DNA of 32,226 bases from Planctomycetota bacterium (GTDB lineage: Bacteria; Planctomycetota; Phycisphaerae; Phycisphaerales; Phycisphaeraceae), in the NCBI GenBank assembly GCA_024276075.1, contig JAJRXX010000002.1, forward strand, positions 1 through 32,226. The letters run 5' to 3'. The notes beneath the pieces are model-generated. The model did not search any database. It saw only the letters and a list, made by a program, of their open reading frames with translations, and had not been told where the DNA came from. The first letter of the stretch is position 1. Every line of letters begins with the position of its first letter. The position numbers were made by a program, and so were the translations under genes. Positions 1-32,226 of the stretch are shown here, piece after piece.

Positions 1-13
1 CAGTTCTCCGCGA

Positions 14-38
14 CGAACCGCGACTGTGAAGCAGCGGG
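14..38 (+). repeat. Diverged REP-like palindrome copy
   Basis: This is a degenerate copy of the window's main REP unit (consensus CGAGCCGCGACCGTNAGGGAGCGG). It keeps the GAACCGCGAC start and the GCAGCGGGCC end but has lost the clean inner GACCG/CGGTC pairing. It is followed at about 41-85 by a pyrimidine-rich stretch and a GGGAGTGGGTTGGGGTAAGG block, similar in style to the palindromes after valS. It contains no gene. Confidence 0.5.
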
Positions 39-111
39 CCGCTCTTCCCCCTCTCCTCGCAGGGAGTGGGTTGGGGTAAGGGTCGCGTCAACGCCCAACC
101 AATTACGTGTA

Positions 112-215
112 ATACGGATTCAGATTAATTCGTGCGTGATCGCAACGAGCCGCGACCGTCAGGGAGCGGGCCTTTTCTTGAATGGAAATACGTACAAATC
201 AATCTGAATGCGTAT
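112..215 (+). mobile_element. REP-bearing mini-element A1 (MITE-like)
   Basis: About 104 bp bounded by terminal inverted repeats: left ATACGGATTCAGATTAAT (112-129) and right, read on the other strand, ATACGCATTCAGATTGAT (215-198), matching at 16 of 18 positions. The centre carries a forward REP copy at 146-170. It has no coding capacity. A sister element in the opposite orientation lies on the other side of the Nudix gene at 792-894. The class (MITE) is inferred from size and ends. Confidence 0.6.
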
Positions 216-217
216 AA

Positions 218-234
218 GGTCCGCTGTGCGGACC
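218..234 (-). terminator. Hairpin just after the Nudix gene stop
   Basis: A perfect 7-bp stem GGTCCGC/GCGGACC with a 3-nt loop lies 14 bases past the Nudix stop codon in the direction of transcription. No long U-run follows, so rho-independent termination is only a possibility. The hairpin abuts the right end of mini-element A1. Confidence 0.35.
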
Positions 235-248
235 TGAATGTCCACGAT

Positions 249-749
249 TCACCCCGTCCGAATGTAATCCGACAGCGCCGCTCTGACGGACGCAAACGCG
301 AAGTCGCGAAGCTCGACCTCTGATTTTTTGATCCACTCGACACCCGCCACGTCGTCGCTGGGCGTGATCGTTGGCTGCTCGTCGAGCCGAACCGCAAAAA
401 CCAGGTCCAGCGTGTGGTATGTGACCGACTTGTAGGGGTAGACGTTCGGGTAGGTGCCGAAATAGACGGGGATAAATCCCTTTAGACCAAGCTCCTCGTC
501 GAGTTCTCGTCGTAGCGCCTGCTCACCCGTTTCGCCGTGATCGACGAACCCGCCGGGCAGGTCGAGCATCCCCACGTCTGGGCTACCCGCTCGCACCGTG
601 GCGAGCACACAACCCTCGCACTCGATGATCGCGCCCACCGCAGCGGCTGTGTTCATATACAACGTGAACCCGCACGCACCGCACTCAAATGACTTTTGCG
701 AAGCTGTGGTTAGCTTTGGCTCGCCGCAGCGTGGACAGAACTTCATCAT
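249..749 (-). CDS. Nudix hydrolase with N-terminal zinc ribbon
   Basis: 166 residues. Nudix enzymes hydrolyse nucleoside diphosphates linked to another moiety, such as NADH, ADP-ribose or damaged NTPs, using Mg2+. A complete Nudix box is visible at about residues 67-89 (G-x5-E-x7-REL-x-EE-x-GL). An N-terminal zinc-ribbon is formed by C5/C8 and C23/C26, the arrangement seen in NudC-like and related ADP-ribose pyrophosphatase proteins. The substrate cannot be read from the sequence. The start is ATGATG at 749 (or 746). The gene stands alone, with a REP-bearing mini-element on each side (112-215 and 792-894) and a hairpin after the stop. It is probably cytoplasmic: no signal peptide or membrane segment is present. 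Confidence 0.9.
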   Translation of the reverse strand: MMKFCPRCGEPKLTTASQKSFECGACGFTLYMNTAAAVGAIIECEGCVLATVRAGSPDVGMLDLPGGFVDHGETGEQALRRELDEELGLKGFIPVYFGTYPNVYPYKSVTYHTLDLVFAVRLDEQPTITPSDDVAGVEWIKKSEVELRDFAFASVRAALSDYIRTG

Positions 750-791
750 GTCACCACGTTACCACACCCGGACGCGATTAACCCACAATTC

Positions 792-894
792 ATACGCATT
801 CAGATTAATCCCCGTGCTTTAATCGCAGCAAAGAAGCCGCTCCCTGACGGTCGCGGCTCGTGGCGTACGCACAAGGATTAATTGAACTGCGTAT
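792..894 (-). mobile_element. REP-bearing mini-element A2 (MITE-like)
   Basis: Ends are ATACGCATTCAGATTAAT (792-809) and, on the other strand, ATACGCAGTTCAATTAAT (894-877). They match apart from a one-base shift. The REP copy inside (836-860) is inverted relative to the one in element A1, so the Nudix gene sits between two oppositely oriented relatives. There is no open reading frame. Confidence 0.6.
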
Positions 895-921
895 AAAGCT
901 CTGTTGAAACCCTGCCCAAAT

Positions 922-954
922 AACAACCCCCGGCTCATCACCGGGGGCTGGTTA
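922..954 (-). terminator. Rho-independent terminator of the VPLP-CTERM gene
   Basis: A strong GC stem, CCCCCGG (927-933) with CCGGGGG (941-947), lies about 40 bp past the stop of the minus-strand secreted-protein gene. In the direction of that gene the hairpin is followed by TTGTTATTT, a short U-rich tail. Confidence 0.65.
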
Positions 955-984
955 TTAATAATCTGGTTGTTCACTTTTGTTTCG

Positions 985-1779
985 TTACGCTGCGATCCGC
1001 TTCCTGCGGATTTTCCCGACCACGCCCATGCCGCCCATGATCACCAAGCCCATCCACGCGGCACTAGGCAGGGGCACCATCGTCGTCGTTAGCACGGAAC
1101 TAAGCAGCCGCTCTGATGTATTTCTGACATTATTCCCCGGCTCATACTTGCTCGAAAGGTCCAGCCGTATGTAAAGGGCATCGGCTCCGGTTGGCAACCC
1201 ATTGATGACGGACGCCAACCCCGGGAACACGAGATGGATGCGGTTGCTGTCATTGGCATCCACCGTGATGGTGGCACCGGCATCAACGAGAGCAGCGGAG
1301 TCCCCGGAATCCAGGATCGTATTGGTTAGAGCCTGAACGCTCGTACCGTCAAAGTAGTGGACCTGAAGGTCCTCGAAGAATCCCGTGGGATCGTTATTCG
1401 GAGCTAAATCGAGATCGTCAAATCGGAAAGACAAGGTCGCCGTCGCCGCGGGTACACTCAGTTGGCTCAGGTCATACCGCAGATACATTTGCAGCGCGTC
1501 GTTGGTCGCATCGTTGTAGCCGTAGCCACTACCCGTATCTGAAAACGTACCGACAGGACCAGACGAGGTCGGCGTGACACCATACACCCCGCTATTGGCT
1601 TGGCTCAATGGGATAAAGTAGTCAATCACACCTTGAGCATCGGCGATGCCCACTTGAGTGCTGCTGCCCACATTGCCTACAGCCACCCCTGTAACCGAGC
1701 CGGCATAGGCCGGCGTCGCCACAACGGCCCCCGCCGTCAACATAGCCACCGAAGCAACAGTAAATAGACGTGATCTCAT
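985..1779 (-). CDS. Secreted protein with VPLP-type PEP-CTERM sorting signal
   Basis: 264 residues. An N-terminal signal peptide (MRSRLFTVASVAMLTAGAVV..AYA, residues 1 to about 27) is followed by an exported domain with no recognised enzyme motif. The C-terminus is a tripartite sorting tail: VPLPSAAW, then a hydrophobic segment, then an RRKR basic cluster. That is the VPLPA variant of PEP-CTERM, normally processed by an exosortase and linked to export of surface or exopolysaccharide-associated proteins. The start ATG at 1779 has a good ribosome site (GAGGGG, 6 nt upstream). The body is rich in Asp, Ser, Thr and Gly with predicted beta character, typical of extracellular proteins. No exosortase gene is in the window. 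The specific function is unknown. Confidence 0.85.
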   Translation of the reverse strand: MRSRLFTVASVAMLTAGAVVATPAYAGSVTGVAVGNVGSSTQVGIADAQGVIDYFIPLSQANSGVYGVTPTSSGPVGTFSDTGSGYGYNDATNDALQMYLRYDLSQLSVPAATATLSFRFDDLDLAPNNDPTGFFEDLQVHYFDGTSVQALTNTILDSGDSAALVDAGATITVDANDSNRIHLVFPGLASVINGLPTGADALYIRLDLSSKYEPGNNVRNTSERLLSSVLTTTMVPLPSAAWMGLVIMGGMGVVGKIRRKRIAA

Positions 1780-2094
1780 GTTAATCCCCTCATCCTGACT
1801 TGTGGTCCGATATCTCTACCTAGACATGCGACTCGGCTGCGATACCCATTCAAGCCAAAACTTACCCCCAATTAACGGATATCCAAATGTTTCTTATTCT
1901 TTTTTTGTTAGCCGCAAAGATATGAGCCGTTATGGCTTGCGCAGCCTATTTTACTTACCCAATTTAACATCGGTGCAAAGAAAACGAAGGTCCGTATAGG
2001 CCTTGTACCGGGCTTTTTTTGACGGAAACCCGATGACCTTGATTGGCCGTTTTTCTCGCTAAAGCAATTCCGCTTTTGATTGAGCGTCCTGGGA

Positions 2095-2121
2095 CGAGCC
2101 ACGACCATCCGAAAGCGGGCC
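2095..2121 (+). repeat. Diverged REP-like copy
   Basis: CGAGCCACGACC followed by ATCCGAAAGCGGGCC matches the REP consensus with several substitutions. It is preceded by GCGTCCTGGGA and followed by a small palindrome around CGCATTGCAATACGCG (2135-2152). Confidence 0.45.
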
Positions 2122-2167
2122 TGTCTTCAACCGAAGCCCACGCATTGCAATACGCGGACTTCATTTA

Positions 2168-2191
2168 GCCACGGGTGAATACACCCGTGGC
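2168..2191. repeat. Perfect inverted repeat (10-bp arms)
   Basis: GCCACGGGTG (2168-2177), loop AATA, CACCCGTGGC (2182-2191). It is a free-standing palindrome without a U-run, about 215 bp past the end of the response regulator gene. It may fold in either transcript. Confidence 0.6.
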
Positions 2192-2266
2192 ATCCGGCAC
2201 CAATATCTCGAACGACAATGCCCGCCAAAATATTCAAACTGACCTACAACTCGTAGGCCCAGCGTC

Positions 2267-2300
2267 GGGTGGCATGGCTTGCTTGCAAGCCGTGAGACAC
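2267..2300. repeat. GGGTGGCAY hairpin family, copy 1
   Basis: GGGTGGCATGGCTTGCTTGC then AAGCCGTGAGACAC. The near-perfect palindrome CATGGCTTGC/GCAAGCCGTG recurs at 4994, 26858 and 27447 and in a CACTGGCTG version at 9534, always in non-coding DNA. Confidence 0.55.
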
Positions 2301-2398
2301 AGTGACGTAGACCCGGGCCCGCCCAGACATCTTAATTGTCCCTCGCCAGACCTACTAGCCGGCCCGTTTCATGATGTGTCGCGACTTCGATCTCTGCC

Positions 2399-3862
2399 CT
2401 ACGCCGGCTGGTCCAAACCGTACTGCTTGATCTTCTTGTACAGCGTCGTGCGGTTAATATCGAGTTGCTTGGCGGTGGCCTGACGGTTCCAGTCGTTAGC
2501 CGCAAGTGCAGCCACGAGTATCTGCTTCTCAGGCTCCTCCAGAGCGTGCGACAGAGGTGTGGGGGTCCAGCCGTCTTCGAGACACGGGACGATCAACCCC
2601 TGGCCGTTGCCGAACGACGACGCGTCGCCACGACTGGGTAAAGCCACACCCTTCTGGGCGTTTTGCACCGTTTCGGGCAGGTCGTCGACGCCGATCACCG
2701 GGTGTCGCGTGAGCACGACGGCCCGCTCAATGACATTCTCCAATTCGCGGACATTGCCTGGCCAACGGTATCGGCCAAGCGCCACCAGCGCGTCCTCGCT
2801 GATCGTACGGTCCTTGCCCGTCTCCTTGCCGTACTTGACTAGGAACCGTTCGACCAGAAGCGGGATATCCGCCAAACGATCACGCAGCGCCGGCAGCTTG
2901 ATGTTGACAACGTTAATCCGATAGTACAGGTCCTCGCGGAACTTCCCCGCCTCGACCAGCCCCGCCAACGGCTCGTTGGTCGCCAACACAAACCGCACGT
3001 CCACGCTGATGGTGCTGTTCGACCCGACCGGCTCGAACTGTTTTTCTTGGAGCACACGCAACAGCTTGAGCTGCAGCATAGGCGTGGCACTATTAATCTC
3101 GTCGATAAACAAGGTACCCCCGTCGGCGGCGAGGCACTTGCCAGGCTTGTCTTGGTCGGCGCCGGTGAATGCGCCTTTGGCGTGGCCAAACAGCTCGCTC
3201 TCCAAAAGCGTCTCCGGGATCGCACCGCAGGAAAACGTAACAAACGGCCCGGTGTGACGCGGGCTGCGCGTGTGGATCGCGTGGGCCACCATCGACTTGC
3301 CCGTACCCGACTCGCCGTCGATCAGCACGGTAGTCTTGCTCTCAGCCACCGCTTCGATCAGCTCGTACATCTTCTGCATGCGGTAGTCAGCCCCGACGAT
3401 GTTGCCCATGCCGAATCGCTCGATGAGCTGGTTGCGCAGGGACTGATTCTCCGCTAGCAGCGTGTGTTGCTGGATGGCCTTGCTCACCGCGATGCGCAAC
3501 TCGTCGTCCACGACCGGCTTGGTCAGGTAATCGACCGCCCCGAGCTTGATCGCCTCGACAGCCGACTCGATCTTGCCAAACCCCGTTACCACGATCACCG
3601 CCACGGACGGGTGGTGCTTGCGCACCTCGCGGATCAGCTCCATACCGTCGCAGCGGGGCATGTTGATATCGGTCACGACCAGCGCGAAAGGCCCAGCGCC
3701 CTGCTTGCCGGTGGCGAGCTTGGCCTTGTCGAGCAGGTCCAGCGCTTCGCCACCGTCGCCTGCGGTAGCGACGTGGTACCCCTCGCGCCCGAGAAACTCA
3801 GCGAGGCTGTCGGCGACAATCGGGTCGTCGTCAACGATCAGGATGCGTGCTTTTTCAGCCAT
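2399..3862 (-). CDS. Sigma-54-dependent response regulator (NtrC family)
   Basis: 487 residues with the full three-domain plan. The receiver spans about 5-125, with the acidic pair near 11-13, phospho-acceptor D65, T93 and K115. The AAA+ sigma-54 interaction domain follows, with Walker A GESGTGKS (183-190), the GAFTGA loop (230-235) that contacts sigma-54, and Walker B GTLFIDE (249-255). The C-terminal Fis-type helix-turn-helix (about 460-485) carries ATAKQLDINRTTLYKKI. When phosphorylated it should remodel RNA polymerase-sigma-54 at enhancer-linked promoters. It lies downstream of, and on the same strand as, a soluble histidine kinase that is its likely partner; the 137-bp gap between them is mostly a MITE. 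The regulon cannot be read from the window. Confidence 0.93.
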   Translation of the reverse strand: MAEKARILIVDDDPIVADSLAEFLGREGYHVATAGDGGEALDLLDKAKLATGKQGAGPFALVVTDINMPRCDGMELIREVRKHHPSVAVIVVTGFGKIESAVEAIKLGAVDYLTKPVVDDELRIAVSKAIQQHTLLAENQSLRNQLIERFGMGNIVGADYRMQKMYELIEAVAESKTTVLIDGESGTGKSMVAHAIHTRSPRHTGPFVTFSCGAIPETLLESELFGHAKGAFTGADQDKPGKCLAADGGTLFIDEINSATPMLQLKLLRVLQEKQFEPVGSNSTISVDVRFVLATNEPLAGLVEAGKFREDLYYRINVVNIKLPALRDRLADIPLLVERFLVKYGKETGKDRTISEDALVALGRYRWPGNVRELENVIERAVVLTRHPVIGVDDLPETVQNAQKGVALPSRGDASSFGNGQGLIVPCLEDGWTPTPLSHALEEPEKQILVAALAANDWNRQATAKQLDINRTTLYKKIKQYGLDQPA

Positions 3863-3899
3863 GCGTACTGGTCTCGGTATTCAATGTCAACGTCGATTA

Positions 3900-4000
3900 G
3901 AGCACCTTGCATAAATAATCGCCATGTCAGTTCTGGAGTAGGGCAGGTCATTGACCTGCCTTCTTCTTGGGGAGATGGAGAATAATTACGCAAGTTGCTC
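3900..4000 (+). mobile_element. 101-bp TA-flanked MITE, copy 1
   Basis: The element starts GAGCACCTTGC and ends GCAAGTTGCTC, giving terminal inverted repeats of about 11 bp with one mismatch. It is flanked on both sides by TA (3898-3899 and 4001-4002), the target duplication expected of IS630/Tc1-mariner-type transposition. The centre is a 19-bp palindrome, GGCAGGTCATTGACCTGCC. It is identical in all 101 bases to the copy at 5085-5185 and differs by one base from the inverted copy at 6181-6281. It has no coding capacity. Its right TA is part of the stop codon of the histidine kinase. Confidence 0.85.
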
Positions 4001-4839
4001 TAATCCACTACCCGACCCGCGTCGGTTTCACTCGGACCCACACTCGCCAACGGATAACGCACCACCAAAACGGCGCCGCTCGGCGAACGGTTACTCAACT
4101 GGATACTCCCGCCAAGCGCGTGAACGGTATCGAGGCAGTGCTGCAGACCGATGCCGTGACCGTAGGGCTTGGTCGTCTGGCCCACCCGTGGCCGACCGGC
4201 CCCGTCCACCAACTCAGGGTCAAGGCCCGGGCCCGTATCGCTCACTCGGATCTCGATCTGTGGGCCATGTGCGCGGATGCGCAGCTCAATCTGTCGGCTT
4301 ACCCCTTCCCCTTCAGGCGTGTCTATGATCGCCTGGATGCTGTTGCGCAGCGCGTTGGCAATGATCGTATGCGCCGGGCCCGCGGGCAACCCCGCCAGAG
4401 CGTCCGATACGCTCACAAGGATGTCAATCCGCTCGGTCTGGGCCTGGGCAGCAAATAGCGCCGCCGCTTGGTGCACCGCCTCGCCCAGCGTCTGGTCGGT
4501 GCTATGAAGTGATGCATCGGGCTTCTGGTGAAACCACTGTTGGATAAGCGACGCCATCCGGCGCATCGACTGATCGGCGATCTGAAGGCGACGCACAGCA
4601 TCCGACGGTTCATTTGTATCCGGTCCAATTGACGCCGCGTTCAATTCAGACAACGCCAGAGAAACGTTGCGCAGGCTGCCGTCGAGCAGGTTGGCCAATT
4701 CATGAAACACCCGCCGCGACGATTCGACCGCGTCGCCTTGGGGTTGGGGCAACGCGCCCGGACGCGGGGTTGCGGCACGAGCCGGTGTCTGACTGTTGTC
4801 CTGAAGCGACATCTCCGAATCATTATCGACACCAGGCAT
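4000..4839 (-). CDS. Soluble histidine kinase without sensor domain
   Basis: 279 residues. After a low-complexity Pro/Gln-rich leader (about 1-38) comes a phospho-acceptor helix with H46 in FHELANLL. The HATPase_c domain (about 115-270) has an N-box (NALRN, N166), G1 DTGPG (201-205) and G2 GHGIGL (227-232). No membrane segment, PAS or GAF domain is present, so it is cytoplasmic and must sense through a partner or the leader. It lies immediately upstream of the NtrC-type regulator on the same strand, which suggests a cognate pair. Its stop codon (TAG, 4000-4002) is formed by the last base and the flanking TA of the MITE at 3900-4000. Removing the MITE would give TAA at the same place, so the protein end is unchanged. 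Confidence 0.88.
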   Translation of the reverse strand: MPGVDNDSEMSLQDNSQTPARAATPRPGALPQPQGDAVESSRRVFHELANLLDGSLRNVSLALSELNAASIGPDTNEPSDAVRRLQIADQSMRRMASLIQQWFHQKPDASLHSTDQTLGEAVHQAAALFAAQAQTERIDILVSVSDALAGLPAGPAHTIIANALRNSIQAIIDTPEGEGVSRQIELRIRAHGPQIEIRVSDTGPGLDPELVDGAGRPRVGQTTKPYGHGIGLQHCLDTVHALGGSIQLSNRSPSGAVLVVRYPLASVGPSETDAGRVVD

Positions 4840-4984
4840 CGATCAATTGAGGCATATGTCGAGGAATGTCAACACGCCAACGGATCAGAAATGGTGCTCG
4901 TGAGCCACAAAGCCAGCCACCAAGATTGATCGCGGGTCCGGTAAACCGCTTCGCAGCATTAAAACAACTGGCGTCATTAATTTC

Positions 4985-5082
4985 CGTTAGCCGGGTGGCA
5001 CGGCTTGCTTGAAAGCCGTGAGATACAAATGCATTTCACACCTACGATCCAACGGGATGGAGAATACTGATGCCAATTGTTC
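4985..5082 (+). mobile_element. GGGTGGCAC-hairpin element B1
   Basis: It contains the stem CACGGCTT (4999-5006)/AAGCCGTG (5013-5020) and ends GATGGAGAATACTGATGCC..TTCTA. The same order of blocks (hairpin, ATACA, CACCT-CGATCCAA, AGATGGAGAATA, TTGCTCTA) occurs at 27432-27535. The right end resembles the right end of the 101-bp MITE. The left boundary is uncertain. Confidence 0.5.
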
Positions 5083-5084
5083 TA

Positions 5085-5185
5085 GAGCACCTTGCATAAA
5101 TAATCGCCATGTCAGTTCTGGAGTAGGGCAGGTCATTGACCTGCCTTCTTCTTGGGGAGATGGAGAATAATTACGCAAGTTGCTC
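5085..5185 (+). mobile_element. 101-bp TA-flanked MITE, copy 2
   Basis: Identical over all 101 bases to the copy at 3900-4000, with the same GAGCACCTTGC and GCAAGTTGCTC ends and TA on both sides (5083-5084, 5186-5187). It directly joins element B1 on the left and a REP-bearing element on the right, sharing TA dinucleotides with both. Confidence 0.85.
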
Positions 5186-5187
5186 TA

Positions 5188-5297
5188 AAGCGTTTTCTGA
5201 ATGAGTGTACGGTTGACAGGACTTCGCTACGAGCCGCAATCGTCAGGGAGCGGTCAATTTGTTGAAACCAAACGCTACGAATGCGTTGGGAATACTC
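5188..5297 (+). mobile_element. REP-bearing mini-element C1
   Basis: The left end AAGCGTTTTCTGAATG matches the left ends of the elements at 6295 and 22615. A REP copy (CGAGCCGCAATCGTCAGGGAGCGGTC, 5230-5255, interrupted here only by naming) lies in the middle. The right end ..GGGAATACTC is followed by TA (5298-5299). That terminal C and TA form the stop codon of the GNAT-like gene, read on the minus strand. Confidence 0.55.
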
Positions 5298-6013
5298 TAG
5301 GCAGCGACGTCCTGCTGCGGCGTGACGGCCTCGTCGTCTGACGCTGCGGGGACTGGAGACACCTCATTGTCCGCTCCCGCAGCCACGGAAGTCTCATCAC
5401 CTGACGCTGCGGCTGCTGGAGACGCCTCGCTATCCGCGGATGGGTCGTCCGAATCGGTCGTCAGCAAAGCCTCGTCAGGCATCGCGGGGATGGACACGTC
5501 CTCAAACTCGGGCTTTTGATCCACGTCATCGTCAACTGGGGTATCGGGCGCTCCGGCACCGTAGTATTGGGCAACCATTTGGTCCACGGCACCGGTAGAT
5601 CGTACGGGCTGTTCATTATCGGCTTCGAAAAAATCGTTCCACTTAGCGGTTTCCCACAAGGGGTGTTCTTTGGTGTTGTGAGGCAAGTTGATGCGACACC
5701 TTGTAATGCCCCGCGCGTTGAGCTTGCGCGTGACCTTTTCGACCAGGGACCTGGTGATCCGGTCCTGCAATTCCTGATCGGATAGGTCCTTTTGATGGAC
5801 GTAGCCGCACTTGCCCTCGAGGTCGCAGATGATGGCCGCGACGATTTCGTTTTCGTACCGAGCAACCAGACCCAACAGCGATGCACTGTTTAAAATAGAT
5901 GTAGAGTTTGAGGTACCGTCCTGCGCAGCCTGACCGTCTCCGCCCGTTGGCTGCAATAGAGCCTCGACGTGTGGGTAATCGTCGGGTCGCATTTCGCTGA
6001 CTTCCACCGACAC
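5297..6013 (-). CDS. GNAT-like protein with long acidic Ala/Ser/Asp tail
   Basis: About 238 residues if the GTG at 6013 is the start. That codon is preferred because it is preceded by GGGGGAGGGG with 5-nt spacing; the frame is open up to a TTG at 6055. The N-terminal 150 residues look like a GNAT acyltransferase fold: an EMRPDDYPHVEALL opening, a VARYENEIVAAIICDLEG strand pair, then VEKVTRKLNARGITRCRINLP and WETAKWNDFF, which resemble the last helix-strand units. The acetyl-CoA loop is not clear, so activity is uncertain. The last 85 residues are low-complexity Asp, Glu, Ala and Ser, probably disordered. No signal peptide is present. The stop codon TAG is created at the edge of mini-element C1. 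Its substrate and partners are unknown. Confidence 0.6.
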   Translation of the reverse strand: MSVEVSEMRPDDYPHVEALLQPTGGDGQAAQDGTSNSTSILNSASLLGLVARYENEIVAAIICDLEGKCGYVHQKDLSDQELQDRITRSLVEKVTRKLNARGITRCRINLPHNTKEHPLWETAKWNDFFEADNEQPVRSTGAVDQMVAQYYGAGAPDTPVDDDVDQKPEFEDVSIPAMPDEALLTTDSDDPSADSEASPAAAASGDETSVAAGADNEVSPVPAASDDEAVTPQQDVAA

Positions 6014-6180
6014 GTGTGCCCCTCCCCCAAGTCCCAGACCAGCCAAAACGACCAACCCGTAGCGTGGAAAAAAGTAGACAGACCCTCTCTATTTAAGAAT
6101 CGGCGAAAATCAGCTAACAGGTTGGGGCCACACCCCTGCCCGGACGCGGATACGTCCGTTTGTAACAGATGGGGGACCTA

Positions 6181-6281
6181 GAGCAACTTGCGTAATTATT
6201 CTCCATCTCCCCAAGAAGAAGGCAGGTCAATGACCTGCCCTACTCCAGAACTGACATGGCGATTACTTATGCAAGGTGCTC
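6181..6281 (-). mobile_element. 101-bp TA-flanked MITE, copy 3 (inverted)
   Basis: On the minus strand it is identical to the copies at 3900 and 5085 except for one base (ATAAGTAATC instead of ATAAATAATC). TA flanks are at 6179-6180 and 6282-6283. The near-identity of three copies implies recent activity. Confidence 0.85.
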
Positions 6282-6294
6282 TAAGAGAGGTTTA

Positions 6295-6439
6295 GAGCGT
6301 TTTCTCAATGCGTATAAAGTATCGAAAGGACTTCGCCACGAGCCGCGACCGTAAGGGAGCGGGCCAATTGGAGCCAAAGACCCGCTTGCTAACGCGCGAT
6401 GTTCGTCGAGAACCCCGTATGCGAAATCAGAAAACGCTC
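6295..6439 (+). mobile_element. REP-bearing mini-element C2 with AGAGCGTTTTCT ends
   Basis: Terminal inverted repeats begin TAGAGCGTTTTCT on both strands (left 6293-6305; right read from 6441). They continue imperfectly into CAATGCGTATAAAG and GATTTCGCATACGG. TA flanks lie at 6293-6294 and 6440-6441. A REP copy is at 6339-6363 (CGAGCCGCGACCGTAAGGG..). The right end stops 3 bp before the ileS stop codon. Confidence 0.7.
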
Positions 6440-6444
6440 TAACG

Positions 6445-9351
6445 CTACGTAACACCCAAGACCTCAGCACATCGGCCACAGAGCATGCCCCCGTCGCTGC
6501 GCTGCTTGACGACGCCGTCCCGCTTCCAGCAGCGGTCGCAGCGGGGTTCACCGCTCAGATCGAGCACCTCAAACGCCATCGGCGACGAACCATCGCCCGG
6601 ATCACTGGCCAGTTCAACCCGGCTAATCCCGCACAGGTCAGCCAGGTCAACGCGATCAAACCGGCTCAGGTACTGACCGCTCTTGTGGCTGTGCGTGATG
6701 CGCAGCCCGCAGTCCAGCGGGTTATCAATACCACCCGAAACGCGCGCGTCCTCGATAGCCTTCAACGCTCGGCCACGCAACAGCATGACGTTGTCCCAAT
6801 CCGCATCGAGGGCAGGCCCCTGCACGCCAACGGATTGCGCCTGCGGCTCGGGGAATTGTGCCAGGTGCACCGAATCGGCATCGGGGCCATGTAGCGCCGA
6901 CCAAACCTCATCAGCCGTGTGCGGGAGGATCGGTGCGATCAAGCGGGCCAGCACGTCAACGATCTGGTATATGACGGTCTGCGTCCGCCGCCGGCGCCCG
7001 CTATCGGGTGCGTCGCAGTACAGCCGGTCCTTGACAGCCGTGAGGTACTGGGCCGACATCGTCTCGTTGCAGAACCGGAACAACGCCAAATGCACCTGCC
7101 TGAAACTAAAGTCGTCGTAGTGATCCATGACACTCTGGGTCAACAGAAATAGTTGCCCCTTCGCCCATGCGTCGATGCTCGTCAAATCAGCGTCGGTGAA
7201 CGAGTAGCTGTGCTGGGACGGGTCGAAGCCGTTGAGATTACTCAGCAAAAAGCGGACCGTGTTGCGTACCTTGCGATACTCCTCGCCAGCGACGCGGAAA
7301 AACGCGTTGTCCACCTTGATGTCGTTGTCCGTGTTGAGCGAGCTGACCCACCACCGGCAGACGTCCGCCCCGAAGTCCTTCAGCAGCGCATCGACCCCCA
7401 GGGCGTTGCCCCCGGACTTGGACATCTTCCGCCCATCCTTGTCGACCATGAACCCGTGCGTGAGCACCGCCTTGAACGGCGCTTGCCCCGTCACGCCCAA
7501 CGCCGGCAGCAGTGAAAGCTGGAACCACCCGCGGTGCTGGTCGGAACCCTCCAGATACAGGTCAGCGGGATACCCCATGCCGCGCTGCCGCAGCACCGCG
7601 TGCCACGACGAACCCGACTCGAACCACACGTCGAAGATGTCCGAAGACTTGCGCAGTGTTGAATAATCCGGCTCCAGCCCCTTCGTGTAGAACCACCTCG
7701 GCACGTCGCCGTCCGCACTGGGATCGTAGCCGTCGAGCAGTTGTTCGGGGGTGGCGCTGAACCAGTAGTCCGACCCGTGCTTGCGGATATTGCTCGATAC
7801 CGCACGCACCGACGCGGCGGTGAGCAGCGACTCGCCCTCGACCCCTTCGGGGGGGTAAAACGCCGGGATCGGTAGCCCCCACGCCCGCTGACGGCTCACG
7901 CACCAGTCCGGACGCGACTCGAGCATCCCGCGCATCCGGTTGCGGCCCCATTCGGGGTAGAACTCAACATTGTTTTTGGTCACGCCCAAAGCACGCTTCC
8001 GTAATGTTTGAGCGTCCGGGTCGAGCGTATCCACCCCGACAAACCACTGCTCCGTAGCACGAAAAATCACCGGCGTCTTGGACCGCCAATCGTGCGGGTA
8101 GCTGTGCGTAATCGTCTCTTGGTGGAACAGGTAGCCGCTATCGTGCAAACGTTTGAGGACTAATTTGTTCGCGTCCCAGATATTGACGCCCTGCAACCAA
8201 TCGGGAGTCGTATCATCAAACGTGCCGTCGGCAAGGACAGGGCAATAGACGTCAAGCCCTTCGCGCAAGCCGGTCTGATAGTCTTCGACGCCGTGACCGG
8301 GCGCGGTGTGCACCAAACCGGTGCCGTCTTCGAGTGTGACGTAGTCAGCCGTAACCACCCGACGCTTGCGCCCGTCGCTGACAAAGGGGTGACCATACGT
8401 TAATCCACCAAGCACCTTGCCGGGCTGGCGTGCGGCGCCGATCAATTCGAAGTCGTTGACACCCACCTTGTGGGCGACTTTTTCAACGAGATCGCTGGCA
8501 ATCATCACAAGCTTTCGACCAATCTTGACCAGCGAATATTCATAACGCTCGTGCACCGCCACCGCCATGTTGGCCGGCAGCGTCCAGGGCGTCGTCGTCC
8601 AGATCATCAGGTACACCGGTGCGTCGTCGGGCACCTTGCCCTGTGCCTCGAACGCGGCCAGCAGATCATCCTTACTCTCCACCTCGAACAGCACGTACAC
8701 GCTCGTGTCCTCGCGGTCCTCGTACTCCAACTCAGCATCGGCCAACGCTGTCTGGTTCGCGATCGACCAGTGCACCGGCTTGAGCGCGCGGTAGACCAAC
8801 CCTTGACTGACCAGGTCGGCGAAGACCTCCAGCACCGCGGCCTCGTAGTTCGGGTCCATGGTGACATACGGGTTCTCGTAATCGGCCAGCGTTAAGAGCC
8901 GCTTCATCTGACCCGACTGGAGCTTGACGAATTTTTGGGCATAGGCCTTGCACTTCCTGCGGACCTTGTAAGGCTCCATCTCACGCGCCGCGTCGCCCAG
9001 GTCCTGCACCACCTTGTGCTCGATCGGCAACCCGTGGCAATCCCAGCCGGGGATGTACGGGCAGTCATATCCAGCCATCGTCTTGGACCGCACGACAATG
9101 TCCTTGAGCGCCTTATTGAGCAAGTGTCCCAAGTGGATCGAGCCGTTGGCGTAGGGCGGACCGTCGTGGAAAACATACGCGCCCTTCGGGTGAACCCGCC
9201 CCCGGATGCGGCTGTAGATACCCTGCCTCTCCCAGCGCTTGAGCGTCGCCGGCTCGGTCTGCACCAGGTTGGCCTTCATGGGAAAGACGGTCTTGGGCAG
9301 GTTCAGCGTGGGCTTGTAGGACTTGGCTTTTTCTTGTGAGGGCTGTGGCAT
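6445..9351 (-). CDS. ileS: Isoleucine--tRNA ligase
   Basis: 968 residues, the usual length for bacterial IleRS. It charges tRNA-Ile with isoleucine in the cytoplasm. Class I signatures are present: HLGH (73-76) inside PPYANGSIHLGH, WDCHGLPIEHKV just after it, the large CP1 editing domain in the middle, and KMSKS (642-646). The C-terminal zinc finger C938-x2-C941...C958-x2-C961 is intact, which marks the bacterial IleS1 type. ATG at 9351 is the first in-frame Met before the conserved LNLPKTVFPM start. It is last of a minus-strand run after the HYExAFE gene; the 293-bp gap between them is filled by mini-elements, so it probably has its own promoter. Confidence 0.97.
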   Translation of the reverse strand: MPQPSQEKAKSYKPTLNLPKTVFPMKANLVQTEPATLKRWERQGIYSRIRGRVHPKGAYVFHDGPPYANGSIHLGHLLNKALKDIVVRSKTMAGYDCPYIPGWDCHGLPIEHKVVQDLGDAAREMEPYKVRRKCKAYAQKFVKLQSGQMKRLLTLADYENPYVTMDPNYEAAVLEVFADLVSQGLVYRALKPVHWSIANQTALADAELEYEDREDTSVYVLFEVESKDDLLAAFEAQGKVPDDAPVYLMIWTTTPWTLPANMAVAVHERYEYSLVKIGRKLVMIASDLVEKVAHKVGVNDFELIGAARQPGKVLGGLTYGHPFVSDGRKRRVVTADYVTLEDGTGLVHTAPGHGVEDYQTGLREGLDVYCPVLADGTFDDTTPDWLQGVNIWDANKLVLKRLHDSGYLFHQETITHSYPHDWRSKTPVIFRATEQWFVGVDTLDPDAQTLRKRALGVTKNNVEFYPEWGRNRMRGMLESRPDWCVSRQRAWGLPIPAFYPPEGVEGESLLTAASVRAVSSNIRKHGSDYWFSATPEQLLDGYDPSADGDVPRWFYTKGLEPDYSTLRKSSDIFDVWFESGSSWHAVLRQRGMGYPADLYLEGSDQHRGWFQLSLLPALGVTGQAPFKAVLTHGFMVDKDGRKMSKSGGNALGVDALLKDFGADVCRWWVSSLNTDNDIKVDNAFFRVAGEEYRKVRNTVRFLLSNLNGFDPSQHSYSFTDADLTSIDAWAKGQLFLLTQSVMDHYDDFSFRQVHLALFRFCNETMSAQYLTAVKDRLYCDAPDSGRRRRTQTVIYQIVDVLARLIAPILPHTADEVWSALHGPDADSVHLAQFPEPQAQSVGVQGPALDADWDNVMLLRGRALKAIEDARVSGGIDNPLDCGLRITHSHKSGQYLSRFDRVDLADLCGISRVELASDPGDGSSPMAFEVLDLSGEPRCDRCWKRDGVVKQRSDGGMLCGRCAEVLGVT

Positions 9352-9402
9352 CGCCGAGGATTTTAACGAAACCTGCGCCGCGGTGTTGCTGCCCCACCCC
9401 TA

Positions 9403-9480
9403 ATATGCATTGCGTATGTTTTTAACGCGTCATATATCCATAAGTATTTGTGATACCTGATCCCGCGTACAAGGACAGTG
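9403..9480 (+). repeat. TATACGCATTGCGTATA-type repeat, copy 1
   Basis: About 78 bp starting ATATGCATTGCGTATG and running to CCCGCGTACAAGGACAG. It is about 75% alike by eye to 12325-12410, with the same block order (GCGT, ATCC-TAAGTATTTG, GCGTACAAGGACNGT). Its first half also matches 27053 and, inverted, 30684. It lies upstream of ileS. Confidence 0.55.
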
Positions 9481-9490
9481 GGGCAATTTA

Positions 9491-9626
9491 GAGCTCATCC
9501 CAAAAACCCCGATGGGGGGGTTAAATCGGGTGCCACTGGCTGCTTGTCAGCCAGTGTAAATGACGAAGGGTTACACCGGTGGATCGGTTGTCGATGGTCT
9601 ATTTGTTTGGGTTTTAGGATGGGTTC
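9491..9626 (+). mobile_element. TA-flanked palindromic element D (136 bp)
   Basis: The left end is GAGCTCATCCCAAAAACCCC; the right end read on the other strand is GAACCCATCCTAAAACCCAA (about 15 of 20 matched). TA dinucleotides flank both ends (9489-9490, 9627-9628). Inside is a perfect 9-bp hairpin, CACTGGCTG (9534-9542)/CAGCCAGTG (9548-9556). It is non-coding and lies just past the end of the HYExAFE gene. Confidence 0.6.
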
Positions 9627-9644
9627 TAGTGATTGGTATAACAC

Positions 9645-10187
9645 CTACAGCAGCCACGCCAACGGGACAGCACCACGGTTAAACACCGCCGCGGGCACGC
9701 TCACCGTGCCCCAACTGGGGCTGCGCATCCGGATGTGTTGACGGTAGTCAGCCAGCTTGATCGCCATGACCGCGTACCACCGCCCAGCCCACTCGAATAC
9801 ATCGCGAAACAACGCATCGGGCGGGGGCTGCTGGCACCAATACAGAAAGGCGAACGCCGCCTCGAAGTCCTCCCCGAACACCCCCTCCCATCTATCCATC
9901 GCATCGACGTCAGCCCGCGTCACCCAGTTATCCAGTGACTTGTTAGACCGACCCGCGTGCTTACGCCCTTTGACGTCGACCAACAGATTGGGACCCGACT
10001 CGCTGTACACCACGAAGTCGAAACTCTTGAGAGCAACCGTATCGCCCGGCCCCGCGTCAACCCCGCAGCTATAATCGCCGTCCCGCTGCAGAGCACGCTT
10101 CGCCTCGTCCACCGCCACATACGGCACCGCACGCCGTCGCAGGTATTGCTCAAATGCTTGGTCGTAATGAAAACGCCGTTGGGCCAT
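9645..10187 (-). CDS. HYExAFE-type protein, possible PD-(D/E)xK nuclease fold
   Basis: 180 residues. Near the start is HYDQAFE (residues 7-13), the signature of the HYExAFE family known from planctomycetes, whose function is not established as far as I know. Further in, FDFVVY (D57) followed by LLVDVKGRK (D71, K73) has the D...DxK spacing of PD-(D/E)xK nuclease-like folds, so nucleic-acid cleavage or binding is a fair guess but unproven. The C-terminal half is rich in Trp and Phe. There is no signal peptide. The ATG at 10187 is the start. It lies between hisS (upstream, 149-bp gap with a homopyrimidine tract) and ileS on the same strand. Confidence 0.75.
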   Translation of the reverse strand: MAQRRFHYDQAFEQYLRRRAVPYVAVDEAKRALQRDGDYSCGVDAGPGDTVALKSFDFVVYSESGPNLLVDVKGRKHAGRSNKSLDNWVTRADVDAMDRWEGVFGEDFEAAFAFLYWCQQPPPDALFRDVFEWAGRWYAVMAIKLADYRQHIRMRSPSWGTVSVPAAVFNRGAVPLAWLL

Positions 10188-10240
10188 GACACCCTAATAC
10201 TGCCAATCTTGAATCGGCAGCCAAGGGCGCCGGTCAGAGC

Positions 10241-10306
10241 AGTGCCAGGGTGCTGGCACTCCTCTCCCCTCCTTTCCCCTCCTTTCTCTCCTTATCCTCC
10301 CCTACC
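10241..10306. repeat. Hairpin followed by homopyrimidine tract
   Basis: A 7-bp perfect stem AGTGCCA/TGGCACT (10241-10260) is followed on the plus strand by about 45 bases almost only of C and T (10260-10306), built from repeated CCTTTCCCCT-like units. On the minus strand this is a long purine run, between the hisS stop and the HYExAFE start. There is no U-run for a canonical terminator. Confidence 0.5.
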
Positions 10307-10336
10307 ACCTTCAACCGGGTCCATTTTGATAGAGGT

Positions 10337-11674
10337 CTACGGCTCGCGATGCCCCAGGCGTGCGGCCAAATCGTCCATGTGTTCCTCTTTGACTGACACG
10401 TCAGACTGCTCACCTGTGGACAAATTCTTCAACCCAGCGACATCCTGCTCGATAATCCGCTCATCGACGATCAGCGCGTAGCGGGCACAGCAGGCTGCGG
10501 CTTCCTTGAGTTGCTTGCCAAGATTGCGTGTCGTCTTGTAGCTAAATCGCGCGTGCACACCCTGTTTGCGCAGCGACGATACGATCTTCAGCGATTTAGT
10601 GGTATACCCCGTTACCTCGATTACAAAAACATCAGGCCGTGGCGAAACCTTTTCGGAATCAGGCAGCAACCCCTTGTCAGCCAAGACGTTCATCAGCACG
10701 ACGTCACCCATGCCGAACCCAACTGCGGGCGTCGCTGGCCCGCCAAACATCTTGATCAACCCGTCGTACCGCCCTCCCCCGGCCATGGCTCGCTCGGCCC
10801 CGCTGGCCTCGTGGATCTCAAACACCGTTCCCGTGTAGTACGCCAACCCCCGCACGATGCTCAGGTCGTACTCGCACCAATCGGCAATGCCGAATGTCTC
10901 TAATTCCGTACCAAGCGTCTCAAAATCGACCACGCTCGGATCGCCTCTGTCCAACACGAGCTTGCTCCTGATCGCGGCGATCACGCCGTCCTGATCGCAG
11001 GGGTATTTGTCTTTGCCGAATTCCTGAAACATGCGCACGGCTAACTCGTCCAAACCAATCCTCGACGCTTCGGTGAGCACCTCCTCACGCGGGAGCCGAT
11101 CCATCCGGTCGAGCAGGTTAAAAGCCGCGGGCATGTCAGCGTCGGTCACGCCCAGCTTTGCGAGGATATTCCGCACCGTCTGCCGATGGCTGATCTTCAC
11201 CCTCACATGCTTGGGCGTCAGACCAAGCTCGCTCATCAGGTCCACCGCTGTAAAGATGCACTCCGCGTCGGTTACGGAATCGTCGAGGCCCAGGATGTCC
11301 ACGTTCCACTGCGAGAACTCGCGCAGCCGCCCGCGCTGGGGCCGCTCTGCCCGACACAGATTCGGCGTACTAAACCACTTGATCGGTTTGGGTAATGCAT
11401 TCGCCTGTGCTGCGACCATGCGTGCCAGGGTCGGCGTAAACTCGGGCCGAAGGGCTAGCTCCCGACCGCCGCGATCCTCGAAGTGGAACAACTCACTGAC
11501 GATACCGTCCCCGCTCTTGACCTTGTACAGGTCGAGCGACTCGAAGATCGGCCCGTCCACTTGTTCGAACCCGTTACGCTGAGAGACGCGGCGCCAAGCG
11601 TCGAGGATATAGCTTCGCCGAGCCATCTCAGCGGGGTAAAAGTCACGTGTGCCTTTGGGGGCCTGGAATTTCAT
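10337..11674 (-). CDS. hisS: Histidine--tRNA ligase
   Basis: 445 residues, normal for class II HisRS, which charges tRNA-His. The N-terminus FQAPKGTRDFYP carries the conserved start, LALRPEFTPTLARMVA and LCRAERPQRGRLREFSQW form motif 2, and RGLAYYTGTVFEIH is the histidine-specific loop (Ala where many enzymes have Asp). GGGRYDGLIKMFGG and TPAVGFGMGDV supply motif 3 context. A C-terminal anticodon-binding domain follows (about 345-440). The ATG at 11674 fits the family start. It is 65 bp downstream of the YkgJ-type gene on the same strand, so the two may be co-transcribed. Confidence 0.96.
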   Translation of the reverse strand: MKFQAPKGTRDFYPAEMARRSYILDAWRRVSQRNGFEQVDGPIFESLDLYKVKSGDGIVSELFHFEDRGGRELALRPEFTPTLARMVAAQANALPKPIKWFSTPNLCRAERPQRGRLREFSQWNVDILGLDDSVTDAECIFTAVDLMSELGLTPKHVRVKISHRQTVRNILAKLGVTDADMPAAFNLLDRMDRLPREEVLTEASRIGLDELAVRMFQEFGKDKYPCDQDGVIAAIRSKLVLDRGDPSVVDFETLGTELETFGIADWCEYDLSIVRGLAYYTGTVFEIHEASGAERAMAGGGRYDGLIKMFGGPATPAVGFGMGDVVLMNVLADKGLLPDSEKVSPRPDVFVIEVTGYTTKSLKIVSSLRKQGVHARFSYKTTRNLGKQLKEAAACCARYALIVDERIIEQDVAGLKNLSTGEQSDVSVKEEHMDDLAARLGHREP

Positions 11675-11739
11675 ATGAATTAACGACTCGCCGGCAGCCC
11701 TTGCGGCACGGCGGTGTATGTGACAACGACACGACGTGC

Positions 11740-12306
11740 TTACCTGCCCGACTCCCCTCCACCCGACTCCCCGACGGAGATCGTCACCAACGGACCGGGC
11801 TTCTTGCGCGTGTGGCGGTGCGGGGTCTTGCCGGGGTGCCCCTTGACGCGGGGCCGGGCACGCGACGCCAAGACGTGCTTGCCGGTGGGCTTGTCGGGGT
11901 GGTCCTTGGGGGTGCCGGTATTCCGCAGCCGCTGACGCACCGCATACCGCTTGTAGCTGTCACCCATAACAGCCTGAGCGTAGGCTTCGAGCTGTTCGGG
12001 CTTGGTGAAATACTGGTCGAAGTCGTACGCACCGGTGTAGTAGTCGCAGTTATCGGTGGTGTACTGGCGGCAGATTTTTGGCCGATCTTCGTAGATGCCG
12101 CACTTGTTGTCGTCCTGGAGGTACTGGCAGCGGGTCTGGACCGACAGGTACCAGTCGTCGTCCTCAATGAAGACATGGACGTTCTCGTGGGCAAGGTACC
12201 AGCGAATATCGTCGTACTCCTCAGGCGTATCGGGTTCATCGATCGCCAGGGCGAAATACCGGCAACACAAAGCGGTGCACCGGTCACATAAGCATTCCTC
12301 AGCCAT
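11740..12306 (-). CDS. YkgJ-family cysteine-cluster protein
   Basis: 188 residues. The N-terminal 90 residues hold a cysteine cluster: C5, C7, C10, C14-C15, then C60, C69 in DDNKCGIYEDRPKICR (C79) and C87. This is the CxxCxxxCC plus C-x-Y-x-x-RP-x-x-C pattern of the YkgJ family, thought to bind zinc or an iron-sulfur cluster; the reaction is unknown. The last 50 residues are basic and Pro/Gly-rich (HRHTRKKPG), probably disordered. ATG at 12306. It heads the minus-strand run with hisS 65 bp downstream, and a repeat (12325-12410) sits right upstream of its start. Confidence 0.85.
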   Translation of the reverse strand: MAEECLCDRCTALCCRYFALAIDEPDTPEEYDDIRWYLAHENVHVFIEDDDWYLSVQTRCQYLQDDNKCGIYEDRPKICRQYTTDNCDYYTGAYDFDQYFTKPEQLEAYAQAVMGDSYKRYAVRQRLRNTGTPKDHPDKPTGKHVLASRARPRVKGHPGKTPHRHTRKKPGPLVTISVGESGGGESGR

Positions 12307-12324
12307 GGGGGGCTCCAGTTAGGC

Positions 12325-12410
12325 TATACGCATTTGCGTATATTTTGACCGCGTCTTACATCCGTAAGTATTTGCGACATTTGATTCCGCGTACAAGGAC
12401 TGTCGGGCAA
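12325..12410 (+). repeat. TATACGCATTGCGTATA-type repeat, copy 2
   Basis: It starts TATACGCATTTGCGTATA (itself a palindrome) and ends CGCGTACAAGGACTGTC. It is related to 9403-9480 along its whole length and to the first half of 27053-27166. As in the ileS case it lies directly upstream of a minus-strand gene, so it may carry or disturb promoter sequence. Confidence 0.55.
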
Positions 12411-12497
12411 TACTTAAGGTAATGGGTATAGAATCATCAACCGTAAATTGTAACAGCGCGATTGTAAGAGCCCCCGTAACTTGATTCAATTAAACCC

Positions 12498-13094
12498 ATG
12501 CGCGTAATAGCCGGAACACACCGCCGAAGGACACTGCTGCCCCCGCAGGGCAACGACGTGACGCGACCCATCCCCGACCGCGTCAAGCAGAGCCTGTACG
12601 ACCGGCTCTGGTCGATGGGCTCACTGGAAACGGGTACAGCCCTGGACATTTTTTCCGGCACGGGCAGCTTGGGCATCGAGGCCTTATCACGCGGCGTGAC
12701 ACGCTGCACGTTTGTCGAGCGAGACCGATCCGCACGGCAACGCTTGGAGCAAAACCTCGCCACACTGGGCCTGACCGACCGGGCGACGATATTGGGCGTC
12801 GACGCCTTGGCTGCGGGTTGGGCTGGGTTGCTTGGCCGCACCGCGTTGGGCTTGATCTTCTGCGACCCCCCCTACGCCCTGACCACCGACGCCGCTTCGA
12901 TGACGCGCATCGCGGGCCTGATCGAATCGCTGCACGACGTGGCCGCACCGGATGCTGTGCTCACGCTGCGCACCGACAGCCACACGCAAGCACCCGTTGT
13001 CCCCAGCTGGGCGGGACCCGCGTCGCACCCCTACGGGTCGACCTGCGTGCACCTCTACGAACTGCCAGACCCGCAAGCCCCTCCACAACCATGA
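12498..13094 (+). CDS. rsmD: 16S rRNA (guanine-N2-966) methyltransferase RsmD
   Basis: 198 residues, typical for RsmD, which methylates G966 of 16S rRNA with S-adenosylmethionine during 30S assembly. The N-terminal MRVIAGTHRRRTLLPP and TRPIPDRVKQSLYDRL are the family opening. LDIFSGTGSLGIEALSRG (about 49-66) is the SAM-binding motif I, and DPPY (123-126) is the catalytic amino-methyltransferase motif. The ATG at 12498 precisely fits the family start. It begins a plus-strand run rsmD, ffh, valS, recO and is divergent from the YkgJ-type gene. Confidence 0.93.
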   Translation: MRVIAGTHRRRTLLPPQGNDVTRPIPDRVKQSLYDRLWSMGSLETGTALDIFSGTGSLGIEALSRGVTRCTFVERDRSARQRLEQNLATLGLTDRATILGVDALAAGWAGLLGRTALGLIFCDPPYALTTDAASMTRIAGLIESLHDVAAPDAVLTLRTDSHTQAPVVPSWAGPASHPYGSTCVHLYELPDPQAPPQP

Positions 13095-13177
13095 CGATTG
13101 GCCCGTCATTTGGTTAATTGCGATCGATAATTCAAGCCCGTAGGATTGGCCCCTTAACTTCTCTAAGCCCCACTGTA

Positions 13178-13223
13178 TTATTGACTGCATAACGGCAACA
13201 TTATTGACTGCGTAACGACACCA
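13178..13223 (+). repeat. Tandem 23-bp duplication in the ffh leader
   Basis: Two adjacent 23-bp units, TTATTGACTGCATAACG.. and TTATTGACTGCGTAACG.., differ by about three bases. The second ends just before the ffh ATG. The duplication includes a TTGACT that could act as a -35 element, but no convincing -10 follows. Confidence 0.6.
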
Positions 13224-13225
13224 CC

Positions 13226-14716
13226 ATGTTTGGCTCACTAACCGACAAATTCTCCAACGCTTTCCGCAACCTCTCGGGCCGCGGCAAGATATCCGAGTCC
13301 AACGTCCGCGAGGCTATGGACGAGGTACGCACCGCGCTGCTCGAAGCCGACGTGAACCTCACCGTCGTCGAAGCGTTCACCAAGCGTGTACTCGACAAAG
13401 CCCTGGGCAGCGAGGTGCTCGCGAGCCTCAAACCCAGCCAGCAGATGGTCAAGATCGTCCACGACGAATTAATCGACCTGATGGGCCCAATCGACTCGCA
13501 CCTGATGTACGTTCAGCCGGGCCCGACCGTCGTGATGATGTGTGGCCTACAAGGCTCGGGCAAGACCACCACCTGCGGCAAGCTCGCTGCTTACCTCAAA
13601 AAACAGGGTAAAAGCGTCACCCTCGCCGCCGTCGACCTCCAGCGACCCGCAGCCGTCACCCAGCTACAGGTACTCTCGCAACAGGTCCAAGACGACATGC
13701 CCGGCAGCGGCATCGTCCGCTTCCACGGCGAACCCGACAAGGTCGCCGAATACGGCAAGGCTGTGGGAGCCGCTGTCACCGTCTCGAAAAACGCCCTCAA
13801 AAAAGCCCGTGCCGACGGCAGCGACGTGCTCATCCTCGACACCGCGGGACGCTTGCACATCAACGATCAGCTCATGGACGAGCTGCGCAAGGTTAATCAA
13901 GCTGTCACCCCGCACCAGATATATCTTGTGGTCGACGCGATGACCGGGCAGGACGCGGTCAACTCAGCCAAAGCGTTCAACGAACAGCTCGAGCTCGATG
14001 GCGTGATCCTCACCAAGTTCGACTCCGACACGCGTGGCGGTGCTGCGCTATCCGTCAAGCACGTTACGGGCAAGCCCATCAAGTTCATCGGCACCGGCGA
14101 AAAGCTCGACGCGCTCGAGGAGTTCCACCCGGACCGCATCGCATCACGAATACTGGGTATGGGCGACATCGTTAGCCTCGTCGAAAAGGCACAGGAACAC
14201 GTCTCCGAGGAAGAAGCCCTGGCCATGCAGGAAAAGATGGCTAAGGGCAAGATGACCATGGACGACTTCCTTGGCCAACTCAAGAGCATCCGCAAGATGG
14301 GCTCGATTAAATCGCTCATGGGCATGCTCCCGGGCGTGGGCAGCCAATTAAAGGACCTCGACCTCGACGAGAAACAACTGGGCCGCACCGAGGCGATCAT
14401 CCAGTCCATGACCGCCCAAGAGCGTCGCAACGCCGACCTGCTCGACAACTCACGACGACGACGCATCGCTCGCGGCTCGGGCACCTCGTCACAGGACGTA
14501 AGCCAATTAATTAAAAGCTTTGGCATGGTCTCGCAGATGAGCAAGCAGATGGCGGGCATGGGCATGATGGGTAAGCTCAAAGCGATGAGCGGCCTGGGTC
14601 AGATGGACCTGGCGGCGATGGCGGGCGGGCAAGGCATGCCACAGCTACCGGGCATGGGCACGGGCTCAACCAAAAAACAGCCCCGCTTCAAGCAACGCAA
14701 GCGAAAGAGCAGATAG
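13226..14716 (+). CDS. ffh: Signal recognition particle GTPase Ffh
   Basis: 496 residues. Ffh binds 4.5S RNA and signal sequences and delivers ribosomes to the FtsY receptor at the membrane. An N-domain (1-95) precedes the G-domain with GLQGSGKTT (107-115), DTAGR (205-209) and TKFD (263-266). The M-domain (from about 310) includes MGSIKSLMGMLPG and RRRRIARGSGTSSQDV, the RNA-binding part, and ends in a Met- and Gly-rich finger region (SKQMAGMGMMGKLKAM) with a basic tail. It is somewhat longer than the usual 450 because of that tail. The valS start follows 11 bp after its stop, so the two are almost certainly one transcript. Confidence 0.97.
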   Translation: MFGSLTDKFSNAFRNLSGRGKISESNVREAMDEVRTALLEADVNLTVVEAFTKRVLDKALGSEVLASLKPSQQMVKIVHDELIDLMGPIDSHLMYVQPGPTVVMMCGLQGSGKTTTCGKLAAYLKKQGKSVTLAAVDLQRPAAVTQLQVLSQQVQDDMPGSGIVRFHGEPDKVAEYGKAVGAAVTVSKNALKKARADGSDVLILDTAGRLHINDQLMDELRKVNQAVTPHQIYLVVDAMTGQDAVNSAKAFNEQLELDGVILTKFDSDTRGGAALSVKHVTGKPIKFIGTGEKLDALEEFHPDRIASRILGMGDIVSLVEKAQEHVSEEEALAMQEKMAKGKMTMDDFLGQLKSIRKMGSIKSLMGMLPGVGSQLKDLDLDEKQLGRTEAIIQSMTAQERRNADLLDNSRRRRIARGSGTSSQDVSQLIKSFGMVSQMSKQMAGMGMMGKLKAMSGLGQMDLAAMAGGQGMPQLPGMGTGSTKKQPRFKQRKRKSR

Positions 14717-14727
14717 CCCAACCGACC

Positions 14728-17700
14728 ATGGAACTCGCCACACGATACAACCCCTCTGAAGTCGAGCCGCAGGTCGCACAGGCCTGGGCCGATGCCGGCG
14801 CATTCCACGCTCAACCAAATAACCCCAGCCCGCCCTATTGCATCGTCATACCCCCGCCGAACGTCACCGCCGCCCTGCACCTGGGCCACGCGCTCAACAA
14901 CACACTCCAGGACATCCTCATCCGCTGGCGACGCATGGCAGGCGACAACGCCGTCTGGATACCCGGCACCGACCACGCGGGCATCGCCACCCAAACAGTC
15001 GTCGAGAAACGCGTGCTCGCCGACGAGGGCAAAAAACGCACCGACTTCCAGCGTGACGAATTCGTCGCCAAAATCCAAGCCTGGAAAGACGAATACGAAA
15101 AACGCATCACCGAGCAACTCCGGCTCATGGGCTGCTCGTGCGACTGGGACCGCCAGCGGTTCACCATGGACGACATGTGCGCATGCGCCGTGCGCGAGGC
15201 GTTCTTCAAGCTATTCAAAGACGGTCTGATCTACCGCGGCAAACGCCTGGTCAACTGGGACCCCGCCACCCAAACCGCGCTCGCTGACGACGAGGTCGAG
15301 ATGCGCGACGTCGACGGCCACTTCTGGTACCTCAAATACCCGCTCGCACCCGGCAGCGACTCCGTCACCATCGACGGCCAAAAAATAACACACGTCACCG
15401 TCGCCACCACCCGGCCCGAGACCATGCTCGGCGACACAGCAGTAGCCATTAATCCCAAAGATCACCGCGCCGCCGCACTCGTCGGCAAACATGTCTTGCT
15501 ACCCATCGTCAACCGCACGATCCCGATCATCGCCGACGACTACGTCGTCCTACCCGACCCCGACAGCGACGACGCCAAAGCCCGGTTCGCCACCGGGTTC
15601 CTCAAGGTCACGCCCGCCCACGACCAAAACGACTATGAGATTGGCCTGCGACACGACCTGGAAATCATCAACATCATGGCTCCCGACGGCTCGATCAGCG
15701 ATCAACACGGTTGGCCCGACGACGGCATCACCAACGCCGACACGGACGCGGTGCCCTTGGGCTTGGACCGCGACAAAGCCCGCAAAGCCATCGTCGATTG
15801 GTTCCGCAAAAACAACCTGCTCGAAGAGGTGCGCCCCTACCGCCACGCCGTCGGACACAGCTACCGAAGCCACGTGCCCATCGAGCCGTATTACACAGAC
15901 CAGTGGTACGTGAAGGTCACCGACGACCGTTTAGCCAACGCCGCCCTACGCGCCTTGGCCAGAGACCAATCCGAAACGAGCTCCGACACGAGCCGCGACC
16001 GTAAGGGAACGGTCCCCCCCGCCACGAACTTCGAAACGAACCGCGACCGTAAGGGAGCGGTCCCTCCCGTCATGCCCCCCCCCGCCAACCATTACCTCAT
16101 CACCTTCACCACCTACGGCTCCTGGCTCCACGGCGACGCCAAAGGGTCCGTCGACAAACAGCACAACACCCCCGGCTCGCCATTCGTCCCAGAGAACAAA
16201 AAACGAGAACACTTCGAGCAAGACGAACTCAAACACGACCCGGTAACACTCGACACAAACCAGCGTCGTTGTGTGCGCGACACCATCCAGGAAGTCTGCC
16301 GCCACCGCGGTTGGCAACTCCACGCGTGCAACATACGCACCAATCACGCCCACATCGTTGTCGGGACCGACGACACACCCGAAAAGGCCATGAACGACTT
16401 TAAAGCCTACGCCACCCGCCGCCTCAATGAGCGGGGATGGATCGAAAAAGACCTGCCAATTTGGACACGCCACGGCAGCACGCGACACCTCGACGATGAG
16501 CCCTCTGTCGAAGCCGCGTGCCGTTACGTGCTCGATGAGCAGGGCGACGACCAGGACGCGATAGCGACGGATAACGGGCAAGACGAGAAGAAACCGCTCC
16601 CTCACGGTCGCGGCTCGCCAGAGAAACCCTGGCACGGCAAGCTCCGATTCACGCCCGACCGCTACGCCAAGACGTTCCAGACTTGGCACGAAAACATCCG
16701 CGACTGGTGCATCTCACGACAACTCTGGTGGGGACACCGAATACCGGTGTGGTTTTTCTTACTAAAAGATGACCCTGGTGGCGATACAACCCAGTTTCGA
16801 AAAGAAACACTTGATTGGTTCAATCAATATGCCCGCGAACTTCAAGTCCACGGTGATATTGAAATTCGCCAGAACACCGAGGGTATCTTGAGGCAACTAT
16901 GTAGCCGAACGAAAAAAGCGGATGAGGCAATAAATTATTTAATTAGATACACCTCCGGTCTCACCACCGATCATCAGAGCAATGCTCTGCAAAAATCACA
17001 AGAACTAGTAAAAGATTCCGATCTTGATTTCTCACGTGTCGATCAACTGGCTCGCCGCGTGGGAGAGCGTTTTATCACTCTTGAACAAGACCCCGACGTC
17101 CTCGACACCTGGTTCTCGTCCGCCCTGTGGCCGTTCAGCACACTCGGTTGGCCCGACGACACACCCGAGCTAAATACCTGGAACCCCGGGGCTGTGCTGT
17201 GCACCGCGCGCGAGATCATCACCCTGTGGGTCTCACGCATGGTCATGCTCAACCTCTACCTGCTCGATCGGCTGCCATTCAACGACGTCTTTATCCACGC
17301 CATGATCCAGGACGGCGACGGGCGCAAGATGAGCAAGTCACTGGGCAACGGCGTCGATCCCTTGGACATCATCGCCAGCCACGGGTCCGATGCCATGCGC
17401 TTCACACTCGCGGCCATGACCACCCAGACCCAGGACGTCCGCTTGCCCGTGGTCAAGGACCCCAAAACCGGACGCAACACCAGCGACAAGTTCGACACCG
17501 GTCGCAACTTCGCCAATAAGGTCTGGAACGCCACCCGCTTTGCGCTGACCAAGCTCGCCGAAGCGAAACAGGCCACGGGCCAAAGCCCTGCCGCCACCGA
17601 CGACGCCGAACTGCAGCTCGTCGACAAGTGGATCCTGTCGCGTCTGGCCGTCACCGTGCGCGACGCCACCACAGCCCTGGACCGCTACGACTTCCACAGC

Positions 17701-18459
17701 TACGCCCAGGGTCTGTACGACTTCTTCTGGCGTGACCTGTGCGACCGGTACATCGAAGCTGTCAAGCCCACCGTCACCCAAAATCCCGCTCAGCAGCGCA
17801 TGCTCGCACTGTGCATCGACGCGAGCCTACGCTTGCTGCACCCCGTCATGCCGTTTGTGACCGAAAAACTCTGGGAGAAGTTAAACGACGTCGCACCCGT
17901 GCGCGAGGTCAGCGGCGTGCAACTGCACCCAAGCGCCCTGCTCGTACACGCCACCTGGCCACAGGTCGCACCGGAACTCATCGACGAGCAAGCCGAAGCA
18001 GCGTTCGCACTGGTCACGCAGATCGTCACCGCGCTACGCCAGGTGCGCACCACGCACAAGGTCGCTCCCCGCCAGACCGTTACCTTCTCCGCACAAGCAC
18101 CGCCCGACACGGCTCAGGAGATCCTCGAGCAGCGGCAGCTCATCGAGACCCTCGCAAACGTCGTCGCCGCCGAGGTTGGCCCACGCGTTGAAAAGCCCAA
18201 CGACGCAGCCGAGACCCTCGTCGGCAGTGATATCCGCCTCTACCTGCACAGCCTGATCGACGCCGACGCCGAGCGCACGCGCCTGACCAAACAACTCGAC
18301 GAGGCCAAAAAGAACATTGCCGCCCTTAATGGCCGTCTGGCTAACAAGTCCTACATCGACAAAGCACCGCCGCACCTCGTCGCACAGACCCGCGACCAAC
18401 TCGCCACCGCTGTGAAGGAAGCCGACACGCTCGGGGAGCAACTCGCCGCGTTGGGCTAG
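14728..18459 (+). CDS. valS: Valine--tRNA ligase with embedded Y1-transposase-like domain
   Basis: 1243 residues, against about 880-950 for ordinary ValRS. The enzyme core is intact: PPPNVTAALHLGH (HIGH motif, 51-54), the CP1 editing region, WCISRQLWWGHRIPVW, DVLDTWFSSALWPFSTLGWP, KMSKS (867-871), the anticodon domain, and the C-terminal coiled-coil tRNA arm (last about 65 residues). Two extra blocks are inserted in frame. Residues about 421-630 hold REP-derived peptides (SRDRKGTVPP, NRDRKGAVPP) and then a Y1/HUH transposase-like domain (449 to about 620) with YGSWLHGD, H540-A-H542 and candidate tyrosine Y561. Residues about 676-786 are an unrecognised block with about 42% GC DNA. Both sit on either side of one conserved core segment. 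Whether the long protein is the working enzyme cannot be seen. It follows ffh by 11 bp; recO lies 166 bp downstream. Confidence 0.93.
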   Translation: MELATRYNPSEVEPQVAQAWADAGAFHAQPNNPSPPYCIVIPPPNVTAALHLGHALNNTLQDILIRWRRMAGDNAVWIPGTDHAGIATQTVVEKRVLADEGKKRTDFQRDEFVAKIQAWKDEYEKRITEQLRLMGCSCDWDRQRFTMDDMCACAVREAFFKLFKDGLIYRGKRLVNWDPATQTALADDEVEMRDVDGHFWYLKYPLAPGSDSVTIDGQKITHVTVATTRPETMLGDTAVAINPKDHRAAALVGKHVLLPIVNRTIPIIADDYVVLPDPDSDDAKARFATGFLKVTPAHDQNDYEIGLRHDLEIINIMAPDGSISDQHGWPDDGITNADTDAVPLGLDRDKARKAIVDWFRKNNLLEEVRPYRHAVGHSYRSHVPIEPYYTDQWYVKVTDDRLANAALRALARDQSETSSDTSRDRKGTVPPATNFETNRDRKGAVPPVMPPPANHYLITFTTYGSWLHGDAKGSVDKQHNTPGSPFVPENKKREHFEQDELKHDPVTLDTNQRRCVRDTIQEVCRHRGWQLHACNIRTNHAHIVVGTDDTPEKAMNDFKAYATRRLNERGWIEKDLPIWTRHGSTRHLDDEPSVEAACRYVLDEQGDDQDAIATDNGQDEKKPLPHGRGSPEKPWHGKLRFTPDRYAKTFQTWHENIRDWCISRQLWWGHRIPVWFFLLKDDPGGDTTQFRKETLDWFNQYARELQVHGDIEIRQNTEGILRQLCSRTKKADEAINYLIRYTSGLTTDHQSNALQKSQELVKDSDLDFSRVDQLARRVGERFITLEQDPDVLDTWFSSALWPFSTLGWPDDTPELNTWNPGAVLCTAREIITLWVSRMVMLNLYLLDRLPFNDVFIHAMIQDGDGRKMSKSLGNGVDPLDIIASHGSDAMRFTLAAMTTQTQDVRLPVVKDPKTGRNTSDKFDTGRNFANKVWNATRFALTKLAEAKQATGQSPAATDDAELQLVDKWILSRLAVTVRDATTALDRYDFHSYAQGLYDFFWRDLCDRYIEAVKPTVTQNPAQQRMLALCIDASLRLLHPVMPFVTEKLWEKLNDVAPVREVSGVQLHPSALLVHATWPQVAPELIDEQAEAAFALVTQIVTALRQVRTTHKVAPRQTVTFSAQAPPDTAQEILEQRQLIETLANVVAAEVGPRVEKPNDAAETLVGSDIRLYLHSLIDADAERTRLTKQLDEAKKNIAALNGRLANKSYIDKAPPHLVAQTRDQLATAVKEADTLGEQLAALG
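15989..16617 (+). mobile_element. REP-flanked RAYT-like unit inserted in frame within valS
   Basis: A REP-associated tyrosine transposase-like (RAYT, Y1_Tnp) coding unit is bracketed by REP palindromes. Two direct REP copies lie at 15989-16014 and 16037-16062 (48-bp period), and an inverted copy at 16592-16617. The coding part has its own in-frame ATG at 16072. The family hallmarks are HYLITFTTYGSWLHGD, RGWQLHACNIRTNHAHIVV (HUH pair H-A-H at 16345-16353), FKAYATRRLNERG (tyrosine codon at 16408) and TRHGSTRHL. RAYT proteins are known to act on REP palindromes in other bacteria. Here the ORF does not stop but runs on into the ValRS frame. Exact insertion borders are not determinable; no clear target duplication was seen. 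Confidence 0.85.
16754..17085 (+). other. Low-GC in-frame block inside valS
   Basis: About 110 codons between HRIPVW and QDPDVLDTWF. A hand count over 16801-17040 gives 100 G/C in 240 bases (about 42%), against about 67% in the valS line starting at 15241. The encoded peptide (FRKETLDWFNQYARELQVH..., ...ADEAINYLIRYTSGL...) is mostly helical and matches nothing I recognise. Ordinary ValRS has a much shorter linker here. It probably comes from a different genomic source than the rest of the gene. Confidence 0.7.
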
Positions 18460-18474
18460 ACGGTTGTCGCAACT

Positions 18475-18495
18475 CCCCTCCCTTTTAGGGAGGGG
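18475..18495 (+). terminator. Hairpin after valS
   Basis: CCCCTCCC (18475-18482) pairs with GGGAGGGG (18488-18495) around a TTTTA loop, 16 bp past the valS stop. No U-run follows. A second palindrome, CCTCTCCCCT/AGGGGAGAGG, lies at 18546-18567. Both resemble dispersed C-rich repeats more than classical terminators; the tract at 41-85 is similar in style. Confidence 0.4.
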
Positions 18496-18545
18496 CTGGG
18501 GGAGGGTCGAGCGTCCGTGATTAACGAAGGCCACCCCTCACCCAA

Positions 18546-18567
18546 CCTCTCCCCTGGAGGGGAGAGG
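18546..18567. repeat. Perfect C-rich palindrome upstream of recO
   Basis: CCTCTCCCCT and AGGGGAGAGG are separated by only GG, 58 bp before the recO start. It forms part of a valS-recO spacer made of two such palindromes. Confidence 0.5.
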
Positions 18568-18625
18568 GGTTTAAAACAGCTTGTAGCCGGTTGTCGCACC
18601 GCCCACGACAACCTACGCTCACGCC

Positions 18626-19456
18626 ATGCCCCGCTTCAAGGACCAAGCCATCTGCATACGCCACATCGACTGGTCCGAGACCAGCCAGATCGTCGCGCTG
18701 CTCACACAAAACCACGGCAAGCTCCCCGGACTGGCCAAAGGGTCCAAACGCACCAGCCCCAGCTCCGTCGCACGCTACTCCGGAGGCATCGAGCTGCTCA
18801 CAGCGGGCCAAATCGTCGGCCTGACCAAACCCACCGCCGAGCTGGCCACGCTCACCGAGTGGGACCTCCAACACCCCTACTGGCACCTGCGCCACCACTT
18901 GGGCGCCCAGCAACTAGCCCTGTACGGCGTCGACCTGGCCAACGCGCTGCTCGCCGACCACGACCCGCACCCCAACGCGTTCCATGCCCTGGCACAGTTT
19001 CTCGATCAACTCGCCGATCCCGACCAGCACGCCCGGGCCCTGCTGGATTACCAATGGCAACTGCTCGAGGACACCGGCTACCGCCCGCAACTCGACCGAG
19101 ACGTGCGCACTGGCACGCTGATCAGCCCCGACCCTTCGCCCAATGGCCACGACACAACACACACCGACACCACCCAGCGTAAGTGGTACACCTTCGACCC
19201 CCACGCCGGCGGCCTGACGACCCAGGCCAGCGACCTTGAAAACGGTACTTGGCGAGTCCGCGTCGAAACCGTACACCTGTTGCGAAGCCTGACCGGGAGA
19301 CACGACGCCCCCCCCACACCCGCTACTGAGCTAGCTACCATCGACAGAGCCAATCGGCTGCTGTGCTCTTACGCCAGGGCTGTACTCGATCGCCAGCTAC
19401 CTACCATGCGGTTCGTGCTCGATCCCGAGTCGTCAGCCAAACACAGCAACAATTAA
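18626..19456 (+). CDS. recO: DNA repair protein RecO
   Basis: 276 residues. RecO helps RecR load RecA onto SSB-coated DNA in recombinational gap repair. The N-terminal OB-fold is recognisable (FKDQAICIRHIDWSETSQIVALLTQNHGKL at about 4-33, then GLAKGSKR and the GGIELLTAGQI strand). The middle is helical (ALAQFLDQLADPDQHARALLDYQWQLLEDTGYRPQL). The C-terminal region lacks the cysteine pair found in some RecO proteins. ATG at 18626 matches the family start (MPRFKDQAI). A longer overlapping frame starting at 18517 is a shadow. It converges with the unknown gene on the other strand, with 8 bp between the two stops. Confidence 0.85.
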   Translation: MPRFKDQAICIRHIDWSETSQIVALLTQNHGKLPGLAKGSKRTSPSSVARYSGGIELLTAGQIVGLTKPTAELATLTEWDLQHPYWHLRHHLGAQQLALYGVDLANALLADHDPHPNAFHALAQFLDQLADPDQHARALLDYQWQLLEDTGYRPQLDRDVRTGTLISPDPSPNGHDTTHTDTTQRKWYTFDPHAGGLTTQASDLENGTWRVRVETVHLLRSLTGRHDAPPTPATELATIDRANRLLCSYARAVLDRQLPTMRFVLDPESSAKHSNN

Positions 19457-19464
19457 TTTGATAA

Positions 19465-20208
19465 TTAATTCGATACCCCCCGCATCGCCCGTGCGGCCTC
19501 GCCCAACGCCTGGTGAATGATCTCGTGATCGGGTACCGCTTCCAAGCAGCGTTCCAACTGCTCGATGCGCTCCCTCTCGCCCAACGGTGCTTTGACCGTC
19601 GCCAACGCCACCTCGCCCAAAGCCTCGCACGCATCGAGGAACCAGTCCACAGGCGTCTCGCTGCCCAGTTCGATCGCGTCACTACTGTCGCTCTGGGCTG
19701 GCAAGCGAACCGGGACAGCGTCCGTCGGAGCCAGCCATTGATCGATCCACGCTGACTGTGGCGCCGCCACAGTTAGTTTGATTGACTGTTCACCCGCCGA
19801 CGCCAGCAGTGTCCACCGCGAAGCCGTCGCGGGGTTATCCGCAAACAGCACCTCGATACACTGCCCCCGCTTGCGTGCCGCGCGGTGCAACGCTATCGCC
19901 TCCTGAGTCTCATGCGGCCCCGTCACCACGATGCACCCCGCCCCCATGCGTCCCAGCCACGATTCGAGTGGCCCCTGCAGTCCTGCAGTCCCCAGCCGGG
20001 TCACGCCCTCCGCCGCGATCATACGCCGCTGGCGACGCGTTTCTTGGAGAGGCAACAGGATACGGGCGTAATACGCCCAGTCGCCGTGGTGCCGCGCCAG
20101 CGCCAATGCACGCAAGCAGTGCTCCTCGCAAGCCAGGTATTGCATCCCAGCCAACGCCTCGCTGGCACGCTCCATAATCGAATCAAGCTCGGTAGCGGTT
20201 GAAGTCAT
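19465..20208 (-). CDS. Conserved-looking protein of unknown function, helical N-terminus
   Basis: 247 residues from the ATG at 20208; the frame also allows a GTG at 20238, and neither has a strong ribosome site. I do not recognise a named family. The first 60 residues (ASEALAGMQYLACEEHCLRALALARHHGDWAYYARILLPLQETRRQRR) read like one or two TPR-type helix pairs. The middle has alternating strands (GAGCIVVTGPHETQEAIALHRAARKRGQCIEVLFAD) that could form an alpha/beta domain. The tail is helical again. No signal peptide is visible. It is divergent from rpmF and convergent with recO. Codon use is like its neighbours, which supports a real gene. Confidence 0.65.
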   Translation of the reverse strand: MTSTATELDSIMERASEALAGMQYLACEEHCLRALALARHHGDWAYYARILLPLQETRRQRRMIAAEGVTRLGTAGLQGPLESWLGRMGAGCIVVTGPHETQEAIALHRAARKRGQCIEVLFADNPATASRWTLLASAGEQSIKLTVAAPQSAWIDQWLAPTDAVPVRLPAQSDSSDAIELGSETPVDWFLDACEALGEVALATVKAPLGERERIEQLERCLEAVPDHEIIHQALGEAARAMRGVSN

Positions 20209-20276
20209 GACATTCACCACAGCCAAATCCGCGATCACCGGTCAGACGATTCTAGCCCGGCATGAGGCTCGACGCC

Positions 20277-20304
20277 TTGAACCGAAGCGAGAATCTACTA
20301 TAAC
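20277..20304 (+). promoter_or_regulatory. Candidate sigma-70 promoter of rpmF-plsX-fabH
   Basis: TTGAAC (20277-20282), 16-bp spacer, TATAAC (20299-20304), about 90 bp before the rpmF start. It lies in the divergent gap and is the best-looking promoter in front of the fatty-acid cluster. No operator was recognised. Confidence 0.5.
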
Positions 20305-20394
20305 ATGCTCTAGGTAACGATCTGTACAATGGCGTGGGCGTCTAACCCACTGCGGTTTCAAAGATTACTTAGATCAAACAAAAGAGGCGTTCCC

Positions 20395-20577
20395 ATGCTC
20401 CCCTGTCAACGAAAAACACGGACGCAAACCCGAACGGGCCGGGCACACCAAGCGCTCAAAGCACCCCATGGCGTACAATGCCCCAACTGCGGCAGCGTCA
20501 AGTTCCCCCACGCGGCTTGCAGAGAGTGCGGATACGTGCGCCCCGGCCTGAAGCTGGCTGTAGCCAAGGAAGACTAG
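20395..20577 (+). CDS. rpmF: 50S ribosomal protein bL32
   Basis: 60 residues from the ATG at 20395, which has AGAGG about 7 nt upstream; the longer frame from 20329 is not the start. It begins MLPCQRKTRTQTRTGRAHQ with the basic N-terminus of bL32, followed by ALKAP and a zinc finger, CPNC...CREC (CxxC x about 9 CxxC). It is a structural component of the large ribosomal subunit. The rpmF-plsX-fab arrangement is classic in bacteria. Its TAG stop shares one base with the GTG start of plsX, indicating translational coupling. Confidence 0.95.
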   Translation: MLPCQRKTRTQTRTGRAHQALKAPHGVQCPNCGSVKFPHAACRECGYVRPGLKLAVAKED

Positions 20578-21608
20578 TGCGAATCGCCATTGACGTCATG
20601 GGCGGCGACCATGCCCCGGACGCGATCCTCGCGGGCAGCTTGGCAGCAGTAGACCTGCTGGCGCCACAGGACCGCCTAGTCCTCGTAGGTGACGCCCAGG
20701 CGATCCGCGACGCCATGACCGAACGTGGACTCACCGACGAGCCCCGCATCGAGGTTGAACCCACCACCCAAATAATCGAGATGGACGAGGTGCCCACCGC
20801 TGCGGTGCGCAAAAAGCCCGACAGCTCGATCGTGCGCATGGCCGAGTTGGGCAAAGCTCGTGCGGGCGACAGGCGCTGCGACATCATCCTCAGCGCAGGC
20901 AACACGGGCGCGTGCGTCGCAGCAGCGCAGATGTCGATGCGTCGGCTCCCGGGTGTACACCGCCCGGGAATCGCGGTGACCTTCCCCAGCTTTGCAGGGC
21001 CGCTGGTCATCTGCGACATCGGTGCCAACCCCGACCCAAAGCCGCACCACCTCCACCAATACGCAGTAATGGCCAGCGTCTATGCTCGCAGCACGGTCAA
21101 CAAAGACAATCCCCGCGTCGCGCTGCTCTCCATCGGAGGCGAGGAGGGCAAGGGTAATTCGCTAGTCAAAGAAGCCGCCAAGCTTATCCGTGCCGATAAG
21201 TCAATCAACTATGTCGGTTTCGCCGAGGGGCGTGACCTCTTCGCCGACCGTGCCGACGTGATCATCACCGAGGGGTTTACGGGTAACGTCGTGATCAAGC
21301 TCGCCGAGGGGCTCTCCTCGGGGCTGTTCCAGATGATCGCCAGCGAAATATTTGAGGTAAACCCCGAGTTGGCCATGCAGCTCGAGCCGATTGTGAAGGG
21401 CATCTACAAGAAACACGATTACCATGAATTCGGCGGCGCGCCGCTGCTGGGCGCCAACGGCATCTGCTTCATCTGCCACGGGTCTAGCATAGCCAAGACC
21501 ATCACCTCCGCGATCAAGAGCGCGATCTCATACGCCAAGCTAGACGTGAATAAAGGCATCGTCGAAGCGCTGGGGCAGCTAGAGCCCGTCCAAGAGGGAG
21601 TTGTATGA
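20577..21608 (+). CDS. plsX: Phosphate acyltransferase PlsX
   Basis: 343 residues from the GTG at 20577, preceded by AAGGA and overlapping the rpmF stop. PlsX makes acyl-phosphate from acyl-ACP for phospholipid synthesis and acts as a peripheral membrane enzyme. Conserved pieces are IAIDVMGGDHAPDAILAG at the start, SAGNTGACVAA, CDIGANPDPKPHHLHQYAVMA, LLSIGGEEGKGNSLVKEA, and DVIITEGFTGNVVIKLAEG followed by GGAPLLG. The length is normal. The stop overlaps the fabH start as ATGA (21605-21608). Confidence 0.96.
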   Translation: MRIAIDVMGGDHAPDAILAGSLAAVDLLAPQDRLVLVGDAQAIRDAMTERGLTDEPRIEVEPTTQIIEMDEVPTAAVRKKPDSSIVRMAELGKARAGDRRCDIILSAGNTGACVAAAQMSMRRLPGVHRPGIAVTFPSFAGPLVICDIGANPDPKPHHLHQYAVMASVYARSTVNKDNPRVALLSIGGEEGKGNSLVKEAAKLIRADKSINYVGFAEGRDLFADRADVIITEGFTGNVVIKLAEGLSSGLFQMIASEIFEVNPELAMQLEPIVKGIYKKHDYHEFGGAPLLGANGICFICHGSSIAKTITSAIKSAISYAKLDVNKGIVEALGQLEPVQEGVV

Positions 21609-22615
21609 CAACCCCATCAGCCGCCGGCCGTCGGGTGGTTGGCGTTCGCCTGGCCGGCACAGGCATGGCCGTGCCGCCTCGCGTCGTTACCAACGAAGAA
21701 CTAGCGAAAACGGTCGACACCAATAACCAATGGATCGTCCAGCGCACCGGTATCAAGCAGCGCCGCGTGCTTGATGCACCCGCCACCGAGTTGGACCTAG
21801 CCAAGCAAGCATTAACCGACGCCCTGCGAAGCGCCCAGATGCAGCCGGGCGAACTTGACATGGTCATCTGCGCCACCATGACGCCGGGCATGAGCTGCCC
21901 ATCGACCGCGGTACGGCTCACAGCCGAGGTCGGCGCACAGCCCTCTGGAGCCATGGACATCAGCGCCGCGTGCAGCGGCTTTGTATACGCAATTAACCTC
22001 GCCGCCACCCTGATCGAGTCGGGCCGATACCGCAACGTCGCTGTCGTCGGCGCCGAGGCCATGAGCCGTATCACCGACTGGGACGACCGCCGCACGTGTG
22101 TGCTGTTCGGCGACGGCGCGGGTGCCGCGGTCTTCACCGCATGTGACGACCCAAACCGCGGCTGCCTACACCAGTCAATGGCCAGCGACGGCAGCCAGTG
22201 GCGACACCTGTTCGTCCCCCGCACCGACGACGACCTGCCTCAAAACGGTGAATTCAACGGCAAGCTCAACACCCTACAAATGAACGGCCGCGAGGTGTAT
22301 AAGTTTGCGGTGGGCACCCTGCAACGGATGATCGACAAATCGCTGGCCGACTGCGGGCTCAAACCCGCTGACCTGGCCATGATCATCCCTCATCAGTCGA
22401 ACCAGCGCATACTCGAATCGGCACGCGAGAAGCTGGGCCTACCCGAAGACAAGCTGTACATTAACATCGACCGATTCGGCAACACCTCCGCAGCCAGCGT
22501 ACCCATCTGCCTCCACGAACTGTGCGAAGCAAAACGGCTCAAGACGGGCGACTTGGTCCTGTTCGTCGCTCTGGGTGGCGGCTTGACATGGGCGTCGAGC
22601 CTGTGGAGGCTCTAG
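21605..22615 (+). CDS. fabH: Beta-ketoacyl-ACP synthase III (FabH)
   Basis: 336 residues. FabH condenses acetyl-CoA (or another short acyl-CoA) with malonyl-ACP to start fatty-acid synthesis. The catalytic triad is visible: C123 in AACSGF, H263 in IPHQSNQRI, N293 in FGNTSAASVP. GDGAGAAVF and the C-terminal GGGLTWASSLWRL are typical. It is translationally coupled to plsX through ATGA. The TAG stop (22613-22615) is built from the TA and first G of a REP-bearing element. If that element ends at the TA at 22851, the original stop was TAA at the same place, so the protein end is unchanged. Confidence 0.96.
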   Translation: MTTPSAAGRRVVGVRLAGTGMAVPPRVVTNEELAKTVDTNNQWIVQRTGIKQRRVLDAPATELDLAKQALTDALRSAQMQPGELDMVICATMTPGMSCPSTAVRLTAEVGAQPSGAMDISAACSGFVYAINLAATLIESGRYRNVAVVGAEAMSRITDWDDRRTCVLFGDGAGAAVFTACDDPNRGCLHQSMASDGSQWRHLFVPRTDDDLPQNGEFNGKLNTLQMNGREVYKFAVGTLQRMIDKSLADCGLKPADLAMIIPHQSNQRILESAREKLGLPEDKLYINIDRFGNTSAASVPICLHELCEAKRLKTGDLVLFVALGGGLTWASSLWRL

Positions 22616-22850
22616 AACGTTTTCTCAATGCATATAAAATATCGAAAGGACTCCGAAACGAGCCGCGACCGCCACAAAACGGGGCTCCCCGCCTTGACGA
22701 GCCCCGACCGCCACGAAGCGGGGCTCCCCGCCTTGACGAGCCGCGACCGCCACGAAACGGGGCTCCCCGCCTTGACGAGCCGCGACCGTGAGGGAGCGGT
22801 CCTCTTCGTTCTTTAGAAACAGCTCTCCGCATCCATTTTGTTAGACACTC
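22615..22850 (+). mobile_element. REP-array mini-element C3 between fabH and fabD
   Basis: The left end GAACGTTTTCTCAATGCATA matches element C2 (GAGCGTTTTCTCAATGCGTA), including the following ATCGAAAGGACT. The centre holds three 39-bp tandem units and a terminal REP copy (22659-22802). The right end ..GACACTC is followed by TA (22851-22852) and is diverged. It separates fabH from fabD by 269 bp in an otherwise tight cluster. It is non-coding. Confidence 0.6.
22658..22802 (+). repeat. Tandem 39-bp REP-derived array (3 units plus REP)
   Basis: Units at 22658-22696, 22697-22735 and 22736-22774 each read ACGAGCCGCGACCGCCAC then RAARCGGGGCTCCCCGCCTTG, differing at one to three bases. A standard REP unit follows from 22775. 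Within each unit CCGC/GCGG and GGGG/CCCC can pair, so the transcript could form a row of hairpins between fabH and fabD. Confidence 0.8.
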
Positions 22851-22884
22851 TAAATCACACACTCCAGATAAAGGAACCAGCCCC

Positions 22885-23814
22885 GTGGCTGAAAACGAAA
22901 AAAACATCGTCCTGTGCCCCGGTCAGGGCGCTCAACACGTCGGCATGGGCAAAGCATGGTTCGATCACAGCGACGCGGCACGCAAAACGTTCCAAGACGC
23001 CGACAAAATTCTGGGATTCGAACTGTCCCGGCTCTGCTTCGAGGGACCCGAGGACGAACTCAACCGCACGGATAACGCGCAAGCCGCCATCTACGTCACG
23101 TCCGTCGCCTGCCACCGAGCGCTGACGCAGCAAGGCTCAGCCAGCCAGATCGCCGCGACCGCGGGCCTGAGCCTGGGTGAGTTCACTGCCCTGCATCTAG
23201 CCGGTGCGTTCGATTTCGCCGCGGGCCTGAAATTAGTCCGTCTGCGTGGCCAAGCCATGCAGGACGCCGCCGACGCCGCACCCAGCGGCATGGTCGCGCT
23301 GATCGGTGCCCAGGAACAGCAGGCACAACAACTTTGCGCCCTCGTGCTCAAGGCCATGCCCGACGAGGTACTGGTAATAGCTAATTTGAATTGCCCCGGC
23401 CAAGTCGTCATCAGCGGTAGCCAAACCGCCTGCGACCGCGCCGTCGAAGACGCTCAAGCCGTGGATGTATCCGCCAAACCGCTAAAGGTCGCCGGTGCGT
23501 TTCACTCGCCTCTGATGGGGCCCGCTGCCGAGCGACTCGCCCAAGCGCTCGAACAGGTCGACTGGAGCACCCCAGTGATTCCCGTCGTGTCGAACGTCAC
23601 CGCCCTGCCCCACGACGCAAGCGACATGGCTTCGATCAAGCGCCGTCTCGTCGAGCAGGTGACCAGCCCTGTACGCTGGACGCAGTCGATGCAGTGGATG
23701 GCAAAAAACGTCCCGGGCCGCTATGTTGAACTGGCACCGGGCAAGGTACTCTCGGGCCTGATGCGGCGCATCGATCGGAGCATCAAAGTCGTCAACTGTG
23801 CACAACCATCGTGA
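22885..23814 (+). CDS. fabD: Malonyl-CoA:ACP transacylase (FabD)
   Basis: 309 residues from the GTG at 22885 (AAAGGA about 9 nt upstream). FabD transfers malonyl from CoA to ACP. It has LCPGQGAQHVGMG at the start, nucleophile S96 in GLSLGEF (Leu where many enzymes have His, a variant also known elsewhere), and H207 in GAFHSPLM. The length is normal. It follows fabH after the REP-array element and precedes fabG by 58 bp. Confidence 0.95.
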   Translation: MAENEKNIVLCPGQGAQHVGMGKAWFDHSDAARKTFQDADKILGFELSRLCFEGPEDELNRTDNAQAAIYVTSVACHRALTQQGSASQIAATAGLSLGEFTALHLAGAFDFAAGLKLVRLRGQAMQDAADAAPSGMVALIGAQEQQAQQLCALVLKAMPDEVLVIANLNCPGQVVISGSQTACDRAVEDAQAVDVSAKPLKVAGAFHSPLMGPAAERLAQALEQVDWSTPVIPVVSNVTALPHDASDMASIKRRLVEQVTSPVRWTQSMQWMAKNVPGRYVELAPGKVLSGLMRRIDRSIKVVNCAQPS

Positions 23815-23872
23815 TCGAGCCGACGCGGCGACGAACCCGACCCTCACAGACATTGCACATGGGATTTCAGAT

Positions 23873-24622
23873 ATGACCGCATCGAATGAACAAAGGATCG
23901 CCCTGGTCACCGGCGCCTCACGCGGCATCGGCGCCGAAATCGCCAAAGCACTGGCACGACAGGGCAGGCACGTCATCCTCTCCGCTCGCAACGAAGAAAA
24001 ACTCCAGGAAGTGCACTCGCAGATCACCTCAGCTGGCGGAACCGCCTCGGTCGTTGTCTGCGACGTCACGGACCACACCGCACTGGCCAAAACCATCGAG
24101 GACATCGCCGGTCAACACAAACGGTTCGACATCCTCGTGAACAACGCCGGCATCACCCGCGACAACCTGATCCTCCGCATGACCGACGAAGAGTTTGACC
24201 AGGTGATCCACACCAACCTCCGCAGCGTGTTCGTCGCCTGCCGAGCAGCGCTACGGCCAATGATGCGCGGCAAGTGGGGTCGGGTCATCAACATCGCCTC
24301 CGTCGCGGGCATCGTGGGCAACCCCGGCCAAGCCAACTACGCCGCCTCCAAAGCGGGCCTGATCGGGCTGACCAAGACCATCGCCAAGGAACTCGCAGCC
24401 AAGAACATCACCGCAAACGTCGTCGCACCGGGCTTCACGCAGACCGATATGACCGACATTCTGCCCCAGCAGGTCAAGGACTTTGTACTTACAGCGACCC
24501 CGTTGCGTCGGTACGGGCAGCCCGAGGAGATCGCCGCCGCCGTCGCGTACCTCGCCTCGGAAGACGCCGGCTTCACCACCGGACAGGTCCTGACCGTCGA
24601 CGGCGGGATGACCATGTGTTGA
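23873..24622 (+). CDS. fabG: 3-oxoacyl-ACP reductase FabG
   Basis: 249 residues from the ATG at 23873; a longer frame from a GTG at 23798 overlaps fabD and is not favoured. It is an NADPH-dependent short-chain dehydrogenase reducing 3-oxoacyl-ACP. TGASRGIG (13-20) binds the cofactor, NNAG is at about 90-93, and the catalytic S143, Y156 and K160 (YAASK) are present. The C-terminal YGQPEEIAAAVAYLASEDAGFTTGQ.. is typical FabG. The order fabD-fabG-acpP-fabF is canonical. Confidence 0.95.
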   Translation: MTASNEQRIALVTGASRGIGAEIAKALARQGRHVILSARNEEKLQEVHSQITSAGGTASVVVCDVTDHTALAKTIEDIAGQHKRFDILVNNAGITRDNLILRMTDEEFDQVIHTNLRSVFVACRAALRPMMRGKWGRVINIASVAGIVGNPGQANYAASKAGLIGLTKTIAKELAAKNITANVVAPGFTQTDMTDILPQQVKDFVLTATPLRRYGQPEEIAAAVAYLASEDAGFTTGQVLTVDGGMTMC

Positions 24623-24758
24623 CCATTGCCTTGGGTTTAGATAAACCTACTTGGCAGGCTAGGCTAAGGAAGATATAGTCCCGGCAGATTGTGGCCGGTA
24701 GCCGACCGCAGCAGATTCTATAACGTATTGAGCAGTACTCAGATAAGGAGTGATCCGG

Positions 24759-25013
24759 ATGGACGCCAACGAGATCGAAGAAAAAGTTGTCTCGATCGTA
24801 GCCGAGCAGATGGGCGTCGATAAAGGTGAGATTAGTCGTGAGACTAATTTCGTCAACGACCTGAACGCCGACAGCCTCGACACCGTTGAACTGGTCATGG
24901 AGTTTGAAGACGAATTCGAGACGTCGATCCCCGACGAGCAGGCGGAAAAAATACAATCCGTCGGGCAGGCGATCGACTTCATCTCAGAGCAGGTCTCCAA
25001 AACCAGTGCATAA
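24759..25013 (+). CDS. acpP: Acyl carrier protein
   Basis: 84 residues from the ATG at 24759, which has AAGGAG at 24745-24750, 8 nt upstream; an in-frame GTG at 24750 overlaps that ribosome site and is not the start. ACP carries growing acyl chains on a phosphopantetheine arm attached to S39 in the DSLDTVELV motif. It is a highly acidic four-helix protein. The 136-bp leader after fabG suggests extra expression control, as is common for abundant ACP. Confidence 0.95.
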
Positions 25014-25129
25014 CACGCACCCGGCGTAACGGGTCTCGCAGCGGCACCGGACGGACCTTCCCATTTTCTTAGAATCGGGCTTTGGACGTTCCTGGGACAC
25101 CGGGACGTCGGGGCTGTAAGATTATCACC

Positions 25130-26368
25130 ATGGACCAACGCCGAGTTGTCATCACGGGGATGGGATGCGTCACCAGCCTGGGCTCGTCAATCGACGCCTT
25201 CTGGGACGACCTCGTCGCCGGGCGAAGCGGCATCAGGCCTATCGAAGGCTTTGATACCACCGATTTCAAGACCAAATTCGCTGGCGAGATCGTCGGCTGG
25301 GACGGCGGGCCACACCTTGAGAAACAGGTCGCCAAGCGCATGGACCGCTTTGCGCAATATGCAGTCAACGCCGCCATCGACGCCGTGGCTGATTCGGGCC
25401 TGAACTTTGAAAACGAAGATACCTGGCGCTGCGGAGCCATCATCGGCACCGGCATCGGGGGCATCGAAACCATCGCAGCCGGGGCACTGAGACTCGCCGA
25501 CAAGGGCCCAGACCGCGTCAGCCCGTTTGTCATTCCCAAGACCATGGGCAACGCCGGCTCAGGGAACGTCTCGATCCGCTTCGGTCTCAAAGGCCCCAAT
25601 TACGCCATCGCCACCGCATGCGCCAGTGCCGGACACGCGATCGGAGAAGCGTTCAACTCCATCCGTCTAAACCACGCCGACGTCATCGTCACAGGCGGGT
25701 CCGAAGCGGCTCTCACACCCCTGGGACTGTCCTCATTTATTGCGCTAAAAGCACTATCAAAACGCAACGACGACCCCGCCGCAGCTTCGCGACCGTTCGA
25801 TCAGGGCCGAGATGGTTTTGTCCTCGCAGAGGGGGCCGGCATCATCATCGTCGAGGAACTCGAACACGCCAAAGCACGCGGCGCCAACGTCTACGCCGAG
25901 GTGCTTGGCTACGGTCAATCCGCCGACGGCTCGCACATCACCGCACCCGACGAGCAGGGTCGCGGTGCAGCCTACGCCATGGGGGCCGCACTCAAAGACG
26001 CCAAACGCAACACCACCGACATCGACTACATCAACGCCCACGGCACCAGCACGCCCCTGGGTGACGTCGCTGAGATACGCGCCGTCAAGCGCCTCTTCGG
26101 CGCCGATGCCTCGAAGGTAGCCATCAGTTCGACCAAGAGCATGACCGGCCACCTCCTGGGCGCTTCGGGAGGCGTCGAAGCCATCGCCTGCGCCAAGGCC
26201 ATACAGACCAGCACCATGCCACCCACGATCAACCTCGACCACCCCGACGAGCAATGCGACCTGGACCTGATCCCAAACACCGCCAGGCAAGCAGACGTCC
26301 GGGTGACGATGAGCAACTCCTTCGGCTTCGGTGGTCACAACGTCAGCCTCGTCCTGGGCAAAGCCTGA
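25130..26368 (+). CDS. fabF: Beta-ketoacyl-ACP synthase II (FabF)
   Basis: 412 residues from the ATG at 25130 (MDQRRVVITGMG), the family start. It elongates acyl-ACP by decarboxylative condensation with malonyl-ACP. The Cys-His-His triad is present: C164 in TACASAGHA, H304 in NAHGTSTPLGD, H341 in GHLLGASGG. The GFGGHNVSL end is typical. It closes the fatty-acid cluster, 116 bp after acpP. Confidence 0.96.
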   Translation: MDQRRVVITGMGCVTSLGSSIDAFWDDLVAGRSGIRPIEGFDTTDFKTKFAGEIVGWDGGPHLEKQVAKRMDRFAQYAVNAAIDAVADSGLNFENEDTWRCGAIIGTGIGGIETIAAGALRLADKGPDRVSPFVIPKTMGNAGSGNVSIRFGLKGPNYAIATACASAGHAIGEAFNSIRLNHADVIVTGGSEAALTPLGLSSFIALKALSKRNDDPAAASRPFDQGRDGFVLAEGAGIIIVEELEHAKARGANVYAEVLGYGQSADGSHITAPDEQGRGAAYAMGAALKDAKRNTTDIDYINAHGTSTPLGDVAEIRAVKRLFGADASKVAISSTKSMTGHLLGASGGVEAIACAKAIQTSTMPPTINLDHPDEQCDLDLIPNTARQADVRVTMSNSFGFGGHNVSLVLGKA

Positions 26369-26498
26369 TACCGTCAATCACTACGCCCTACCCGCGCCCC
26401 ACCATTTGACTTGGCCAGCGGTTGAACGTTGAATAACATTGAGTCGAATAAACTTTGTGCTGTGACACACCCGCGACGCACGATTCTTGAGCGACCTC

Positions 26499-26813
26499 AT
26501 GCAAATCAACCAGACGTTAGGATTTATCTTCGGAACACCCGGCATAGGAGAACTGCTGCTGCTAGCGGCGGTAGGCCTATTGATCTTCGGCAAACGACTG
26601 CCCGAAGTCGGACGGAGCATGGGCAAGGGCATCGTCGAGTTTAAGAAGGGCCTATCGGGTATCGAAAACGACATCAATAACCCCGCTGCCGCCAAAACGA
26701 ATCCTCAACCACAAGACCCCAAACAAACCGACCCCGCCCCTTCGGTCGATATCACTACGCCCCCCCAACCACCACCATCAACGATGACAAGCTCCAACGA
26801 GCCGCGACCGTAA
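26499..26813 (+). CDS. tatA: Twin-arginine translocase subunit TatA
   Basis: 104 residues from the ATG at 26499; a TTG at 26487 is also in frame. A short hydrophobic helix (GIGELLLLAAVGLLIFG) is followed by the FGKRLPEVGRSMGKGIVEFKKG hinge and amphipathic helix that define TatA/E, which forms the pore for folded proteins. The tail is Pro/Gln/Thr-rich and disordered. The final residues (SSNEPRP) and the TAA stop are encoded by a REP copy (26798-26815), so the natural C-terminus has been replaced or extended by the repeat. TatB and TatC are not in the window. Confidence 0.9.
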   Translation: MQINQTLGFIFGTPGIGELLLLAAVGLLIFGKRLPEVGRSMGKGIVEFKKGLSGIENDINNPAAAKTNPQPQDPKQTDPAPSVDITTPPQPPPSTMTSSNEPRP

Positions 26814-26815
26814 GG
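26798..26815 (+). repeat. REP copy forming the end of tatA
   Basis: CGAGCCGCGACCGTAAGG is the first two-thirds of the REP consensus. The copy is cut at AAGG, where the left inverted repeat of element E begins (26814). It codes the last four residues and stop of TatA. Confidence 0.75.
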
Positions 26816-26963
26816 ACATTATGCACATATCACACGGGAATAGTTCTCAAGGAACGTGGGTGGCACTGGTTGCTTGCAACCAGTGAGTCACGATTGGCCA
26901 AACCACGCTTGCAAGCAAACCTTGATTGACGCAAGGGGTTACAAAATTTTGTGCATAATGTCC
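26814..26963 (+). mobile_element. Element E with 14-bp perfect terminal inverted repeats
   Basis: GGACATTATGCACA (26814-26827) and TGTGCATAATGTCC (26950-26963) are perfect inverted repeats 150 bp apart end to end. Inside is a perfect 10-bp hairpin, CACTGGTTGC (26864-26873)/GCAACCAGTG (26876-26885), preceded by GGGTGG as in the other hairpin copies. It is non-coding. It interrupts the REP copy at the end of tatA. No obvious target duplication is present. Confidence 0.7.
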
Positions 26964-27052
26964 GTCAGCAAGCGGGTTCTTCCCGTTCCATCACAACCGC
27001 CTCGTCCGTGCTACGCCTGATGTGGCACCCGCGGTCTGGAGTTGACCAAGGC

Positions 27053-27166
27053 TTTATACGCATTGCGTATAATTCTAGCGCGTTGTAAAGGATGTAAGTT
27101 ATTGTCTGCCCTGTTTTCGCGTTCGTAGACACCGCGCAAATATTAATTTGAATTGGTATTATACCC
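27053..27166 (+). repeat. Element F1, about 114 bp, upstream of tRNA-Val
   Basis: It runs from TTATACGCATTGCGTATAAT to ..TATTAATTTGAATTGGTAT. Nearly the whole length matches the inverted copy at 30577-30684 (same GATGTAAGTTATTG, GCGTTC-TAGACACCGCGCAA, ATTAATTTGAATTGGTAT blocks). The first half also matches 9403 and 12325. The outer ends form short inverted repeats (TTATACNNATT). Confidence 0.75.
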
Positions 27167-27176
27167 CTGCTATCGT
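27148..27176 (+). promoter_or_regulatory. Candidate promoter of tRNA-Val
   Basis: TTGAAT (27148-27153), 17-bp spacer, TATCGT (27171-27176), with the tRNA starting 28 nt further on. The -35 box would lie inside the end of element F1. The match to consensus is moderate. Confidence 0.3.
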
Positions 27177-27203
27177 GCCCGTCGTACTAGCAACGGTTTG
27201 CTC

Positions 27204-27277
27204 GGGCGATTAGCTCAGTTGGCTAGAGCGCACGGATCACACCCGTGAGGTCACAGGTTCGAGCCCTGTATCGCCCA
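27204..27277 (+). tRNA. tRNA-Val (anticodon CAC)
   Basis: 74 nt with a full cloverleaf: acceptor GGGCGAT/ATCGCCC plus discriminator A, D-stem GCTC/GAGC, anticodon stem CACGG/CCGTG with 7-nt loop ATCACAC giving anticodon CAC (reads GUG), and T-arm ACAGG-TTCGAGC-CCTGT. The 3' CCA is not encoded and must be added enzymatically. It is flanked by element F1 upstream and a partial inverted relative downstream. Confidence 0.92.
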
Positions 27278-27287
27278 TTCGACACAA

Positions 27288-27345
27288 ATTAAGATTAATA
27301 CTTGCGCGGCATCTGCGAACGCGAAGGTAAAACAGACAATCGAAA
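27288..27345 (-). repeat. Partial element F copy downstream of tRNA-Val
   Basis: ATTAATACTTGCGCGG then CATCTGCGAACGCGAAGGTAAAACAGACAAT is clearly related to 30594-30640, i.e. the reverse of the right part of F1. The tRNA therefore sits between inverted relatives. The far end is not recognisable. Confidence 0.5.
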
Positions 27346-27431
27346 ACGCAGCCTAATGTGGCCTAACTGTCAGATTAAATAGTGGCTACTACATATTAAC
27401 GCAGGGTTGTAACCAAATATGAAAATGCTCT

Positions 27432-27535
27432 AATCTCCATTGGTCGGGTGGCACGGCTTGCTTGCAAGCCGTGAAATACAGATATGTTACACCTGCGATC
27501 CAATCCAGATGGAGAATATTCACGCCAGTTGCTCT
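27432..27535 (+). mobile_element. GGGTGGCAC-hairpin element B2
   Basis: It contains a perfect 10-bp hairpin CACGGCTTGC (27452-27461)/GCAAGCCGTG (27464-27473), then ACACCTGCGATCCAAT and AGATGGAGAATATTCACGCC, ending TTGCTCTA. It is parallel to element B1 at 4985-5082. It ends 20 bp short of the hybrid kinase stop codon. Confidence 0.6.
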
Positions 27536-27553
27536 AACGTAGCACGAAGGCGC

Positions 27554-29662
27554 TTACCCCGCTACGCTATTCGATTCGCAATTATCATGCCCAACCGCGT
27601 CTACTTGACGCTTAATCATCTTGATCAACTGGTCCTTGTTGATCGGCTTGGTCGCGTAGTCGTCACACCCAGCAGCCAGACATTTATCCCGATCCGATGA
27701 CATAGCGTGCGCGGTCAACGCGACGATATGCCCACGATATCCTTCCTGGCGCAGATTCCGGGTCGCTTCGTACCCGTCCATCTCGGGCATCTGCATATCC
27801 ATTAAGACGATGTCAAAAGGCGTACCGTTGCGCCACGCCTCCAAGGCCTTCTCGTAGGCAACCAACCCATTATCCGCGACATCCACGGACATGCCTGCTT
27901 TACGCAGCACAAAACGAATGAGCCTCTGATTATCCGGGCTGTCCTCAGCTAAAAGCACATTCGCGCTAACCGAAGTAGCCGCGGAGGACCCCGGTACAGA
28001 AGGTTTATCCATAGTCGCATCGACACCTATGGAATCGAGACTGTCGATCATCTCAACGCCCGCCAACGGCCCCGCCGCCACCGTGGCGGTAAAACTACAG
28101 CCACGACCACTTTCGCAAGACGCACTGAGGTCGCCGCCGAGCATGTTGGCGAAACGCTTCGAGATCATCAGCCCTAGGCCCGTCCCGCCGTATTTGCGCG
28201 TCGTCGTCGTATCAGCCTGTAGAAATGCCTCGAACATGGTCGCCACTTGATCTTCGGTCATGCCGATACCCGTGTCGATCACGTCGAAAGACAAGCTCGA
28301 ATCAGGCCCGTCAGGGCTATCGATCAGACGAACGACCACACGGATGCAGCCCTGGTCGGTAAATTTTATCGCATTGCCCACAAGGTTAATCAAAATCTGC
28401 CGCAACCGAGTCGGGTCCGTCTCGATGACCTTCGGGATAGGCCCGTCTAGTTCAGCCTTGAGCGCCAACCCCTTGCTCTTGGCACGCTCCATCAGCAGTG
28501 ACAACACATCCGACAAAATCTGTCCCGGTGAACACTCAATTTTTTCGATCGTCATCTTCCCCGATTCGATCTTCGACATGTCGAGGATGTCATTGATAAT
28601 CGTCAGAAGATGCTCGCCGTTGCGACGGATCGTAGCAACGTAATTCTTGAGATCACCCGCCGAGATACCGGGTTCGGTAAGCAGGTCTGTGTACCCCAGG
28701 ATCGCTGTCATCGGCGTGCGAATCTCGTGGCTCATGTTCGCCAAAAATTCGCTCTTGCTGTGTACCGCGGCCTCGGCTTTGGCGTGAGCCTTTTCGAGTT
28801 CCTCTGACCTCAATATCAGCACGCCCGCCTGATCCTCCAACTCGTCTTTGACAAAAGCCAAATCCTCCCCCTGTTTAAGAATCATTTCTTCAGCGAGTCT
28901 TCGTTCTGTGATATTCCGGATCAGCGCCACCACTTGGTCTCGGCTACAATTCGCGACACGCACTTCAAAATACCGCTGATCGCGACCATCCAGAAGCCGA
29001 TACTCAAAAGACCGCGCCTGCCCCGAGGTCATCACTTGATCAACGTGTTGCATCGTCAAATCCGCAAATGCTTCGGGCAATACATCACGCACATGCCGAC
29101 CCAAACACTGCTCCGGCACCAGCGTCAGCCCCACATCGTCTCCAGGCCTGGCATCGAGCAGCACACCATCCCGGCGAATCCGCAACATCAGATCGGGAAT
29201 CGCTTTGAGCAAGGCATCGTTTGTCGCCTCCGTTTGCCGGTGAAAATACTGTGCCTGAGCGTGCTTGATCACGCGGGATACCGCTTCGGGGGTCAGCAAT
29301 CCCTTGAGCAGATAATCGTCCGCGCCCGCACGCATCACCTCTAGCGCAATCGATTCGCTGCCCTGTCCGGTCAGGACAATCACCGGTTTTATAAAATTCA
29401 ATGCACGGATCGACTTTAGCACCGACAGCCCATCCACATTGCCTATGTGGTAGTCGAGAAAGATGGCATCGATGTCGAGTCCAGGCAACGCTTCAAGAGC
29501 GGCTTGCGGGTCCTCGTAATGGACCACCTGTGCCTGCCAGTCCGGCACGCGAACCAATATCCGCTCAAGCAACTCGGCATCGAATTGCTCGTCGTCGATC
29601 ATCAAAACCGTTGGCTTTTGATCTCCCACAACCCGCCCCCCTAAGACGATTACCGACCCCAT
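27554..29662 (-). CDS. Hybrid histidine kinase (REC-PAS-HisKA-HATPase-REC)
   Basis: About 702 residues from the ATG at 29662. Alternative starts are GTG at 29683, 29665 and 29629, the last with AGGGGGG nearby. The N-terminal receiver (TVLMIDDE..., IFLDYHIGNVDG..., VLTGQGS, DDYLLKG) is followed by a PAS domain (LLKAIPDLMLRIRRDGVLLD ... VALIRNITERR), a coiled linker, and HisKA with its histidine in SHEIRTP at about residue 312. The HATPase follows (NLVGNAIKFTD, DTGIGM, GTGLGLMISKR) and then a C-terminal receiver (VLLAEDSPDNQ, DIVLMDMQMPEMDGYEA, TAHAM, ATKPI). No membrane segments are present, so it is cytoplasmic. It lies downstream of a single receiver gene on the same strand; the two probably form one phosphorelay. 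Confidence 0.92.
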   Translation of the reverse strand: MGSVIVLGGRVVGDQKPTVLMIDDEQFDAELLERILVRVPDWQAQVVHYEDPQAALEALPGLDIDAIFLDYHIGNVDGLSVLKSIRALNFIKPVIVLTGQGSESIALEVMRAGADDYLLKGLLTPEAVSRVIKHAQAQYFHRQTEATNDALLKAIPDLMLRIRRDGVLLDARPGDDVGLTLVPEQCLGRHVRDVLPEAFADLTMQHVDQVMTSGQARSFEYRLLDGRDQRYFEVRVANCSRDQVVALIRNITERRLAEEMILKQGEDLAFVKDELEDQAGVLILRSEELEKAHAKAEAAVHSKSEFLANMSHEIRTPMTAILGYTDLLTEPGISAGDLKNYVATIRRNGEHLLTIINDILDMSKIESGKMTIEKIECSPGQILSDVLSLLMERAKSKGLALKAELDGPIPKVIETDPTRLRQILINLVGNAIKFTDQGCIRVVVRLIDSPDGPDSSLSFDVIDTGIGMTEDQVATMFEAFLQADTTTTRKYGGTGLGLMISKRFANMLGGDLSASCESGRGCSFTATVAAGPLAGVEMIDSLDSIGVDATMDKPSVPGSSAATSVSANVLLAEDSPDNQRLIRFVLRKAGMSVDVADNGLVAYEKALEAWRNGTPFDIVLMDMQMPEMDGYEATRNLRQEGYRGHIVALTAHAMSSDRDKCLAAGCDDYATKPINKDQLIKMIKRQVDAVGHDNCESNSVAG

Positions 29663-29703
29663 CACGGCCCGGTAAACCTCCACCGCTGTTTTACGCCGCC
29701 GCC

Positions 29704-30093
29704 TTAACCCGCCATACGACGCCCACCCTGCGCAAACTCGATTTCTACCAGATCAAACAGTGCCTGGGCTTCAAAAGGCTTCTTGAGCAACGTCACCCGC
29801 GAGTATCTGCGTATCTTGCCCCGGTACTGATCGGCAAAACCGGTTACCGCGATGATCGGCACCTCGCTATGAAGACGGATACGCTCGATCATGCCGATCC
29901 CGTCCAATGAAGGCATGTTAATGTCGGTAATGATCAGGTCGTACGCGCCCAACGAATACGCTTCAAGTCCTTCTTCCCCGCCTCTAGCGGACACGCATCC
30001 GTACCCGTGGTTTTCTAACCGCGTGGTGATCGCGCGTGCCAGCACCTCGTCGTTATCGATAATCAAGATTTGGGCAATCGGCTTTGAACTCAT
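29704..30093 (-). CDS. Single-domain response regulator
   Basis: 129 residues from the ATG at 30093, which has GAGGTG 6 nt upstream; a longer frame from 30156 is not needed. It is a receiver only: QILIIDNDEVLARA opening, phospho-acceptor Asp in LIITDINMPSLDG, Thr in IIAVTGF, and Lys in LLKKPF. No output domain is present, so it acts by phosphotransfer or protein contact, like CheY or Spo0F. It is 41 bp upstream of the hybrid kinase on the same strand and likely feeds or drains that relay. Confidence 0.85.
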   Translation of the reverse strand: MSSKPIAQILIIDNDEVLARAITTRLENHGYGCVSARGGEEGLEAYSLGAYDLIITDINMPSLDGIGMIERIRLHSEVPIIAVTGFADQYRGKIRRYSRVTLLKKPFEAQALFDLVEIEFAQGGRRMAG

Positions 30094-30239
30094 CGGACAC
30101 CTCAAGAGACAAACGACCAAACACCGCGCGGGTAGACAACAGTCGCCGAATCGCAATTACCCCATAACTCTATCCAGCCATCCGCGACGCAGTCGCAGCG
30201 ATGAGCACCGCTCCGATCGTGCACCGACGCCTGACGCAG

Positions 30240-30553
30240 CTAGCCCCCTTGAATTACGACCGATTCGATCGCATCCAAAATGTTTTTCGGCTCGTACAGC
30301 CTAGAGATAAATACAGCCCCACCCACCTCGTACGCTTTCTGGTGGGTTGGTTCGATCGCATTGGCAAAAACGAAAATGATGGGGACTGCAGCCAACTCGG
30401 GGTTCGCCTTGAGCCGATAGCAACCCTCATAACCATCCATGCCAGTATCCGAATATCCAGCAGGACAGCATCCGGACGGTGGTTATCGGCCTCAAACAAT
30501 CCGCTACGACCATCCCAAGCCACGATCACTTCGTAACCCGCCTCAGCACGCAT
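30240..30553 (-). pseudogene. Broken response-regulator receiver
   Basis: Two overlapping frames together make one receiver. Frame one (from 30553) gives GYEVIVAWDGRSGLFEADNHRPDAVLLDIRI. After a one-base deletion near 30440-30450 the other frame continues GMDGYEGCYRLKANPELAAVPIIFVFANA... to 30240. The usual 20 residues with the acidic pair are missing: the first ATG follows a stop codon, and element F2 begins 24 bp upstream. The conserved Lys is replaced (SRLYEP) and Thr is Ala. It is almost certainly non-functional. Confidence 0.75.
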
Positions 30554-30576
30554 TCACGATTCCGCTCGGCCCCCTT

Positions 30577-30684
30577 TTATACCAATTCAAATTAATACTT
30601 GCGCGGTGTCTATGAACGCGGGAATAAGGTAGGCAATAACTTACATCGCTTACGACGCGCTAGAACTATACGCAATGCGTATAA
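30577..30684 (-). repeat. Element F2, inverted copy of F1
   Basis: TTATACCAATTCAAATTAAT at the left and CGCAATGCGTATAA at the right. Reverse-complemented, it matches 27053-27166 block for block with few differences. It is located between the coiled-coil gene stop and the broken receiver, whose 5' end it probably removed. Confidence 0.75.
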
Positions 30685-30698
30685 CCCTGCCCTGCGCT

Positions 30699-32226
30699 TT
30701 ATTCCGCCAGCGGAAGGTCCATCACGACGTGATGTGTCGCAGCCTCCGAAGACGAGCCTACTGACAACTGGTTTAACATCGCCTGGCTCTTGACGCCTCG
30801 ACTGCGGCACCGCCAACTCAGCCACATCCACACCGGTAGAATCAATGCCAATACCACACCTAACGAGCCGCCGAAGATCATCCCGATCAACTCGATTCGA
30901 TCTTTGCTAAACATATTTCCGGGGGCCGCGGGCATAAAGCGCTCCGTAGCGTGATAGCTGAACAGCGCCAGGATCACCAGCGTCAGCGACCATCGAATCG
31001 CTAGCTCCGAAGCGCGGCTGCGTGCCCAACGGCGATTGATCTGTTGCTCCGTCGCCTTAAATGACTCGCCTACGTCCGTCAGGAGCTGACGGTCCTCGAT
31101 CTGTTGAGCAACCCGCTGCTCTAGCTCTTCTCGCTGACGCGCCAGGTCACGACGCTGCCCCGCCACCTCGTCCATCTTCACCGATAGCTCGTGCTGCTTC
31201 TGTTCGTACTCTTCATATCGGCTCGCCGCGCCGCGCGTCTTCGTCTCCAGGTCCGCGTGCCTGGCCTCCATCTCGGTGCATAGCTTCTTGAGGTGCTCGG
31301 TGCGTTGTTCCAGGTTTTTCTGCTGATTAGCAGCCAATTCGACGAGGCTGCGCTGCTGGGCCAACTCGTCACGCTGCGCTTGCAAACCCTCTTCCTGATC
31401 CGCGATCCGCAGCCTCGCCGCGTCAAGTTCCTCGCGTTTCTCGTCCAATTCAGCCTTGAATTGTTCCGCACGCGCCGCCACCTGCTCGTCGGTCGCCGTA
31501 GCCACATCGCTCTGCTGATTATCCACCCACGCCTGGCGTTCCGATTCGAACCGCTGTTGATCCTCTACCAAACGCGCGTGCACTTCTTCGATTTCTGATC
31601 GCTTCGCGTCCAATTCGCCAGCCAGCGCTTTGAACTGTGACACGCGCGCATTAAATTCATCCTGCTGTTGAGCCAACTCGCCACGCTGCTGCGCTACTTC
31701 TTCTTGCTGACCAACCAGCTCCTGCCTAGCCTGTTCGAGTATCGCGTGCTTAGACTCCATCTGAGCCTTTACCTGCTCAAGCTGATCCTCGCTCACCACC
31801 CCCTCCAACTGCGATGCCTGTAGAGCCATCTGCTCTACCTCGGCCCGCTCACGCATCAACTCGTTACGATCTTGATCCAACTGATGCCGTTCTTCGAGCA
31901 TGCGCTGCTGCGTCGCGTCGAGTTCGGTCTGCTGAACGTCAAGCTGAGCATGCTGATGCTCGAGCCTGCTACGCAATGCACCTAATTCTTGCGCATCTGC
32001 GTCAAACGCCTCACGCTCACGGGTCAATTCCGCCCGCTCATCTTCGAGCTGACCACGAGCCTCGACCACGCCGTCGTAAGCCGTGTCGAGTTCCGTTTGA
32101 CGCGCGCCGAATTGTTCACGCAGGTCGTCTATCTCTTGCTTACCAGCGTCAAATTCCTCACGCTCACGGGTCAGCTCAGCCCGCTCAGCCTCAAGCTGAC
32201 CACGAGCCTCGACCACGCCGGAGGAG
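30699..32226 (-). CDS. Long coiled-coil protein with two C-terminal membrane helices (5' end outside window)
   Basis: At least 508 residues; the frame is open to the window edge, so the start lies outside. Residues up to about 400 are almost continuous coiled coil (Glu, Gln, Leu, Arg heptads). They begin with a tandem duplication of about 49 residues whose units both read GVVEARGQLE-ERAELTRERE, visible at DNA level as a near-repeat about 147 bp apart. Two hydrophobic helices follow (about SLTLVILALFSYHA and IELIGMIFGGSLGVVLALILPVW), then a short basic/Ser tail. It is probably an inner-membrane-anchored rod. No family is recognised; SMC-like or polar scaffold roles are only guesses. It lies upstream of the receiver genes on the same strand. 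Confidence 0.75.
   Translation of the reverse strand, partial: SSGVVEARGQLEAERAELTREREEFDAGKQEIDDLREQFGARQTELDTAYDGVVEARGQLEDERAELTREREAFDADAQELGALRSRLEHQHAQLDVQQTELDATQQRMLEERHQLDQDRNELMRERAEVEQMALQASQLEGVVSEDQLEQVKAQMESKHAILEQARQELVGQQEEVAQQRGELAQQQDEFNARVSQFKALAGELDAKRSEIEEVHARLVEDQQRFESERQAWVDNQQSDVATATDEQVAARAEQFKAELDEKREELDAARLRIADQEEGLQAQRDELAQQRSLVELAANQQKNLEQRTEHLKKLCTEMEARHADLETKTRGAASRYEEYEQKQHELSVKMDEVAGQRRDLARQREELEQRVAQQIEDRQLLTDVGESFKATEQQINRRWARSRASELAIRWSLTLVILALFSYHATERFMPAAPGNMFSKDRIELIGMIFGGSLGVVLALILPVWMWLSWRCRSRGVKSQAMLNQLSVGSSSEAATHHVVMDLPLAE

Follow-up and report, generated by a model that had tools for sequence, protein, structure and literature searches.

A RAYT-like transposase domain between REP palindromes resides in frame within the valyl-tRNA synthetase of a planctomycete

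Introduction

How does a transposase-like domain come to lie in the open frame of an aminoacyl-tRNA synthetase, and what might it do there? The question is raised by the valS gene in a stretch of 32,226 nucleotides (the window; positions 1 to 32,226, forward strand, of contig JAJRXX010000002.1, assembly GCA_024276075.1) from a Planctomycetota bacterium of the Phycisphaerae. A preliminary description of this DNA had placed a RAYT-like Y1/HUH domain inside valyl-tRNA synthetase (ValRS), and a host-dependent mobile module was among the readings it offered.

Inteins with homing endonucleases reside in frame in conserved genes and have host-gene-specific lineages, a patchy distribution and a nuclease domain. 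A search of open-access literature found no description of a RAYT or HUH domain within an aminoacyl-tRNA synthetase or any other housekeeping enzyme. In the available portion of Quentin et al. (2018, PMC6006769), class 3 of TnpA_Y1, which occurs in Planctomycetes, is characterised by the HUH motif NHVH, a W[TA] motif and a Y----Q or YV[VI]xEQ motif, and as the REPtron it has flanking structures with many genomic copies; unexpectedly long TnpA_Y1 proteins were excluded from that study, being regarded as fusions or annotation errors.

The valS gene and its product

The features of the locus are collected in Table 1. No stop was found inside the valS frame in the open-reading-frame reading. The product scored 1019 bits with the NCBIfam valine--tRNA ligase model (cut-off 704), the class-I catalytic, anticodon and C-terminal arm domains were all recognised by Pfam and NCBIfam models, and the top PDB match of the predicted structure was the ValRS 1gax (E 3.6e-46). 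The ValRS core was kept around the insert, as had been stated before. A second full valS, a possibility considered in the preliminary description, was not found in the 2.88-Mb genome (95.8% complete), in which one full copy was detected; four further matches were weak and incomplete (best E 1.1e-25, 29% identity).

Table 1. Features of the valS locus, in window positions
Feature	Position	Strand	Basis
valS, valyl-tRNA synthetase with embedded RAYT-like domain, 1243 aa	14728..18459	+	single open frame
Left REP palindrome, copy 1 (in-frame reading SRDRKGTVP)	15989..16013	+	direct repeat, inverted-repeat arm
Left REP palindrome, copy 2 (in-frame reading NRDRKGAVP)	16037..16061	+	direct repeat, inverted-repeat arm
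RAYT-like / TnpA Y1 (class 3) domain, residues about 450-606	16075..16545	+	Pfam Y1_Tnp; model; PDB matches
HxH motif, H540-A-H542	16345..16353	+	invariant alignment columns
Catalytic tyrosine candidate Y600, in YVLDEQ	16525..16527	+	invariant alignment column
Right REP palindrome, opposite orientation to left copies (in-frame reading PLPHGRGS)	16593..16617	-	inverted repeat

Since the genomes concerned are mostly metagenome assemblies, an assembly artefact or a dead valS copy might be suspected. However, only one valS was found and its frame has no stop, and many independent assemblies show this arrangement again, among them single-contig genomes such as G204 (in ValRS) and G094 (in PurH), so that misassembly is not the general cause. 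The recurrence refutes this explanation across the class, and the probability of the explanation is practically negligible. The in-frame RAYT-like domain inside the ValRS of this planctomycete is confirmed.

The embedded domain

Pfam Y1_Tnp matched residues 511-600 with 27.3 bits, above the cut-off of 23, in agreement with the earlier reading of a Y1/HUH domain. The NCBIfam family REP_Tyr_transpos (NF047646) matched residues 503-602 with 32.2 bits, below its cut-off of 80, and the domain is therefore described as a class-3 TnpA_Y1, a RAYT-like relative, rather than as a member of NF047646. The domain limits were taken from the secondary structure of the ValRS model, in which the insert is predicted as a separate domain with low-confidence stretches on either side. 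When the domain was folded alone, all 26 PDB matches at E ≤ 0.001 were Y1 transposases (IS608, ISDra2, IS200, Sulfolobus) or the RAYT 4er8, with a lowest E of 4.2e-5 and TM-scores by query length of 0.51-0.57. The predicted structures are consistent with a separately folded Y1 domain.

Two types of the domain, type A (that of the window) and type B, were distinguished among relatives. The columns of H540 and H542, correctly named in the preliminary description, were invariant in both alignments (8/8 and 29/29 rows), and the HxH motif was kept in 31/31 embedded type-A copies. The tyrosine had been sought at Y561, but this column has W in 1 of 8 rows; Y600 (column 146) was invariant in both alignments and kept in 31/31 embedded type-A copies, and Y561 was rejected as the nucleophile. 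Y600-VLDEQ fits the Y....Q catalytic motif of TnpA_Y1 class 3 and RAYTs. HxH and Y were likewise intact in 49/49 embedded type-B copies, giving 80/80 over both types. The pN/pS values were 0.17-0.44 for embedded RAYTs and 0.17-0.25 for free ones, with pS near saturation in most pairs, and the selection that they reflect may partly predate the insertion.

REP palindromes at the borders and across the genome

The preliminary description had seen the domain and missed the bordering REP palindromes, which make the insert a whole REP-RAYT-REP unit. Left copy 2 starts 48 nt after copy 1, and the frame is thereby kept; the right arm was 92% complementary to the left copies, at 579 and 531 nt. These border REPs match the genome-wide REP pattern. 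With up to 3 mismatches, the pattern gave 8 matches in the window against 0.00 expected from shuffles; with two free positions, it gave 48 exact matches genome-wide, 3 of them in valS, and the reversed-pattern control gave 0. The other REPs of the genome were nearly all intergenic (29 of the 30 tested, out of the 48). The 5' foot beside the palindrome was ACGAG, GCGAG or ACGAA, which share CGA, and the fit to the CnGA foot of TnpA_Y1 class 3 was not clear-cut. Folding of single-REP hairpins was not clearly better than that of shuffled DNA (z -0.65 to -1.84), and hairpin energy, not being significant, was dropped as evidence.

The border REP variant varied among genomes. In the six type-A inserts in which the pattern was found (G000, G004, G015, G028, G045 and G048), one left REP closely matched the right REP of its insert, and the stem showed a base-pair-like exchange (G-C, C-G, A-T). 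The border variant of G004 had 9 copies in G004, 3, 3 and 1 in G000, G012 and G017, respectively, and was absent from the remaining 9 of 13 genomes; that of G028 had 8 copies in G028 and 9 in G015, and was absent from the remaining 11. Variant and insert can part, for G015 bears another variant in its own insert. G000, G004 and G028 each contained only one type-A RAYT (E ≤ 1e-6), and the valS insert is the sole RAYT of its type in the genome to which the window belongs.

The ValRS loop in relatives

Of 61 genomes in the valS set, 56 were read (G002, G018, G033, G053 and G060 were left out), with partial genes in G013, G029, G036 and G041. A RAYT was present in this ValRS loop in 9/56 genes, 7 of type A and 2 of type B, the latter with other border peptides. 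In the insert-free relatives this loop was shorter; with regard to the refuting case named in the preliminary description, no unrelated version of the domain was seen among them. Loop length and sequence varied over the 56 genes. REP-like remnants were observed in 3 of the 47 empty loops. Genus g37 held two type-A inserts, one of type B, one valS without insert and one unread, and presence was also patchy between near sisters on the ValRS tree. The type-A inserts in ValRS mostly showed ~50-75% identity to each other.

If the insert were removed or separated at the protein or RNA level, by an intein, a protease or an internal start, a normal ValRS and a free RAYT would result, and there is an ATG at 16071, directly before the domain. 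However, the Pfam scan at E ≤ 0.1 gave no intein/Hint family, the REP-encoded junctions varied in sequence and length among genomes, and, for ATG starts, only 1 of the 29 named type-A copies in host proteins has a Met in the 15 residues preceding the core. We consider such separation highly improbable.

Residence in other host proteins

Type-A and type-B hits were surveyed in 397 sampled Phycisphaerae genomes. At least 33/139 type-A hits formed an in-frame fusion with a host protein, a lower bound because hits with open frames below about 400 aa were mostly left unfetched; for type B (relatives at E ≤ 1e-25, all 66 fetched) the count was 59/66, and 7/66 had no host. The totals of 139 and 66 are manual counts, consistent with those given for each genome. 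Among the best 80 of 271 named relatives, type A was embedded in 29 loci, and the 51 rows called free include six in longer frames with no host assigned (L179, L193, L198, L211, L220 and L234).

The hosts were ValRS, IleRS, LeuRS, AlaRS, PurH, RdgB, GcvP, RarA, MiaA, ThiE and DNA-modification or defence types. With two RAYT types in the loop and fusions in at least 10 host families besides ValRS, the locus is not the single oddity of one ValRS that it had seemed. The host labels rest on references, ten of which (all but ValRS, AlaRS and DUF1156) were drawn from the fused loci of the surveys. Internal fusions matched the host on both sides in 46/55 cases, 9 of the 46 being reference loci that match themselves. 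Each label had one example named by Pfam or NCBIfam, of which those of IleRS, RdgB, RarA and, by a wide margin, the helicase fell short of the curated thresholds (fragments or split domains).

The purifying selection on the domain and its recurrence in translation and nucleotide enzymes might suggest that the host enzymes have adopted the RAYT as a functional component, for example for single-stranded nucleic acid binding or to link translation with DNA stress; in the accessible text of PMC8049555 the RAYTs are collectively termed domesticated. Domestication is hard to reconcile with the patchy presence even inside genus g37 and between near sisters, with two RAYT types in the same loop, with hosts as dissimilar as PurH, RdgB, GcvP and methylases, and with the retention of matched REP borders, and it appears distinctly improbable.

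Phylogeny of insert and host

The type-A RAYT tree sorted by host gene, with 9 changes against 28.9 when shuffled; supports were modest, starred branches force at most 1 change per group, and the queries were ValRS-based. The type-B tree also sorted by host gene (15 changes, minimum 11, against 45.7 shuffled). On the ValRS tree, to which nine named rows had been added because they bear the insert, type A required at least 11 changes, 9 of them forced by starred branches. The full ValRS topology imposed on the RAYT was rejected (AU p=6.8e-7), whereas a constraint of only the 5 well-supported ValRS branches gave AU p=0.054 and KH p=0.046 and was not rejected by AU. Owing to this borderline result, ancient insertion with many losses may instead have occurred, and the claim of strict incongruence between insert and ValRS trees was lowered: it is strong with the full topology and borderline with the supported branches.

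These data bear on whether the insert is a passive relic, that is, whether REP/RAYT units land anywhere and survive only in frame in permissive loops, the domain being inert and drifting. The variable ValRS loop agrees with this, the rarity of other REPs within genes would be expected if gene insertions are purged, and REP-only inserts in frame are already known (PMC3733652, as far as its available text goes). On the other hand, the catalytic residues are intact in all embedded copies checked despite the divergence of the type-A inserts in ValRS, pN/pS is well below 1, type-B relatives at E ≤ 1e-25 are mostly intragenic, and the sorting of lineages by host gene is unpredicted by random landing. 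A passive relic is therefore unlikely.

Discussion

Starting from the observed DNA anatomy, the single open frame, the intact HUH/Y set, the matching genomic REPs, the two RAYT types in one loop and the residence in other enzymes, most of them housekeeping ones, we consider it probable that ValRS carries in frame, within a permissive loop, a complete REP-RAYT-REP unit (REPtron), active and intein-like without splicing. The host-dependent mobile module proposed in the preliminary description is thus the idea that fits best. A single polypeptide is predicted from the frame, in which ValRS would stay functional because the RAYT forms a separately folded domain on disordered REP-encoded linkers. 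The RAYT would cut and join single-stranded REP DNA via the candidate Y600, copying REPs in trans. It would gain the promoter and ribosome binding site of the host gene, and its decay by frameshift or nonsense mutation would be blocked, since the host enzyme would be killed. Loss by deletion may leave REP remnants, and gain may occur by RAYT-driven insertion or through the insert passing from one allele of a host gene to another. For the host-gene-specific lineages, allele-to-allele transfer is more likely than RAYT-driven insertion, and spread between valS alleles is plausible.

More tentatively, we suggest that such units could form a class of splicing-free, protein-resident homing elements: REP-ended HUH transposases, permanently in frame in housekeeping enzymes, with host-gene lineages that spread between alleles, made together with the enzyme and mobilising genomic REPs. 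The RAYT inserts have in common with inteins lineages tied to the host gene (with modest supports for type A) and patchy presence, but differ in lacking a splicing domain, in being inserted in a variable loop, and in their HUH nuclease and REP ends. The valS insert shares the Y1 transposase fold with IS200/IS605, but has REP-type ends and no second gene and resides in a host frame.

The motifs and multi-copy flanks of TnpA_Y1 class 3 and the REPtron are found in the valS insert as well, but class 3 is described as free-standing genes in the portion of PMC6006769 available, whereas here the gene is embedded in the frame of host enzymes. Among the type-B domains, those of IleRS (L290, 90.5 bits), RdgB (L300, 85.9) and GcvP (L331, 80.5) passed the NF047646 cut-off of 80, and those tested in PurH, LeuRS, RarA, ThiE, MiaA and the helicase scored 75-79, just under it; what sets type B apart from the NF047646 type is its location inside host proteins, with 7/66 relatives host-free. 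Intragenic REPs and Rickettsia palindromic elements, which the sections available of PMC3733652 report as in-frame insertions in genes, some tRNA synthetases among them, carry palindromes only, whereas the valS insert carries a whole transposase gene.

The part of PMC8049555 available regards the persistence of REP/RAYT systems in genomes as a distinct question. Residence in genes that cannot be lost would be a concrete answer, giving guaranteed expression and protection from inactivation. The findings suggest that, among the long 'fused' TnpA_Y1 proteins discarded in the earlier survey, some are real, and that essential enzymes, including four tRNA synthetases, can accommodate a nuclease domain about 150 residues long; the host loops named here may serve as sites for protein engineering.

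A transposase-like domain within valyl-tRNA synthetase

The ORF at 14728–18459 was open for 1243 codons without a break, and the NCBIfam profile identified it as valyl-tRNA synthetase (ValRS; 1019 bits against a cut-off of 704). Inside it, the Pfam profile Y1_Tnp matched residues 511–600, which confirmed the transposase-like domain reported in the preliminary description. That description had also considered that a second intact valS might exist, but a search of the window's genome revealed no further full valS. The columns of H540 and H542, the histidines proposed earlier, were invariant in the alignments of relatives. The column of Y561, previously suggested as the catalytic tyrosine, was variable, whereas that of Y600 was invariant, and the catalytic candidates are thus H540, H542 and Y600.

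Predicted alone, the RAYT-like domain reached a pLDDT of 83.8 (input alignment of 29 rows), and all 26 of its PDB matches at E ≤ 0.001 were Y1-type transposases or the RAYT 4er8. In the model of ValRS residues 1–991 (pLDDT 79.2, pTM 0.71), of which the best PDB match as a whole was ValRS 1gax, the domain was predicted to be separate at residues ∼450–606 with one weak stretch (468–487), and it was flanked by low-confidence stretches at 419–448 and 615–630. A second variable region of ValRS, ∼100 amino acids long and following WWGHRIPVW, was observed at window ∼16750–17090; its GC content was 42–48% versus 57–65% around it, and its length differed among relatives.

REP palindromes in valS and in the genome

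REP palindromes were found at both borders of the domain and elsewhere in the window.

REP palindromes located in the window
Feature	Position	Orientation	Remark
Left REP palindrome, copy 1	15989–16013	forward	borders RAYT-like domain in valS
Left REP palindrome, copy 2	16037–16061	forward	48 nt from copy 1
Right REP palindrome	16593–16617	inverted	borders RAYT-like domain in valS
Five more same-family REPs outside valS	152–170, 836–854, 5236–5254, 6345–6363, 22782–22800		0–2 mismatches to pattern

The REP pattern occurred 48 times in the window's genome, including three times in valS, whereas the pattern read backwards did not occur. Because a simple codon score placed 29 of the 30 other fetched sites in non-coding DNA, the REPs beyond valS look like ordinary extragenic REPs. 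Four Y1 matches were present in this genome, of which only the one in valS was of its type (type A); no such REP was found within the fetched flanks of the other three. Within the TnpA_Y1 superfamily, the type-A domain matches class 3, which has the same motifs, occurs in phyla that include Planctomycetes and is flanked by multi-copy structures, but the foot sequences were not clearly alike (PMC6006769).

valS of relatives

Across the 56 of 61 genomes with a readable valS, the distance from QWYVKV to DWCISRQLWWGH was 254–308 residues in nine and 67–158 in the remaining ones. Seven of the nine long loops held type A; the other two held type B, which is another RAYT and has border peptides of its own. 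Within one genus (g37), two valS carried type A, one type B, one was empty and one was not read.

The border REPs varied between genomes, while within an insert one left copy closely matched the right copy (six type-A inserts with the pattern); the insert of genome G044 did not conform to the pattern, and its inverted ends were identified by eye. The variants of G004 and G028 had 9 and 8 copies in their own genomes, respectively, and were present in few others, the exception to a strict match of variant and genome being 9 copies of the G028 variant in G015. In G048, five left REP copies were spaced by 39 nt, which preserved the frame. REP-like remnants were observed in 3 of 47 empty valS loops (G007, G012 and G056), compared with 0.76 expected for the 7-mer used.

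Other host proteins

Among the best 80 of 271 type-A relatives kept from the named genome collection, 29 were in-frame inserts: 14 in ValRS, 8 in AlaRS and 7 in a DUF1156-type methylase. Among 397 genomes drawn from the window's class (Phycisphaerae), 139 matches to type A were obtained in 107 genomes, with at least 33 embedded copies in 32 genomes, counted mostly among the longer frames (13 ValRS, 12 AlaRS, 4 PurH, 3 DUF1156 and 1 MmeI-type). The PurH copies, the MmeI-type copy and one ValRS copy were remote members, with E values between about 1e-26 and 1e-28. The ValRS of G127 carried a type-A RAYT at a different site, and one AlaRS gene contained two RAYT domains, each at its own site (L167; G142:C11).

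Type B gave 66 matches in 54 genomes of the same draw, 59 host-fused and 7 without a host. Its hosts were PurH (16), IleRS (10), LeuRS (8), RdgB (7), ValRS (6) and ThiE (4), and more rarely GcvP (3), MmeI-type (2), RarA, MiaA and a helicase (1 each). The host was matched on both sides in 46 of 55 internal fusions, 9 of these 46 being self-matching reference loci, and most of the others were truncated by the fetched flank or contig end. In all four fusions to ThiE, a thiamine phosphate synthase, the RAYT was C-terminal rather than inserted (L330, L332, L345, L348). For each host, Pfam or NCBIfam identified one example, several under curated cut-offs because the host was split or cut. The preliminary description was right about the domain in ValRS, but the scope is wider than one ValRS: AlaRS, PurH, IleRS and other hosts also have RAYTs.

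The non-housekeeping hosts included DNA-modification or defence-type proteins, namely DUF1156, a DISARM-like helicase (weak matches) and the MmeI family (L175, L184, L337, L276, L323, L329). Inserts were also seen in records titled Vicinamibacteraceae, Bacillota and Deltaproteobacteria (L188, L203, L175), of which at least the title of L188 is doubtful. In a Verrucomicrobiia record (L179, counted as free), a type-A RAYT was followed in the same frame by a pilin-like sequence (GFTLVEILVVLVLLSL, read by eye).

Upkeep and descent of the embedded domains

Every one of the 31 embedded type-A copies retained HxH and Y, compared with 50 of 51 free ones. By motif search, HxH and Y were also retained in all 49 embedded type-B copies with an assigned host, although L306 ends at the tyrosine motif; HxH was retained in the 12 rows with 'unknown' host, and a loose Y search was satisfied in 67 of 67 type-B rows. 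The pN/pS values were 0.17–0.44 for embedded pairs and 0.17–0.25 for free pairs, with synonymous sites near saturation in most. These sequence comparisons fit purifying selection on the RAYT domain, part of which could predate insertion.

When mapped onto a 65-row ValRS tree, type A required at least 11 changes, 9 of them forced by well-supported branches. Insert and host identities were uncorrelated (rho of −0.003 for 120 pairs), and the insert identity was the higher in 37 of these pairs. Imposing the full ValRS topology on the insert was rejected (AU p of 6.8e-7), and imposing the five well-supported ValRS branches alone was borderline (AU p of 0.054, KH p of 0.046). Type-A RAYTs sorted by host gene with 9 changes versus 28.9 when shuffled, with modest supports and a mostly ValRS-based query set; type-B RAYTs did so with 15 changes (minimum of 11, shuffles 45.7). 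RAYT lineages thus tend to stay with their own host gene, but their presence is patchy. Host-gene sorting together with patchiness points to lateral spread between alleles of one gene, to an old insertion followed by many losses, or to both.

RAYTs are otherwise described as single-copy genes with vertical inheritance (PMC8049555), transposase-less in-frame REPs are known, tRNA synthetases included (PMC3733652), tnpA genes of subclass 2.4 contain in-frame REPs, and unexpectedly long proteins were put aside as fusions or annotation errors (PMC6006769). An open-access literature search yielded no description of RAYTs that reside within housekeeping enzymes. The residence of RAYTs in host enzymes is solid as a fact, and wider than first described. 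Its mechanism is most likely a REP/RAYT element, presumably active, for which the host gene would serve as a residence.
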